The position numbers were made by a program, and so were the translations under genes. Below, in pieces: positions 1 through 64,000 of a DNA stretch of 64,000 nt. The stretch spans positions 186,001 to 250,000 of the forward strand of contig NZ_VOQF01000005.1 in the NCBI RefSeq assembly GCF_007994985.1. The letters are read 5' to 3'. How positions within the stretch are numbered: position 1 is the stretch's first letter; the number at the start of each line of letters is the position of its first letter. The notes below the pieces were generated by a model. It was not told the DNA's origin and searched no databases. It saw only the letters and a program-made list of their open reading frames with translations. This DNA is from Metabacillus litoralis (GTDB lineage Bacteria > Bacillota > Bacilli > Bacillales > Bacillaceae).

Positions 1-374
1 ATCAGACTTCAAATATTGATGCAGCAACATCTTTTATAAAAGAACGAATGACTATGAAAGAATCAGTTATTTTCTTGGCGTTAGATGGTGAAATTCCAAT
101 GGGGTTTGTGCAATTATACCCAATTTTCACTTCAGTAGGTATGAATCGTAAATGGTTGTTAAATGATTTGTTTGTTTCAGCAGACTATCGCCGTCATGGA
201 GTAGGAAAAGCACTTATGAATGCAGCGAAGAAGCTTGCAGAAGAAACAAAAGCTTCAGGAATTTTATTAGAAACAACAAAAGATAATAACAAAGCACAAG
301 CTCTTTATGAAAGTATAGGTTATGAAAAAGAAGAGTCTGTTTACTTTTACAATCTTTCATTATCAAAATCTTAA
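1..374 (+). CDS. GNAT-family N-acetyltransferase (5' end outside window)
   Basis: C-terminal part of a GNAT acyl-CoA N-acyltransferase. The reading frame is open from base 3 to the window edge, so the true start lies upstream; the internal ATGs at 48 and 54 are probably not the start. The acetyl-CoA pyrophosphate loop is visible as R-R-H-G-V-G-K-A in the segment beginning LFVSADYRRHGVGKAL. The usual C-terminal GNAT pattern follows (KAQALYESIGY, then a beta strand). The substrate cannot be told. It is followed within 40 bases by csbA on the same strand and may be co-transcribed with it. The family call is firm; the role is unknown. Confidence 0.85.
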   Translation, partial: QTSNIDAATSFIKERMTMKESVIFLALDGEIPMGFVQLYPIFTSVGMNRKWLLNDLFVSADYRRHGVGKALMNAAKKLAEETKASGILLETTKDNNKAQALYESIGYEKEESVYFYNLSLSKS

Positions 375-413
375 CGAGTTATAAATTGATTACATTTGAA
401 TAGGAGATTTCTA

Positions 414-647
414 ATGGTTTTAAAAGCAATCTTAGCTTTAACTTTACCTTTTTTACTTGTGTTACTTTTTACACGTGTTAGCTATAACCATTATGTTGGA
501 ACGGCATTAACAGCAGCACTTCTACTTGCATCTTATTCAAGAGGATATGCAGATACGTGGTTTATTATGGTTTTAGATTTTATCTCACTATCAGTTGGCT
601 TTGTTTACGCCCGTAAAATGAAAGCAGATCTTATCAAGAAGAAATAG
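414..647 (+). CDS. csbA: CsbA-like small membrane protein
   Basis: Small hydrophobic protein of 77 residues. It resembles B. subtilis CsbA, a SigB-controlled stress protein of unknown function encoded just upstream of uvrBA. The FTRVSYNHYVGTALTAALL stretch and the YADTWFIMVLD stretch match what I remember of CsbA. About two to three membrane segments fill most of the chain, and a basic tail ends in KADLIKKK. The start at 414 is chosen because AGGAG at 402-406 is correctly spaced; an upstream TTG at 396 lacks a ribosome binding site. I saw no clear SigB promoter next to it, and the gene may be read from the acetyltransferase upstream. Position before uvrB supports the identity. Confidence 0.85.
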   Translation: MVLKAILALTLPFLLVLLFTRVSYNHYVGTALTAALLLASYSRGYADTWFIMVLDFISLSVGFVYARKMKADLIKKK

Positions 648-677
648 GTTTGACAAGCTACATAAAAAGGAATACTT

Positions 678-707
678 AAAAGAGCTACTAGAAATAGCTC
701 TTTTTTT
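678..707 (+). terminator. Rho-independent terminator after csbA
   Basis: Inverted repeat AAAAGAGCTA / TAGCTCTTTT with a 7-base loop, followed by a run of T. It closes the acetyltransferase-csbA unit. Confidence 0.85.
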
Positions 708-850
708 GAATTTACCAAATTAAGTATTAAGGTTTTTTTGAAACTATATTTCTTTGGTGTATTAAAGAAATATATATAATCTCACTAAATGATCTTACTA
801 CTTAAAAGTGTTTTAAGAATTTAAAAAGATCATACTATGTAAATTCTTTA

Positions 851-985
851 TAGTGGAATGTAGCGCAAGAAACTTGACTCCTGCGGGTGCAGAGGAAAGG
901 TCGAGACCCCACAGGCGAAGCCGAGGAGGCTCGACTTCCTCCCCGCGGAAAGCAAGTTTCTGGAGCGAAATGAAACGGACTCGTT
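851..985 (+). repeat. GC-rich palindromic element, copy R1
   Basis: About 135 bases, far richer in GC than the surroundings, with the hallmark strings GACTCCTGCGGG, GAGACCCCACAGGCG, GAGGAGGCTC and CCGCGGAAAGC. It folds end to end: the outer arm AGAAACTTG pairs with CAAGTTTCT and the inner arm GTCGAG pairs with CTCGAC. Four more copies occur in this window (7161, 12898, 14221, 18955). An open frame across it is an artefact. The 648-1114 gap holds only this element, a terminator and the uvrB control region. Confidence 0.85.
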
Positions 986-1032
986 TCTACCTAACAATTA
1001 CATGGCAAGAAATTCACATTAAAAAAACAATA

Positions 1033-1046
1033 CGAACTTTAGTTCG
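1033..1046 (+). promoter_or_regulatory. LexA (DinR) SOS box upstream of uvrB
   Basis: CGAAC-TTTA-GTTCG is an exact match to the Bacillus LexA operator CGAAC-N4-GTTCG. It lies inside a longer perfect palindrome (1029-1050), 69 bases before the uvrB start. A possible -35 (TTTAGT, 1038-1043) and -10 (TAATAT, 1061-1066), 17 bases apart, overlap it, so LexA bound here would block transcription. uvrBA is part of the SOS response in B. subtilis. Confidence 0.9.
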
Positions 1047-1114
1047 TATTTTTAGTCATTTAATATAAATTTATGGTAATATGTAGATAATTGAAATCGA
1101 ATGGAGGCTTATGC

Positions 1115-3100
1115 GTGAGCGAGCAATTTGAATTAGTCTCAAAATACAAACCAGAAGGTGATCAGCCTAAGGCGATTACTTCGTTAGTTGAAGGAATACA
1201 GCAAGGGAAAAAACATCAAACATTACTTGGAGCAACAGGAACAGGTAAAACCTTTACTGTTTCAAATGTGATTAAAGAGGTTAATAAACCTACACTCGTT
1301 ATTGCTCATAATAAAACATTAGCTGGGCAGCTTTATAGTGAATTCAAGGATTTTTTCCCTAACAATGCTGTAGAGTATTTTGTTAGCTACTATGATTATT
1401 ATCAGCCAGAGGCATATGTTCCACAAACAGATACATTTATTGAAAAAGATTCAAGTATAAATGATGAAATAGATAAACTTCGTCACTCAGCAACTTCATC
1501 ACTTTTTGAACGTAAAGATGTTATCATCATTGCTAGTGTTTCTTGTATTTATGGTCTTGGTTCTCCAGAAGAATATAAAGAGCTTGTTGTTTCATTAAGA
1601 AAAGGTATGGAAATTGAGAGAAACCAACTATTAAGAAGGCTAGTTGATGTTCAATACGAGCGAAATGATATTGATTTTCGTAGAGGAACATTTCGAGTAC
1701 GCGGTGATGTTGTAGAAATTTTCCCGGTATCACGTGATGAACAATGTATTCGAGTTGAATTTTTCGGAGATGAAATTGATCGAATTCGAGAAGTTGATGC
1801 GTTAACAGGTGAAATTTTAGGTGAACGCGAGCATGTTGCGATTTTCCCAGCATCTCACTTCGTTACCCGAGAAGAAAAGATGGAAAAGGCTATTGTGAAT
1901 ATTGAAGCAGAGCTTGAGGAGCGATTAGAGGTATTACGTGAAAATGGTAAGCTTCTTGAAGCACAGCGTCTTGAACAAAGAACAAGATATGATCTTGAAA
2001 TGATGAGAGAGATGGGCTTTTGCTCTGGAATTGAAAACTATTCCCGTCATTTAACATTACGACCATCAGGATCAACACCATATACACTGATCGATTTCTT
2101 TCCTGATGATTTTTTAATTGTGGTTGATGAATCACATGTTACCCTTCCACAAATTAGAGGGATGTTTAATGGTGACCAAGCACGAAAGCAGGTTTTAGTT
2201 GATCATGGCTTTCGTTTGCCATCAGCCATGGATAATCGTCCACTTCGGTTCGAGGAATTTGAAAAGCATTTACATAATATTCTTTATGTTTCTGCAACAC
2301 CAGGTCCATATGAGATCGATCATTCACCTGAGATGATCGAGCAAATTATCCGACCAACTGGATTACTTGATCCAACAATTGATGTTCGTCCGATCGAAGG
2401 TCAAATTGATGATTTAATCGGTGAAATCCATGATCGAACTGAGAAAAATCAACGTGTGTTAATTACAACATTAACGAAGAAAATGTCTGAAGATCTAAGC
2501 AGCTATTTAAAGGAGCTTGGAATAAAAGTAAACTATCTTCATTCAGAAATTAAAACCTTAGAGCGAATCGAAATTATTCGTGAGCTTCGATTAGGTAAAT
2601 ATGATGTGCTTATTGGAATCAACCTTTTAAGAGAGGGTTTAGATATTCCCGAGGTCTCATTAGTCGCAATTCTTGATGCAGATAAAGAAGGCTTTTTACG
2701 CTCTGAGCGTTCACTCATTCAAACAATCGGTCGTGCAGCACGTAACTCTGAGGGGCATGTAATTATGTATGCAAATAAGATTACAAAGTCGATGGAAATT
2801 GCAATGAATGAAACACAGCGTCGTCGTGAAATTCAAGAAGAGTACAATAGAAAGCATGGAGTTACTCCAAAAACAATCCAAAAAGCTATTCGTGATAGTA
2901 TTCGTGCAACAATGGCTGCTGAATCACCTGAAGAATATGATGCACCGATTTCAAATAAATTAGCGAAATTAACGAAAAAAGAACGTGAGAAAGTAATAGA
3001 AGGAATGGAAACAGAAATGAAAGAAGCAGCAAAAGCATTGAACTTTGAACGAGCTGCTGAATTACGTGATTTAATTTTAGAGTTAAAAGCAGAGGGGTGA
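1115..3100 (+). CDS. uvrB: Excinuclease ABC subunit B
   Basis: UvrB, the damage-verifying helicase-like subunit of nucleotide excision repair; it receives damaged DNA from UvrA and recruits UvrC. 661 residues, normal for the family. Walker A GATGTGKT is at residues 39-46. The tyrosine-rich beta-hairpin ([10 protein letters not shown]) that clamps the strand follows at about residues 90-100. The Walker B-like DESH, helicase motif VI region (QTIGRAARN) and a C-terminal UVR motif (AAELRDLI) are present. The GTG at 1115 is preferred because GGAGG lies 7 bases before it; an earlier ATG at 1091 has no ribosome site. uvrA follows after 7 bases, so the two form an operon behind the LexA box at 1033. 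Confidence 0.98.
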
Positions 3101-3107
3101 AACGAGG

Positions 3108-5981
3108 ATGGCAATGGAACATATAATTGTGAAGGGAGCACGTGCTCACAATTTAAAAAATATTGATGTAACCATACCGCGAGATAAGCTTGTTGTTTTA
3201 ACAGGATTATCAGGTTCAGGGAAGTCATCATTAGCTTTTGATACGATTTATGCAGAAGGTCAACGACGCTATGTTGAATCATTATCAGCATATGCACGTC
3301 AATTTTTAGGTCAAATGGATAAGCCTGACGTTGATGCGATAGAAGGTTTATCACCTGCGATTTCAATTGATCAAAAAACAACAAGTCGAAATCCACGTTC
3401 AACTGTTGGAACAGTAACAGAAGTGTATGATTATTTACGTCTTTTATTTGCACGTGTTGGGCGACCAACATGTCCAATTCATGGCATTGAAATCACATCA
3501 CAAACGATTGAGCAAATGGTTGATCGAATTCTCGAATATCCTGAACGAACAAAGCTTCAGGTGTTAGCTCCAATTGTTTCAGGACGAAAAGGCACACATG
3601 TAAAGGTGTTTGAGGATATTAAAAAGCAAGGCTATGTACGTGTAAGAATTAATGGTGAAATGCAGGAGCTTTCAGAAGAAATCTCATTAGAAAAAAATAA
3701 AAAGCACTCGATTGAAGTTGTTATCGATCGAATTGTTGTCAAAGAAGGTGTAGCATCTCGTTTAGCGGATTCATTAGAAGCTGCCCTTCGTCTTGGTGAA
3801 GGTAAGGTTATGATTGATGTAATGGGAGAAGAAGAGCTGCTATTTAGTGAACATCATGCTTGCCCACAATGTGGCTTCTCAATCGGTGAGCTTGAGCCAA
3901 GAATGTTTTCGTTCAACAGTCCTTTCGGCGCATGTCCTGGCTGTGATGGTTTGGGTACAAAGCTAGAGGTTGATTTAGATCTTGTTCTTCCAAATAAAGA
4001 CCTCACTCTAAAACAACATGCCATCGCACCATGGGAGCCAACAAGCTCACAATATTATCCACAAATGCTTGAAGCTGTTTGTAATCATTATGGAATAGAT
4101 ATGGATATACCCGTGAAGGATCTTCCAAAGCATATGATGGATAAAATATTATTCGGCAGTGATGGCGAAGAAATTTATTTTCGTTATGAAAATGATTTCG
4201 GTCAAATTCGTGAAAATTACATACAATTTGAAGGTGTAGTCAGTAATGTAGAGCGTCGTTATAAAGAAACAAGCTCAGATTTTATTCGTGAGCAAATGGA
4301 GAAATACATGGGTCAGCAAGATTGCCCAACATGTAAAGGACATCGTCTTAAAAAAGAATCACTAGCAGTGTTAATTCAAGGAAATCATATTGGTGAAATA
4401 ACAAAGCTTTCAGTTCAAGATTCTTTATCATTTTTTCATTCCCTTTCGCTTACGAAAAAAGAAATGACAATAGCGAACTTAATTTTAAAAGAAATTAGTG
4501 AGAGATTAGGCTTTTTGAATAATGTTGGACTTGATTATTTAACATTAAATCGAGCAGCTGGCACATTGTCAGGTGGAGAAGCACAGCGTATTCGCCTTGC
4601 CACTCAAATTGGCTCACGCTTAACAGGTGTTTTGTATATCCTTGATGAACCATCGATTGGTTTACATCAACGTGATAATGATCGATTAATTCAAACACTG
4701 CAAAATATGCGGGATATTGGTAATACACTTATCGTTGTCGAGCATGATGAAGATACAATGATGGCTGCTGATTATTTAATCGATATTGGACCTGGTGCAG
4801 GAATTCATGGTGGACAAGTTATCTCTGCAGGTACACCTGAGGAAGTAATGAATGATGAAAACTCCTTAACAGGTCAATATTTAGTAGGACGTAAATTTAT
4901 TCCACTACCATATGAACGAAGAAAGCCAGATGGTCGATTTATCGAAATCAAAGGTGCAAAAGAGAATAACTTAAATAATGTAAGTGTGAAATTCCCACTA
5001 GGCACGTTTATCTCAGTTACAGGTGTATCAGGTTCAGGGAAAAGCACATTAGTTAATGAAATTCTTCATAAATCACTGGCACAAAAGCTGCATAAAGCAA
5101 AAGCTAAGCCAGGTGAGCATAAAGAGGTTAAAGGAATAGATTATCTAGAAAAAGTAATTGATATTGATCAATCACCAATCGGACGTACACCCCGATCTAA
5201 TCCGGCAACATATACGGGAGTTTTTGATGATATTCGTGATGTTTTCGCAACAACAAACGAAGCAAAAGTAAGAGGCTATAAAAAAGGTCGCTTTAGCTTT
5301 AACGTAAAAGGTGGACGTTGTGAAGCATGTCGTGGAGACGGAATTATTAAAATTGAAATGCACTTCTTACCAGATGTGTATGTTCCTTGTGAAGTTTGTC
5401 ATGGCAAAAGGTACAACCGTGAAACACTTGAAGTCACCTATAAAGGAAAGAATATTTCTGATATCTTAGAGATGACTGTTGAGGATTCTGTTGGTTTCTT
5501 TGAAAATATTCCAAAAATCAAACGTAAACTACAAACGATTTTTGATGTTGGTTTAGGATATATTACACTTGGACAACCAGCAACAACTCTTTCAGGTGGA
5601 GAAGCGCAAAGAGTGAAGCTAGCATCAGAATTACACAGACGCTCAACAGGTCGCTCATTATATATTTTAGATGAACCAACAACAGGCTTACATGTTGATG
5701 ATATCGCACGTCTTCTAAAAGTACTACAACGATTAGTTGATAATGGTGATACCGTTCTAGTGATTGAACATAATTTAGATGTGATCAAAGCAGCAGATTA
5801 TCTTGTTGACTTAGGTCCTGAAGGTGGAGACAAAGGTGGTCAAATCATCGGAGTCGGAACACCAGAAGATATTATGAACAATGAAAAGTCCTATACAGGT
5901 AAGTATTTGAAACCTGTCATTGAAAGAGACCGTGAGCGAATGCGGAAGCTTGTGAAAGAAAAAGAAGAAGTAACACAATAA
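3108..5981 (+). CDS. uvrA: Excinuclease ABC subunit A
   Basis: UvrA, the damage-recognition ATPase of nucleotide excision repair, working as a UvrA2-UvrB complex. 957 residues, full length. Two ABC ATPase modules are visible: Walker A GLSGSGKS at residues 33-40 and GVSGSGKS in the second half. Each half has an ABC signature (LSGGEAQR) and a D-E-P Walker B. Zinc-binding cysteine pairs are present (CPQC with CPGC in the first half; CEAC with CEVC in the second). It starts seven bases after uvrB, with GAGG upstream, and ends at a terminator. Expression should follow the LexA-controlled uvrB promoter. Confidence 0.98.
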
Positions 5982-5995
5982 TAGATAATTAAGTA

Positions 5996-6031
5996 AAAAA
6001 CTACTCTTGAATTAACAGGAGTAGTTTTTTT
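5996..6031 (+). terminator. Terminator after uvrA
   Basis: AAAACTACTC pairs with GAGTAGTTTT, followed by a T run. Ends the uvrBA operon. Confidence 0.88.
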
Positions 6032-6123
6032 GCTTTCTTGAAGAAGACAAAGATCTAAATGTAAATTAAACTAAAGCTAATAAGTGTTTTAGTAAGCGCA
6101 TTTTATTTTAAAGGATGATTGAT

Positions 6124-7023
6124 ATGGAAGTTAAAGCTTTAACGAATGTGTATAAAGAAAAATTCATTGCGTACTGCAAGAAATATCGAAATGATGTTGA
6201 TGACTCCTTTTTATATGATGAAGATTTAAGAAATTTTGAACTCAACGATGATAACCCTACTTACCTTATTTTAAATCAGGAAAGAGAAATTATTGCTGCT
6301 GCTTCCTTAATGATTGATGAATACAATAAACGAGGGAAAAAAGCTCGTTTTCGACTTTTTCATTCTGAAGTAGATGATTTTAGCTGCTATAGCTTACTTT
6401 TAGAGAAGATTCTGCTACATACAAAGGGCTTGGAGAAGGTATTCCTTTTTATTAATCTTGAAAATGAAAAATTAATGAATATAATGAAAAAATTGAATTT
6501 CACAATAGAAAGATATTCATTCGTTCTTTTAAGAGAAAATACAGAGGTGGAAGAGCCAGTATACTCCACTGATTACAACGTTAGAGATTTTAGACAGGGA
6601 AAAGATGAAGAAGTTTGGTGTAATGTTAGAAATGAGGGATTTGCGAAGCTTCAAGGAAATGAAACACCAATTGATCCAGAAAATGTAGCGAAGATGCTCT
6701 CAAGTGAAGACTATCTAGAAGGTGGAATGAAAATTCTATATCATCAAGAAAAACCTGTTGGAGTTGTGAGGTGTACGAATGATGTTTACCTTAATGAACC
6801 AACAATGAATATAGGACCTATCAGCATCATTCCTGATTATCAAGGAAAGGGTCTAGGTAGGAATTTACTAAGAACTGCACTGAAATTTGCTCAAGAACAA
6901 ACCTATAAAAAAACAATATTATGCGTGAATGCTGAGAATGATCATGCAAAAAAACTATATCTTCAGGAAGGTTTTAAACAGGTTGAAGCAGTTGCTTGTT
7001 ATAAGTATGATCTAACTGTGTAA
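6124..7023 (+). CDS. Tandem GNAT acetyltransferase
   Basis: Protein of 299 residues that looks like two GNAT folds in a row. The C-terminal half is canonical: GPISIIPDYQGKGLGRNLL holds the acetyl-CoA loop (Q-G-K-G-L-G), followed by CVNAENDHAKKLYLQEGF. The N-terminal half has the general strand-helix pattern but no clear acetyl-CoA loop and may be a degenerate domain. The ATG at 6124 is chosen because AAAGGA precedes it at a normal distance; the ATG at 6115 overlaps that ribosome site. It stands alone between the uvrA terminator and repeat R2. The substrate is unknown. Confidence 0.82.
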   Translation: MEVKALTNVYKEKFIAYCKKYRNDVDDSFLYDEDLRNFELNDDNPTYLILNQEREIIAAASLMIDEYNKRGKKARFRLFHSEVDDFSCYSLLLEKILLHTKGLEKVFLFINLENEKLMNIMKKLNFTIERYSFVLLRENTEVEEPVYSTDYNVRDFRQGKDEEVWCNVRNEGFAKLQGNETPIDPENVAKMLSSEDYLEGGMKILYHQEKPVGVVRCTNDVYLNEPTMNIGPISIIPDYQGKGLGRNLLRTALKFAQEQTYKKTILCVNAENDHAKKLYLQEGFKQVEAVACYKYDLTV

Positions 7024-7160
7024 GGTGACTGAGTGTAAAAAAGCGTAGTAGTCAGTTAATCTATGAGATATTTTAAAGAGCAACATTGAATTATGTTGCT
7101 CCATATATATATTAGTTAGGGCTATGTTAAAGCTCTAAATGTTAATTTTCAACACACTGT

Positions 7161-7289
7161 TGATTGTAGCGGAAGACGTGAGACTCCTGCGGGAATGCGA
7201 GTCAAAGGGAGACCCCGCAGGCGCTCGCGCCGAGGAGGCTCCCGGACCGCCCGCGGAAAGCGAACGTCTGCAGCGGAAAGAAACAGACC
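7161..7289 (+). repeat. GC-rich palindromic element, copy R2
   Basis: Second copy of the R family, same strand as R1. Outer arm AGACGT pairs with ACGTCT, inner arm GGGAG with CTCCC, and the tip GGCGC-T-CGCGCC is self-complementary. The arm sequences differ from R1 but still pair. Nothing else was recognised in the 7024-7404 gap. Confidence 0.85.
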
Positions 7290-7404
7290 AATTTAAGAAC
7301 CATTTTATAAGGTAAACGGTTTTATGCATATCTAAATAAGTCAGTATACAGTTTGTACTAAGATATATTTAATAACTATTTTCTGAGTTAACAATAAGTA
7401 AAAA

Positions 7405-8448
7405 TCAAAACGAAAACTCTTCTCCACCTTTACTTCTAATAATTAACTCATACGGCTGATTTTTAACTTTTGCCTGTACTTCATCTGTTTCAAGAAATGA
7501 GATAATTTCATTCTCAATTTTCTTCACCGTTGCTTCAGCATCTTTATCATTCAGCTTCATCGTTGTTTTAATAATAATCTGCATTTTTTCTGGTCTATAA
7601 GAATAAGCATAGCTTGAAACATGGAACTCCTTGTTTAATGAAAGACCTTCATGAATGGTTCGTAAGTAATCGAGCCATATTCCCTCACGCTTGTTATTTT
7701 CAACATCCACCTTTGTAAATGACACTGTTTTATCCAATCCATTATCCTTTGCTATATCTAAGGTAATCTTTGAGATCTCATTCTCTCTTGTTTCTGTTAA
7801 AGGAATATCTATTTCAATTTTTTCGTTATAAGGATTTACAGTTATGATGTCAAATCCGCTACTTCTTAAATTCTTTTCGATGACTTGACCCAAGTCTGCA
7901 AGTTTTTTCTCTTCTTCTGATAAAGGAGTGATTTCAGGAATATAAGAAGATACTTTAATTTTGTACTGATCATAACCTTTGCTTTTAAGAATTTCGTCTA
8001 CAATATTTGTAATCTTCTTCCTCTCTCGATCTGCATCCTCTTTCGTTCCTTCTAAGCTAATTTCAAATAATATCTTATCTCCCGGAGTCATCCCAATCGA
8101 TGCACGATGATATCCCGCTTTTTCTATTGCTTCATAAATTAATAAATCAATAGACTTTGATTGAAATAGCTGACCTAGAAATGGGATTTTCGATTTCATT
8201 TCAGCCATAGTTGGAGATAGAATTGTGGATGTTGCTATGATGCCAAAGCCTATGACGATTGCGACTGCAATTGGGTATTTTCTTTTTTTACGTTTCTCAA
8301 AACGATCGCTCATTTGTTTTATAGATGTACTTGAGTTTTCAGATTCTTTCTTAATATTTTCAGCAAATTTGTATAAAGATGATGGAACATCTATAGAATC
8401 TACTTCTTTATGTATTTCTTCTTTTACTAATTTGTTAATAGGTTTCAA
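7405..8448 (-). CDS. DUF4030-type membrane protein, probable anti-sigma partner
   Basis: 347 residues. A cytoplasmic N-terminal stretch of about 75 residues ends in a basic patch (FEKRKKRKY). It is followed by one membrane segment (about residues 78-98, AVAIVIGFGIIATSTIL) and a large outside domain. The outside domain has repeated units with D-A-D/E-A followed by K-K-I, the pattern I associate with DUF4030. It overlaps the upstream ECF sigma factor gene by 4 bases (ATGA type), so the two are translationally coupled. The topology and coupling fit a membrane anti-sigma factor that holds the sigma factor until an envelope signal arrives. The regulatory role is inferred; no classical zinc-finger anti-sigma motif is present. 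Confidence 0.7.
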   Translation of the reverse strand: MKPINKLVKEEIHKEVDSIDVPSSLYKFAENIKKESENSSTSIKQMSDRFEKRKKRKYPIAVAIVIGFGIIATSTILSPTMAEMKSKIPFLGQLFQSKSIDLLIYEAIEKAGYHRASIGMTPGDKILFEISLEGTKEDADRERKKITNIVDEILKSKGYDQYKIKVSSYIPEITPLSEEEKKLADLGQVIEKNLRSSGFDIITVNPYNEKIEIDIPLTETRENEISKITLDIAKDNGLDKTVSFTKVDVENNKREGIWLDYLRTIHEGLSLNKEFHVSSYAYSYRPEKMQIIIKTTMKLNDKDAEATVKKIENEIISFLETDEVQAKVKNQPYELIIRSKGGEEFSF

Positions 8449-8996
8449 CGTATATTCACCTCTATCATTTGATTTTCGAGCAGCTTTTTCTCTAATGCAT
8501 TTCTGCCTCTTCGTAAATGAGATTTAACAGTTGGGATTTTCAGATTTAATAAATTTGCTATTTCATTTATTGACAGCTCTTGATAATAATAAAGTAAAAG
8601 TACAGTACGATAATCCTCATTAGTTAATGAAGTAATGCTTTTCTTTAGCTCACCTTCTGTTTCGTCTTTGATAATTGCTTCTTCAACATTTTCTTTCTCA
8701 GCAATAAGTGAAATCTCATCAGAGAACTCTTTTTCTTTAGCAAATTTTCTTATCATATCAATTGATCTGTGTGAAACTAATGTAAGAAACCAAGTCGTAA
8801 AATAATGGATTTCTTTACCGTTCATAATGTTACGATAAGCCTCAATCATGGATATCTGTAGCACTTCTTCAGCTTTTTCCTTTGAACGGAGTATCGAGTA
8901 GCTTGCACGATAGCCCTTTTCTATTAACGGGTGTACAAGTTCAGCAAAAGCAGAATCATCTCCATTTCGAACTCGCTTTACTAATTCTTTTTCCAT
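8445..8996 (-). CDS. ECF-type RNA polymerase sigma factor
   Basis: 183 residues with two helical sigma domains. Region 2 (about residues 15-85) includes AEEVLQISMIEAYRNI and the TWFLTLVSHRSIDMIRK -10 recognition segment. Region 4 (about residues 120-175) has the helix-turn-helix LSINEIANLLNLKIPTVKSHLRRGR. There is no region 1.1 or 3, so this is group IV (ECF). The ATG at 8996 is chosen because AAGGAG stands 10 bases before it; the TTG at 9005 abuts that site. The next gene (DUF4030 type) overlaps by 4 bases and is the likely anti-sigma factor. It is divergent from yvlABCD. The regulon is unknown, but an ECF-type promoter lies in the shared upstream region. Confidence 0.88.
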   Translation of the reverse strand: MEKELVKRVRNGDDSAFAELVHPLIEKGYRASYSILRSKEKAEEVLQISMIEAYRNIMNGKEIHYFTTWFLTLVSHRSIDMIRKFAKEKEFSDEISLIAEKENVEEAIIKDETEGELKKSITSLTNEDYRTVLLLYYYQELSINEIANLLNLKIPTVKSHLRRGRNALEKKLLENQMIEVNIR

Positions 8997-9104
8997 AAAA
9001 GGCAACTCCTTTTGTTCTAGTACCTAATAGGCGTATATACTTTTCATTTGGATGCATATTTTTGAAAAAAATAAATCACTTTCTGGAAAACCACACCAGT
9101 TTAT

Positions 9105-9131
9105 TGAAACCTCTTTTATCTTTCATTCGTA
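9105..9131 (+). promoter_or_regulatory. ECF (SigW-like) promoter of yvlABCD
   Basis: TGAAAC at 9105-9110 and CGTA at 9128-9131 are separated by 17 bases, matching the B. subtilis SigW consensus (TGAAAC-N16/17-CGTA). The yvlA start codon lies 25 bases downstream. In B. subtilis yvlABCD belongs to the SigW regulon. The neighbouring ECF factor (8445-8996) is another candidate reader. Confidence 0.75.
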
Positions 9132-9155
9132 TTAAGAGTAAGGGAGAGTGAAGTA

Positions 9156-9479
9156 ATGGATAAAACAAATAAGATAATAGCATCATTAAATTACTTTAGT
9201 GTGTTTTTTGCACCGTTTTTGTTACCGATAGCAGTTTACTTTATCGTTGATCATCATGAAGTTAAAGAACATGCGAAAAAGGCCTTAATTTCACATATTG
9301 TTCCATTTCTCTCAATTATTGCACTAATCATAACAGTTGTATTTAGTGGGTTTTCAAATCCGTCAGAAGCAGCAATGTTAACTGTCTTTTTTGGAGGTAT
9401 TTTAGTCGTTGGAATAATCAATCTGATCGTTTTTATTTGGAATATTGTTAAAGGAATTAAACTATTAATGACTGTATAA
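9156..9479 (+). CDS. yvlA: YvlA-like DUF4870 membrane protein
   Basis: 107 residues with three hydrophobic segments, one near each end and one in the middle. The DUF4870-type pattern is seen: NYFSVFFAPFLLPIAVYF, then HHEVKEHAKKALISH, then a final helix. It corresponds by position and size to YvlA, first gene of the B. subtilis yvlABCD envelope-stress operon. Ribosome site GGGAGAG precedes the ATG. yvlB follows after 33 bases. The molecular role is unknown; a membrane function in the envelope response is inferred from its neighbours. Confidence 0.82.
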   Translation: MDKTNKIIASLNYFSVFFAPFLLPIAVYFIVDHHEVKEHAKKALISHIVPFLSIIALIITVVFSGFSNPSEAAMLTVFFGGILVVGIINLIVFIWNIVKGIKLLMTV

Positions 9480-9512
9480 CAGATAGAAAAATATAAACTG
9501 AGGAGAATGACC

Positions 9513-10598
9513 ATGAAAGAACAAAAAATAAGAATTTTAAAACTTGTTGAAGAGGGTAAGCTATCTGCAACTGAGGCACTTTCATTAATCGAATCATTAG
9601 AAAGTGAAAAACAAGAAAAAGAAGCAAAGTTAACTGCGTTATCAACAGAAGTTATCAATCAGGGTGATCAGCAAAAAAATGAACATCAAGAAACAAATGA
9701 TTTTAAGCAATCATTAGGAACAAAATTAATGGACTGGGTTGATACAGCTGTTAAAAAAGTAAAGGAAATTGATCTTGATATAAACTTTGGAAAATCAATT
9801 GATCTTCAGCACATTTTTCAATTTCCAGGAGCAGCCTTCCATGATATAGATATTAACGTACCTAATGGAAGCGTCAGTATTCAGCCTTGGGGTGATCAAG
9901 ATATTCGAGTTGAATGTGATGCAAAGGTTTATCGAGTAGAAAATAATGAACAAGCAAGAGAGACATTTTTATCAAGCATTGACTGTACAGTTGAGGGAAA
10001 TCGCTTCATTTTCTTCACTGAGAAAAAAACATTAAAATTAAACTTAACTGTAAAGGTCCCAGAGCAGTTATACGAAAATATTAAGGTGAAATTGTTTAAT
10101 GGTCCAATAAGAGGGGAAAATCTACATGTAGAGAGTTTAAAAGCGAAAACGGCAAATGGAGTTGTCTCCTTTTCATCTATTACTGCTAAAAAAGCTGAAT
10201 ATGAAACAGCAAATGGGCAAATTAAGCTTGCAAACTCAAAATATGAAAAGTTTGCTGCAGAAACAATAAGTGGAATCATTGAATTTGACGGAGTAGTTGA
10301 ACGAGCTGATATTCAAAGCTTTAATGGAAATCTTATGATTAAGGTTAAAGATCATGCTTGTGAGACTTTATATGCAAAAACAACAACAGGAAACATCGAA
10401 ATTCTTTTACCTGAAGAAAGCAGACTTGTTGGTGATTTGAAATCGAATTTAGGTGCTGTTTCAACACTATTAAAGGATGTTGAAATTTCATATGAAAAAA
10501 GTGATACGATCCAAAAGGAATTAAGATTTAGAACATCTAAGGAACCTACGTTAACTTTATTTGCCGATTCCAAAACAGGATCTATTGTCGTTAAGTAA
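9513..10598 (+). CDS. yvlB: YvlB-like DUF4097 protein (LiaX-like)
   Basis: 361 residues. The N-terminal ~35 residues (KIRILKLVEEGKLSATEAL and on) form the short helical domain seen in YvlB and the enterococcal LiaX. The C-terminal two thirds is a repetitive beta-sheet domain of the DUF4097 type, with strands such as VPNGSVSIQPWG, FNGPIRGENL and TANGVVSFSS. No signal peptide or membrane segment is seen. LiaX-type proteins respond to envelope-active peptides; transfer of that role here is inference. The ATG at 9513 is used because AGGAG at 9501 is 7 bases before it, whereas the ATG at 9507 is too close. Second gene of yvlABCD. Confidence 0.85.
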   Translation: MKEQKIRILKLVEEGKLSATEALSLIESLESEKQEKEAKLTALSTEVINQGDQQKNEHQETNDFKQSLGTKLMDWVDTAVKKVKEIDLDINFGKSIDLQHIFQFPGAAFHDIDINVPNGSVSIQPWGDQDIRVECDAKVYRVENNEQARETFLSSIDCTVEGNRFIFFTEKKTLKLNLTVKVPEQLYENIKVKLFNGPIRGENLHVESLKAKTANGVVSFSSITAKKAEYETANGQIKLANSKYEKFAAETISGIIEFDGVVERADIQSFNGNLMIKVKDHACETLYAKTTTGNIEILLPEESRLVGDLKSNLGAVSTLLKDVEISYEKSDTIQKELRFRTSKEPTLTLFADSKTGSIVVK

Positions 10599-10628
10599 TT
10601 TTACAAAGAAATTAAGGGTGAAAATACT

Positions 10629-10826
10629 ATGAAAAATTTATACAGATCAACAACTGATCGAAAACTATCAGGAGTGCTTGGTGGTTTATCAGATTATTTA
10701 GGCATGGATGCTTCTTTACTCCGAATATTGTTTGTGATAGTAGGGGTTTTTACAGCATTTCTTCCATTAGCAATCATTTATGTCGCGTGGATCTTTCTAG
10801 TTCCGGAAGAATCGGAAGTTAGTTGA
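10629..10826 (+). CDS. yvlC: PspC-domain protein YvlC
   Basis: 65 residues made almost entirely of one PspC domain. The first part is KNLYRSTTDRKLSGVLGGLS followed by DYLGMD. A single membrane helix follows (LLRILFVIVGVFTAFLPLAIIY). PspC proteins sense or relay envelope damage in phage-shock type systems. The length equals that recalled for B. subtilis YvlC. AAGGGTG precedes the ATG, and yvlD starts one base after the stop, so they are coupled. Confidence 0.9.
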   Translation: MKNLYRSTTDRKLSGVLGGLSDYLGMDASLLRILFVIVGVFTAFLPLAIIYVAWIFLVPEESEVS

Positions 10827-10827
10827 T

Positions 10828-11190
10828 ATGGTGAAATGGATTGTAAGTATTCTTGTTAATGCATTAATTTTAATAGTTGTTGCTGGCTTTTTTGATTCAT
10901 TCCATTTAAGTGGTATTGGAGCAGCACTTGGAGCCAGCTTTATTTTGTCTGTTCTAAATGTACTAATCAAACCATTTTTAATTTTACTTACATTACCTGT
11001 AACAGTCCTAACACTTGGATTATTTCTGTTTGTCATAAATGCCATCACCTTAATGATAACAGAAGGTCTAATGGGGGATTCTTTCGTAATTGAAGGGTTT
11101 GGTACAGCATTAATTGCTGCTATCTTTATCTCTTTGTTACATCTAATGATTCAAAAAGGAATTGTCGAGCCGATGAAGAAAAGCAAATGA
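10828..11190 (+). CDS. yvlD: YvlD-like phage-holin family 4 membrane protein
   Basis: 120 residues with four predicted membrane helices: near the N-terminus (WIVSILVNALILIVVAGF), two in the middle, and one near the C-terminus. It belongs to the membrane family often called phage holin family 4, which also contains YvlD; members in bacterial chromosomes are not shown to be lytic. It starts one base after yvlC with only a weak ribosome site, so translation likely depends on yvlC. Last gene before the operon terminator. Confidence 0.88.
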   Translation: MVKWIVSILVNALILIVVAGFFDSFHLSGIGAALGASFILSVLNVLIKPFLILLTLPVTVLTLGLFLFVINAITLMITEGLMGDSFVIEGFGTALIAAIFISLLHLMIQKGIVEPMKKSK

Positions 11191-11203
11191 TAATATGATC
11201 ATT

Positions 11204-11226
11204 GGTGAGACGATCCTCACTTTTTG
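11204..11226 (+). terminator. Terminator after yvlD
   Basis: GTGAG pairs with CTCAC across a short loop and runs into TTTTT. Short but well placed at the end of yvlABCD. Confidence 0.7.
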
Positions 11227-11295
11227 TCGAACGTAACATTTTGTTTAATCTTATATTCTTTAACACCCTGTACATACTATAAATGGGTGAATAGT

Positions 11296-12819
11296 ATGGA
11301 CAATAAGAAACTTAAAAAAACAGTACTTCTTTTATTCTGGTTCACAATTCTTATACCAATGATTTTTCCTTCAACAAAAGCTGTAAGTCATTCAATTAAC
11401 TCTTCGAAAATTAAATATAGTGCTGCACAAAGCTACTATCATACACATCGGTATTTATCCACAAATAAACAACATATGAAAATAAGTGAAAATGCTACAA
11501 AAACAGAGCCGCCTAAAAAGTTCAACCCTTTAGGTGAGATAGAGTTTTCAAAAGAGAAATATCATTCATTGCTTCAAAAAAATAGTGAAGAAAATGAAAC
11601 ACATGCTGTTTCTAAATTTCCTTATCACAGATTTGATGTAAAGGTTGATCAAGATATTCAACCTTCTGATATGCTATCACTTCATTGGGAGGGAAAGTCG
11701 CTTGCTGGAAGGCAGGTAACAATGTATGCTTGGAACCTGGCTGAAGATAAATGGATAGCGGTTGATCAAAAAGTAGCGGGTGAAACTAATTTTGAACTAA
11801 ATGGGACAATTACTGCAGATCAATATGTAGAAAATAAGAAAGTTAGTGTGATTGTACAAGATCAAGTATTACCTTTATCAAAAGGCTATGATTATTCATT
11901 TGTTTGGATGACAGATACTCAATATTACGCACAAGATCATCCTGCTATTTTTAAATCAATAACAGAATGGATTGCACAAAATAAAGATGTGATGAATATT
12001 AAATATGTTTTTCATTCTGGTGATATTGTGAATAAAGGAAAAGATGAGAAGCAATGGCGCCGAGCTAGTGCACATATGAATACATTAGATGTTGCGAAAA
12101 TACCTTATGGAGTTTTACCTGGAAATCATGATGAAGGAGATCATTTAACGTACTATCGTCAATATTTCGGGAAAGCAAGATTTCAGAATAAAGGATATTA
12201 TGGTGGCTCATATGAAAATAATCGAGGTCATTATGATTTAATCTCTGTGGACGGAAAAGATTATGTTTTTGTTTATATGGGCTGGGATGTAGAGGATAAG
12301 GATATTGAGTGGATGAATGATGTGCTTCAGCAGTATTCAGATCGAACCGCAATTTTATCACTGCATAGTTATTTAGAGAAAAACGGAAAACGAAATAGAG
12401 AAGGAAATAAAATATATGAAAAAGTTGTGATGACCAACAAGAATGTTGTTGCTGTGCTGAGTGGTCATTATCACGGCAGTAAGCACAGAGTTGATGAAAT
12501 CGATGATAACCAAGATGGAATAATTGATCGAACCGTTTATCAACTTCTTGCTGATTATCAAAAAGCACCAAATGGAGGCAACGGATTTATTAGGCTGCTT
12601 CATTTTGATAAAGAAACAAACACAATTGATGTTGAAACGTATTCACCATATGTTAATCAATATTCTTACTATGATCCGATAAAGCATCCAGATAAAGATC
12701 AATTTACGATGAATATTGATCTGCAACAATCTAAAAAGATGATCTCAACAACCTTATTTGAAGTTAATGTTTACAAAAAGATTGATGGCTATAAAGTGGC
12801 GGAATCAGTTGCTTATTAA
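11296..12819 (+). CDS. Secreted calcineurin-like metallophosphoesterase
   Basis: 507 residues. A signal peptide occupies about residues 1-30 (basic KKLKK, hydrophobic core, then a cleavage region near STKAVS). The metallophosphoesterase domain begins near residue 200 and shows the family metal ligands: MTDTQYY (D), HSGDIV (D), LPGNHDEGD (N, H), SLHSY (H) and LSGHYHGS (two H). The N-terminal region before it is beta-rich and unassigned. It resembles the phosphoesterase part of the larger B. subtilis YvnB. No membrane anchor or sortase motif is seen, so it is probably released. The ATG at 11296 is used since GGGTGA precedes it and the signal peptide then starts correctly. Confidence 0.85.
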   Translation: MDNKKLKKTVLLLFWFTILIPMIFPSTKAVSHSINSSKIKYSAAQSYYHTHRYLSTNKQHMKISENATKTEPPKKFNPLGEIEFSKEKYHSLLQKNSEENETHAVSKFPYHRFDVKVDQDIQPSDMLSLHWEGKSLAGRQVTMYAWNLAEDKWIAVDQKVAGETNFELNGTITADQYVENKKVSVIVQDQVLPLSKGYDYSFVWMTDTQYYAQDHPAIFKSITEWIAQNKDVMNIKYVFHSGDIVNKGKDEKQWRRASAHMNTLDVAKIPYGVLPGNHDEGDHLTYYRQYFGKARFQNKGYYGGSYENNRGHYDLISVDGKDYVFVYMGWDVEDKDIEWMNDVLQQYSDRTAILSLHSYLEKNGKRNREGNKIYEKVVMTNKNVVAVLSGHYHGSKHRVDEIDDNQDGIIDRTVYQLLADYQKAPNGGNGFIRLLHFDKETNTIDVETYSPYVNQYSYYDPIKHPDKDQFTMNIDLQQSKKMISTTLFEVNVYKKIDGYKVAESVAY

Positions 12820-12897
12820 AAATAGAGGCTGGGACATAATGAAAGAAATCATACAAAAAGACGAATAGACCTAAATTCAGTTAAGGTGAAAAAACAA

Positions 12898-13030
12898 GTT
12901 CGTTCCATTGCGCTGCAGACATTTGCTTTCCGCGGGGAGGAAGCTAAGCCTCCTCGGCGCAAGCGCCTGTGGGGTCTCAGCCTTTCCTCTGCACCCGCAG
13001 GAGTCAAATGTCTTCCGCTCCATTCCACTA
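12898..13030 (-). repeat. GC-rich palindromic element, copy R3
   Basis: Third copy of the R family, in the reverse orientation. Read on the minus strand, the outer arm AGACATTTG pairs with CAAATGTCT and the inner arm GCTGAG pairs with CTTAGC. The tip is GGCGCTTGCGCC. It is nested inside the 12820-13173 inverted-repeat element. Confidence 0.85.
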
Positions 13031-13078
13031 GTTCTTAAAAAAAGTATGCAAAATCAAAAAACATTGAAGACTGCAAAT

Positions 13079-13138
13079 AAAAACCCGAACTATTAGGCGA
13101 ATGTTTAACTGACATATCACCTAATGATTCGGGTTTTT
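13079..13138. terminator. Two-way terminator between converging genes
   Basis: AAAAACCCGAA at 13079 pairs with TTCGGGTTTTT at the far end, with an inner TATTAGG/CCTAAT stem. T runs exist on both strands, so it can end both the phosphoesterase and the amidase transcripts. Confidence 0.85.
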
Positions 13139-13174
13139 CATTAGCTTAAATACTTATGTCCCATCCTCTATTTA

Positions 13175-13858
13175 CTATTCATTAACAACAAGCGTATCAT
13201 AGCCCTTTTTCTTAAGCTCTTTTGCTAGATTTATGGCATGCTGTTTCTGTGAAAATGCCCCTACTTGGACTTTATATAGTGTTGAAGTAGGTGTTTGCTT
13301 TTTCTTTTTTAACGAATAATAGGAGGCAATACCATTAGCTATGGATCTTGCACATAATGCTCTATAAGCGTCTGTACGAAGTAGTGCTGCTTCTTCCTTG
13401 TTAGTCATAAATCCACATTCACAAAGAATGGCTGTCATCTTTGTTTTTTCCAAAACATAAAAGTCAGCAGCTTTGACTCCACGATTTTTTCGCTTTGTTG
13501 CTCGTATAAGCTCTTCTTGAACTTTTGCTGCTAACTCAGCTGCCTCTTTCGGTTTTGTTTGATAAACAAATGTTTCAATTCCTTCAGCAGATGTCCAAGT
13601 CCGTCCGTTGCCATGTGCATTAGCGTGAATCGACACAAACAAATCAACATTCGCTGAATTTGCCCTGCTTGTTCTAACATGTAATGGAACATCACTAGAG
13701 TCAGAATGAGAGAACATGACAGAAACTCCCTCAAACAACATCAAAAGCTCCTTTAATTTACTTGCAACTGCTGAATTGAACTCATACTCCTTCATTCCAT
13801 CCACAGATCTTTTACCAGGCGTATCTTTTCCATGACCCGCATCAATCATGATTTTCAC
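13175..13858 (-). CDS. N-acetylmuramoyl-L-alanine amidase (CwlC-like, SPOR tail)
   Basis: 227 residues. The amidase_3 domain occupies about residues 1-175: metal ligands are seen in MIDAGHGKDTPG (H), KEYEFN (E) and VSIHANAHG (H), and the catalytic Glu in CECGFMTN. The C-terminal ~35 residues (LYKVQVGAFSQKQHAINLAK) form one SPOR-type peptidoglycan-binding repeat. There is no signal peptide, as in B. subtilis CwlC, a mother-cell enzyme that helps release the spore, and in phage endolysins. The GTG at 13858 is chosen because GGAGGG lies 7 bases before it. No phage genes are nearby, which favours a sporulation-linked role, but this is inference. Confidence 0.85.
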   Translation of the reverse strand: MKIMIDAGHGKDTPGKRSVDGMKEYEFNSAVASKLKELLMLFEGVSVMFSHSDSSDVPLHVRTSRANSANVDLFVSIHANAHGNGRTWTSAEGIETFVYQTKPKEAAELAAKVQEELIRATKRKNRGVKAADFYVLEKTKMTAILCECGFMTNKEEAALLRTDAYRALCARSIANGIASYYSLKKKKQTPTSTLYKVQVGAFSQKQHAINLAKELKKKGYDTLVVNE

Positions 13859-14220
13859 TTACATTCCCTCCTTTTTATAGATCTTAGATCGAACGTAATA
13901 TTTATCGATCACAATTTATATAGAACCTTATCTATAAAGAGTAGCGTTAAAACAATCTCATTTTTTGCGAATTAAAATTAGCAGCAATACTTCATAATGT
14001 AGGACTATAAAAAAAGAAAGTGGAATAATAAACAAGATCAAACAACTTCTATTTTTGTTTATAACACTCTAATGCTAAAATGGACTTAGAGTTGTGTAAG
14101 TGTAATTATTTTAAAGTGCTGTTTTTCAAAGTTGGTTGTTTTAAATAGACTATAGTTGAATGGAACCAAGTGTTTATAGTTAATAAGAGTATGTTAGACC
14201 AAATGTTGTTTTACACTTTG

Positions 14221-14348
14221 TTTATTGTAGTGAAAGGCATGAGACTCCTGCGGGAGAAGCGTGTCGAAGGGAGACCCCACAGGCGCTTGCGCCGAGGAGG
14301 CTCCTGGACCGCCTGCGGAAAGCGAATGCCTGTAACGGAAATAAACAA
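14221..14348 (+). repeat. GC-rich palindromic element, copy R4
   Basis: Fourth copy, plus orientation. Outer arm AGGCAT pairs with ATGCCT, inner arm GGGAG with CTCCT (one G-U), and the tip is GGCGCTTGCGCC. Apart from it I found no gene in the 13859-14454 gap upstream of hprK. Confidence 0.85.
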
Positions 14349-14454
14349 CGAAGTTTAAACCTATCTATCCAATAACAACACAACTAATATGAAAAGATAA
14401 ACAAGACATTAACTCAACTGTCTAATGCTCTTGTTATAAAGGAGGATATATATA

Positions 14455-15390
14455 ATGGCAAAAGTTCGCACAAAAGATTTAATCGATAAATTTAGCATGG
14501 AACTAATTAGTGGTGAAGAAGGAATAAATCGACCAATTACAACAAGTGATTTGTCACGACCAGGGATTGAAATGGCGGGATTTTTTACATATTATCCAAA
14601 AGAAAGAGTTCAATTACTTGGTAAAACAGAACTTTCGTTTTTTCATCAGCTTTCAGATCAAGAGAAAAAGCATCGCATGGACGAGTTGTGTACAGATGTA
14701 ACTCCTGCGATCATTTTATCAAGGGAATTAGAAGCGCCAAAAGAATTACTTGAAGCATCAGAAAGAGCAGGTGTTGCTGTATTACGGTCACCTTTGAAAA
14801 CAACAAGACTTTCAAGTCATTTAACAAACTTTCTTGAAGGAAAGCTTGCGCCGACTACTGCTGTTCATGGAGTATTAGTTGATATTTATGGTGTTGGTGT
14901 GCTGATCATTGGTAAAAGTGGTGTTGGTAAAAGTGAAACAGCTCTTGAGTTAGTAAAACGTGGACACCGTTTAGTAGCTGATGATTGTGTTGAAATTCGT
15001 CAAGAAGATCAAGATACATTAATCGGTAGTGCTCCAGAGCTTATTGAGCATTTATTAGAAATTCGTGGGTTAGGAATTATTAATGTGATGACGTTGTTTG
15101 GTGCAGGTGCTGTTCGTAGCTTTAAACGAATCACATTAGTGATTAATCTTGAGCTATGGGATCAAAACAAGCAATATGATCGTCTTGGTTTAGAAGAAGA
15201 TAAGATGAGAATAATTGATACTGATGTAACTAAGTTAACAGTTCCTGTTCGTCCTGGACGAAATCTTGCGGTTATTATCGAAGTTGCTGCAATGAATTTC
15301 CGTCTGAAACGTATGGGTGTAAATGCGGCTGAGCAATTTACTAGTAAGCTTGCTGGTGTGATTGAAGATGGAGATCAAGAAGAGGAATAA
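14455..15390 (+). CDS. hprK: HPr kinase/phosphorylase
   Basis: HprK phosphorylates HPr and Crh on Ser46 in response to glycolytic intermediates and also removes the phosphate; it is the sensor of carbon catabolite repression in Firmicutes. 311 residues, standard size. The N-terminal domain (1-130) is followed by Walker A GKSGVGKS near residue 153. The family signature [20 protein letters not shown] follows near residue 203. Ribosome site AAAGGAGG precedes the ATG. First gene of an hprK-lgt-yvoD-ppaX-yvoF group as in B. subtilis. Its substrate Crh is encoded in this window at 34214. Confidence 0.98.
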
Positions 15391-15642
15391 ACCTTACGAT
15401 ATAAAAAGAAGATTCCACTAAACTATCTGAGGATTATTTTTTGAGTCACTAAAAAGCAATAGGTTATGATAAAGAGCTATAATAAAAAAATGTGGAATCG
15501 GTAAAATACCGATTCCATTAATAATGAATAAACACAGTGTTAAATTTTTATTAATATTACCATGACAAAAGGAAAATGTTGTATGGTAATAAGGGGAAAG
15601 TACTTACATAAAAAGTGAAAAAAAGTAGTGGGAGATGAAGTT

Positions 15643-16461
15643 ATGGAAGATAGTATAAAGCCTATTAATCCCGTATTTCTTGACTTAGGTCCAATTCAAG
15701 TCCATTGGTATGGTGTAATTATTGGTTTAGGAGCTTTACTGGGTCTTTGGATTGCGATGAGAGAAAGTGAAAGACGTGGATTACATAAAGATACCTTTGT
15801 CGATTTAGTTCTATTTGCGATTCCAATTGCTATTCTTGGAGCAAGAGCTTATTATGTCATTTTCCAATGGGATTATTACTCACAAAATCCTGGAGATATA
15901 TTTAAAATTTGGAATGGTGGTTTAGCGATACATGGTGGATTAATCGCCGCCTTTATTACAGGAGCTGTTTTTGCACGTGTTCGCAAGATTTCATTTTGGA
16001 AGCTAGCTGATATTGGTGCACCAAGTATTATCCTTGGTCAGGCAATTGGTCGTTGGGGGAATTTTATTAACCAAGAAGCACATGGTGGTGCTGTAACCCG
16101 AGATTTTCTAGAAGGATTATTTCTTCCTGAATTTATCGTGAACCAAATGTACATCAATGGCCAATATTATCACCCAACATTTTTATATGAATCTCTATGG
16201 AGCTTAGTAGGATTCATTGGTTTAATGCTATTAAGAAAAGCGAATTTCAGAAGAGGAGAGCTTTTCTTAACGTATATTATTTGGTATTCAATTGGTCGCT
16301 ACTGGGTAGAAGGACTAAGAACAGATAGCTTGATGTTAACTGAATCACTGCGTATTGCACAGGTGATCTCGATCGTGTTAATACTGATTGCTGTTGCAGT
16401 TATGATCTTCCGCCGTGTGAAAGGCTATTCAAAAGAAAGATATCTAGATGTAAGTAAATAA
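15643..16461 (+). CDS. lgt: Prolipoprotein diacylglyceryl transferase
   Basis: Lgt transfers diacylglycerol from phosphatidylglycerol to the lipobox cysteine of prelipoproteins in the membrane. 272 residues with about seven membrane helices. The early HWYG ([14 protein letters not shown]) and the Lgt signature [14 protein letters not shown], containing the essential Arg and Asn, are visible, and so is the later R-Y-W-V-E-G-L-R. The ATG at 15643 is used because GGGAGATG stands just before it; a GTG at 15628 lies within that site. A hairpin (about 15491-15514, GGAATCGGTA/TACCGATTCC) lies in the 240-base gap from hprK. The lipoprotein at 62182 is one likely substrate. Confidence 0.97.
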
Positions 16462-16500
16462 TTAGCGTAGTTTATAACATAGCAGCGAGGAGAGAGCCAC

Positions 16501-17448
16501 ATGGGGAAAAGTTTAAAAGCAGGACTTCAAGCGGGCTTTCAAACAACCTGGACATTAGGGAAAATTATCTTCCCTATTACATTAATTGTTAGCCTGCTTC
16601 AATACACACCAATATTAGGATGGGTTGCAAAATTAATTACTCCTCTTATGGGGATATTTGGTTTATCAGGAGAAGCTGCGATTCCTTTGGTTATTGGTAA
16701 TTTTTTAAATCTATATGCTGGTATAGGTGCAATTCTATCGTTAGATTTAACAGTAAAAGAAGTCTTTATTCTCGCACTAATGCTGTCTTTTTCACACAAT
16801 CTACTGATTGAATCATCAGTTGCTGCAAAAGTAGGGCTTCACCTTTGGGTTATTCTTGCTGTAAGAATTGGTCTTGCTCTTATATCTGCATTCGTCGTGA
16901 ACCTTGTATGGCAAGGTGGCGGTGAGATGGCTCAATATGGATTTGTGAGTTCAACAGAGGTTGTACCAAACGGTTGGCTTGAGATCATTAGTATCGCTTT
17001 ACAAAAAGCTGCATTAGGGGTTGTTCAACTCGCATTAATAGTCATCCCGTTAATGATTGCCATTCAATATCTAAAAGATTTAGGATTACTAAAGGTATTT
17101 ACAAGGTGGATGGCACCTGTTACACGTTTTTTAGGGATGAAGGAAAATACATCAATGACATTGGTTGCAGGTCTAACGATTGGTTTAGCTTATGGAGCGG
17201 GTGTCATGATTCAAGCTGTAAAAGAAGATAATGTGAGTAAAAAGGATTTAACTTTGGCATTTATTTTCTTAGTTGCTTGTCACGCTGTTGTAGAAGATAC
17301 ATTAATCTTCATACCATTAGGAATTCCTGTTTTACCATTGCTTATCATTCGGTTAGTAGTAGCAGTTGTTTTGACAATTACGATTGCAACAATTTGGCGT
17401 AAAGTGGAAGCTACACCAAGAAGAAAGGAAGCGACTTATGAAAATTAA
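16501..17448 (+). CDS. yvoD: Nucleoside-recognition (Gate) domain membrane protein YvoD
   Basis: 315 residues with around eight hydrophobic segments arranged as two related halves. Each half contains the Gate/nucleoside-recognition pattern (for example [19 protein letters not shown] and [19 protein letters not shown]). The family is related to the spore maturation proteins SpmA/SpmB, but the function of YvoD is not known. Ribosome site GCGAGGAGAG precedes the ATG. It overlaps ppaX by 11 bases and keeps the B. subtilis gene order. Confidence 0.85.
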
Positions 17449-18079
17449 CACTCTTTTATTTGATTTAGATGGAACCTTAATTAATACAAATGATTTGATC
17501 ATAGAATCGTTTTTACATACGTTACACACGTATTATCCTGATCAATACGTTAGAGAAGACATTTTACCATTCATTGGTCCAACTCTTTACGATACATTCT
17601 CAACAATTAATCCTGAGAAAGTAGAAGAAATGATCACAGTTTATCGTAAATTTAATCACGAACAACATGATGTACTTGTCACAGAATATGAAACAGTATT
17701 TGAAACGGTTAAAGCGTTAAAAGAACAAGGATTTAAGCTAGGAATTGTGACAACGAAAATACGTGATACCGTAAACATGGGCTTAAAGCTAACAAAGCTA
17801 GATCAGTTTTTTGATGTTGTCGTTACATTAGATGATGTCGAGAACGCAAAGCCACATCCAGAGCCTGTTTTAAAGGCGTTGGAGCAGCTAGGTTCTTCAC
17901 CTGAAGAGGCCATTATGGTCGGAGATAACCACCATGATATTGAGGCAGGAAAAAATGCAGGTACAAAAACAGCAGGAGTATCCTGGAGTGTAAAAGGAAG
18001 AGAATATATTAGTAGCTACAAACCAGATTATATCTTAGAGAAAATGAGTGATTTATTACCAATTGTCGGAGAGAAATAA
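17438..18079 (+). CDS. ppaX: Pyrophosphatase PpaX
   Basis: HAD-superfamily hydrolase of 213 residues. In B. subtilis PpaX hydrolyses pyrophosphate released when HprK/P dephosphorylates HPr, which fits its place behind hprK. Motif [12 protein letters not shown] (residues 6-16) carries the two catalytic Asp. Motif II is VTTK near residue 106, and motif III/IV is [16 protein letters not shown]. The cap domain lies between residues 16 and 80. The ATG at 17438 with AAGGAAG upstream is chosen over earlier frame-open codons. It overlaps yvoD and is followed by yvoF after one base. Confidence 0.95.
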
Positions 18080-18080
18080 G

Positions 18081-18608
18081 TTGAGAAAAACAACTCGTTA
18101 TCCAGTAACTGGAGCAAACTCTTTATGGCATGTATACAAAACAGTTCCATTTTGGAAGGTAGTTCGTAACTTTATTGTCATTCAGCTTGCAAGATACACA
18201 CCATTTTTAGCAATGAAAAACTGGTTATACCGAACCTTTCTAAAAATGAAAGTAGGAGATCAAGCCTCTTTTGCCTTAATGGTCATGCTTGATGTGATGT
18301 TCCCTGAAAAAATATCTGTAGGTAAAAACACAGTAATCGGCTATAACACGACAATCCTAGCTCATGAATATCTAATAAAAGAATACCGACTTGGCGATGT
18401 GATCATAGGCGACGAAGTATTAATTGGCGCTAACTCAACAATCCTACCAGGCGTAACAATCGGACATGGAGCCATTGTATCAGCAGGCACTCTAGTCCAC
18501 AAAGATGTCCCAGAAGGAGCCTTCGTAGGCGGCAACCCAATGCAATTAATCTATACAAAAGAAGAAGTACTAAAACGCAATCTATCTACAACAAAAGAAG
18601 ATTCTTAA
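18081..18608 (+). CDS. yvoF: Hexapeptide-repeat O-acetyltransferase YvoF
   Basis: 175 residues, left-handed beta-helix acetyltransferase. Hexapeptide repeats are visible ([16 protein letters not shown], then [18 protein letters not shown], then [15 protein letters not shown]), followed by the family end [11 protein letters not shown]. The N-terminal RKTTRYPV matches B. subtilis YvoF as I remember it. That start requires the TTG at 18081, which has GGAGAG nine bases before it. Acetyl-CoA is the probable donor; the acceptor is unknown. Last gene of the hprK group. Confidence 0.88.
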
Positions 18609-18954
18609 AATAGGACCAAACCTCTTCATCAAAGACGGTAGAAAAGGTGGTATAACTCCCTATCTACCTCATTTGAAAGAGGGGAGGTTCTTTTGTTTAT
18701 TTAGTAAGTTAATGTGGTGATTTGAGCCTTCTTTGAAAGTTGATTGTCTGTGGATTCTTTTTTGAAAGCTTTGTTCCGTATGAGTCAGATTCATCTGAAC
18801 ATCATAGTTCTAAGATATAAACATTGAGCTAAACTATAGCCTTTTTGAAGTTTTTAGAAGGATTTTAATCAGGTAGAGACTAGAGGCTAGTAATTAATTT
18901 GACAAACAACTTCTATAGATTCCTGAGTAGTATTGGTCTTAAAGTTTGTTGCTC

Positions 18955-19089
18955 ATAGTGGAATGGAGCGGAAGGTATTTGACTCCTGCGGGCGCAGAGG
19001 AAAGGCTGAGACCCCACAGGCGCATGAGCCGAGGAGGCTCAGCTTCCTCCCCGCGGAAAGCAAATACCTGCAGCGAAATGAAACGGACT
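18955..19089 (+). repeat. GC-rich palindromic element, copy R5
   Basis: Fifth copy, plus orientation. Outer arm AGGTATTTG pairs with CAAATACCT and inner arm GCTGAG pairs with CTCAGC. The remaining 18609-19277 gap has only a weak hairpin after yvoF (AACCTC...GAGGTT, ending near 18693) and no recognisable gene. Confidence 0.85.
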
Positions 19090-19277
19090 AATTACTATCT
19101 AACAAACTATAATCGCCAGTATCTTCACAAGAAAACAGTTAATTAAACGTTTGTTTAAACCAGTCAAAGCACTGTCAAATAAGGAATTCCAAAAAATATT
19201 AGCACTACCCTAAACCAAATTAACTGAATAAATAAACGATTTCAAAACAATAACCAAAACTATTTTTTGCTAACTTC

Positions 19278-19320
19278 TTGAAATAAACCCTTCACTTTGG
19301 TAGTATATTAGCATATTAGC
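19278..19320 (+). promoter_or_regulatory. Promoter and candidate operator of the his operon
   Basis: -35 TTGAAA (19278-19283), 17-base spacer, -10 TAGTAT (19301-19306). Two perfect head-to-tail copies of ATATTAGC (19305-19312 and 19313-19320) start inside the -10 and cover the expected transcription start. This is a good position for a repressor. No T-box sequence was found, so histidine control is probably at initiation here. Confidence 0.6.
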
Positions 19321-19375
19321 GAAGTAAAGCATTCAGAAAATTATACTTAGTACTTAATAACGGGGGTACAGACAC

Positions 19376-20542
19376 ATGTTTATGTTTGAGAAACCGCTTG
19401 GGATGGTAGACACACTACCTAATCTATATGAAATAAAAAAGAAAACACGTCAAGCAATGACATCAACAATAGAACACTGGGGCTTTCAATTTATTGAAAC
19501 ACCAACACTAGAATATTACGAAACAGTAGGTGTACAATCAGCAATCCTAGATCAACAGCTTTTCAAACTGCTAGATCAACAGGGACATACTCTTGTTCTA
19601 AGACCTGACATGACAGCACCAATTGCACGTGTAGCAGCATCTAAATTATATAACACCTCATATCCTTTACGTCTTGCATATTCTGCAAATGTATTTCGGG
19701 CTCAACAACGTGAAGGTGGTCGTCCAGCGGAATTTGAACAAGTTGGCGTTGAATTAATAGGTGATGGTACAACAAGTGCTGACGCTGAAACAATTGCTTT
19801 AATGATTGAAACTTTAAAGCAAGCTGGACTTGAGAATTTTAAAATTGCCATTGGCCATATCGGCTTTGGTAATGCACTATTTAAAGAGGTTCTAGGTAAC
19901 CAAGAACGAGCAGATGTGTTACGCCGCTTTTTATATGAAAAAAATTATGTTGGTTATCGAGAGCATGTAAAGAACTTACCTTTATCTTCTATTGATAAAG
20001 AAAGATTATTAAATTTGTTAAAGCTTCGTGGAGACATTGAGAAAGTTGTAGAAGCGAAAGAAATGATTTCATCTCAAGAAGCAAAGAATTCTTTAGAGGA
20101 AATCAACCAGTTGTGGTCAGCACTAGAAGCTTTCCAAGTAACAGATTATATTAAGCTCGATTTAAATATCGTTAGCCATATGAGCTATTACACAGGAATT
20201 TTATATGAAGTGTATGCAGATAATGTTGGTTTTTTAATTGGAAATGGTGGAAGATATGACCACTTATTTGAAAAATTCAACCGAGCTGCACCTGCAACAG
20301 GCTTTGGATTGCATATTGACCGAATTATTGAAGCGTTAAATATCGAAGAAGAACAGAACTTTCACTGTGTTATTTATAGCCAAGAGCGTCGCACAGAGGC
20401 AATTGCACATACAACCGAGCTTCGAGCTTCAGAAAAAAAAGTTGTCATGCAGGATATTAGCGGGATAAAAGATGTGGATGCTTTTACAAAGCAATTTGAA
20501 GAAGTGGTTTACTTTATTGGATCAAAAAAGGAGGAGCTGTAA
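19376..20542 (+). CDS. hisZ: ATP phosphoribosyltransferase regulatory subunit
   Basis: HisZ, a catalytically inactive histidyl-tRNA synthetase paralogue that activates the short form of HisG. 388 residues. The class II synthetase core is visible: motif 2-like [20 protein letters not shown] and the late GGRYDHL segment before [11 protein letters not shown]. The normal C-terminal anticodon-binding domain of HisRS is missing, as expected. The first ATG (19376) has GGGGGT about 10 bases upstream. First gene of the eight-gene his operon; hisG starts one base after its stop. Confidence 0.96.
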
Positions 20543-20543
20543 G

Positions 20544-21173
20544 GTGAAAGATGTATTAACAATTGCCATGCCAAAAGGAAGAATATTTGTAGAAGCAGCA
20601 GATATGCTTCGTAAAGCAGGTTATCAGCTTCCTCCAGAATTTGATGAATCAAGAAAGCTGATTTTAGATGTTCCGAATGAAAATATTCGCTTTATTTTAG
20701 CGAAGCCAATGGATGTTGTCACATATGTTGAACATGGTGTTGCAGATGTTGGGATAGCTGGTAAAGACGTGATGCTAGAGGAAGAACGAGATGTATATGA
20801 AGTGCTCGATCTTAAAATTAGTGAATGTTATCTTGCAGTAGCAGGATTACCTAATGCAAAAATTACAGATGTTGCACCGAAAATTGCGACGAAATATCCT
20901 AATGTTGCATCGAGTTATTTCCGTGAGCAAGGTGAACAAGTGGAAATTATTAAATTAAATGGATCAATTGAGCTTGCTCCATTAATTGGTTTAGCAGAAC
21001 GAATTGTTGATATTGTTTCAACTGGTCGTACATTAAAGGAAAATGGTTTGGTTGAGCTTGAACATATTTGCGATATTACTTCTCGTTTAATTGTAAATCC
21101 TGTTAGCTACAGAATGAAGGATGAACCAATCGATGAATTAGTTGAACGGTTATCGAAAGTAATTGGAGGCTAA
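20544..21173 (+). CDS. hisG: ATP phosphoribosyltransferase, short form
   Basis: HisG makes phosphoribosyl-ATP from ATP and PRPP, the first and feedback-controlled step of histidine synthesis. 209 residues, the short form that lacks the C-terminal regulatory domain and needs HisZ. Visible signatures are [13 protein letters not shown] near the start, [15 protein letters not shown], and the PRPP-binding [14 protein letters not shown]. The GTG at 20544 is the start: AAGGAGGAG precedes it and the N-terminus then aligns with the family. Earlier in-frame codons lie inside hisZ. Confidence 0.97.
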
Positions 21174-21176
21174 ATT

Positions 21177-22445
21177 ATGAAAATTACTCGCATTACTGAT
21201 AAAAAGGTATCATTAAGAAGAACAATTGATACAGGTACAGAAGAGCAACGAAAGGTTGTTCAATCGATTATTTCAACCGTACAAAAACAAGGTGACAAAG
21301 CACTTTTTTCATATACTGAAACATTCGATAAAGTCACATTATCAAATTTAAAAGTAACAGAAGAAGAATTTGTTGCAGCTTATAGATCTCTTGATGAAGA
21401 GCTAGTAACGATTATTCGTGAAGCAGCGGTTAATATTCGCGCGTTTCATGAAAAGCAAAAACGTGAAACGTGGATAAGCTATGATGAAAATGGCACAATG
21501 CTAGGTCAGAAAATCACAGCTTTAGATGCTGTTGGTGTTTATGTACCAGGTGGAACGGCTGCATATCCTTCATCAGTGTTAATGAATGTTATTCCCGCTC
21601 AGGTAGCTGGCGTGAAGCGAATTGTGATAACATCACCACCAAATCAGCAAGGAACATTGCCAGCAGGTGTGTTAGTTGCGGCAAAAGAGCTTGGCATTAC
21701 AGAGATTTACAAAGTTGGTGGTGCACAGGCAATTGCAGCACTAGCTTATGGAACGGAAACAATTGCTGCTGTTGATAAAATTATGGGGCCGGGTAATATC
21801 TTTGTTGCGCTTGCAAAGCGTGAGGTATTTGGCATTGTTGATATAGATATGATCGCAGGTCCAAGTGAGATTGTTGTGTTAAGTGATCATACAGCTCGAG
21901 TAAATGAAATTGCCGCCGATTTGCTTTCACAAGCAGAGCATGATAAAAATTCATCTAGTATTCTTGTGACAACATCTATTAAGCAAGCAGAAGAGGTAGC
22001 AATTGAGATTGAAAAACAAGTAGCCACTTTACCTCGACATGAAATCGCAAAGGCGTCAATTGATGCGTACGGACACATCTATGTGACGGATACTTTTGAA
22101 ACAGCCATTGCTGTTGTGAATGAATTAGCACCAGAGCATTTGGAGGTTTTAACAGAAAATCCTTTAGCAAGCTTAAATGAAATCAAGCACGCTGGAGCAA
22201 TCTTTCTTGGAAGATATAGCTCAGAGCCTGTTGGCGATTATTTTGCAGGACCTAACCATGTTTTACCGACAAACGGTACAGCACGTTTTTCAAGTCCGTT
22301 GAACGTAGATGATTTTATGAAAAAATCCAGCATTATTTCATATAGTGAAAAAGCATTTTTAGAAAATTACAGTAAGGTTGCTAAGCTAGCAAGACTTGAA
22401 GGCTTAGAAGCACATGCTCGTGCAATGGAAGAACGACTTAAATAG
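21177..22445 (+). CDS. hisD: Histidinol dehydrogenase
   Basis: HisD oxidises histidinol to histidine in two NAD-dependent steps. 422 residues, zinc enzyme. The family signature [12 protein letters not shown] leads into the [11 protein letters not shown] segment, which carries Gln and His zinc ligands; LAPEHLEV, with the catalytic Glu-His, follows near residue 320. The N-terminal [18 protein letters not shown] is also typical. GGAGG precedes the ATG. It is separated from hisG by 3 bases and from hisB by 12. Confidence 0.98.
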
Positions 22446-22457
22446 GAGGCGAAAAGG

Positions 22458-23048
22458 ATGACTAGAAAAGCATCAATTGAACGAAATACAAAAGAAACAC
22501 AAATTTCCTTAGATTTTACGATCGATGGAAAAGGTCAATCTTCACTTAAAACAGATGTTCCATTTATGGATCATATGCTTGATTTGTTTGCAAAGCATGG
22601 TCAATTTGATTTAACGGTTAATGCAAATGGTGATGTTGAAATTGATGATCATCATACAACAGAAGATATCGGTATTTGCTTAGGTCAGGCACTTCGTGAA
22701 GCACTAGGTGATAAACGAGGAATCAAACGCTATGGAAATGCTTTTGTGCCAATGGATGAAGCACTTGCTCAAGTAGTAGTTGATTTAAGTAACAGACCAC
22801 ATTTTGAGTTTAAAGCAGAATTCCCAAGTCAAAAGGTCGGTACATTTGATACGGAAAATGTTCATGAATTTTTATGGAAGCTTGCTCTTGAAGCTCGCAT
22901 GAATTTGCATGTAATTGTTCATTATGGTCACAACACTCACCATATGATTGAGGGAATTTTCAAAGCATTAGCAAGAGCTTTAGATGAAGCAACAATGGTT
23001 GATCCACGTATTGAAGGAGTTCTTCCATCAACGAAAGGAATGCTCTAA
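22458..23048 (+). CDS. hisB: Imidazoleglycerol-phosphate dehydratase
   Basis: HisB removes water from imidazoleglycerol phosphate. 196 residues, the monofunctional bacterial form without a phosphatase domain. Manganese-binding histidine clusters are visible: [23 protein letters not shown] and later [19 protein letters not shown]. Ribosome site AATAGGAGG precedes the ATG. hisH begins one base after the stop codon. Confidence 0.98.
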
Positions 23049-23049
23049 C

Positions 23050-23673
23050 ATGATCGCGATTATTGATTATGGAATGGGTAATTTATATAGCGTTAGTAAA
23101 GCACTGGAACGAATGAATGTGAATTATATTCTTACTTCAGACCAAGAAGAGTTAGATAAAGCTGATGGCTACATTCTACCAGGAGTTGGTTCATTTAAAG
23201 ATGCGATGTCCATTTTAAATGAAACAGGATTAACAAGCTTTATTCACAAAATAGTGGCTGAAGGAAAGCCTCTACTTGGGATATGCTTAGGCATGCAATT
23301 ATTATTTGATGAAAGTATTGAAAATGGACTTTCAAAGGGCTTATCTTTATTACCAGGTCAAATCGTGAAAATTCCTGAAGGTACAGAGTTAGAGCCATTA
23401 AAAGTTCCACATATGGGCTGGAATGATTTGATCATTAAAAATCAAAATCGTTTACTTGATGGAATTTCTGGTGGATATGCGTACTTTGTTCATTCCTATT
23501 ACGTTCATACAGATCAGAAAGAAACATTATTAGCAACAGCTGACTACGGAATTGAAGTACCTGCTATTGTTGGTCGTGGAAATGTATATGGTACTCAATT
23601 TCACCCTGAAAAAAGCAGTGAGCTAGGATTAGCGATTTTACGAAATTATATTAAAATAGTGGAGGGAGAATAA
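23050..23673 (+). CDS. hisH: Imidazole glycerol phosphate synthase, glutaminase subunit
   Basis: HisH supplies ammonia from glutamine to HisF. 207 residues, class I glutamine amidotransferase. The nucleophile Cys is in [11 protein letters not shown] (about residue 80), and the His-Glu pair is in GTQFHPEKS near residue 183. The start at 23050 follows AAAGGA and gives the normal N-terminus ([15 protein letters not shown]). hisA follows after one base. Confidence 0.98.
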
Positions 23674-23674
23674 C

Positions 23675-24412
23675 ATGAGCCAATTTATTATTTATCCTGC
23701 AATTGATATGCGTGGCGGTAAATGTGTACGATTGCTTCAAGGAGATTATAACAAAGAAACGGTATATGGAGATTCTCCTTTTGATATGGCCAAGCAATTT
23801 GATGATAATGGTGCAAGCTGGATTCACATGGTAGACCTTGATGGCGCAAAGGAAGGAAAACTTGTGAATCATCAGCATGTGCTTGATGCAGCTGAAAAGC
23901 TTTCTGCGAAAATTCAAATCGGTGGCGGTATTCGAACAGAAGAAGATGTGAATTTTTATTTATCACAAGGTGTAGATCGTGTTATTTTAGGAAGTGCTGC
24001 CATTTCTAATCCGGATTTTGTGAAAAAAATGCTTGCTACATATGGTGAAAAAATAGCGATTGGTATTGACGCTAAAGATGGCTATGTTTCAACAGAAGGC
24101 TGGTTAAATACATCAACTATTAAAGCAACTGATCTTGGTAAAGAGCTTGCAAATGCTGGTGCAGAGGTGTTTATTTTCACTGACATTGCAACAGATGGCA
24201 TGCTATCAGGACCAAATGTTGAAGCTGTTGTTGAAATGGCTCAAGCAACTGGAAAACAAGTGATCGCTTCTGGTGGAGTGAGTTCTTTAAAGGATTTAGA
24301 AACTCTCGCAGAATATGAAAACACAGGAGTATCTGGTGCAATTGTTGGGAAGGCCCTTTATACAAATCAATTCAGTTTAAAGGATGCTTTACAAGTAGGG
24401 AAGCAATCATGA
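23675..24412 (+). CDS. hisA: Phosphoribosylformimino-5-aminoimidazole carboxamide ribotide isomerase
   Basis: HisA, the ProFAR isomerase of the histidine pathway. 245 residues, TIM barrel built of two half-barrels with phosphate loops ([12 protein letters not shown] and [12 protein letters not shown]). Catalytic Asp near the start is in [14 protein letters not shown], and the second in [22 protein letters not shown] precedes the ATG. It overlaps hisF by four bases (ATGA), so translation is coupled. Confidence 0.98.
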
Positions 24413-25167
24413 TAACAAAACGTATTATTCCGTGCTTAGATGTAAAAGAAGGACGAGTTGTTAAAGGGATTCAATTTCTAGGGTTACGAGATGCAGGAGA
24501 TCCAGTTGAGCTTGCAAAATTTTATGATCAAGAAGGAGCAGATGAGCTCGTCTTTTTAGATATCTCTGCTTCACATGAAGGCCGCAAAACAATGGTTGAT
24601 GTTGTTGAGCAAGTGGCAGCACAGCTAGCTATTCCGTTCACAGTTGGCGGTGGTATTAACTCTCTTGAAGATATGAAAAGAATTCTTCGTGCAGGTGCAG
24701 ACAAAGTATCATTAAACACTGCTGCTGTATTGAATCCAGAGCTTATTACAGAAGGATCAGGCTTTTTCGGATCACAATGTATTGTAGTGGCTATTGATGC
24801 TAAGTATGATGAAGAACTTGGTAGCTGGAGAGTTTATACACATGGTGGAAGAAAAGCAACAGATTGGGAAGTTGTAAAATGGGCACAGGAAGCTGTTAAA
24901 CGCGGTGCTGGAGAAATTTTACTAACAAGTATGGACAGTGATGGCGAAAAAAGCGGCTTTAATCTCTCTTTAAATAAAGCAGTAAGTGAAAACGTAACTG
25001 TTCCTGTTATTGCCTCAGGTGGAGCAGGAAATGCAGAACATTTTTTACACGCCTTTCAAGAAGGAAAAGCAGATGCAGCATTAGCAGCGTCAATTTTTCA
25101 TTATAAAGAAACATCAGTCAAAGAAGTGAAAATGTATTTAGATCAACAGGGGGTGAATGTTCGATGA
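24409..25167 (+). CDS. hisF: Imidazole glycerol phosphate synthase, cyclase subunit
   Basis: HisF joins ammonia from HisH to PRFAR, giving imidazoleglycerol phosphate and AICAR. 252 residues, TIM barrel related to HisA. Catalytic Asp residues are in [14 protein letters not shown] and in [13 protein letters not shown]; phosphate loops are [13 protein letters not shown] and [12 protein letters not shown]. It overlaps hisA and hisI by four bases on each side, so the last three genes are translationally coupled. Confidence 0.98.
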
Positions 25168-25787
25168 TTGAAAATGTAAAGTTTGATGAAAAGGGATTAG
25201 TTCCTGCGATTATCCAAGATGCAACAAGTAAGGAAGTTCTTACTCTTGCTTATATGAATGAAGAGTCTTTAAAAAAGACATTAGAAACAAAGGAAACATG
25301 GTTTTACAGCAGATCAAGACAAGAGCTTTGGCATAAAGGTGGAACATCTGGCAATATTCAAAAGGTTGTTGAAATGAGATATGATTGTGATCAAGATGCC
25401 ATTCTTGTTTTAGTTCAACCAGCGGGACCTGCTTGTCACACTGGTGCATACACTTGCTTCAGCGAAACAATTGATAAACAAGAAGTTTTCACAGCACAAG
25501 ATCGTTTTGCGATTTTAAACAATCTTGAGGCGCTAATTGCAGAGCGTGAAAGTGAGCTTCCAGAAGGATCTTATACGACGTATTTATTTAATGAAGGTGT
25601 CGATAAAATCCTTAAAAAGGTCGGCGAAGAAGCAAGTGAAGTCATCATTGCTTCGAAAAATCGTGACGCGGAAGAACTAAAATGGGAAGTAGCTGATTTA
25701 CTCTTCCACTTAATGGTTTTATTAAGAGAGCAAAAGCTTCCGTTAGATGAAGTGTTAAAGGTGCTTGAAGAAAGACATTCTAAATAA
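25164..25787 (+). CDS. hisI: Bifunctional phosphoribosyl-AMP cyclohydrolase / phosphoribosyl-ATP pyrophosphatase
   Basis: HisIE fusion of 207 residues for the second and third steps of the pathway. The N-terminal cyclohydrolase (to about 115) shows the zinc-binding motifs [13 protein letters not shown] and [12 protein letters not shown]. The C-terminal pyrophosphatase half shows the MazG-like helices with [14 protein letters not shown] and the [18 protein letters not shown] acidic cluster. Last gene of the his operon; a terminator follows 9 bases after the stop. Confidence 0.98.
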
Positions 25788-25796
25788 GGTAAAGGA

Positions 25797-25841
25797 AAGA
25801 TATGAAGATGGGTGTAGTTGTCCTATTTTCATATCTTTTTT
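25797..25841 (+). terminator. Terminator of the his operon
   Basis: AAAGATATGAA pairs with TTCATATCTTT across a 20-base loop, followed by more T. Confidence 0.85.
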
Positions 25842-25864
25842 GGGTGAAAAAAAGTTGGTTGGTT

Positions 25865-25952
25865 GTCGAAAATTGTCTAATCGCTGATAAATCTGCAGAA
25901 TCGCTGATAAATTTCAAAAATCGTTGATAAATCTGCAAAATCGCTGATAAAT
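25865..25952 (+). repeat. 20-bp-period array, copy A1 (4 units)
   Basis: A leader similar to TTGTCGAAAATTGTCT is followed by four units starting at 25879, 25899, 25919 and 25939. Each unit is AATCGNTGATAAAT plus six variable bases, so the period is exactly 20. It lies just 3' of the his terminator and in the same orientation. Three other arrays of the same type exist at 34717, 45404 and 46615. Confidence 0.8.
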
Positions 25953-26007
25953 GACGTAGCACCCACACACTTCCCTAAAAATCCAATATGAACACCACTA
26001 AATATGA

Positions 26008-27030
26008 CTATTTCTTACCCTTAGATAAATACTCACGATCCATTGCTTGAGATGGTCGTTCGAACCAGCCATTTTTGATCATTATATTTGCACTATCTTC
26101 AGCATATAGACCAATATCCTTTATCATGCTAAGATATTTTGTTGCAAGATCACGTCTAAGTGAGAGACCAAGGGATCCGCCCATATTACCGATACCAATT
26201 GACGTTAATGCACTTACATGAAATAACATAAGCTTATCAGAAAAGGGAGCTATAGTTGAATTATTCACCTCTGTATCCCAAGTCATTGGAGCGGGTAAGG
26301 TACTTTCTTCCAATAGTGTACTAAGGTTTTTGATAATCGAGCGGGCTAATTCTATTCCTTTAATAAAGTGACTTCTTAACTCTTCAGACCTCACTGTTTG
26401 TGAAAAGCCAATTAATAGAGCCTTTCCATTCGAGTTATTTGTATGGTTCATAAAAATATGAGCAATTTCTTCAGCAGTTAGTGTACGTCTTTCTCCAAAC
26501 CACCCTCGTAAAAACGCTTGTTTCTCTATAAAATCAGGTTGATCAGGTATGGATATGTATGGAGGTCGAATAAAGATGCCTTTTGAAAGCATCACTTCTT
26601 TTGCTTTATCTTCGACATGAGCGGCATCTATTAAATAATGATAATAAAGTTCTCGTATATCTTTTCTTGCTGCCATTGAAAATGCCATACCATCTGCGGC
26701 AATTCCAGCTTTACCTAAGTTTCGAAGAAAAAATAGCATGTACGTATCAGAAAATAGTCTCGGAGCGTCTACATTGACATCTTCATCAGAAAAACCAATA
26801 GGAATCGGGTAATTTTCTTTTGTGAAAATTTCAGTTAAAGATATTAGATGCTCTGTTGATTTACTTATGGCTAATTCAATAATTTGTTTAATTTCTATAT
26901 CTTCAACAATATTGTTGAAATATTTGAGAACAGGTAATGTCGCGCTTTCTGTTATATAAGATGTCCAAAGAACCCCTATTTCAGCAGAAGTTAATTGTAT
27001 ATGGTGATTCTTCATATTCTTTTCGTCCAT
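26008..27030 (-). CDS. DUF3231-family protein
   Basis: 340 residues made of two similar helical halves of about 165 residues, each resembling the ferritin-like DUF3231 fold. Compare LTSAEIGVLWTSYITESAT near the start with LTAEEIAHIFMNHTNNSNG near residue 180. Compare also DTYMLFFLRNLGKAGIAADG with DKLMLFHVSALTSIGIGNMG, and the KGIFIRPPYI and KNGWFERPSQ ends. It is soluble, with no signal peptide. Such proteins are common in Bacillus and are thought to be spore- or coat-associated, but no activity is established. GGAGGAAG precedes the ATG. It stands alone, opposite to the his operon. Confidence 0.82.
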   Translation of the reverse strand: MDEKNMKNHHIQLTSAEIGVLWTSYITESATLPVLKYFNNIVEDIEIKQIIELAISKSTEHLISLTEIFTKENYPIPIGFSDEDVNVDAPRLFSDTYMLFFLRNLGKAGIAADGMAFSMAARKDIRELYYHYLIDAAHVEDKAKEVMLSKGIFIRPPYISIPDQPDFIEKQAFLRGWFGERRTLTAEEIAHIFMNHTNNSNGKALLIGFSQTVRSEELRSHFIKGIELARSIIKNLSTLLEESTLPAPMTWDTEVNNSTIAPFSDKLMLFHVSALTSIGIGNMGGSLGLSLRRDLATKYLSMIKDIGLYAEDSANIMIKNGWFERPSQAMDREYLSKGKK

Positions 27031-27052
27031 AAATCTTCCTCCTAACTTATAA

Positions 27053-27232
27053 CAATTAGTCTTTACAAGTCATCTAAAGAATATTTGTATTTTTTTGGGA
27101 TTTCCTTTTAATGTAAATGCTTTCGAAGATTTCTTTTCAACAGGACGTGTTCTCAAGGCTGTTACGGATTTTAAAAAGTTTGTGAAACCAGTTCGTTTTT
27201 CTGATAGTCAGGTAGAAATACATTTAAATTAA
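27053..27232 (+). pseudogene. Possible C-terminal gene remnant
   Basis: An open frame without a start codon ends at a TAA at 27230-27232. Its last 45 or so residues look protein-like (FPFNVNAFEDFFSTGRVLK, then VTDFKKFVKPVRFSDSQ). No ribosome site or start is visible, and the gene upstream is on the other strand. It may be the tail of a lost gene next to the TPR gene. I do not recognise the family. Confidence 0.35.
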
Positions 27233-27301
27233 CCACTATTGTAGAGGGCTTATCTTGTGGTATACTTACCTACGGTGAATTGATTGAAATGGAGGATTTC
27301 A

Positions 27302-28762
27302 GTGGGAAAACATTTGAGCAAACAACAAAAAAGAGCACAGGTTGTCCCGTTTCTCCAAGATGGACAATATTATTATAATAAAGGCCTAAAGGCGTATCGT
27401 GAACAAAACTTTCAAAAGGCTAGTAAATACCTGACGAAAGCATTGGAGCTAGATCCAAATGATACAATGAAACTTTCTCAGCTTGCAACAGTTTATACAG
27501 ATATGGGGAAGTATAGTCAATCGAATGAGTTACTTTTACGTATTCTTGATGACGTTGATACAAGTATGTTAGAGTGTCATTACTTTATGGCAAACAATTA
27601 TGCACATCTTGGATTATTTCAAGAAGCTTACAAATGTGCTACGGAATATGCTGAAAAAGCACCATATGGTGAATTTATAGAAGAAAATGAAGATCTTATT
27701 GACCTTTTAACAATGGAAGATGATGAAGAAGAGCCATTCTTAAAAGATCCCGATGATCTTATCATAAAACAGGATGCAGCAAAGTCACTTCTTGAAGATA
27801 GTAAGTTTGACGAAGCTATTTTATTACTTGAAGAGCTTGTGAAAGAATATCCTGAATTTTGGTCTGCTCATAATAATTTATCATTAGCTTATTTTTATGT
27901 TGGGGAAGTGGAGAAAGCAAAGGAATATTTAACAACTGTTCTTGAGCGTAATCCAGGTAACCTTCATGCATATTGCAATTTGTTAGTTTTTTATTATTAT
28001 GAACGTCAGGATGATAATGTAGATGAACTAGCCAAAGCACTATCAAATGTACATCCACTTCTTGTAGAGCATCGATATAAACTTGGTGCTACCTTTGCTT
28101 TAGTAGGCTATTATCCAGTAGCTTATAAATGGCTTAGATCACTGCATAAGCAAGGCTATGAGGGTGATGATGTATTTTATTACTGGTTATCTTATTCTGC
28201 TTACTTTACAGGACACGTTAACTTTGCTGAGCAAATGTGGGAACGAGTAATAAAACTGAATAAAGAAAAGGTTGGATCAGAGCCTTGGAATGTAAATGCT
28301 GAGAAATCAGAAAATAGAGCTAACAGCATGTCATTGGAAGAAAGATTGTACGCCATTTTCCTGTCGATAGAAACGAACAATCTTGATCAAATAAAGGATT
28401 ATCAATTCTCAAATGTTCCTCAATCACAATTAGAAAAAGAATTTATTAAACTTGCTTTATCTAATGATCGTGATGATGATATGAAAAAAATGGACTCTCT
28501 TTACCAAGTGGCAAAAACATTATTTGTTCAATCTGAGCATGATGAATTATTTCTTTTTACATTTAAAATCTTAGCAAAAGCTTATAAAAATGAGTATTCT
28601 TTTAAAAATTATGCTGGTTGGGCTGCTGCTTTAGATTATATATGGATGAAGCAACATGCTTCAAATGAAGAAATTAGCCAAAACGCTGTTGCTAACAAAT
28701 ATGGTACATCTATTTCATCAGTTAGAAAATATGTGAAATTGGTTAAAACTATCTTAGCTTAA
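27302..28762 (+). CDS. TPR-repeat protein (YvcD-like)
   Basis: 486 residues, soluble. Several tetratricopeptide repeats are visible in the first half (for example GLKAYREQNFQKASKYLTKALELDPND and the unit ending LERNPGNLHAYCNL). The last 60 residues carry a helix-turn-helix-like segment (SNEEISQNAVANKYGTSISS then VRKYVKL), so it may also bind nucleic acid. It corresponds in size and position (between hisI and trxB) to B. subtilis YvcD, whose function is unknown. The GTG at 27302 is chosen because GGAGG lies six bases before it. A terminator follows the stop directly. Confidence 0.82.
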   Translation: MGKHLSKQQKRAQVVPFLQDGQYYYNKGLKAYREQNFQKASKYLTKALELDPNDTMKLSQLATVYTDMGKYSQSNELLLRILDDVDTSMLECHYFMANNYAHLGLFQEAYKCATEYAEKAPYGEFIEENEDLIDLLTMEDDEEEPFLKDPDDLIIKQDAAKSLLEDSKFDEAILLLEELVKEYPEFWSAHNNLSLAYFYVGEVEKAKEYLTTVLERNPGNLHAYCNLLVFYYYERQDDNVDELAKALSNVHPLLVEHRYKLGATFALVGYYPVAYKWLRSLHKQGYEGDDVFYYWLSYSAYFTGHVNFAEQMWERVIKLNKEKVGSEPWNVNAEKSENRANSMSLEERLYAIFLSIETNNLDQIKDYQFSNVPQSQLEKEFIKLALSNDRDDDMKKMDSLYQVAKTLFVQSEHDELFLFTFKILAKAYKNEYSFKNYAGWAAALDYIWMKQHASNEEISQNAVANKYGTSISSVRKYVKLVKTILA

Positions 28763-28793
28763 AATCCCAAGTATTATGTGCTTGGGGTTTTTT
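28763..28793 (+). terminator. Terminator after the TPR gene
   Basis: ATCCCAAG pairs with CTTGGGG(T), then a run of six T. Confidence 0.85.
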
Positions 28794-28875
28794 ATGAGTT
28801 TGTTTTGCGCTTTTAACAAGGCACTTCCGCTTTTCTAATCTGGTCAGCTACTGTAGTCTGACTTTGTAAAAGTAA

Positions 28876-29008
28876 GATGCCTAGCCCCTCGAGGAAAAAT
28901 AAATTCCTTTTTCCTTGGTCATAAGCCACAAAGGAATGGAAGACAAAGAGCGACTTCTATTCCTTTGCGTCTTATGCTTGTCGGGGCTGAACAGGCACTT
29001 TCGCTTTT
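28876..29008 (+). repeat. Hairpin element family B, copy B1
   Basis: Begins with TGCCTAGCCCCTCGAGG and ends with CTTGTCGGGGCTGAACAGGCA followed by CTTTCGCTTTT. The two ends pair (TGCC/GGCA, AGCCCC/GGGGCT), and the inside carries AAAGGAATGGAAGA facing TCTTCTATTCCTTT. A partial right end of another copy lies just upstream (about 28803-28836). No gene is present in the 28794-29275 gap. Confidence 0.8.
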
Positions 29009-29015
29009 CGAGTTT

Positions 29016-29136
29016 GTCCAGCTACAGTGCCTAGCCCCTCGAGGTCATAAGCCACAAAGGAATGGAAGACAAAGAGCGTCTTCTATTCCTTTGCGTCTTA
29101 TGCTTGTCGGGGCTGAACAAGGCACTTTCGCTTTTC
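29016..29136 (+). repeat. Hairpin element family B, copy B2
   Basis: Second tandem copy, nearly identical inside to B1. GTGCC pairs with GGCAC, TAGCCCC with GGGGCT, CATAAG with CTTATG, and AAAGGAATGGAAGA with TCTTCTATTCCTTT. A small inverted repeat (AAGAAGAC 29201-29208 / GTCTTCTT 29221-29228) follows before trxB. Confidence 0.8.
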
Positions 29137-29263
29137 TGTATATGAGCAAATTATTAGCGTGTTTCGACTTTATTTTATACGATGGGGGTACGGCAAAATA
29201 AAGAAGACGAAGACGTATGTGTCTTCTTGTATTAGCAGATAACTAAAGTAAAGGTACTTATAA

Positions 29264-30226
<963 letters not shown>

Positions 30227-30344
30227 TGTCGAAGATTGTTTTACCAAAACGTAATTCTGTTTTAACTTTACTGTAACATGAGTGAAACAATTATGGGTTA
30301 TTATAAAGATAGTAATTGACCCCCTTTTATAAATAGACTTATTT

Positions 30345-30382
30345 GGAGCATGGGTGCCCTTTTCCTATGCTCCCCTTTTTTT
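30345..30382 (+). terminator. Terminator after trxB
   Basis: GGAGCATGGG pairs with CCTATGCTCC (one bulge), followed by a C/T-rich run ending in seven T. The stem lies about 120 bases after the trxB stop. Confidence 0.75.
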
Positions 30383-30502
30383 ATTCAACTGTTCAAAAAA
30401 ATTTCAAAAAAAATGAAACAGTTTTCTTTCCCCTTCGTATATACATATATCATCATGAAAATCACCCAGGAAAATTGTTACAAATTTAGCCAGCCATGTT
30501 CA

Positions 30503-30531
30503 TTGTTAAGACTCCTTGAAAATAGTATAAT
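30503..30531 (+). promoter_or_regulatory. SigA promoter of the yvcI-crh operon
   Basis: -35 TTGTTA (30503-30508), exactly 17 bases, then -10 TATAAT (30526-30531). It lies 92 bases before yvcI. The rest of the 30227-30622 gap holds only the trxB terminator. Confidence 0.65.
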
Positions 30532-30622
30532 AAATGAAAGTAAAATACGATGCAGATTTTCTTAAAACAAATGATATGCAAAACTATTTTGAGAATCATG
30601 TTATGAATGAGGTGAAGAATAT

Positions 30623-31081
30623 TTGCAAAGAGTAACAAATTGCGTCTTAGTAGAAGGAAATAAAGTTCTTCTCCTTCAAAAACCTAGAAGAGGCTGGTGG
30701 GTTGCACCAGGCGGTAAAATGGAGTTAGGAGAATCGATTAAAGATACAGTTACTCGTGAGTACCGCGAGGAAACAGGAATTTATATAAAAAACCCACAAC
30801 TTAAAGGGATTTTCACCTTTATTATTCAAGAAGGAAAAGAAGTTGTTTCTGAATGGATGATGTTTACCTTTTCTGCTACAGATTATCAAGGCACAAACGT
30901 GTTAGAATCTGAAGAAGGCACAATAAGGTGGCATGACATTGAGGAGATAGAAAAGCTTCCAATGGCACCAGGTGATCACCACATCTTAGATTATGTCATC
31001 AAAGGAAATGGAATGTTATATGGAACATTTACATATACACCCGATTTCGAACTAATTTCCTACCGCTTAGATCCACAGTAA
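30623..31081 (+). CDS. yvcI: NUDIX hydrolase YvcI
   Basis: 152 residues. The Nudix box is complete (GGKMELGESIKDTVTREYRE followed by ETGI), the metal-binding and catalytic part of enzymes that split nucleoside diphosphates linked to another group. The sequence WWVAPGGK just before it is typical of the MutT/YvcI branch. The TTG at 30623 is accepted as the start because GAGGTG precedes it and the N-terminus (QRVTNCVL) matches what I recall of YvcI. The substrate is not known. First gene of the rapZ-yvcK-whiA-crh cluster. Confidence 0.9.
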   Translation: MQRVTNCVLVEGNKVLLLQKPRRGWWVAPGGKMELGESIKDTVTREYREETGIYIKNPQLKGIFTFIIQEGKEVVSEWMMFTFSATDYQGTNVLESEEGTIRWHDIEEIEKLPMAPGDHHILDYVIKGNGMLYGTFTYTPDFELISYRLDPQ

Positions 31082-31210
31082 TGAAAATTAATCTGTTGCT
31101 GTTGGGATATTTTCTTCCCTATTTATAAAAACTAGTTATTTATTATGATATGTTAAAGAAAGCGAATTACAAGGTTTTTGTTACCTTTAAGCCTGCGCTT
31201 TCTTTAATAA

Positions 31211-31311
31211 AGGCACTTTTCTGAAAGAATGTTGGTTATCAGCTAGAAACTGTCAATATACAAAGCGGTTTAATCTAGTACTAAAAGCAACAACGTCTTC
31301 GAAAATAGCCT
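31211..31311 (+). mobile_element. MITE-like family M, divergent copy
   Basis: Left end AGGCACTTTTCTGAAAGAAT and right end CAACGTCTTCGAAAATAGCCT (shown in two parts: CAACGTCTTC and GAAAATAGCCT) resemble the ends of the copies at 41448 and 53918. It is about 100 bases long, so it is shortened or diverged, and no clear target duplication remains. It lies between yvcI and rapZ. Confidence 0.5.
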
Positions 31312-31339
31312 ATAAGTTGAAGAGAGGAGGAGCCTAAAA

Positions 31340-32236
31340 ATGACTGTTGAAAATCTTGATACACAACAAGAAGTACAAATGGTGATCATTACTGGTATGT
31401 CAGGTGCTGGTAAAACAGTAGCCATTCAAAGCTTTGAAGATTTAGGTTATTTTTGTGTAGATAATTTACCACCAACTCTTTTGCCAAAATTCTTAGAATT
31501 AATGAAAGAATCTGGATCTAAGATGAATAAAGTTGCTCTTGTTATGGACCTTCGAGGACGAGAGTTTTTTGATAGCTTATTTCAAGCTCTAGATGATTTA
31601 TCTGAAAAAGCGTGGTTAACACCTCATATTTTATTTCTTGATGCGAAGGATGCGGCACTAGTTACAAGATATAAAGAAACTCGCCGTTCCCATCCTTTAG
31701 CTTCAAAAGGATTACCTTTAGAAGGAATTGGGCTTGAACGGGAGCTGCTAGAGGAATTAAAGGGTAGAGCACAGCTGATCTTTGATACCTCTGATTTAAA
31801 GCCAAGAGAGCTACGAGAAAAAATTCTTAAGCAATTCTCATCGAGTGTTCAGCATACCTTTACAGTTAATGTTACTTCCTTTGGCTTCAAATATGGAGTG
31901 CCAATTGATGCTGATCTGGTATTTGATGTGAGATTTTTACCAAATCCACATTATATTGATCATATGAGACCAAAAACTGGTTTGCAGGAAGAAGTATCTT
32001 CGTATGTGTTAAAGTGGAGTGAAACACAAAAGTTTTTAGAAAAGCTCTTAGATTTACTTTCCTTTATGTTGCCTTATTATAAGCGTGAAGGAAAAAGTCA
32101 ATTAGTTGTTGCGATTGGATGTACAGGAGGACAACATCGCTCAGTTACACTGGCGGAATACATTGCAAAGCATTATAAAAATGACTATCATACTCAAGTT
32201 TCTCATAGAGATATTGAGAAAAGAAAGCAACATTAA
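31340..32236 (+). CDS. rapZ: RNase adapter protein RapZ / nucleotide-binding YvcJ
   Basis: 298 residues. Walker A GMSGAGKT is near residue 19, and the GTP/ATP-binding Walker B-like segment follows. The C-terminal half has [16 protein letters not shown], the family signature. In E. coli the homologue guides RNase E cleavage of the GlmZ small RNA; in B. subtilis YvcJ binds and hydrolyses GTP and affects competence. Ribosome site GAGGAGG precedes the ATG. It starts the conserved triplet rapZ-yvcK-whiA; yvcK begins three bases after its stop. Confidence 0.95.
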
Positions 32237-32239
32237 GTA

Positions 32240-33202
32240 ATGTCAGAACAGCCTAAAGTCGTTATTTTAGGCGGTGGTACTGGTTTGTCGGTATTATTAA
32301 GAGGATTAAAAAAGTTCCCTGTTGATATTACCGCAATCGTTACTGTTGCTGATGATGGCGGGAGCTCAGGCAGGCTCCGAACTGAACTCAATATTCCTCC
32401 TCCTGGTGATATTCGCAATGTATTAGCTGCTTTATCAGATGTTGAGCCTCTTGTTGAGGAGCTTTTTCAGCATCGATTTAATAAAGGAAATAATTTAATC
32501 GGACATTCATTAGGAAACTTAATTCTAGCTGCTATGACAAATATAACAGGTGATTTTGTTCATGCAATTAGGGAAATGAGTACTGTTTTAAATGTTCGTG
32601 GAAAAGTATTACCTGCTGCAAATACAAGTGTTGTTTTAAATGCAGAAATGGAAGATGGTACAATAGTTTCTGGAGAATCTAAAATTCCCTTTTCGGGGAA
32701 AAAGATAAAAAAAGTTTTTCTTTCACCTGATGATATTGAACCACTTCCTGAAACACTAGAGGTTATTGGAGAAGCAGATTTAATTATTATTGGACCTGGA
32801 AGCTTATACACAAGTATTTTACCTAACCTTTTAGTACCAAAAATTGGGGAAGCTGTTTGTCAAGCTAAAGCTAAAAAGGTGTATATATGTAATGTAATGA
32901 CACAAGCAGGAGAAACGTTAAACTTTTCTGCAAGTGATCATGTGAGAGCTTTGTATACTCATATGAATGAGGCCTTTATGGATATTATTCTTGTAAATGA
33001 GGAAGAAATTCCAGACCATATCAAATCATTATATGAGGAAGAGCTTGCAAAGCCAGTTCACTTTGATGTAGATACATTAACCTCTCTAGGTCTTGACGTG
33101 ATAACAGATAACATTGTTTGCTATGAAAATAGTGTAATAAGGCATGACACAAATAAAGTTGCAAAGCTATTGTATGGAATTCTACAACAAGAATTAACAT
33201 AA
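32240..33202 (+). CDS. yvcK: YvcK/GlmR, UDP-sugar-binding regulator
   Basis: 320 residues, CofD-like Rossmann fold. The N-terminal VVILGGGTGLSVLLRGL and the VADDGGSSGRLR segment are family signatures. NVLAALSD and the central GPGSLYTSILPNLLV follow. In B. subtilis YvcK (GlmR) binds UDP-GlcNAc, stimulates GlmS and is needed for growth on gluconeogenic carbon, linking metabolism to cell-wall synthesis. It has little ribosome site of its own and sits three bases behind rapZ, so translation is probably coupled. Confidence 0.95.
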   Translation: MSEQPKVVILGGGTGLSVLLRGLKKFPVDITAIVTVADDGGSSGRLRTELNIPPPGDIRNVLAALSDVEPLVEELFQHRFNKGNNLIGHSLGNLILAAMTNITGDFVHAIREMSTVLNVRGKVLPAANTSVVLNAEMEDGTIVSGESKIPFSGKKIKKVFLSPDDIEPLPETLEVIGEADLIIIGPGSLYTSILPNLLVPKIGEAVCQAKAKKVYICNVMTQAGETLNFSASDHVRALYTHMNEAFMDIILVNEEEIPDHIKSLYEEELAKPVHFDVDTLTSLGLDVITDNIVCYENSVIRHDTNKVAKLLYGILQQELT

Positions 33203-33232
33203 AGCTGTTTGTGAAGGAATGGGGGTGCAGAG

Positions 33233-34183
33233 TTGTCATTTGCATCTGAAACAAAGAAAGAATTAACCAACTTAGAAATAAAGCCATGCTGTTTAAAAGC
33301 GGAATTATCAGCACTCATTCGAATGAATGGCTCCCTGAGCTTTTCAAATCGAAAGGTCATTTTAGATATACAAACTGAAAACGCTGCGATTGCAAGAAGA
33401 ATCTACACTTTATTAAAGAAACAATATGTTGTATCAGTTGAGCTTCTTGTTCGAAAGAAAATGAGATTAAAAAAGAACAATGTCTATATTGTGCGTCTAG
33501 TTGAAAATGCACGCACAACTCTAGAGGACTTAGATATTTTAGATGAAGGTTTTACCTTTTTTAGAAGTATTTCAGAAAACCTTGTTAAAAAGAAATGCTG
33601 TAAACGCTCTTATATAAGAGGGGCATTCCTTGCAGGTGGCTCTGTTAACAATCCTGAAACATCTTCTTATCATCTTGAAATATTCTCCCTTTACAAAGAA
33701 CACAACGATTCACTTTGCGAGCTAATGAATACATTTGATTTGAATAGTAAAACACTAGAGCGCAAAAAAGGCTTTATCACTTATCTAAAGGAAGCAGAAA
33801 AAATCACAGAACTTTTAAATGTGATTGGCGCACACCAAGCATTGCTTCGCTTTGAGGATGTTCGCATCATTCGAGATATGAGAAACTCTGTAAATCGCTT
33901 AGTCAACTGCGAAACAGCAAATCTTAATAAAACAATAGGTGCTGCACTAAGACAGGTAGAAAATATCCGTTTTATTGATGAGCGAATTGGTTTAGATGCA
34001 TTACCAGACAAACTTCGTGAAATCGCAAGGCTACGTGTAGAATATCAGGATGTTACACTGAAAGAGCTAGGAGAAATGGTCTCAAGCGGTACGATTAGTA
34101 AATCAGGAATCAATCATCGCTTACGCAAACTAGATCAAATAGCTGAACAAATAAGAACAGGACAGCCATTGTCACTAAAATAA
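33233..34183 (+). CDS. whiA: WhiA, DNA-binding sporulation/division regulator
   Basis: 316 residues. The N-terminal half resembles a LAGLIDADG-type homing-endonuclease fold without catalytic residues ([20 protein letters not shown]). The C-terminal part holds the WhiA helix-turn-helix ([20 protein letters not shown] then HRLRK). In Bacillus it affects cell division and chromosome segregation. The TTG at 33233 is the start: GGGGGTG lies a few bases upstream and the N-terminus ([14 protein letters not shown]) is the conserved one. Confidence 0.95.
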
Positions 34184-34213
34184 AAATGAGAATAGGGAAG
34201 AGGAGAGATTATT

Positions 34214-34471
34214 ATGGTTGAAAAACAAGTAGAAGTACAACTAAAAACAGGCTTACAAGCACGTCCAGCAGCATTATTTGTACAAGAGGCAAACCGTTTT
34301 ACATCAGATGTATTTTTAGAAAAAGACGGAAAAAAGGTTAATGCAAAAAGCATCATGGGATTAATGAGCTTAGCTGTTAGCTCTGGATCAGTTATCAAAC
34401 TAATCGCAGATGGCAACGACGAGCAAGAAGCTGTTGATACATTAGCTACTTATGTACAGCAAGAGGGATAA
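34214..34471 (+). CDS. crh: Catabolite repression HPr-like protein
   Basis: 85 residues, HPr fold. Residue 15 is Gln (TGLQARPAAL) instead of the phosphotransferase histidine, so it cannot take part in sugar phosphotransfer. Ser46 is present (KSIMGLMSLAV), the site used by HprK. Seryl-phosphorylated Crh assists CcpA in carbon catabolite repression. These two residues distinguish Crh from HPr. GAGGAGAG precedes the ATG. It ends the yvcI-crh operon; hprK is at 14455. Confidence 0.97.
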   Translation: MVEKQVEVQLKTGLQARPAALFVQEANRFTSDVFLEKDGKKVNAKSIMGLMSLAVSSGSVIKLIADGNDEQEAVDTLATYVQQEG

Positions 34472-34483
34472 GATAAGAAAACG

Positions 34484-34514
34484 GGCTGATTCTTAATTGA
34501 ATTGGCCTTTTTTA
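34484..34514 (+). terminator. Terminator after crh
   Basis: GGCTGATTC pairs with GAATTGGCC (one G-T), followed by six or more T. Confidence 0.75.
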
Positions 34515-34716
34515 TTTGGGTTTGGTGGTTTTGATTGGGGGTTTCGAGTGAAATTGGAGTGGAGAGATGGATTTCTGACCACAATTGGTGGTATTTACAC
34601 CAAATAATTGAGCTGAAAGTACTTAAGATGTCTTAAAAGTTCTAACATGCACTTGTGTAACCGTATACAAGCTAGCTGATCACACCTTTTACTCCACCAA
34701 AAAGAGCGGTACGGAA

Positions 34717-34811
34717 ATTTTATCAGCGATTTTCCGGATTTATCATCGATTCTGGAAATTTATCATCGATTTTTCGTATTTATCATCGATTAGACATTTT
34801 TCGACAAAAAC
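34717..34811 (-). repeat. 20-bp-period array, copy A2 (4 units)
   Basis: On the minus strand the leader TTTTGTCGAAAAATGTCT is followed by four units AATCGNTGATAAA/T plus six variable bases; the CGATT cores end at 34731, 34751, 34771 and 34791 on the plus strand. It lies directly 3' of the clpP terminator and points the same way as clpP. Confidence 0.8.
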
Positions 34812-34840
34812 CTCATCCAAATCAACGGATAGCTCAAACT

Positions 34841-34878
34841 AAAAAACGGAGCCGTTACCCAAAGGCAATAGCTCCGTT
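34841..34878 (-). terminator. Terminator after clpP
   Basis: On the minus strand AACGGAGC pairs with GGCTCCGTT and runs into TTTTT. Confidence 0.88.
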
Positions 34879-34897
34879 CCATCATTACTAATACTAA

Positions 34898-35491
34898 TTA
34901 TTTATTTAACGTGTTACGATCTAATACTTTATCAATTAAACCGTACTCTAAAGCGCGATCTGCTGTCATAAAGTTATCACGTTCTGTATCTTTTTCAATC
35001 ACATCTAGTGGTTGACCAGTGCGATCTGAAAGGATTTTGTTTAATTTGTCACGCAAGAAAAGGATACGCTTAGCTGCGATTTCAATTTCAGTTGCTTGAC
35101 CTTGTGCGCCACCTAATGGTTGGTGAATCATTACTTCACTGTTAGGAAGTGCATAACGTTTACCTTTGTCACCAGCTGCAAGTAAGAATGCACCCATAGA
35201 TGCAGCCATACCGATACAGATTGTTGATACACTTGGCTTAATGAACTGCATTGTATCATAAATTGCCATACCAGCAGTGATTGATCCACCAGGACTGTTT
35301 ATGTAGATTGAGATGTCCTTCTCAGGATCTTCTGCTTCTAGAAATAGTAATTGTGATACAATTGAGTTTGCTACATTATCATCAATACCGCTACCAAGCA
35401 TGATGATACGATCTTTTAATAGACGAGAGTAAATGTCATACGCACGCTCTCCGCGATTTGTTTGTTCAATAACTGTAGGGATTAAATTCAT
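34898..35491 (-). CDS. clpP: ATP-dependent Clp protease proteolytic subunit
   Basis: ClpP, the barrel-shaped serine peptidase that works with ClpC, ClpX or ClpE. 197 residues. Catalytic Ser is in [13 protein letters not shown] (about residue 97), His in [13 protein letters not shown] (about 122), and Asp in ERDNFM (about 171). The ATG at 35491 is used because GAAGGAGG is well placed and the N-terminus ([20 protein letters not shown]) is canonical; the longer frame starting at 35548 adds an unrelated leader. A CtsR box overlaps its promoter. Confidence 0.98.
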
Positions 35492-35521
35492 TATTATTCC
35501 TCCTTCATGATAAGAAAGATT

Positions 35522-35542
35522 TGTTCTAATACTATTAGAACA
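35522..35542 (-). promoter_or_regulatory. Perfect palindrome in the clpP leader
   Basis: TGTTCTAATA and TATTAGAACA are perfect reverse complements around one central base. The site lies between the -10 and the ribosome site of clpP, so it is either an operator or a hairpin at the 5' end of the mRNA. Its reader is unknown. Confidence 0.5.
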
Positions 35543-35573
35543 GCACATAGATTTGTATTACTTATGTATTTCC

Positions 35574-35603
35574 ATCATACAACTATGGTCAATAAAGGTC
35601 AAA
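35574..35603 (-). promoter_or_regulatory. clpP promoter with CtsR operator
   Basis: On the minus strand, -35 TTGACC (35597-35602) and -10 TATGAT (35574-35579) are 17 bases apart. On the plus strand 35587-35603 reads GGTCAATAAAGGTCAAA, the CtsR heptad direct repeat with one mismatch. CtsR represses clp genes in unstressed cells. Confidence 0.85.
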
Positions 35604-35845
35604 CGAAAAGCATGCTGCTTTTGATCTTTTTAACTTAGTCAATCTTTCTATGTATGTATATGTACTCTGTAAGCATAACATGTAAACATGATTCCCATAT
35701 TTTTTATATTTCAAACAGTTGATTGAAATGTTAGTTTATCGTTGAATGAACTACAAGATCCCAATAGTGAGGGATAAAAAGACAGTTGAAATTAAAGAGA
35801 AGTTGCCGTATAATTTTCAGGTATTGATAGTTATATAGTTATAAT

Positions 35846-35921
35846 GCGCTCGTAGCTCAGTAGGATAGAGCGGTGGTTTCCGGTACCACGTCTGCCGGGG
35901 GTTCGAATCCCTCCGAGCGCG
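35846..35921 (+). tRNA. tRNA-Arg (anticodon CCG)
   Basis: Cloverleaf is clear: acceptor GCGCTCG / CGAGCGC, D-arm with AGCTCAGTAGGATAGAGC, anticodon stem GTGGT / ACCAC around loop TTCCGGT (CCG), and T-arm GGGGGTTCGAATCCCTC. The discriminator is G. CCA is not encoded. A terminator follows at 35933. Confidence 0.95.
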
Positions 35922-35932
35922 CTAACTTATTT

Positions 35933-35960
35933 AGCAGGGGAATTCTTCCTTGCTATTTTT
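35933..35960 (+). terminator. Terminator after tRNA-Arg
   Basis: AGCA..GGAA pairs with TTCC..TGCT, followed by ATTTTT. Confidence 0.7.
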
Positions 35961-36088
35961 ATTGAACTGAAGCAGCATCTTTCCTTATATCTTTGCATTA
36001 TTTCAATACTTCTACATAAAAATATACTATCATCAAGGATTGTAGCAGCTACGGATTGTTACTAAAATCATAAACATGTAAAATAAAA

Positions 36089-36102
36089 TGTAAACGCTTA
36101 CT
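36089..36102 (+). promoter_or_regulatory. cre site (CcpA) upstream of rpoN
   Basis: TGTAAACGCTTACT agrees with the Bacillus cre consensus TGWAARCGYTWNCW at every position. It lies 66 bases before rpoN. In B. subtilis sigL is repressed by CcpA, so this is expected. Confidence 0.8.
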
Positions 36103-36167
36103 AACATTCAACCATCAATAACACTTTTTATCATTTTTGTGTAAAATAGAAACCAGGGGGGAACAAA

Positions 36168-37460
36168 ATGAGAATTGGGTTAGTACAAGAGCAGTCTTTA
36201 AAATTAAATATGACTCAAGAGCTACAGCAAGCCATTGCTTTGCTTCAATATTCCTCAGCAGATCTTCTTTCCTATGTCCATGAATTAGCAATGGAAAATC
36301 CACTAATCGAAGTAAAAGAAACCTACAGATCTCCATACAGACAAGTAAGTAAGAATTCAGATAAGCAATCTTTTATTGAAAATACGTGTAAAGAGAAAGC
36401 GAGCTTGCGAGAACATTTGCGATCACAGCTTATTGATTTTCATCTAGAGAAGAAAGACAGAGATTGTTTAAGTTTATTAATTGATGCGATCGATTCAAAT
36501 GGATATTTGAAGGATTGTCTAAAGGATTTGGCCAGTGTTATCGATGTGTCAGAAGAATTTTTAGAAAGTAAATTATATTTTCTTCAAAGCTTAGAACCAG
36601 CTGGAGTAGGTGCGAGGTCTCTTCAAGAGTGTATTTTACTGCAGTTGCGTAGATTACCTGCAAGGAATTATTTAGCGGAAACAATTGTTGAGCAGCATTT
36701 TCAAGCTTTTGCAGAAAAATCTTGGAAAGAGCTTTCTAAAAGGTTGAAAATCAAAATTATTGAGATTCAAGCTATTCATGAGCTTATCAAAAAGCTGGAG
36801 CCAAGACCAGGCTTGAAATATGAAAGTGATGACATGTCATATGTCACACCAGATATGACGATTGAAAAGGTTGATCATAAGCTTCATATTATTTACCATG
36901 ATGAATTGATGCCACAGCTGATTATTCATCATCCATTACAAAGTGATGAAGCTGTAAAAGAAGAGAATGATACGAGAGACTATTATTCTAAGAAACTAAC
37001 TCAGGGGAAATGGCTTCAACGAGCTATTCAGCAAAGAAAAGAAACAATGGTGAATGTAATGAGAGTGATTGTTGAGAAACAGGAGGATTTTTTCATAAAA
37101 GGAAGAAGTTTTCTAAAGCCTTTAACCTTGAAATCTATTGCAGATCTTCTTGATGTTCATGAATCAACAGTAAGTCGAGCAGTGAAAGATAAATATGTGC
37201 AAACACCTCATGGTCTTATTAGTATGAAAACCTTCTTTTCCACAAAAATAGATGAAGATAAGGGAGATGTATCTTCTGCAGCTGTAAAAATAAAGCTGGC
37301 TGAAATCATTTCATCAGAAAATAAACAGAAACCATTATCAGATCAAAAATTAGCGAATCTACTAAAAAATGATTATGATATTAGAATATCAAGAAGAACA
37401 GTGACAAAATATAGAGAGCAATTAAATATTCCTACCTCTGCCGTTAGAAAAGAATACTAG
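36168..37460 (+). CDS. rpoN: RNA polymerase sigma-54 factor (SigL)
   Basis: Sigma-54, used in Bacillus for levanase, acetoin, arginine and branched-chain keto acid catabolism together with enhancer-binding activators. 430 residues. Region I is the Gln/Leu-rich N-terminus (LKLNMTQELQQAIALLQYS). The core-binding domain follows. The helix-turn-helix is TLKSIADLLDVHESTVSRAV, and the C-terminal RpoN box is present in slightly altered form (ISRRTVTKYREQLNI). Ribosome site GGGGGG precedes the ATG, and a cre site lies upstream. Confidence 0.95.
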   Translation: MRIGLVQEQSLKLNMTQELQQAIALLQYSSADLLSYVHELAMENPLIEVKETYRSPYRQVSKNSDKQSFIENTCKEKASLREHLRSQLIDFHLEKKDRDCLSLLIDAIDSNGYLKDCLKDLASVIDVSEEFLESKLYFLQSLEPAGVGARSLQECILLQLRRLPARNYLAETIVEQHFQAFAEKSWKELSKRLKIKIIEIQAIHELIKKLEPRPGLKYESDDMSYVTPDMTIEKVDHKLHIIYHDELMPQLIIHHPLQSDEAVKEENDTRDYYSKKLTQGKWLQRAIQQRKETMVNVMRVIVEKQEDFFIKGRSFLKPLTLKSIADLLDVHESTVSRAVKDKYVQTPHGLISMKTFFSTKIDEDKGDVSSAAVKIKLAEIISSENKQKPLSDQKLANLLKNDYDIRISRRTVTKYREQLNIPTSAVRKEY

Positions 37461-37494
37461 CTGCTAAATAGCTTTGAAAGTGATGTGCCCGACT

Positions 37495-37728
37495 ATGAAA
37501 AAAGTAATTTTTTATTCAAAAGAAAATTGTCCTTTATGTGATAAAGGGTTAGGAGTGTTAAAAGAGGTTCAAAAAGAAATCTCATTTCAGTATGAAGTTG
37601 TCGATATTTATAAAGATGATGCATTGTTAGAGCTATATCAAATCATGATTCCTGTTGTGAAAATTGATGAAGAAATCGTTTCTTATGGAATTTTGGATAA
37701 AGATGTAATAAGAAAGCGTTTACTTTAA
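37495..37728 (+). CDS. Glutaredoxin-like (DUF836-type) protein
   Basis: 77 residues with a thioredoxin fold. The redox motif CPLC is in YSKENCPLCDKG near residue 11, and the cis-proline is in IMIPVVKI near residue 53. It lies between rpoN and cggR, as in many Bacillus relatives but not, as far as I recall, in B. subtilis 168. The start at 37495 has AAAGTGATG upstream; the ATG at 37483 is an alternative that would add four residues. The physiological partner is unknown. Confidence 0.8.
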   Translation: MKKVIFYSKENCPLCDKGLGVLKEVQKEISFQYEVVDIYKDDALLELYQIMIPVVKIDEEIVSYGILDKDVIRKRLL

Positions 37729-37746
37729 AAATTAGAGAAAGATTTC

Positions 37747-37775
37747 TTGAATAAGCAAATTTACCCTGTTAAAAT
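37747..37775 (+). promoter_or_regulatory. cggR-gapA promoter
   Basis: -35 TTGAAT (37747-37752), 17-base spacer, -10 TAAAAT (37770-37775). It is followed by the CggR operator, as in B. subtilis. Confidence 0.75.
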
Positions 37776-37807
37776 GAAATTGTAGCAGGGAGATTTTTTT
37801 TTGAGAA

Positions 37808-37846
37808 GGTGGGACATAATAAGTCTCAGTGGGACGAATGAAGTCC
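37808..37846 (+). promoter_or_regulatory. CggR operator
   Basis: Two direct repeats: GTGGGAC-ATAATA-AGTC and GTGGGAC-GAATGA-AGTCC, 20 bases apart, downstream of the -10 and before the cggR start. This matches the known tandem operator layout in B. subtilis, where CggR blocks transcription of the glycolytic operon until fructose-1,6-bisphosphate binds. Confidence 0.9.
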
Positions 37847-37872
37847 ATGCCGGCTCAGAAAGGGATGGCAAA

Positions 37873-38892
37873 ATGAAATCATTAATAGAAGCACAGAAAA
37901 AATTATTGCCAGACCTACTACAGGTTATGCAAAAACGTTATCAAATTCTTCAATACATAAGATTGATGCAGCCGATTGGAAGAAGAAGTCTCTCAACTAG
38001 CCTTGGGTTAAGTGAACGGATCTTGAGAAATGAAGTTCAATTTCTGAAAGATCAGAATTTAATCGATATTCACACCTCTGGCATGACTTTAACGGATGAA
38101 GGCTCATCATCACTAAAGCTTCTAGAAGAAATGATGAAGGATGTTTTAGGATTATCTTCTCTGGAAAATAAATTAAAAGAGAAATTTAATCTGAATCGAG
38201 TCATAGTCGTTTCTGGCAATAGTGATGAATCACCATGGGTGAAAAAAGAAATGGGAAGAGCATGTGTAACATGTATAAAAGAGCGATTAATCGGTAAAAA
38301 TATCGTCGCTGTTACTGGTGGAACAACTCTAGCAGCTGTTGCTGAGATGATGACACCTGATAGTAAAAATCGCGAAATTCTTTTTGTACCGGCTCGCGGT
38401 GGCTTAGGTGAAACAGTGGAAAATCAAGCAAACACAATTTGCGCTAAAATGGCAGTGCGTGCGAGTGGGATTTATCGACTTCTCCATGTCCCAGATCAGC
38501 TTAGTAAAGATGCCTATGAATCAATTATTGAAGAACCCTCAATAAAAGAGCTTTTAGCTATAGTGAAATCCTCAAGTATGGTTGTTCATGGAATAGGAGA
38601 CGCTAAAACAATGGCAGAGCGCCGGAAAACTCCGGAAGCAGATTTCCAGAAGATTCACAATGGAAATGCTGTCGCAGAAGCGTTTGGCTATTATTTTGAT
38701 CAAGAGGGTGACATTGTACATAAAGTGAAAACAGTAGGGATACAGCTTGATGACATTGAAGAGGTACCAAATGTAATCGCGGTTGCAGGTGGGGCATCAA
38801 AAGCAAAGGCAATCCAAGCTTATATGAAACAAGCTTTAGATTCTGTTCTTATTACAGATGAAGGAGCAGCAAACGAGTTAATAAGGGACTAA
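37873..38892 (+). CDS. cggR: Central glycolytic genes regulator
   Basis: CggR, SorC/DeoR-type repressor of gapA and the genes behind it. 339 residues. The N-terminal winged helix (QPIGRRSLSTSLGLSERILR) binds DNA. The sugar-binding effector domain (from about residue 90) shows VVSGNSDESPWVKKEMGRAC, VTGGTTLAAVAEM and FVPARGGLGE. The ATG at 37873 is used because AAAGGG precedes it and the N-terminus (MKSLIEAQKKLLPDLL) is conserved; the open frame further upstream runs through its own operator. gapA follows 112 bases later. Confidence 0.97.
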   Translation: MKSLIEAQKKLLPDLLQVMQKRYQILQYIRLMQPIGRRSLSTSLGLSERILRNEVQFLKDQNLIDIHTSGMTLTDEGSSSLKLLEEMMKDVLGLSSLENKLKEKFNLNRVIVVSGNSDESPWVKKEMGRACVTCIKERLIGKNIVAVTGGTTLAAVAEMMTPDSKNREILFVPARGGLGETVENQANTICAKMAVRASGIYRLLHVPDQLSKDAYESIIEEPSIKELLAIVKSSSMVVHGIGDAKTMAERRKTPEADFQKIHNGNAVAEAFGYYFDQEGDIVHKVKTVGIQLDDIEEVPNVIAVAGGASKAKAIQAYMKQALDSVLITDEGAANELIRD

Positions 38893-39004
38893 TACTCCCT
38901 GATTATATATGTTTACCTTTCCTACTCGAGAGGGAAACAACTAACTTAGTAGTATTGTTCAAAGGTACATAACCGAAGAACAAAATTAAAGGAGGAAATT
39001 AATC

Positions 39005-40012
39005 ATGGCAGTAAAAATCGGTATTAATGGTTTTGGTCGTATTGGTCGTAATGTATTCCGTGCAGCATTAAAAAATCCTAACGTGGACGTAGTTGCAGTT
39101 AACGACTTAACAGATGCAAATATGTTAGCTCACCTTTTAAAATATGATACTGTGCACGGAAAGTTAGATGCAGAAGTGTCAGTTGACGGTAACAACTTAG
39201 TTGTTAACGGAAAAACTATTGAAGTTTCAGCAGAGCGTGACCCAGCTAAATTATCTTGGGGAACTCAAGGTGTTGATATCGTTGTTGAATCTACTGGATT
39301 CTTCACAAAACGTGCAGACGCTGCAAAACACTTAGAAGCAGGAGCTAAAAAAGTTATCATCTCAGCTCCAGCAAGTGATGAAGATATCACAATCGTAATG
39401 GGTGTTAACGAAGATAAATATGATGCAGGAAGCCATGATGTAATCTCTAACGCTTCTTGTACAACTAACTGCTTAGCTCCATTTGCTAAAGTATTAAACG
39501 ACAAATTTGGTATCAAACGTGGAATGATGACAACTGTTCACTCTTACACAAATGACCAACAAATCTTAGATTTACCACACAAAGACTACCGTCGTGCTCG
39601 TGCGGCAGCTGAAAACATCATCCCAACTACAACGGGTGCTGCTAAAGCTGTTTCTCTAGTATTACCTGAGTTAAAAGGTAAATTAAACGGTGGAGCAATG
39701 CGTGTTCCAACTCCTAACGTTTCTTTAGTTGACTTAGTTGCTGAATTAGATAAAGAAGTAACTGTTGACGAAATCAACGAAGCATTCAAAGCAGCTGCTG
39801 AAGGCGAATTAAGTGGAATCCTTGGATACAGTGAAGATCCATTAGTATCTGGAGATTACAATGGTAACCCAAATTCTTCTACAATTGATGCTTTATCAAC
39901 AATGGTTATGGAAGGCAGCATGGTTAAAGTAATTTCTTGGTATGATAACGAAAGTGGTTACTCTCACCGTGTAGTAGATCTTGCTGATTACATCGCTTCT
40001 AAAGGACTTTAA
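39005..40012 (+). CDS. gapA: Glyceraldehyde-3-phosphate dehydrogenase (glycolytic)
   Basis: NAD-dependent GAPDH. 335 residues. The NAD-binding [14 protein letters not shown] starts at residue 6, and the catalytic Cys is in [13 protein letters not shown] (about residue 152). Preference for NAD is suggested by the [10 protein letters not shown] segment. AAAGGAGG precedes the ATG. The codon use looks optimised for high expression. The gap from cggR contains a small inverted repeat (TTTCC...GGGAAA, about 38917-38938), the place where B. subtilis mRNA is cut to separate cggR from gapA; the processing here is inferred. Confidence 0.98.
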
Positions 40013-40063
40013 TTCTTTAAAAGAAGATGACAAGCAAGAATAACTGTATAATGTAAGAAAACG

Positions 40064-40095
40064 GGGAAAGGGGATCATCCCCTTTCCCTTTTTTA
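40064..40095 (+). terminator. Terminator between gapA and pgk
   Basis: GGGAAAGGGGAT pairs perfectly with ATCCCCTTTCCC and is followed by six T. Very strong. It should end most cggR-gapA transcripts before pgk. Confidence 0.92.
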
Positions 40096-40120
40096 GAAAT
40101 AAGGGCTTTATAATTTTTTT

Positions 40121-40243
40121 GGTGTCTAGCTGTAGCGCCTAGCCCCTCGAGGTCACAAGCCAATTCTCACTGAAAGGTAAAGAACACCTTTCTGTGAGGC
40201 TCGTCTTGTGCTTGTCGGGGCTGAACAGGCGCTTCCGCATTTC
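40121..40243 (+). repeat. Hairpin element family B, copy B3
   Basis: Same ends as B1/B2: GCGCCTAGCCCCTCGAGG and CTTGTCGGGGCTGAACAGGCG. The outer arm is GCGCC/GGCGC instead of GTGCC/GGCAC, and the inner arm is CTCACTGAAAGG/CCTTTCTGTGAG instead of the AAAGGAATGG type. The sequence changes but pairing is kept. Confidence 0.8.
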
Positions 40244-40262
40244 AAATTAGGAGGGCTTTTTC

Positions 40263-41447
40263 ATGAACAAACAGTCAGTTAAAGACATTGATGTTAAAGG
40301 GAAAGTCGTCTTTTGTCGCGTTGATTTTAACGTACCGATGAAGGATGGACAAGTAACAGATGAAACACGCATTCGTGCAGCTTTACCAACAATTCAGTAT
40401 TTAAGTGAGCAAGGTGCTAAAGTTGTATTAGCAAGTCATCTAGGTCGTCCTAAAGGTCAAGTTGTTGAAGAACTACGCTTAAATGCAGTTGCAGAAAAGC
40501 TTCAAGAACTTTCAGGTAAAAATGTTGTGAAAACAGATGAAGCTTATGGCGATACGGTTAAAGCTGAAATCGCAAAATTAGAAGAAGGCGGCGTACTTCT
40601 TTTAGAAAACGTTCGTTTCTACCCTGGTGAAGAAAAAAATGATCCAGAACTTGCAAAAGCATTTGCTGATTTAGCTGATGTTTATGTAAATGATGCATTT
40701 GGTGCTGCTCACCGTGCACATGCTTCAACTGAAGGTATTGCAAAACATATCCCTGCTGTTGCAGGCTTCTTAATGGAAAAAGAGCTTGAAGTTCTAGGTA
40801 AAGCATTAAATAATCCAGAGCGTCCTTTCACTGCTATTATCGGTGGAGCAAAAGTAAAAGACAAAATCGGTGTGATCGACAATCTTCTTAATAAAGTAGA
40901 TAATATAATCATCGGTGGTGGATTAGCTTACACATTCATCAAAGCTTTAGGACATGATGTTGGTAAATCACTACTTGAAGAAGATAAAGTTGATTTAGCA
41001 AAATCTTTCCTTGATCAAGCGAAAGAAAAAGGCGTTAATTTCTACATGCCTGTTGATATTGTTGTAGCAGATGATTTTTCAAATGATGCAAATACACAAA
41101 TCGTATCAATCGACAGCATTCCAAGTGATTGGGAAGGTCTTGATTGTGGTCCGAAATCTCGTGAAATCTACGCTGACGTTATCAAAAACTCTAAACTTGT
41201 TATCTGGAACGGACCAATGGGTGTATTCGAATTAGATGCATTCGCAGGTGGTACAAAAGCAGTTGCAGAAGCATTAGCTGAGGCAAATGATACATATTCC
41301 GTTATCGGAGGAGGAGATTCAGCTGCCGCTGTAGAAAAGTTCAACTTGGCTGATAAAATGAGCCACATCTCTACAGGTGGTGGAGCATCTCTTGAATTCA
41401 TGGAAGGTAAAGTACTTCCAGGCGTTTTAGCATTAAACGATAAATAA
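40263..41447 (+). CDS. pgk: Phosphoglycerate kinase
   Basis: Pgk makes ATP from 1,3-bisphosphoglycerate. 394 residues. The N-terminal substrate-binding segment is [14 protein letters not shown] and then ASHLGRPKG. The nucleotide-binding C-terminal domain shows [14 protein letters not shown] and the [12 protein letters not shown] end. GGAGGG precedes the ATG. A MITE-like element begins one base after its stop codon, pushing tpiA 266 bases away. Confidence 0.98.
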
Positions 41448-41612
41448 AGGCTCTTTTCTGAAAGATTGTTGCTAATTGCCTTGTTATTGCAATTTAAACT
41501 TAGTTCTTTTTGCATAATAAGTACTATTCTATTAAGAAAAGATGCCACCATGCTTGATAAAGTGCTGTTTACCTTGAGTTGTAAAAACAACAAAGTTTAA
41601 CGGAAACAGCCT
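41448..41612 (+). mobile_element. MITE-like family M, copy between pgk and tpiA
   Basis: 165 bases, from AGGCTCTTTTCTGAAAGATT to CGGAAACAGCCT. The ends form imperfect inverted repeats of about 26 bases. AAATAA stands on both flanks as a possible 6-bp target duplication. No coding capacity. Confidence 0.7.
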
Positions 41613-41614
41613 AA

Positions 41615-44001
<2,387 letters not shown>

Positions 44002-44015
44002 AGGAGAGAAATTAA

Positions 44016-45308
<1,293 letters not shown>

Positions 45309-45321
45309 TTTGAGTTAAGGG

Positions 45322-45350
45322 ACTGCCACACTGGGTGTGGCAGTTTTTTT
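45322..45350 (+). terminator. Terminator after eno
   Basis: ACTGCCACAC pairs perfectly with GTGTGGCAGT over a three-base loop, then eight T. Confidence 0.93.
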
Positions 45351-45403
45351 GTTTTGTTTTGGTTTGCGGCTAGTATGGCTAGAGGAGCGAAGTGGGGGGC
45401 GAT

Positions 45404-45514
45404 TTTTGTCGAAAATAGTCTAATCGAAGATAAATCCGGAAAATCGAAGATAAATTTACAGAATCGATGATAAATCAGAAAAATCGAAGATAAATCGGCA
45501 GAATCGCCGATAAA
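45404..45514 (+). repeat. 20-bp-period array, copy A3 (5 units)
   Basis: Leader TTTTGTCGAAAATAGTCT (45404-45421), then units starting at 45422, 45442, 45462, 45482 and 45502, each AATCGNNGATAAA(T) plus six variable bases. It lies 3' of eno, same orientation, and upstream of the NERD gene. Confidence 0.85.
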
Positions 45515-45596
45515 GTTAAAATTCTCTCAACGAGTAGCAGGATATCCACCCTGAGATAGCGTATATTAAAGCGACAAAACAAAATGGAGTGAGAAA

Positions 45597-46589
45597 ATGA
45601 TCAAAAAAGACCATCAAACACCAGATATCATCCCCAAATTAACAGCTTTGCTTCAAAGAATCCCGAAAACTCATCAACATAAAATCCCTACTATTACCGA
45701 AGACCTCAGAATCAGAACCGCAGGCTTTCAGGGCGAAAAAGCAATCGATTATCCACTAAGTTTTCTAAACGAAAAGGACTATTATATCTTCCATGGTTTA
45801 AGACTACAGACAAAATCACACCATTTTCAAATTGACACCCTTATTTTCACCAAAAAGCTTGTCATTCTTATAGAGGTTAAAAATATCTCAGGAACCATTT
45901 ACTTCGATCAGGAATTCAAGCAACTGATTCAAACAAAAGACGGCGTCGAAAAAGGTTACTCCTATCCACTAACACAGCTAGACAGACAAGTGGCCCTTTT
46001 TCAAGAATGGTTAAAACTCAATAAACTCCCAAAACTAAAGCTTGCCACATTAGTAGTCATTAGCAATTCTCAAAGTATTATCCGCACAGCCCCTAACAGT
46101 AACTCCATCAATCAAAGAGTTATCCACAAAGAAGATCTTCCAATGAAAATCAGACAAATCGAAAAATCTCACTCTCACATATCTGAAACTCTTGATGAGA
46201 AAGATATGAAAAAAATCTTCAAATGTCTCATCAAGCAGCATTCATCGTTAGAAACAAATGTATTAGAACGATATCAAATAAACGAGCATGAACTAAGAAA
46301 AGGGGTGTTTTGTCCGCGCTGTGAGTATTTTCCTCTAGAAAGGATTAAGGCAAATTGGTACTGCCCTCAATGTAAACATAAAGACAAATTTGCCCATATC
46401 CAGGCCTTGAAGGATTACTCACTTTTAATAAAACCAACCATTAAAAATTCTGAAGCTAGGGAAGCTAGGGAGTTTCTTGTTTTAAACTCATCTAGCACAG
46501 CTAATCGATTATTACATGGCATGAATCTTCAATCCTCAGGAGGAAATAAGAATCGGCAATATGATTTAACTCCTCTTAAATATTTGTGA
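45597..46589 (+). CDS. NERD-domain protein (nuclease-related)
   Basis: 330 residues. The NERD domain lies at about residues 40-150 and shows the PD-(D/E)XK-like core QIDTLIFTKKLVILIEVKN (D, then E-x-K), expected for a metal-dependent nuclease. A C-terminal zinc ribbon has four Cys in CPRCEYF...WYCPQC. No membrane segment. NERD proteins are common in Bacillus, sometimes on plasmids; their substrate is not known. The reading frame is intact, and codon use looks less optimised than in the glycolytic genes. It is bracketed by two copies of the 20-bp array and is absent from this position in B. subtilis as I recall, so it may be an insertion. Confidence 0.85.
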   Translation: MIKKDHQTPDIIPKLTALLQRIPKTHQHKIPTITEDLRIRTAGFQGEKAIDYPLSFLNEKDYYIFHGLRLQTKSHHFQIDTLIFTKKLVILIEVKNISGTIYFDQEFKQLIQTKDGVEKGYSYPLTQLDRQVALFQEWLKLNKLPKLKLATLVVISNSQSIIRTAPNSNSINQRVIHKEDLPMKIRQIEKSHSHISETLDEKDMKKIFKCLIKQHSSLETNVLERYQINEHELRKGVFCPRCEYFPLERIKANWYCPQCKHKDKFAHIQALKDYSLLIKPTIKNSEAREAREFLVLNSSSTANRLLHGMNLQSSGGNKNRQYDLTPLKYL

Positions 46590-46614
46590 TATAGAAGGTG
46601 TTGCTTTGTGAGAG

Positions 46615-46726
46615 TTTTGTCGAAAATAGTCTAATCGAAGATAAATGCTGAAAATCGATGATAAATTTGCATAATCGATGATAAATTAGAAAAATCGTTG
46701 ATATTTTTCAAGAATCGATGATAAAT
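46615..46726 (+). repeat. 20-bp-period array, copy A4 (5 units)
   Basis: The leader TTTTGTCGAAAATAGTCT (46615-46632) is identical to that of A3. Units start at 46633, 46653, 46673, 46693 and 46713. The fourth is degenerate (GATATTTT). It begins 26 bases after the NERD stop. From 46727 to the secG region I see nothing else. Confidence 0.85.
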
Positions 46727-47045
46727 CTACTTTTTTACTCATGATAGAGTCCGAAATTAGTTGAGGAAGTATAAAATGTAAGGGCAAGACCCGAAAACTG
46801 TACTAGAAATGCTCAAAATGTAATTAAATGACCTCGAAACAGCTTTAAATCCTGAAACAAATTCCTAGGCACCCCAAGTCAGAGCACAAAGAGTATGAAA
46901 ACATCCACCAATTCTATTCCAAAGCGCCAATATTTGAGAATATCAACCTCACTTCAACAATTAAGACAAATGTGTATTGTGATAATTCGTCAATTGTGAT
47001 ACATTAAAATTATCTATTTGTGCGCATTTCAGGAGGTGTGTTTTC

Positions 47046-47279
47046 ATGCATACAGTATTAATTATCCTACTTGTTTTAGTTTCAATCGCTCTAATTACAG
47101 TTGTATTATTACAATCTGGAAAAAGCGCAGGTTTATCTGGTGCGATTTCTGGTGGCGCCGAGCAACTTTTTGGAAAGCAAAAAGCACGTGGTCTTGATTT
47201 AGTTTTACATCGAGCTACTGTTATTTTGTCTGTTTTATTCTTTATTCTTACAATTTTAGTATCATATGTTGTTCAATAA
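47046..47279 (+). CDS. secG: Preprotein translocase subunit SecG
   Basis: Small subunit of the SecYEG channel. 77 residues with two membrane helices (residues 1-22 and 54-76). They are joined by the conserved cytoplasmic loop, [20 protein letters not shown] followed by GKQKARG. AGGAGGTG precedes the ATG. A terminator follows the stop. It opens the secG-est-rnr-smpB-ssrA order of B. subtilis. Confidence 0.96.
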
Positions 47280-47290
47280 TGGGTGAAAGC

Positions 47291-47325
47291 AAAGGGTCTG
47301 TACTTAACTACAGGCTCTTTTTTTG
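47291..47325 (+). terminator. Terminator after secG
   Basis: Hairpin around GTCTGTA / TACAGGC flanked by AAAGG and CTCTTT, followed by a T run. Confidence 0.75.
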
Positions 47326-47510
47326 TTTTAAGATGTGGTTTTACTAAAGATTTTTGAAGTCACGATAAAAAAACATACATAGACAAGTAAACATCTTTGT
47401 AAGTAGTAACAGTGTTTGTTTTAATGGTAGTAAGGGATAACCAAACAGATTTGTAATACTACAAGAACATGTCGGACAAACTATACGAAAGATATTAAAG
47501 GAGTATAAAA

Positions 47511-48251
47511 ATGAAAAGAGTTTTACCGAAGCCATTTACATTTGAGGGTGGAGACAGAGCTGTACTTTTATTACATGGATTTACAGGAAATACTGCTGAT
47601 GTCAGGATGCTTGCGCGTTTTTTAAGTGAACGAGGATATACTTGTCATGCACCACAATATAAGGGACATGGAGTTCCTCCTGAGGAGCTTGTTTCGACAG
47701 GGCCTGAGGACTGGTGGAAAGATGTTGAAGAAGGATATCAGCATTTGAAGGATATGGGGTTTGAAGATATTGCCGTTGGCGGATTGTCACTAGGTGGAGT
47801 GTTTTCCTTGAAATTAGGTTACACTGTACCTGTAAAGGGTATTATCCCAATGTGTGCACCTATGTATATAAAAAGTGAAGAAGTCATGTATGAAGGTGTT
47901 CTCGAATATGCTAGGAATTATAAAAAATTCGAGGGGAAAACTCCTGAAGAGATTGAAGCTGAAATGAGAGAGTTTGAAAAATCTCCTATGAATACATTAA
48001 AAGCTTTACAAGAGTTGATTGCTTCTGTTCGAGATAATGTGGATATGATTTACTCTCCAACCTTTGTTGCACAGGGAAGACATGATCACATGATTAATAC
48101 TGATAGTGCAAATATTATCTACAATGAAGTAGAAAATGATCATAAGAAGATTAAGTGGTACGAAGAATCTGGACATGTGTTAACTCTTGATAAAGAACGA
48201 GATCAACTTCATGAAGATGTTTATGAATTTTTAGAAAGTCTTGATTGGTAA
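47511..48251 (+). CDS. est: Carboxylesterase (Est/YvaK)
   Basis: 246 residues, alpha/beta hydrolase with broad carboxylester activity in Bacillus and Geobacillus. Oxyanion-hole HGFTG is at residues 22-26, and the nucleophile Ser93 is in GGLSLGG. The Asp is in QGRHDHMI near residue 192, and the His is in ESGHVLTLD near residue 222. Cytoplasmic, with no signal peptide. AAAGGAG precedes the ATG. rnr follows after 15 bases. Confidence 0.93.
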
Positions 48252-48266
48252 AAAGGAGGATGTTAA

Positions 48267-50606
48267 ATGGATCAAGAAATACAAGTACATATAAATAAGC
48301 TACTTGGTTTTATGAAGGAAGAAGCATATAAACCACTTACAGTACAAGAACTTGAAGAAGCATTTGGAATTGAAGATTCAGCAGAATTTAAAGAATTTGT
48401 TAAAGCATTAGTTGTGATGGAAGAAGAGGGATTGGTTGTTCGAACACGAAGTAACCGCTACGGTCTTCCTGAAAAAATGAATTTATTAAAAGGTAAACTG
48501 ATTGGACATGCAAAAGGGTTTGCTTTTGTTGATCCTGATGACACAAGCTTAGATGATATTTTTATCCCACCAACTGAGCTAAAAACAGCGATGCATGGTG
48601 ACATTGTTCTTGTTCGAGTAAGCCCGAAATCTGCGAATGGCTCACGCCAAGAAGGTTCGATTATTCGAATTCTAGAACGTGGAGTAAAAGAGGTTGTTGG
48701 AACATATACAGAAAGTAAAAACTTTGGATTTGTCATTCCAGATGATAAAAAAATTGCAAATGATATTTTTATCCCGAAGAATGCATCAAAGGGTGCTATT
48801 GAAGGACATAAGGTTGTTGTGAAATTAACGACGTATCCTGAAGGCCGTATGAGTGCTGAAGGTGAGATAATCGACATATTAGGTCATAAAAATGATCCTG
48901 GTGTTGATATTTTATCTGTTATTCATAAACACGGGTTACCAGGTCCGTTTCCTGTAGAAGCTCTAGAACAAGCAAATGATGTACCAGATGAAATTAAAGA
49001 AGAAGATCTAAAGGATCGCCGTGATCTTCGTAACGAAACGATTGTGACAATAGATGGAGCAGACGCAAAGGATTTAGATGATGCTGTTACTGTTAAAAAG
49101 CTTGATAATGGCAACTATAAGCTTGGTGTTCATATTGCAGATGTTAGTCATTATGTAACAGAGCAATCTCCAATTGATCGTGAAGCGGTTGAACGTGGAA
49201 CAAGTGTTTATTTAGTTGACCGAGTTATTCCAATGATTCCACATCGTCTTTCTAATGGCATTTGTTCATTAAATCCAAAGGTTGATCGATTAACATTATC
49301 TTGTGAAATGGAAATCGATGCTGAAGGCCAAGTTGTTAAGCATGAGATTTTCCAAAGTGTGATTAAAACAACAGAGCGTATGACATATACAGATGTGAAA
49401 AAAATTCTTGAAGACAAAGACGAAGCTCTTCTTAAAAAATATGAAAACCTTGTTCCGATGTTTGAAGAAATGGCGGATTTAGCACAAATTCTTCGTAAAA
49501 AACGTATGGATCGTGGCGCGATTGACTTTGATTTTAAAGAAGCGAAGGTGTTAGTTGATCCAAAGGGGCACCCAACAGATGTTGTTATTCGCGAACGTTC
49601 AGTAGCGGAACGTCTTATTGAGGAGTTCATGCTGCTTGCAAATGAAACAGTAGCAGAGCATTTTCATTGGATGAATGTACCGTTCATTTATCGTATCCAT
49701 GAAGATCCTAATGCTGAGAAGCTTCAACGTTTCTTAGAATTCATTACGAATTTCGGCTATTCTGTAAAAGGAACAGCAAATGAAATTCATCCAAGAGCAC
49801 TACAAAACATTATTGAGGAAGTTGCCGGTAAACCAGAAGAAACGGTTATTTCAACGGTTATGTTACGCTCAATGAAGCAAGCAAAATATGATCCAGAAAG
49901 CCTTGGACATTTCGGTTTATCAACAGAATATTATACACATTTCACCTCACCGATTCGTCGTTACCCAGATTTAATTGTACATCGCTTAATCCGTACGTAT
50001 TTAATTGAAGGTAAAGTTGATGAAGATACTCGTTCTAAATGGGCAGAAAGCTTACCTGTTATAGCAGAGCATTCTTCTAATATGGAAAGACGAGCGGTTG
50101 AAGCTGAGCGTGAAACAGATGAACTGAAAAAAGCAGAATATATGCTTGATAAAATTGGCGAGGAATACGACGGAATGATTAGCTCTGTGACAAACTTTGG
50201 GATGTTTGTTGAGCTTCCTAACACAATCGAGGGTCTAATCCATGTTAGCTATTTAACAGATGACTATTACCGTTATGATGAACGTCATTACGCAATGATC
50301 GGTGAACGTACAGGTAATGTTTATCGAATTGGTGATGAAATCACGGTTCGTGTAGTAAATGTTAATAAAGATGAACGTTCTATTGATTTTGAAGTTGTTG
50401 GGATGAAGGGTACGAGAAAACGACCTGATAAAGATGCTCCTAAAAAAGTCATCATTGCAGGTAAAGGAAGAAAGCCTGACAACTTAAAATATGGTAAGAA
50501 AAAAGAAGACGAAAAATCAGGAGACTGGTCAACTCGTCCTCCACGTAAAAAGAAAAAGCATTTCGAAAATGCACCAAAAGCAAAGCGTAAAAAGAAAAAA
50601 CGATAA
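48267..50606 (+). CDS. rnr: Ribonuclease R
   Basis: RNase R, a processive 3'-5' exonuclease that degrades structured RNA, helps tmRNA-mediated quality control, and matures or removes mRNA from stalled ribosomes. 779 residues. An N-terminal helix-turn-helix-like region is followed by two cold-shock domains. The catalytic RNB domain (about 245-570) has [19 protein letters not shown] with the metal-binding Asp cluster. Next comes an S1 domain ([18 protein letters not shown]). The tail is lysine-rich. The smpB and ssrA partners lie 1.2-2 kb downstream. Confidence 0.97.
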
Positions 50607-50681
50607 TTTCCCTTGAGATTTGTACAACTTCATGTAGCTCAGTTAACATGGAGAAGCATGTTGAATATCTCTGTAATTAGC

Positions 50682-50710
50682 AGACCAAATCGCATTTGAT
50701 TTGGTCTTTC
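50682..50710 (+). terminator. Terminator after rnr
   Basis: AGACCAAAT pairs with ATTTGGTCT, then TTCCTT. The T run is weak. Confidence 0.6.
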
Positions 50711-50792
50711 CTTGTTCAAGGCTTAAGAGACCACATTGTCACAGCAGACAAAAATCAACTTGTCTTTTATGTTGCATTTGATTAGAACTGTA

Positions 50793-50817
50793 GAAAAAAG
50801 ACTAGGAACTAGTCTTT
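50793..50817 (-). terminator. Terminator of the DUF2383 gene
   Basis: AAAGACTAG pairs with CTAGTCTTT over a three-base loop. On the minus strand it runs into TTTTTT, so it serves the gene at 50853. Confidence 0.75.
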
Positions 50818-50852
50818 AAAAGGTCGCTTCACTCATTTATCAATTCTATGTA

Positions 50853-51305
50853 TCAGTGCAACTCAGATTTTAAATAATCGACATGCTCTCTTTGTTTATC
50901 TAAGATACGATCAACAAGGTTCAAACTTTTCTCATCAAGTTTATCACGAACCAATTTCTCAGTCATTTTTATTCCATAGAGATTTTCTCCCTTAATTGCA
51001 TGTTTTAGAATTTCCTTTTCACTGTTTGAGTGATCAAATATTTGGCTAATATAAAGTTCGATCTTACCAACAACCCCTTCACTAGTAGCTGGTGTTCCTT
51101 TAAGCTCTTGAATTCGTTCTGAAAGTAGGTCTGAATGGTGTTTTAAGTCCTTTTGGATAGTAATAAAATTATTACGAAGTGGGGAAGAGTCATCAAGGTT
51201 TTTTATAAATTCTTCATAAGAATGTATTCCCATGTATTGTCCTTGCAGTAGCTGGTTCAAGGTTTTTACAACATTATGATTTTCTATTGAAATCATTCCT
51301 TTCAT
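50853..51305 (-). CDS. DUF2383 ferritin-like protein
   Basis: 150 residues, all helical, in the ferritin-like DUF2383 style. Helix starts are NVVKTLNQLLQGQYMGIHSY, then LRNNFITIQKDLKHHSDLLS, then EILKHAIKGENLYGIKMTEK, and a final helix DRILDKQREHVDYLK. Acidic and His residues are present at ferritin-like positions, but a complete di-iron site cannot be confirmed by eye. In Bacillus such proteins are often spore-associated, but the function is unknown. The start is uncertain: the ATG at 51305 has no strong ribosome site. Confidence 0.8.
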   Translation of the reverse strand: MKGMISIENHNVVKTLNQLLQGQYMGIHSYEEFIKNLDDSSPLRNNFITIQKDLKHHSDLLSERIQELKGTPATSEGVVGKIELYISQIFDHSNSEKEILKHAIKGENLYGIKMTEKLVRDKLDEKSLNLVDRILDKQREHVDYLKSELH

Positions 51306-51736
51306 AATTTAATTCATGACATTCATAGTTTAAGCGTAAAAAATGAATTCATACAAAAGCTGCTTAATATTAGAGCGGGGAACATGTATCACTTGTATAA
51401 GTAGTAAATAACTTTCTCATCCGAGGAGTTAGTGAAGATAAAAAGACCCAAACCTTATCGAGTTAAGTGGTAAAGGAACAAATTCATAGGAATTCTTATG
51501 CTGATAGTGAGAAAAGTGCTAAATGAACAGAAGGATAGGATAATTAAAATGATCAAGCAAATCTTGAAACAGAACTGCAATGTGGTGCCGTCATCATTGT
51601 TTTTGGGATGGATGTTATTTCGTTTGTATTTTTCCCACGCGTATAAGTTATCTGCCCTTTATTGTCAGCTCTTGTTTTTCTAGGTGCTTAAAATCTCTAA
51701 GCAAATACCCTTTGAAAATCTTTAAAGTGCAATTCA

Positions 51737-51765
51737 TTGAGTTTGCGTCCATTTTTTGTTAAAAT
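51737..51765 (+). promoter_or_regulatory. smpB promoter
   Basis: -35 TTGAGT (51737-51742), 17 bases, -10 TAAAAT (51760-51765), 48 bases before smpB. The 51306-51736 stretch shows no convincing gene; short frames there lack family likeness. Confidence 0.6.
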
Positions 51766-51812
51766 ATAAGTTACCGCTATAATGATAGGTACACCCGAGA
51801 GGAGGCAACACA

Positions 51813-52280
51813 ATGCCTAAAGGAATGGGAAAAGTAGTTGCTCAAAACAAAAAGGCAAACCACGATTTTTCAATCGAAGAAACGTTTGAAGCCGGCATTG
51901 TTCTTCAAGGAACGGAAATCAAATCAATTCGAAATGGTCGTGCAAATTTAAAGGATTCTTATGCACGTATTGAACGTGGTGAAGTTTTTTTACTCAATAT
52001 GCATGTTAGTCCTTATGAGCAGGGAAATCGCTATAACCATGATCCATTGCGTACAAGAAAACTACTTCTTCACAAAAAGGAAATTGTTAAATTAATTGGT
52101 GCAACAAAAGAAGATGGCTATGCACTTGTTCCATTGAAAATGTATTTAAAAAATGGATATGCGAAAGTGTTAATAGGTCTTGGTAAGGGTAAAAAGAAAT
52201 ACGATAAGCGTGAAGATTTGAAGAAAAAAGAAGCGAAACGTGATATCGAGCGTGCCTTTAGAGAACGCCAAAAGATATAA
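51813..52280 (+). CDS. smpB: SsrA-binding protein
   Basis: SmpB binds tmRNA and brings it to stalled ribosomes. 155 residues. Beta-barrel with [20 protein letters not shown], the RNA-binding [26 protein letters not shown] region (positions about 65-90), and the basic C-terminal tail ([20 protein letters not shown]) that mimics mRNA in the decoding site. GAGAGGAGG precedes the ATG. ssrA follows 274 bases later. Confidence 0.98.
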
Positions 52281-52285
52281 AAGGT

Positions 52286-52320
52286 AGGCTGTTTTCACAA
52301 ACTTTGTTACTATTAGCAAC
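52286..52320 (-). repeat. Solitary end of MITE-like family M
   Basis: AGGCTGTTTTCACAAACTTT followed by GTTACT closely matches one end of the element at 53918 (AGGCTGTTTTCGCAAACTTT, then GTTGCT). The other end is not found nearby, so this is a remnant or single-ended copy between smpB and ssrA. Confidence 0.5.
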
Positions 52321-52422
52321 TTGAAGGATAGTACCTTCTATACGTAAAACATTGTTTTTAAAAGATAATAAGGTTATGAACATCAATCTTTTAAAAATGA
52401 ACCAATAGGTAAAAACTTACAA

Positions 52423-52450
52423 TTGCATTCTTGTCTCAGTCTGTTATAAT
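52423..52450 (+). promoter_or_regulatory. ssrA promoter
   Basis: -35 TTGCAT (52423-52428), 16 bases, -10 TATAAT (52445-52450). It is about 100 bases before the mature 5' end, which RNase P would produce. Confidence 0.6.
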
Positions 52451-52554
52451 AGATTTTGTAAGACAGTCACTTACACACAATTTCATAAGCAATTAAGCTT
52501 ATTCTACTTTTTTAATATCTCCCGTATTCCCAAGCTGGTATATACGGCTATCAT

Positions 52555-53188
52555 GGGGACGTTACGGATTCGACAGGGGTAGTTCGAGCTTAGGTTGCGG
52601 GCCGAAGGGATCGTCTTCGTTAAAACGTCACGCCAATAATAACTGGCAAATCTAACAATAACTTAGCTTTAGCAGCTTAATAACTGCATAGCTAGTTCCT
52701 CCCTCCATCGTCCATGTGGTAGGGTAAGGGACTCACTCTTAGTGGACTACGCCTAATTCCTCCGTCTGGGGATGATGGAAGAGACCAATCAGACTAGCTG
52801 CTCTGACGCCTGTCGATAGGCATAGGAGTTAGCGAAACTGCGAATTTATCGACTACGCTCGTAGACGCTTAAGTGCCGATATGTCTGGACGTGGGTTCGA
52901 TTAGTAATTAGTCGCCTTATGTGGTAACACATAAGTGAAAATTCGGCTTTATCGGTGAAACCTAAGTCACTTAAATGTGATAGGGCAATGCCGAGCGGTA
53001 TGTAGAGCAATCTAACAGCCGTGTATCGACTTATAGGCTGCCAACTTGGTAGTACTAGGATACGAAAATCTGCCTTTTCTAAAGGTAAAACTACTTTTCG
53101 TATAAGACGCCGAAGGACCTAACAAGGTTCAAGATATAGTCAGTGCCATGACGAAAGCATGGAATAGCACGTCCCACCGTCTCCACCA
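52555..53188 (+). ncRNA. ssrA: tmRNA (SsrA), interrupted by a group I intron
   Basis: Starts with GGGGACGTTACGGATTCGAC and ends with CCCACCGTCTCCACCA; GGGGACG pairs with CGTCTCC as the acceptor stem. The tag frame follows the resume codon at 52645: GGC AAA TCT AAC AAT AAC TTA GCT TTA GCA GCT TAA, giving the tag (A)GKSNNNLALAA. Exon 1 is 52555-52901 and exon 2 is 53172-53188, 364 nt together, normal for Bacillus tmRNA. Joining them rebuilds the T-arm GTGGG-TTCGATT-CCCAC exactly. smpB is upstream, and the terminator overlaps the CCA end. Without splicing the alanine-accepting domain could not form. Confidence 0.97.
52902..53171 (+). ncRNA. Group I intron in the tmRNA T-loop
   Basis: 270 nt between TTCGAT and TCCCACC. 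Exon 1 ends in U and the intron ends in G (53171), the group I rule. The exon end UCGAU pairs with GUCG at 52911-52914, with the wobble U-G at the splice site (P1). P2 is CTTATGTG-GTAA-CACATAAG (52916-52935). A P7 pair GAC(T)TAT / ATAGTC is visible, the latter in the conserved AAGATATAGTC near the 3' side. A P9-like stem near the 3' end uses GTGC/GCAC and CATG/CATG. It has no internal gene. The boundaries are firm; the subgroup is not assigned. Confidence 0.92.
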
Positions 53189-53210
53189 AATACATATTTG
53201 GTGGTTTTTG
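53183..53210 (+). terminator. ssrA terminator
   Basis: CCACCAAA (including the tmRNA CCA) pairs with TTTGGTGG, then TTTTT. Confidence 0.88.
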
Positions 53211-53305
53211 TTTGTTTAATTTTTATACAATCTTTAATATCTATGTCATTAATTTATATAATGCGTTTCATAAAAAACCTGTCTATATTACTAAAGGTAG
53301 AGAGA

Positions 53306-53713
53306 TTAAATTTCAAAAAAAGCGTCTTCAAATGCTAACTTTCTCTTTATTAAGTCTTGATTATACTTCCCATTCCGCATAGTTACCTTATCGTAGTTTT
53401 CAATAATCCATAATGCGCGTTTTCTTTTTTGAGGAACCCTTAGATATGGTTCTATTTTGGATAAAAGACTAATGACAGTTTCCTTTTTCTTGATATTTTA
53501 TGTGAAGGAATCTTTATGTTTATCAGGATTATAATTCTTCTTACTACTAATTACTCCTCCAGTGAGGGAATGCGTGTAAGATAATAATTCTATATCAGTA
53601 GAAGCAATTGTAATACATGGTCTTCGATTTTCATTTTTATGTATTTTGGTTAAAGTAATAGAGCCTTCTCCATCGATAATACCAGCTAAATAAGCTACTT
53701 CCCAAATTTCCAT
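53306..53713 (-). pseudogene. LAGLIDADG homing endonuclease with an in-frame stop
   Basis: On the minus strand, MEIWEVAYLAGIIDGEGSI carries the LAGLIDADG helix with the catalytic Asp/Glu region, followed by ITIASTDIELL. After about 71 codons a TAA (53498-53500) interrupts, but the same frame continues for 63 codons (KKKETVISLLSKIEPYLRV then PQKRKRALWII and more) to a natural stop at 53306. The total of ~135 residues is the usual size of a single-motif enzyme. GAGGTG lies six bases before the ATG at 53713. It is antisense to, and just downstream of, the intron-bearing ssrA. Confidence 0.85.
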
Positions 53714-53917
53714 ATCTATCACCTCACATGTTGATGGGAACGCATGTTCTTGTTGGTGACTTAATTATACAAAAAATTCCCTTATTGTTCAATAAAAATA
53801 TGTTTGGAAAATTGAGAAATAATTAAAGGTTAAATACTAAAAATGTCAGCAGGGTTTCTCAAAAACTTTACATAATGCAATTATCCAAGAAACGGTTATA
53901 TTTATATTTTTCTTTAA

Positions 53918-54080
53918 GGCTGTTTTCGCAAACTTTGTTGCTTTTAAATACTCGAAGCAAATCAGCTCTGCATTACGTCTAGTGGCATCTTTTCTTCATA
54001 TAATGGTATTTTTTATAGTGGAAAACACGTTTTCACTCCAAATTTTGGTTAAATAGCAACAATCGTTCAGAAAAGAGCCT
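53918..54080 (-). mobile_element. MITE-like family M, full copy with 6-bp target duplication
   Basis: 163 bases. On the minus strand it starts AGGCTCTTTTCTGAACGATT and ends CGAAAACAGCCT, matching the copy at 41448 in both ends and in an internal GAAAAGATGCCAC string. TCTTTA flanks both sides exactly (53912-53917 and 54081-54086). No coding capacity. The rest of 53723-54312 has only an inverted repeat at 54207. Confidence 0.75.
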
Positions 54081-54206
54081 TCTTTAAAGTCTTTTCATAG
54101 TTACTTCTAGCCCCTAACATATCTCTACTAACATCGTGTACAGATTTGAAAAACGCTAATTTAATCCTTTAGTATCAAGGGGTGGAAAGTTTATGTTTTA
54201 CGTTAC

Positions 54207-54257
54207 ATTTTTGAAGCAAAACATTGTCACTCAGGCAATGCTTTGCTTCAAAAAAAT
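54207..54257. repeat. Inverted repeat near zupT
   Basis: TTTTTGAAGCAAA-ACATTG faces CAATG-CTTTGCTTCAAAAA across about nine bases. T precedes and A follows, so neither strand makes a standard terminator. Its role is unknown. Confidence 0.45.
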
Positions 54258-54312
54258 ACCGACATCAGCTTACATAGTTTGCAACAACATTAACCATAAA
54301 TTTTAGATGCTC

Positions 54313-55119
54313 CTATATAAATAACAAAAGACTAATGGCCATCACAGCCATCCCCCCCACGAGGCCATAAATGGAAAGATGTGCTTCATCATATTTCTGT
54401 GCAGCTGGAAGTAATTCATCTAGTGAAATAAACACCATAATACCTGCTACTGCTGCAAATATAAACCCAAACAACATGTCACTTAAATAAGGCATTAAAA
54501 CTAAATAAGCTACTATTGCACCTAAGGGTTCGGACATTCCAGACAAGAATGATAATTTAAATGCTTTTTTCTTACTACCTGTAGCAAAATAGACAGGGAT
54601 AGAAACAGCAATACCTTCTGGAATATTGTGTATGGCAATTGCGACCGCTATCGCTATCCCTAAAGAGGGATCCTGTAGTGCAGAAGTGAATGTAGCTATA
54701 CCTTCTGGAAAGTTATGAATCGCAATGGCTAGTGCTGTAAATGTTCCCATTTTTAACAAATCTGGATTTTTTGTCGCTTCTTTCTCATTCATTTCTTCTA
54801 CTCTTTTTAGCTCATGGGGATTCCCTTGCTTAGGGATAAATTTATCGATTAAGGCGATGATTAAGATTCCTGTGAAAAATCCGCCAACTGTCATCCAATT
54901 CCCCAACACGTTACCCATGGATTCCACTAATGCATCCTGTGCTTTTACAATAATCTCCATAAAGGAAACATAAATCATCACACCAGCAGAAAATCCTAGT
55001 GAAATAGAAAGAAACTTTGTATTCGTAGTTGTTGTAAAGAAAGCCAAAACACTTCCTATTCCAGTAGCAAGCCCAGCCATTAACGTTAAACCAAAAGCTA
55101 ACAATAAACCCTCAGTCAT
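54313..55119 (-). CDS. zupT: ZIP-family metal transporter (ZupT-like)
   Basis: 268 residues with about eight membrane helices. The two metal-binding helices of the family are visible: AIHNFPEGIATF and AIHNIPEGIAVSIP, carrying the H-N-x-P-E-G motifs. A cytoplasmic loop between helices 3 and 4 is charged (about residues 95-120). It probably imports zinc and perhaps other divalent metals; the exact metal is not shown. GAGGAGG precedes the ATG. It stands alone, with no Zur-type operator that I could recognise. Confidence 0.92.
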   Translation of the reverse strand: MTEGLLLAFGLTLMAGLATGIGSVLAFFTTTTNTKFLSISLGFSAGVMIYVSFMEIIVKAQDALVESMGNVLGNWMTVGGFFTGILIIALIDKFIPKQGNPHELKRVEEMNEKEATKNPDLLKMGTFTALAIAIHNFPEGIATFTSALQDPSLGIAIAVAIAIHNIPEGIAVSIPVYFATGSKKKAFKLSFLSGMSEPLGAIVAYLVLMPYLSDMLFGFIFAAVAGIMVFISLDELLPAAQKYDEAHLSIYGLVGGMAVMAISLLLFI

Positions 55120-55374
55120 TAGGTTTACCTCCTCATTGCGTAATCAAATTATAATGGACTAAATTGTACTTATGACAGATAGTTTCCCCAAGGAAACTAT
55201 TGTTCGAAAAAAAGAGATGATACATTTTATCGATCTCTTGTAGTGGCATTATTCTATAAAAAGAGTATGAATTTTTTTGCGTTTGTGTGACCAAATTTAT
55301 GAAAAATATCCATTCTGATTGTGAACACGCTAGACTTTTCTTAATGCATTTATTTATCAGTTTTTATAAAATAA

Positions 55375-55608
55375 CTAGTAGCTAATTATCACAAATCCTG
55401 GCCATTTAGATTTTCTAAGCATCAAAATAAAAAATTTGAAGATATAAATGAATTAGTAAATAATGTTGTTACAATAATAACACCTTTGGCAAATATGAAA
55501 AGCGTAACAATAATTACTGATTTTAGTGGGGGGATTTTAATAGGTGATAAGGATAAACTTTATCAAGCCTTTTTAAATCTTATTAAAAAGGCAGTTGAAT
55601 CTATCTAG
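55375..55608 (+). pseudogene. Sensor histidine kinase fragment
   Basis: The frame translates to INELVNNVVTIITPLANMKS and then VTIITDFSGGILIGDKDKLY, followed by QAFLNLIKKAVESI and a stop. This matches the end of the dimerisation domain and the N-box (Q-x-F-L-N-L-I-K-x-A) of sporulation-type sensor kinases (KinA/KinE). The nucleotide-binding G boxes are missing and no start codon is present, so it is a remnant. Confidence 0.6.
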
Positions 55609-55686
55609 AATGTGGTATTTTATTGGGGATTTGTCATTTTCAATAATAAGTGATAAGAAATAATAACCGTTAGAACAATTGTCATT

Positions 55687-55880
55687 TTATGAGATGTCAA
55701 GTTCAATATCGTAGATGGGGGAGGTAGCATAAACAATGTAATGCTTAGTAATCTCTGAATTAGTTTTATTTTCTTTCCAAGCCTCATCTTTATTGATGAT
55801 GTTACTATTTGCCTGTTTTACATTCTCAACCATATCAAAGTATTCTTATCAACCTTGTTTATGGAGTCAACATATTCAAG
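55687..55880 (-). pseudogene. Degraded small gene remnant
   Basis: On the minus strand a protein-like C-terminus is readable (DMVENVKQANSNIINKDEAW, then YIVYATSPIYDIELDIS and a stop). A second frame upstream (LEYVDSINKVDKN) seems to join it only with a frameshift near 55845. The family is not recognised. Between 55120 and 56009 only this, the kinase fragment and the lacI promoter were found. Confidence 0.35.
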
Positions 55881-55887
55881 GGAAAAA

Positions 55888-55917
55888 TTCACATACCAAT
55901 AAATTTATTGGTATAAT
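55888..55917 (+). promoter_or_regulatory. Promoter with 20-bp palindromic operator before the LacI-family gene
   Basis: -35 TTCACA (55888-55893), 18 bases, -10 TATAAT (55912-55917). The spacer is filled by the perfect palindrome TACCAATAAATTTATTGGTA (55894-55913). A bound protein would cover the promoter. Confidence 0.6.
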
Positions 55918-56009
55918 ATACTTACATAGGTGATAATTGAAACTTAATGAGTAAATTATTTTATTTAATGTTCAGACATAGCCTTTAATGGATAAACAGG
56001 AGAGAATGT

Positions 56010-57029
56010 ATGCAGCCTACAATATATGATATAGCCAAAAAGACAGGGTTTTCTATAACGACTGTTTCAAAAGTTCTTAATAATTATCCAGATGTAAGTG
56101 ATAAAACTAGAGCAAAAATATTGAAGACAATAGAAGAGATAGGCTATCATCCTAATTCACATGCAAGAGCCTTAATGACTAAAAAATATTGGACAATTGG
56201 TGTAGTCTTTATCGAACAATTAGATATTGGTATAAAGCATCCTTTTTTTAATGCAGTCATTGAAAGCTTTCGCAAAAGAGTTGGTGGATTTGGATATGAC
56301 CTTCTGCTCGTTTCTAAAAATATTGAAAATGAAAGAAGAAGTTATTTGGAGAGGTTTCAGCATCGAGGAGTAGATGGAGTTATTGTTGTGTCTCCGCAAA
56401 ATTACGATGAAGAGGTAAAAGAGTTAGTTGAACATGAAATGCCTAGTGTATTTATTGATATTAATAGCAAGGATGTAAGTGTAGTTAATAGCGATAATCA
56501 TTATGGAAGTATATTGGTAGTTGATTATTTATACTCACTTGGTCATCGTAAGATTGCACACATTGCTGGAGCCGAAGAAACACTTGCAGGTAAGGATCGA
56601 CTCAAGGGATACCGAGATGCAATAGCAAAATATCAATTGAATCTTCCTGAGTCGTATATTGAAAATGGTGGTTACTTTGATAGTGTAGGTGGCCAAAAGG
56701 CTATGGATAAATTACTATTATTAAAAAACAGACCAACAGCTGTTTATGTTGCTGGAGATTTAATGGCACTTGGAGCAATGAAATCAATTAGGAAGCATGG
56801 TTTAAAGATTCCAGAAGACATATCGATAGTTGGATATGATGATATTGAATTGGCGGTTCATTCAACCCCTAGCTTAACGACGATAAGACAAAATACAGAT
56901 TTAATTGGTGCTCAAGCAGCTGATTTACTATTACAACAAATTAATGCGAAGAAAAAAATTCCTATTGGTATGACTGTACCAGTAGAATTAATTATTCGTG
57001 AATCTACTATAGATATTAAGAAGTGCTAA
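56010..57029 (+). CDS. LacI-family transcriptional regulator
   Basis: 339 residues. The N-terminal helix-turn-helix and hinge (TIYDIAKKTGFSITTVSKVL, then NNYPDVSDKTRAKI) is classical LacI/GalR. The effector domain (about 60-335) is a periplasmic-binding-protein fold with the family's GVIVVSPQNYDEE, HRKIAHIAG and PEDISIVGYDDIELAVHSTP segments. It stands upstream of the GH16 glucanase and ABC transporter genes on the same strand. Matching AAAGCGCTTTCG operators lie in the following gap. It is therefore the likely repressor of the beta-glucan locus, relieved by an oligosaccharide; this role is inferred. Confidence 0.9.
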   Translation: MQPTIYDIAKKTGFSITTVSKVLNNYPDVSDKTRAKILKTIEEIGYHPNSHARALMTKKYWTIGVVFIEQLDIGIKHPFFNAVIESFRKRVGGFGYDLLLVSKNIENERRSYLERFQHRGVDGVIVVSPQNYDEEVKELVEHEMPSVFIDINSKDVSVVNSDNHYGSILVVDYLYSLGHRKIAHIAGAEETLAGKDRLKGYRDAIAKYQLNLPESYIENGGYFDSVGGQKAMDKLLLLKNRPTAVYVAGDLMALGAMKSIRKHGLKIPEDISIVGYDDIELAVHSTPSLTTIRQNTDLIGAQAADLLLQQINAKKKIPIGMTVPVELIIRESTIDIKKC

Positions 57030-57048
57030 TTATGCACTTCTTTTTTTT
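57018..57048 (+). terminator. Terminator after the LacI-family gene
   Basis: AAGAAGTGC pairs with GCACTTCTT and is followed by T. The stem begins within the last codons of the gene. Confidence 0.88.
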
Positions 57049-57314
57049 GTGTAAATAATAACTTGTGTTCACAAATAATGAAATTGGTTCAGGTTTTTAT
57101 TGAGCATAAAGATAAAGTACTATATATAATCATGTCTATTAAGTTTTTAGTAAGAAAATGACTAGTTTTCTCGCAAATTATCACCACTTGCTCTAATTCT
57201 CCAAATTATAAGTACTTCTGTTAAAACCACATACTATCCTAGATACATCATTATAAATGTATCAATTTATAATGATGTAACGAAAGGGAAATTCTCTAAA
57301 TAATAGGTTAAATA

Positions 57315-57330
57315 AAAAGCGCTTTCGTAA
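57315..57330 (+). promoter_or_regulatory. Operator O1 of the glucanase gene
   Basis: AAAGCGCTTTCGTAAA, with perfect palindromic core AAAGCGCTTT. The same motif occurs inverted at 57469, 159 bases away centre to centre. It fits a LacI/GalR-type repressor or CcpA. Confidence 0.6.
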
Positions 57331-57435
57331 ATCTTAGTAAATTATTTGGCTTTTAAGTTTGTTTTATGGTGTTTTTCACAATTAAACTGGTAAAAATATA
57401 GTTATTTCATAAAAAAAAACAAAAAAATAATCGCA

Positions 57436-57465
57436 TTGACAATTGATAGCGGTTTCTTATATAAT
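57436..57465 (+). promoter_or_regulatory. Promoter of the GH16 glucanase gene
   Basis: -35 TTGACA (57436-57441), 18-base spacer, -10 TATAAT (57460-57465): both hexamers match consensus. Such a strong promoter needs repression, consistent with the operators at 57315 and 57469. Confidence 0.8.
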
Positions 57466-57468
57466 TAC

Positions 57469-57484
57469 TTTCGAAAGCGCTTTA
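57469..57484 (+). promoter_or_regulatory. Operator O2 of the glucanase gene
   Basis: TTTCGAAAGCGCTTTA lies immediately after the -10 and covers the transcription start. It is the reverse complement form of O1 (core AAAGCGCTTT with adjacent CGAAA). Confidence 0.7.
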
Positions 57485-57571
57485 GGTATTCTGGATCGAT
57501 CTATACTTATAAAAAAGGTAGATTATCAGATTCTAAAATTAGTCATGTGCAAGGGGAGGGGATCTTTTAAA

Positions 57572-60500
57572 TTGGTAACTCAATTAAGGAAAATGCAGAT
57601 GGTGAAAAAATCGTTTTACGGATTTTTAGTACTCTTACTATTCATTTCGAATGTTGCATTTATACCAAATGTAAAAGCAACAGAGGTTGAATGGACGGAG
57701 ACGGGTGATAATTTGTTGGTTGAAGGCGATTTTACTTCAACAACCGAATTTGGAAACCCTGATCAACTGATTAATGGATGGAATGTATATAGCCAGGGAG
57801 CTAACGAACAATGGGCAGGTTTAGCAAATTTCACAGTCAATGAGGGAGTATTACAAACTAGTATCCAACAAGTTGGCTGGGAGTGGTGGCATATTCAACT
57901 ATTCCAAGATGTTGCTCTTCAAGCTGGTAAATATAAACTCCAGTTTGATATGAGCTCTGAGGTAGAAAGACCCGTTTATGTTCAATTAGATGATCAAGTG
58001 GCAGAGAAACAATTTACTGTTACTGAAGACACACAAACATATGAAATGCTACTAGATGTAACTTCTGAAGGAGACCACCGTTTTATGTTTGGTTTTGGAA
58101 GAACAGCTAGTGATATTGAGCCTTCAGTACCTTATAACATAACATTAGATAACGTTAAATTAGTTAAAGTTGAACAAGCAGTACTGGTACAACCAGAACA
58201 ACAACCAGAACAACAACCTGCTACACCTACTGAAGGTGATACAGAAAGTGAAACAGCTGATTCCCAGTGGAACTTAGTTTGGGAAGATACATTTGATGGA
58301 AACGAGCTAGATACAACGAAATGGAACTATGATTTAGGAAATGGCTTTACAGGTTCAGATGGAACGTATGTATCTGGATGGGGAAATGAAGAGCTAGAGT
58401 TCTATCAAGAAGAAAACGTAAATGTTGAAGATGGAAAACTAGTGATTGAGGCTCGTGAAGAACCAGTTTCTGATACCCATGGAACGTATGACTATACATC
58501 AGGGAAAATACACACAAAGGGTAAGTTTTCTCAAAAATATGGAAAGTTTGAAGCAAAAATTAAGTTGCCAGAAGGACAAGGTTACTGGCCAGCATTTTGG
58601 ATGATGCCTCAAGATGATGTGTATGGAGGATGGGCTGCTTCAGGTGAGATTGATATTATGGAAGCTGGCGGATCAGATATTAGCGCAATAGGTGGAGCGA
58701 TTCACTATGGTAGCCAATGGCCGAATAATACGTACACAGCAAAAGACTACCATTTTCCAGAGGGACAAGATATTACGGGATATAACGTGTACAGTGTTGA
58801 GTGGGAGCCAGGTGAAATTCGTTGGTATGTAAATGGAGAGCTTTTCCAGACATTAAATAACTGGAATAGTACGAACAGTGCTAATAGCACAAAATATTCA
58901 TATCCAGCACCATTTGATCAAGAATTTTATCTCATATTAAACCTTGCTATTGGAGGTTGGTATGATGGAAAACCAGGTTCTGAGACAGTATTCCCAGGCA
59001 AGATGGAAGTGGAATATGTAAAAGCTTACGAAAAGGATGCTTATGCTGAACCTGTTGAACCTTCATTTGATGCAGAAGAATTACCTGAAGGTTCAAAAGA
59101 AGCAATTAATGGAAACTATGTTTACGATCGTAACTTCCAAGAAGGTATAACAAGCATTACAAACGGAGAAGATGTAGCGAATAAATGGAGCCAAGATTAT
59201 TGGAACTTAGTTTATTTGGATAACTTTAACGGCAGTGCAAAAGCTTCTGTTGAACAGATTGGAGATAGCAGTTTTGCTAAAGTTGATATCGCAAATGCTG
59301 GAAGTCAGCCATATTCTGTTCAATTAATACAAAACGTTACAATTGGAAAAGGAAGATGGTACAAACTAAGTTTTGATGCTAAATCTACTGCAAATAGAAA
59401 CTTAAATGTGAAAATTGGTGGAGGAGAAGCTAGAGGTTATTCAGCATATTCACCAAGTAAAGACTTTGAGTTATCGAAAGAAATGGAAACGTATGAGATA
59501 ACATTCCAGATGCAAGACGAAACAGATCCTCTTGCACGTTTAGAGTTAAATATGGGACTTGACCCGAACTCTGTATGGGTTGGAAATGTTGTTTTAGAAG
59601 AAACTGAAGCACAAGATCCTTACAATGAAAATGCACCAAAGACACCATTAGCTAATGGAAATCACATTTACAATGGTACTTTTGATCAAGGTCGTATGGA
59701 TCGTATGACATATTGGAATGTAGAAACGACTGGTGCTGAAGCAACTGCAGCGGTTCCTGAGAATAATAGAATGCTCGCTGTTGATATATCCAATGGTGGT
59801 GAATCAACAGACTCAATTAAGGTTATTCAAAAAGGAATAAATCTCCTTTCAAATGATGAATACAAGCTAACCTTTAACTCCAAATCTGATGTTGAAAGAA
59901 CGATCAACGTTGGAGTAGTAAGTGAAGATGGAACGGTAAAATTTGCAGAAGAACAAATAGCATTGACTAATACAATGGACGAAAAAGAAATGACGTTTAC
60001 AATGGCAAATGTATCTGATGCAGCAGGACAATTAGTTTTCTATCTAGGTAATGATGATTCTAATGTCTATTTAGATGATGTGAAATTAGTTCGCCTAACA
60101 AATAACAATGCTGGTTTATCATTTGATGAGATTTTCCCACTTAAAAATGGTGACTTTTCAAATGGTTTAACGAAGTGGGTTAAGCACGTACAAGGTGAAC
60201 ATGACGGATCAAATTCAAATGCAAAACTTGAAGATGTGGATGGTGCAGCAAAATTAACTGTAAATGCTGTAGGGACTAATCCATGGGATGTTCAACTATT
60301 CCAACCGGAACTATCTTTAAAACAAGGTGAAACGTATATTGTTGAGTTTGATGCAAAATCAACAATTGATCGAAAATTAGAAGTAGCTTTAGATAATGGA
60401 GCGCCAGAATACAAACGCTTCTTTAATGAGATTGTTAACTTAACAGATTCGTATGGAACGTACTCGTTTGAATTTGAAATGACACAAGATGATAGTACGA

Positions 60501-61606
60501 ACTTACAATTTATGTTAGGTAACGTTGAAGGTCAAGCGATTGAGGGATCACATGAAGTATTTATTGATAATGTTCGCCTGGAAGTAAAGGATCAAGGGAA
60601 AAAATACTTTCCATTACAAAATGGAGATTTTTCAACAGGATTATCTAACTGGGGCAAACACGTTCAAGGAGAGCATGATGGATCAAGCTCAAGTGCATCG
60701 TTGGAAGAAGAGAATGGTGCAGCGAAATTATCCATTGCAAATGTAGGACAAAACCCTTGGGATGTACAACTATTCCAATCAGAGCTTTCATTAGATCAGG
60801 GTCAAACTTATGTTGTAGAGTTTGATGCTAAATCATCTATCGATCGAAAGCTGGAAGTGGTGGTCGATAACGGAGCTCCTAGCTATCAGAGATTCTTCCA
60901 GAAGATTGTCTCGTTAACGGACACTTTTAAAACTTATTCTTTTGAATTTACTATGACGGCAGAAGATGTTACGAACCTGCAGTTCTTAGTAGGAAATGTT
61001 GATGCTCAAGGTATTTCTAGTGCGCATGATGTTGTGATTGATAATGTAAAACTAGAGGTGAAAGGTTCAAGAGAAGAGTTATCTGGACCGATAAATCCTG
61101 AAGAACCACCGGTAGATCCAAAAGACCCGGTAGATGAGAGTGTCGTACCAGAAAATAAAGATTCATTTGAATACAAAGCAGATAAAAAGCTATACGTGTT
61201 AAAACAATCTGCTAAAGCGATAACATTTACTAAAGATCTATTAAAACAATTGGAAGAAGGCTCTTCTATTGAAATTTCTAATGAAAAAATTAGAGCAGTA
61301 ATTCCAACAAACCTTTTAGTAGGAAATACAGACTTAACATTTAACTTTGGTGATGTATCTGAAGACATCAAGAGTAAAAATGGAGACGCAGTTTCTGAAA
61401 TGTATAACTTTACAATCACAGGTGAGGATGGAACTAAAATAACAAACTTTGGTAACAATAAAGTTGAACTTATCTTCTCTGTGAATTTGGATGATGTAAA
61501 AAATGTGAAAGATTTACAAGTAATATTTATCGATTCAGATGGAAACAAATCTGATGAACAGATTGAAACAACTTTTGATGAAGTAAAAAAAAGAAGCATC
61601 AGCTAA
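57572..61606 (+). CDS. Giant secreted GH16 beta-glucanase (laminarinase type), ends at a frameshift
   Basis: 1344 residues in the open frame. Signal peptide about residues 12-38 (KKSFYGFLVLLLFISNVAFI). Next is a carbohydrate-binding-like module (about 45-195), a Q/P/T linker, and a GH16 catalytic domain (about 220-490) with catalytic E359 and E364 in GEIDIMEAGG. Four more beta-sandwich modules of the CBM4/9 type follow (about 510-1165); the last two are a clear tandem duplication (VKHVQGEHDGS, GKHVQGEHDGS). The segment after them is cut by a frameshift at an A8 tract (61585-61592), beyond which the LPXTG tail continues. The GEIDIMEA motif suggests laminarin or lichenan as substrate. The TTG at 57572 follows GGGGAGGGG; ATGs at 57593 and 57599 are alternatives. 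Confidence 0.88.
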   Translation: MVTQLRKMQMVKKSFYGFLVLLLFISNVAFIPNVKATEVEWTETGDNLLVEGDFTSTTEFGNPDQLINGWNVYSQGANEQWAGLANFTVNEGVLQTSIQQVGWEWWHIQLFQDVALQAGKYKLQFDMSSEVERPVYVQLDDQVAEKQFTVTEDTQTYEMLLDVTSEGDHRFMFGFGRTASDIEPSVPYNITLDNVKLVKVEQAVLVQPEQQPEQQPATPTEGDTESETADSQWNLVWEDTFDGNELDTTKWNYDLGNGFTGSDGTYVSGWGNEELEFYQEENVNVEDGKLVIEAREEPVSDTHGTYDYTSGKIHTKGKFSQKYGKFEAKIKLPEGQGYWPAFWMMPQDDVYGGWAASGEIDIMEAGGSDISAIGGAIHYGSQWPNNTYTAKDYHFPEGQDITGYNVYSVEWEPGEIRWYVNGELFQTLNNWNSTNSANSTKYSYPAPFDQEFYLILNLAIGGWYDGKPGSETVFPGKMEVEYVKAYEKDAYAEPVEPSFDAEELPEGSKEAINGNYVYDRNFQEGITSITNGEDVANKWSQDYWNLVYLDNFNGSAKASVEQIGDSSFAKVDIANAGSQPYSVQLIQNVTIGKGRWYKLSFDAKSTANRNLNVKIGGGEARGYSAYSPSKDFELSKEMETYEITFQMQDETDPLARLELNMGLDPNSVWVGNVVLEETEAQDPYNENAPKTPLANGNHIYNGTFDQGRMDRMTYWNVETTGAEATAAVPENNRMLAVDISNGGESTDSIKVIQKGINLLSNDEYKLTFNSKSDVERTINVGVVSEDGTVKFAEEQIALTNTMDEKEMTFTMANVSDAAGQLVFYLGNDDSNVYLDDVKLVRLTNNNAGLSFDEIFPLKNGDFSNGLTKWVKHVQGEHDGSNSNAKLEDVDGAAKLTVNAVGTNPWDVQLFQPELSLKQGETYIVEFDAKSTIDRKLEVALDNGAPEYKRFFNEIVNLTDSYGTYSFEFEMTQDDSTNLQFMLGNVEGQAIEGSHEVFIDNVRLEVKDQGKKYFPLQNGDFSTGLSNWGKHVQGEHDGSSSSASLEEENGAAKLSIANVGQNPWDVQLFQSELSLDQGQTYVVEFDAKSSIDRKLEVVVDNGAPSYQRFFQKIVSLTDTFKTYSFEFTMTAEDVTNLQFLVGNVDAQGISSAHDVVIDNVKLEVKGSREELSGPINPEEPPVDPKDPVDESVVPENKDSFEYKADKKLYVLKQSAKAITFTKDLLKQLEEGSSIEISNEKIRAVIPTNLLVGNTDLTFNFGDVSEDIKSKNGDAVSEMYNFTITGEDGTKITNFGNNKVELIFSVNLDDVKNVKDLQVIFIDSDGNKSDEQIETTFDEVKKRSIS

Positions 61607-62003
61607 AGTTTCTCACTTTAGTACGTATGGAGTATTTGAAATTGCTTCGGATGGACCAGGAGATGGAAGTGAGCAACCAGGAGATGGAAGTGAGCAACCA
61701 GGAGATGGAAGTGAGCAACCAGGAGATGGAAGTGAGCAACCAGGAGACGGAAGCGAGCAACCAGGAGACGGAAGTGAGCAACCAGGAAACGGAAGCGATC
61801 AACCAGGAGATGGAAGTGAGCAACCAGGAGATGGAAGCGAGCAATCAGAAGATGGTACTAAGACTCCAACTGTAAGTAAAGAAAAAAATAATAAAAACCA
61901 ATTACCAGAAACAGCAACTGCATCTTATAATGCACTTCTAGTAGGATCACTACTACTGTTAATTGGTGGAACGATTTACCTTAAAAGAAGAAGAGTAGAG
62001 TAG
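61593..62003 (+). pseudogene. Out-of-frame C-terminal tail of the glucanase (repeat and LPXTG anchor)
   Basis: In the next frame, directly after the A8 tract, translation continues as EASAKVSHFSTYGVFEIAS, then nine copies of G-D-G-S-E-Q-P, a short spacer, and a sortase signal. The signal is LPETA, a hydrophobic stretch (ALLVGSLLLLIGGTIYL) and KRRRVE before the stop. This is the natural cell-wall anchoring end of the protein encoded upstream; there is no own start or ribosome site. With one A removed the whole product is 1476 residues. Confidence 0.88.
61659..61847 (+). repeat. 21-bp tandem repeat, nine units
   Basis: Nine head-to-tail copies of GGAGATGGAAGTGAGCAACCA with few changes (unit 7 reads GNGSDQP, unit 9 GDGSEQS). 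It codes the flexible wall-spanning stalk GDGSEQP. The copy number is likely to vary between strains. Confidence 0.93.
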
Positions 62004-62108
62004 GGGAATTGATTCCGCAAGATTATCGTTTCGTATTTTTGAATGTACAGTATCTGTATCTTGTCGGAATCACCTTGCAACTCATTTTAAGTATTTTTAC
62101 GAGTGATA

Positions 62109-62142
62109 TTTTATCTATCAACATTTAAGTAGATAGATAAAA
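62109..62142 (+). promoter_or_regulatory. Hairpin before the binding-protein gene
   Basis: TTTTATCTATC pairs perfectly with GATAGATAAAA over a 12-base loop. There is no T run after it, so it is more likely an RNA-stability or operator structure than a terminator. Confidence 0.5.
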
Positions 62143-62181
62143 TTTACTAATAGATTTATAAAAAAATTAGGGGGAACAACA

Positions 62182-63474
62182 ATGAGTAAGATGAAAAAAA
62201 TATTTTCAATAGGTTTACTTTTCACTCTAGTATTTACATTAGTTGCTTGTAATGGAAAAGAAGACAAAGCAGGAACAACAGATGCTGGAGATGAAAAAGT
62301 TACGTTAAATTTTTGGGGCTTTGGTGCAACTGGATATGAAGAGCTAGTAAAAGAATATATGGAAGAAAATCCAAATGTAACAATTAAATTCAAAACATCT
62401 GAGAATGCTGAGCATCATGATGCATTGTTTACAGCTCTTTCAGCAGGTAGCGGTGCTCCTGATATTGCGATGTTAGAAGTTGATCAGTTAGATCGTTTTA
62501 AGAAAGCAGAAGATCGTTTTGTAAACTTGTATGATGTAGGTGCAAAAGATGTTCAAGATCAATATTTAGATTGGAAATGGAATGGTGGACAAAACACAGC
62601 TGGAGATTTCTTAATTGGATTACCAACTGATATTGGTCCTAAAGCGTTATATTATCGTACAGATGTGTTTGAAGCAGCTGGATTACCAACTGATCCTGCT
62701 GAAGTTGAAGCATTAATTAATTCTCCTGAAGCCTTTAAGGATGCGGGTATTCAAGTGAAAGAAAAAACTGGAAAACCATTTGTGGATAGCATGGAAATGG
62801 CGTACAGAGCTTACTTGGATGCTGCTAATGAATCACATTTAAACCCTGAAGGTGAACTTTTACTTGAGAATGAAGGAAATGCAGTTAAGCAAGCGTATGA
62901 TTTCGCTGTTGATTTAAATGCAGCAGGTTTAGTTGGAAAGTTTGAAATGTGGACACCTGAGTGGGCAAATGCAGTAAATAATGGTGATTTTGCAGTTGAA
63001 TTAGGTGCTGGCTGGTTAAAAGGCTGGATGGAAGGAAATGCTCCAGATGCTTCTGGTAACTTTAAAGTTGCAACATTACCAACTGAGTTTGCTGCAAACT
63101 GGGGAGGATCATATTTAGCTATTCCAGCTGAAACTGAAAATTCTCAAGCTGCGTTTGATTTTATTAAGTGGTTAACATCACCTGAAAATCAATTATCATC
63201 ATTCCAAACGAATGGTTTATTCCCATCTGCTCCTGCAGTATATGAGATGGAAGAATTCAAAACAAGTGAAGATAAATTCTTTGGCGGTCAAGTAACTTCT
63301 GTTGTATTTGCTGAAGCAGCTAAAGATATTAATGGTGCTGTGTACAAAGGTGAAAAATATGTTCCTGTAAATAACGAGATTTTAAATGCATTAAGGAATG
63401 TACAAGAAGGTGCTGACCCTAAAGAAGAATGGGAAGCAGCAGTTAAGCGTGCGAAAGACTTAGTAAGTCGTTAA
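62182..63474 (+). CDS. ABC transporter sugar-binding lipoprotein
   Basis: 430 residues. The lipoprotein signal peptide ends in the lipobox LVAC (Cys about residue 23), so the protein is anchored to the outer face of the membrane by Lgt. The rest is the extracellular solute-binding family 1 fold (MalE/MsmE type) with LNFWGFGATGYEELVKEY near the start, the GAPDIAMLEVDQL segment and the typical AAFDFIKWLTSPENQ end. AGGGGG precedes the ATG. Position between the glucanase and a permease gene indicates uptake of beta-glucan oligosaccharides. The ligand is inferred. Confidence 0.93.
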   Translation: MSKMKKIFSIGLLFTLVFTLVACNGKEDKAGTTDAGDEKVTLNFWGFGATGYEELVKEYMEENPNVTIKFKTSENAEHHDALFTALSAGSGAPDIAMLEVDQLDRFKKAEDRFVNLYDVGAKDVQDQYLDWKWNGGQNTAGDFLIGLPTDIGPKALYYRTDVFEAAGLPTDPAEVEALINSPEAFKDAGIQVKEKTGKPFVDSMEMAYRAYLDAANESHLNPEGELLLENEGNAVKQAYDFAVDLNAAGLVGKFEMWTPEWANAVNNGDFAVELGAGWLKGWMEGNAPDASGNFKVATLPTEFAANWGGSYLAIPAETENSQAAFDFIKWLTSPENQLSSFQTNGLFPSAPAVYEMEEFKTSEDKFFGGQVTSVVFAEAAKDINGAVYKGEKYVPVNNEILNALRNVQEGADPKEEWEAAVKRAKDLVSR

Positions 63475-63489
63475 TAATGGTAACAGCTT

Positions 63490-63527
63490 GAATATGGTGT
63501 TCTTTTAGAACACCATATTCAGTTTTT
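63490..63527 (+). terminator. Hairpin between binding protein and permease
   Basis: A 14-base perfect stem (GAATATGGTGTTCT / AGAACACCATATTC) is followed by AGTTTTT. It probably stops or stabilises part of the transcripts, so that more binding protein than permease is made, as is common in such operons. Confidence 0.75.
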
Positions 63528-63548
63528 ACTTAGAAACGGGGAGTAGAA

Positions 63549-64000
63549 ATGATTTCTCTTAAACAAAGCAAAAACAGTAAGAAAACGGCTATATCTGAAG
63601 AAAAAAAGGATATGATTTCAGGTTATGTTTACATCGCTCCATTTTTCATTATCTTTGCATTAGTAGGTCTATATCCTGCTCTTTATAGTATATTTTTAGC
63701 TTTCCAAAAGTGGGATGGCTTAAGTCCGAAGGTGTTCGTAGGGTTGGATAACTTTAGAGTAGTTTTGCAAGATCCACTGTTTTGGAAGTCGCTTTATAAC
63801 ACGATTATTATGGGTTTAATGGGAACTGCACCACAACTAGTGATTGGGATCATCTTAGCCTTCTTATTGAATCTATCGTTTCTCCGTTTTAAACAATTCT
63901 TCAGAGTAACGATCTTCATGCCATATATTACGTCAATGGTTGCGGTAGCACTTATCTTCAGTGTGCTTTTTAGCAATCACGAATCTTCATTGGCAAACTA
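63549..64000 (+). CDS. ABC transporter sugar permease, MalF type (3' end outside window)
   Basis: The frame is open from the ATG at 63549 to the window edge (150 codons). A cytoplasmic N-terminal stretch (KQSKNSKKTAISEEKKD) is followed by a first helix (YVYIAPFFIIFALVGLYPAL) and the phrase FVGLDNFRVVLQDPLFWKSL, typical of MalF/LacF/MsmF permeases. Further helices begin MGTAPQLVIGIILAFLL and VTIFMPYITSMVAVALIF. GGGGAG precedes the ATG. A second permease gene would be expected just beyond the edge. Confidence 0.92.
   Translation, partial: MISLKQSKNSKKTAISEEKKDMISGYVYIAPFFIIFALVGLYPALYSIFLAFQKWDGLSPKVFVGLDNFRVVLQDPLFWKSLYNTIIMGLMGTAPQLVIGIILAFLLNLSFLRFKQFFRVTIFMPYITSMVAVALIFSVLFSNHESSLAN

Follow-up and report, generated by a model that had tools for sequence, protein, structure and literature searches.

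The group I intron that splits the tmRNA gene (ssrA) of a Metabacillus genome and the LAGLIDADG gene next to it appear to form a split mobile cassette of two genes, similar to collaborative homing, a reading to which we assign a probability of roughly three in four. It draws on the anatomy of the locus, covariation within the intron, the co-occurrence, orientation and correlated divergence of the two parts, a low dN/dS in the few pairs that could be measured and a predicted fold.

The window (the whole stretch of 64,000 nucleotides that was analysed) carries a tmRNA gene with exons at 52555-52901 and 53172-53188, which amount to 364 nt when joined. The original prediction had drawn this split from the letters of the DNA, and RF00023 and ARAGORN on the joined exons showed it to be right to the base. 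When the exons were joined by script, ARAGORN called a 364-nt tmRNA with the tag GKSNNNLALAA, together with a permuted reading of the same artificial piece; on the unspliced gene in place in the window it made no call. RF00023 matched 52563-52903 with 146.3 bits and the tmRNA 3′ end was lost at the intron. Rejoining the exons restored a complete tRNA-like domain and the tag frame, as well as a T-arm, GTGGG-TTCGATT-CCCAC, that is a near palindrome and inside which the intron sits. The features of the tmRNA gene and its upstream neighbour are:

51813..52280, + strand: smpB, encoding the tmRNA partner protein, immediately upstream of the tmRNA gene (ORF of 155 aa; Pfam SmpB 4.5e-64)
52555..52901, + strand: tmRNA 5′ exon, 347 nt, with the T-loop end TTCGAT (RF00023 146.3 bits; ARAGORN on joined exons)
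52645..52683, + strand: tag reading frame GKSNNNLALAA and two stop codons (ARAGORN on joined exons)
53172..53188, + strand: tmRNA 3′ exon UCCCACCGUCUCCACCA, comprising the T-stem 3′ strand, the acceptor 3′ strand and the encoded CCA (sequence; ARAGORN on joined exons)
53183..53204, + strand: terminator-like hairpin that overlaps the CCA end, a 9-pair stem followed by a T run (1 found versus 1.0 expected in shuffles)

Further along, the window also holds a large ORF of 1387 aa with a TTG start (57443-61606), which has a glycosyl hydrolase family 16 domain and four CBM_4_9 carbohydrate-binding stretches.

The intervening 270 nt are a group I intron in the tmRNA T-loop. In Infernal searches, RF00028 matched 52892-53162 over its full length with 41.0 bits (E 3e-9); the curated cut-off is 50 bits, so the intron is absent from a default search. 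No other RF00028 match at E <= 0.001 was found anywhere in the genome. The fold energy of 52885-53188 gave a z of -3.87, and none of 100 shuffles was as low. The structure was drawn by hand (P1-P9 and the T-stem, 86 pairs, 5 of them in the T-stem) and counted on an alignment of 35 distinct homologous introns, with the following elements:

52902..53171, + strand: group I intron, 270 nt, in the T-loop, with the terminal G at 53171 and no endonuclease domain inside (RF00028; covariation on 35 introns)
52898..52914, + strand: P1, in which exon CGAU and intron UA pair with UAGUCG, with U.G at the 5′ splice site (invariant in 35/35 introns)
52916..52935, + strand: P2 hairpin with a GUAA cap (double changes at 4/8 pairs)
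52942..52947, + strand: P3 5′ strand, with its partner at 53109-53114 (double changes at 3/6 pairs)
53028..53031, + strand: P7 5′ strand GACU, with its partner AGUC at 53138-53141 (paired in 35/35, no variation)
53038..53103, + strand: P7.1 and P7.2 hairpins (double changes at 2/6 and 7/9 pairs; inner P7.2 stem only 79.8% paired)
53109..53114, + strand: P3 3′ strand (35-intron count)

The drawn structure had 97.5% of its cells paired versus 35-42% when it was slid by 1-3 columns, and double-sided changes were found at 28 of the 86 pairs versus a shuffle mean of 13.7, with none of 500 shuffles reaching any of the five observed values. Because the long-range P3 covaries at three of its six pairs, the two halves of the intron core are tied together. 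Within the group I core (P3, P4, P6, P7 and P8), P3 and P6 covary, P8 shows a double change in one sequence only and P4 has one-sided variation only; P1, P7 and four of the five pairs of P4 are invariant in the 35 introns, that is, conserved and outside the reach of covariation. One P5 pair, which fails in 22/35 introns, and the incompletely paired inner P7.2 stem go against the drawing. We take the presence of P7.1 and P7.2 to be a feature of the subgroup IA type. The structural details that had been proposed from the letters, namely a T-loop group I intron with a U at the 5′ splice site, a terminal G, a U-G wobble in P1, a capped P2 and a P7 strand, all recur in this drawing, which places P3-P9 within 52902-53171. 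Given this structure, the Metabacillus ssrA would need splicing to yield a working tmRNA.

Parsing of 23 genus loci and 80 named loci yielded 97 tmRNA genes, 38 with the intron and 59 without it (L033 and L076, L028 and L078, and L023 and L077 are the same genomes entered twice, and L098 counts twice). A T at position -1 and the intron-terminal G were present in all 38 intron-bearing genes. The 59 intronless genes had C at -1 in 48 cases and A in 2, and the T was kept in the remaining 9 (8 genomes). Some variants among these genes were observed in passing. The T-stem GAGGG..CCCTC occurred in 14/59 intronless and in 0/38 intron-bearing genes; such a stem might be resistant to the enzyme proposed below, or incapable of taking up the intron. 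L024 (G016, L227) and L037 (G003, L228) have a second, intronless tmRNA gene with the tag GKQQNNFAFAA and the T-stem ACCGG..CCGGT; over 260-310 nt this gene shares 73-75% identity with the 5′ exon of the window, and tRNA-Leu and tRNA-Ala genes come after it. In Peribacillus huizhouensis (L098), two tandem tmRNA genes with the same tag (5784-6145 and 6894-7255) start 1.1 kb apart.

About 120 nt downstream of the tmRNA gene of the window, and passed over in the original prediction, lies the second part of the putative cassette:

53306..53713, - strand: broken LAGLIDADG homing-endonuclease gene, 135 codons, convergent to the tmRNA gene (E 3.3e-71 to the family profile)
53764..53792, - strand: promoter-like TTGAAC-17-TATAAT upstream of the endonuclease gene (consensus scan only; 12 sites found versus 6.0 expected)

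The gene is a single frame that runs from the ATG at 53713, directly preceded by a ribosome-binding-like AGGTG in the sequence, to a stop at 53306-53308, and it is interrupted by one internal stop, an in-frame TAA at 53498-53500 (codon 72 of 135). No second endonuclease match was found in the genome of the window at E <= 1e-5. Judged by its reading frame, the endonuclease is dead in the window; because of this in-frame stop the intron is probably immobile, a resident remnant of a cassette that is past its mobile phase.

The family was brought out by a clustering of ORFs near tmRNA genes that had been begun for another idea, namely that the intron shields ssrA from integrating islands. For that idea, a motif scan gave one tyrosine recombinase among 372 downstream ORFs, too few to test it. 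When ORFs of 120 aa or more that follow the parsed tmRNA genes were clustered, the largest family had 10 members (9 genomes, L028 and L078 being one) and the next clusters 7; all 10 lay beside intron-bearing tmRNA genes and all were convergent. The proteins have about 135 aa and carry the motif [LIV]AGI[IV]DGEG in 9/9 aligned relatives. Pfam searches with three of these nine placed LAGLIDADG_3 above its cut-off in all three (2e-8 for one) and LAGLIDADG_1 in two. In the PDB, the closest solved relative was I-MsoI, matched with E 3.7e-5 in its natural form and with E 4.7e-12 in an engineered chain carrying two copies. An AlphaFold model of one relative reached a pLDDT of 91.4 and a pTM of 0.83, and Foldseek matched it best to a redesigned I-MsoI (4.8e-7), then to I-CvuI and I-CreI. 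The stop-free relatives, with an acidic LAGLIDADG motif and a modelled homing-endonuclease fold, are predicted endonucleases, which by analogy with I-MsoI and I-CreI are probably homodimers.

The association between the two parts was analysed in a sample of 397 genomes from 136 genera of the order, drawn from a larger group, at E <= 1e-15 for the endonuclease and E <= 1e-8 for the intron; here the lack of an intron means none at the sensitivity of blastn, which finds only query-like introns. The endonuclease was found in 48 genomes, the intron in 90 and both in 44 (Fisher p 1.6e-28, kinship ignored). In 35 of these 44 the endonuclease match started 31-606 nt past the tmRNA gene, and it was convergent in 35/35. 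In five others, all of them convergent, it lay 6-43 kb downstream within the contig of the tmRNA gene, in three on another contig and in one (G219) about 450 kb off, on the upstream (wrong) side. All 34 endonuclease matches at E <= 1e-40 belonged to intron genomes, and 25 spanned at least 127 of the 135 positions without a stop. The intron also persists without its partner, since 46/90 intron genomes had no endonuclease match at this threshold. When broken copies were counted, tblastn in the fetched downstream stretch detected the endonuclease beside 19/38 intron genes and 2/59 intronless ones, the latter two being genomes with intron scars. Similarly, among 21 genomes of the genus, in which the intron was complete in 12 and truncated in 2, the endonuclease, whole or broken, was present in 9/12 intron genomes, in 2/2 intron-scar genomes and in 0/7 others.

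To these counts we added a kinship-aware test on an smpB tree that takes 74 of the 80 named loci with a readable tmRNA (4 had no tmRNA match and 2 were cut), 26 with the intron and 48 without it. The tree required at least 18 changes of intron state. Nine independent pairs were available on well-supported branches; the endonuclease went with the intron in about 6 and against it in 0, giving a median p of 0.03 (range 0.016-0.063). The endonuclease search behind this test covered the fetched stretch, which for intronless loci reaches 0.7-4.5 kb downstream (median 4.5 kb), and within that distance the endonuclease was found at 0/48 named intronless loci. L076 entered with an endonuclease taken from a genome-wide search, which favours the intron side; the only intronless locus searched genome-wide, L077 (G008), was negative.

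The two parts have also diverged together. Distances were compared at 36 loci chosen for having both parts, with L156 left out because L102 has an identical endonuclease stretch, and with broken endonuclease copies kept and their stops masked. Endonuclease and intron distances correlated with r 0.60, with 0.515 after SmpB and with 0.457 after SmpB and the 5′ exon, each value being reached in 0/2000 permutations (partial Mantel). Given the intron, a weak tie between endonuclease and SmpB distances was left (r 0.18, 32/2000 permutations). The median dN/dS was 0.16 and the maximum 0.28 in the 8 of 231 open endonuclease pairs with dS < 1.5.

Beyond the order, a sample of 398 genomes drawn from the larger group of the phylum gave six matches to the endonuclease at E <= 1e-12: the window, one of the order and four others. 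Three of the latter (L220, L221 and L222), from other branches of the phylum, combined an intron-bearing tmRNA gene with a convergent endonuclease of 48-52% identity; their introns were seen by a profile made from the introns of the first comparison set, and RF00028 matched, below its cut-off, in L220 and L221 only. The fourth, L223, had a standard tmRNA beside a broken endonuclease copy. The class of G797 was represented by 26 genomes, a sample centred on a genome that had been found via the endonuclease. By the extent of the match, three had the intron (the other 17 matches covered exon bases 1-49 only), and the endonuclease was present in two of these three (G797 and G854) and in 0/23 others. 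New in this class were only G836, which has the intron and no endonuclease, and G854, which has both, about 400 nt apart and convergent.

In a phage collection the intron gave short matches in 13 records, the best with E 6e-3 and none longer than 16% of the query, and plasmids contained no endonuclease at E <= 1e-8. Relatives of the endonuclease were found in 10 phage records at 29-39% identity; in viral contigs the top identity was 40% among the best 80 of at least 189 relatives. One phage relative (KY629563.1, Sphingobium phage Lacusarx, 74396-74788) covers 97% of the length at 39% identity; it is annotated as hypothetical in that record and as an HNH endonuclease in the duplicate NC_041927.1, though the query family is LAGLIDADG.

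Four genomes of the order sample (G421, G336, G395 and G192) matched the endonuclease profile without an intron match. In G421 the tmRNA is standard, with C at -1, and a broken endonuclease occupies the usual place 68 nt downstream; intron loss after decay of the enzyme would explain this. The other three carry stop-free frames of a diverged endonuclease branch (E 1e-21 to 1e-28); that of G336 lies about 660 nt from an intronless tmRNA, and in G395 and G192 no tmRNA was found near it in the fetched stretch. Of the loci where the endonuclease matched and the intron did not, L216, L218 and L223 have a standard tmRNA and L217 and L219 have none in the stretch. The modest kinship-aware p, the residual tie of the endonuclease to SmpB, the distant copy of G219 and the T kept at -1 in nine intronless genes also weigh against the cassette. 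Because of these counter-cases and of the intron genomes without an endonuclease, our claim is limited to the close subfamily, with the enzyme as an easily lost partner.

Two relatives carry scars of the intron. G010 (L020/L015) and G012 (L021/L014) each have a complete tmRNA that lacks the intron and differs in its T-stem (GAGGG..CCCTC, with C at -1). Behind it come a spacer (102 and 88 nt, respectively), bases 75-270 of the intron, the former 3′ exon and terminator, and endonuclease remnants. From this order of pieces, it looks as if foreign DNA replaced the tmRNA 3′ end, so that the intron left the gene and its 3′ part stayed behind; such a replacement is a possible route of intron loss. 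In G002, G006 and G007 (the last a remnant) the endonuclease is convergent and about 29, 19 and 51 kb downstream, respectively, which fits the insertion of other DNA between it and the tmRNA. By eye, inserted-looking DNA was noted directly past the tmRNA terminator in L033 and L035, with something similar in L029, and beside the endonuclease in L159, L167 and L185; towards the tmRNA it shows GTGACTT..., towards the endonuclease ...GTCACA, and it includes AAGCATAA-like repeats. The spot right after the terminator is a possible insertion hotspot. Near the tmRNA in L198 (G152, 1887-1981), G225:C6 and G119:C10, the intron was also seen in split pieces or as a decayed second copy.

In the cassette model, cleavage, target site, homing, protection and splicing would fit together as follows. 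A homodimer of the endonuclease would cut intronless ssrA at the near-palindromic T-arm, a near-palindromic site being the kind that a single-motif homodimer reads. If the break is repaired from an intron-bearing copy, the intron, the neighbouring end of the exon and the endonuclease gene would all be acquired at once. The carrier would be immune because its intron splits the target of the enzyme, and loss of the intron while the endonuclease is active would be punished. Once the cassette is established, the endonuclease could decay or be displaced by further insertions, and what remains would look like an ordinary intron with no ORF. We lean, with less assurance than for the cassette itself, towards a wider proposal: that ssrA of the Bacillota has been colonised by a two-component selfish element, in which a self-splicing T-loop intron would be both passenger and antidote and a convergent free-standing LAGLIDADG gene would cut any intronless ssrA. 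Intron loss under an active enzyme would mean cuts in the ribosome-rescue gene. Such pairs would have left behind many of the ORF-less tmRNA introns now on record, and the intron would be lost when the tmRNA 3′ end is replaced, as in both scar genomes. If so, this would be informative about how invasion of an important RNA gene is tolerated and how the intron is later lost.

Other explanations were weighed against the cassette. Other DNA, too, has entered the spot taken by the endonuclease gene, so a hotspot could by itself account for the adjacency: an ordinary tmRNA intron and an unrelated endonuclease gene would share an insertion site downstream of ssrA and have no functional tie. The region past the terminator does seem to accept other insertions, the endonuclease of G002, G006 and G007 lies 19-51 kb away, the scar genomes have a foreign-looking 3′ end and spacer, and about half of the intron genomes (46/90) have no endonuclease match. 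We nevertheless consider a shared hotspot unlikely, since the endonuclease comes with the intron in 44/48 genomes and with none of the 48 named intronless loci (0.7-4.5 kb downstream), its direction is convergent in 35/35, its divergence tracks that of the intron beyond host distance and other branches of the phylum show the same arrangement at 48-52% identity. Slightly less probable is that the endonuclease homes alone into the spacer downstream of ssrA (intronless homing) and the intron rides in the conversion tract. The diverged frame of G336 near an intronless tmRNA and the free-standing phage relatives, such as that of Lacusarx at 39%, would suit such a course, but 34/34 strong matches in the order sample belong to intron genomes.

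A role of the LAGLIDADG protein as a maturase that aids splicing of the intron, and not (or no longer) as a nuclease, seems very improbable to us. Certain LAGLIDADG proteins do act as maturases, the sequence matches include I-AniI, and among the fold matches are I-AniI (titled bifunctional endonuclease and splicing factor) and the bI3 maturase; however, the best relatives are single-motif nucleases, the gene is missing from about half of the order-sample intron genomes, and in the window it is broken while the intron helices are intact. We give hardly any credence to the suggestion, made in the original prediction, that the intron is a regulatory switch coupling tmRNA supply to GTP or growth state. 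All that speaks for it is that group I splicing generally depends on GTP; against it stand the 18 or more gains or losses of the intron required by the 74-genome smpB tree, the intron scars in two relatives and the intronless ssrA with the same tag in several members of the genus. The patchy presence, the loss scars and the linked endonuclease fit a selfish mobile element better than such coupling.

Several known systems resemble the cassette in part. I-MsoI and I-CreI are single-motif enzymes similar to the family of the window in sequence (natural I-MsoI, 3.7e-5) and in predicted fold; they are encoded inside rRNA introns, whereas the genes of the window family lie outside the intron and on the opposite strand. 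Taken alone, the window intron is a plain further member of a catalogued class. In a 2025 survey (PMC11915505), 883 tmRNA sequences of the intron form are listed from 21 phyla; they fall at four T-loop subsites, mostly position 7, to which we assign the window intron by our reading of the legend. It resembles these position-7 introns (PMC11915505, PMC2729099) in host gene, loop, U at -1 and terminal G, its size is near their average of 293 bp (PMC11915505), and it is likewise free of an internal endonuclease. The tmRNA intron of Clostridium botulinum is cited as self-splicing in the portion of PMC2729099 that was accessible. The expectation that T-loop introns of ssrA are reported from other bacteria stood, but their description as uncommon needs qualifying, given the 883 sequences of the survey (PMC11915505) and the 90/397 matching genomes of our order sample. 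The survey counts endonuclease genes within introns (36/883), and its available part makes no mention of a separate downstream endonuclease gene. Likewise, no free-standing endonuclease beside a tmRNA gene came up among the listed titles and abstract openings of the open-licence literature. With internal endonuclease genes in only those 36 of the surveyed sequences (PMC11915505), a linked endonuclease would explain the spread of ORF-less tmRNA introns.

Another close parallel is collaborative homing, which the accessible part of a 2014 review (PMC3984707) describes, from two phages, as an ORF-less group I intron that works with a free-standing endonuclease. The cassette shares with it a separate endonuclease gene, outside the intron and linked to an ORF-less intron, and an expected target at the intron site. 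It differs in that the described cases come from two phages, whereas here a LAGLIDADG enzyme accompanies a structural RNA gene on the bacterial chromosome in several branches of a phylum, with a target presumed from the intron position. If correct, the cassette model would extend collaborative homing from phages to bacterial chromosomes.
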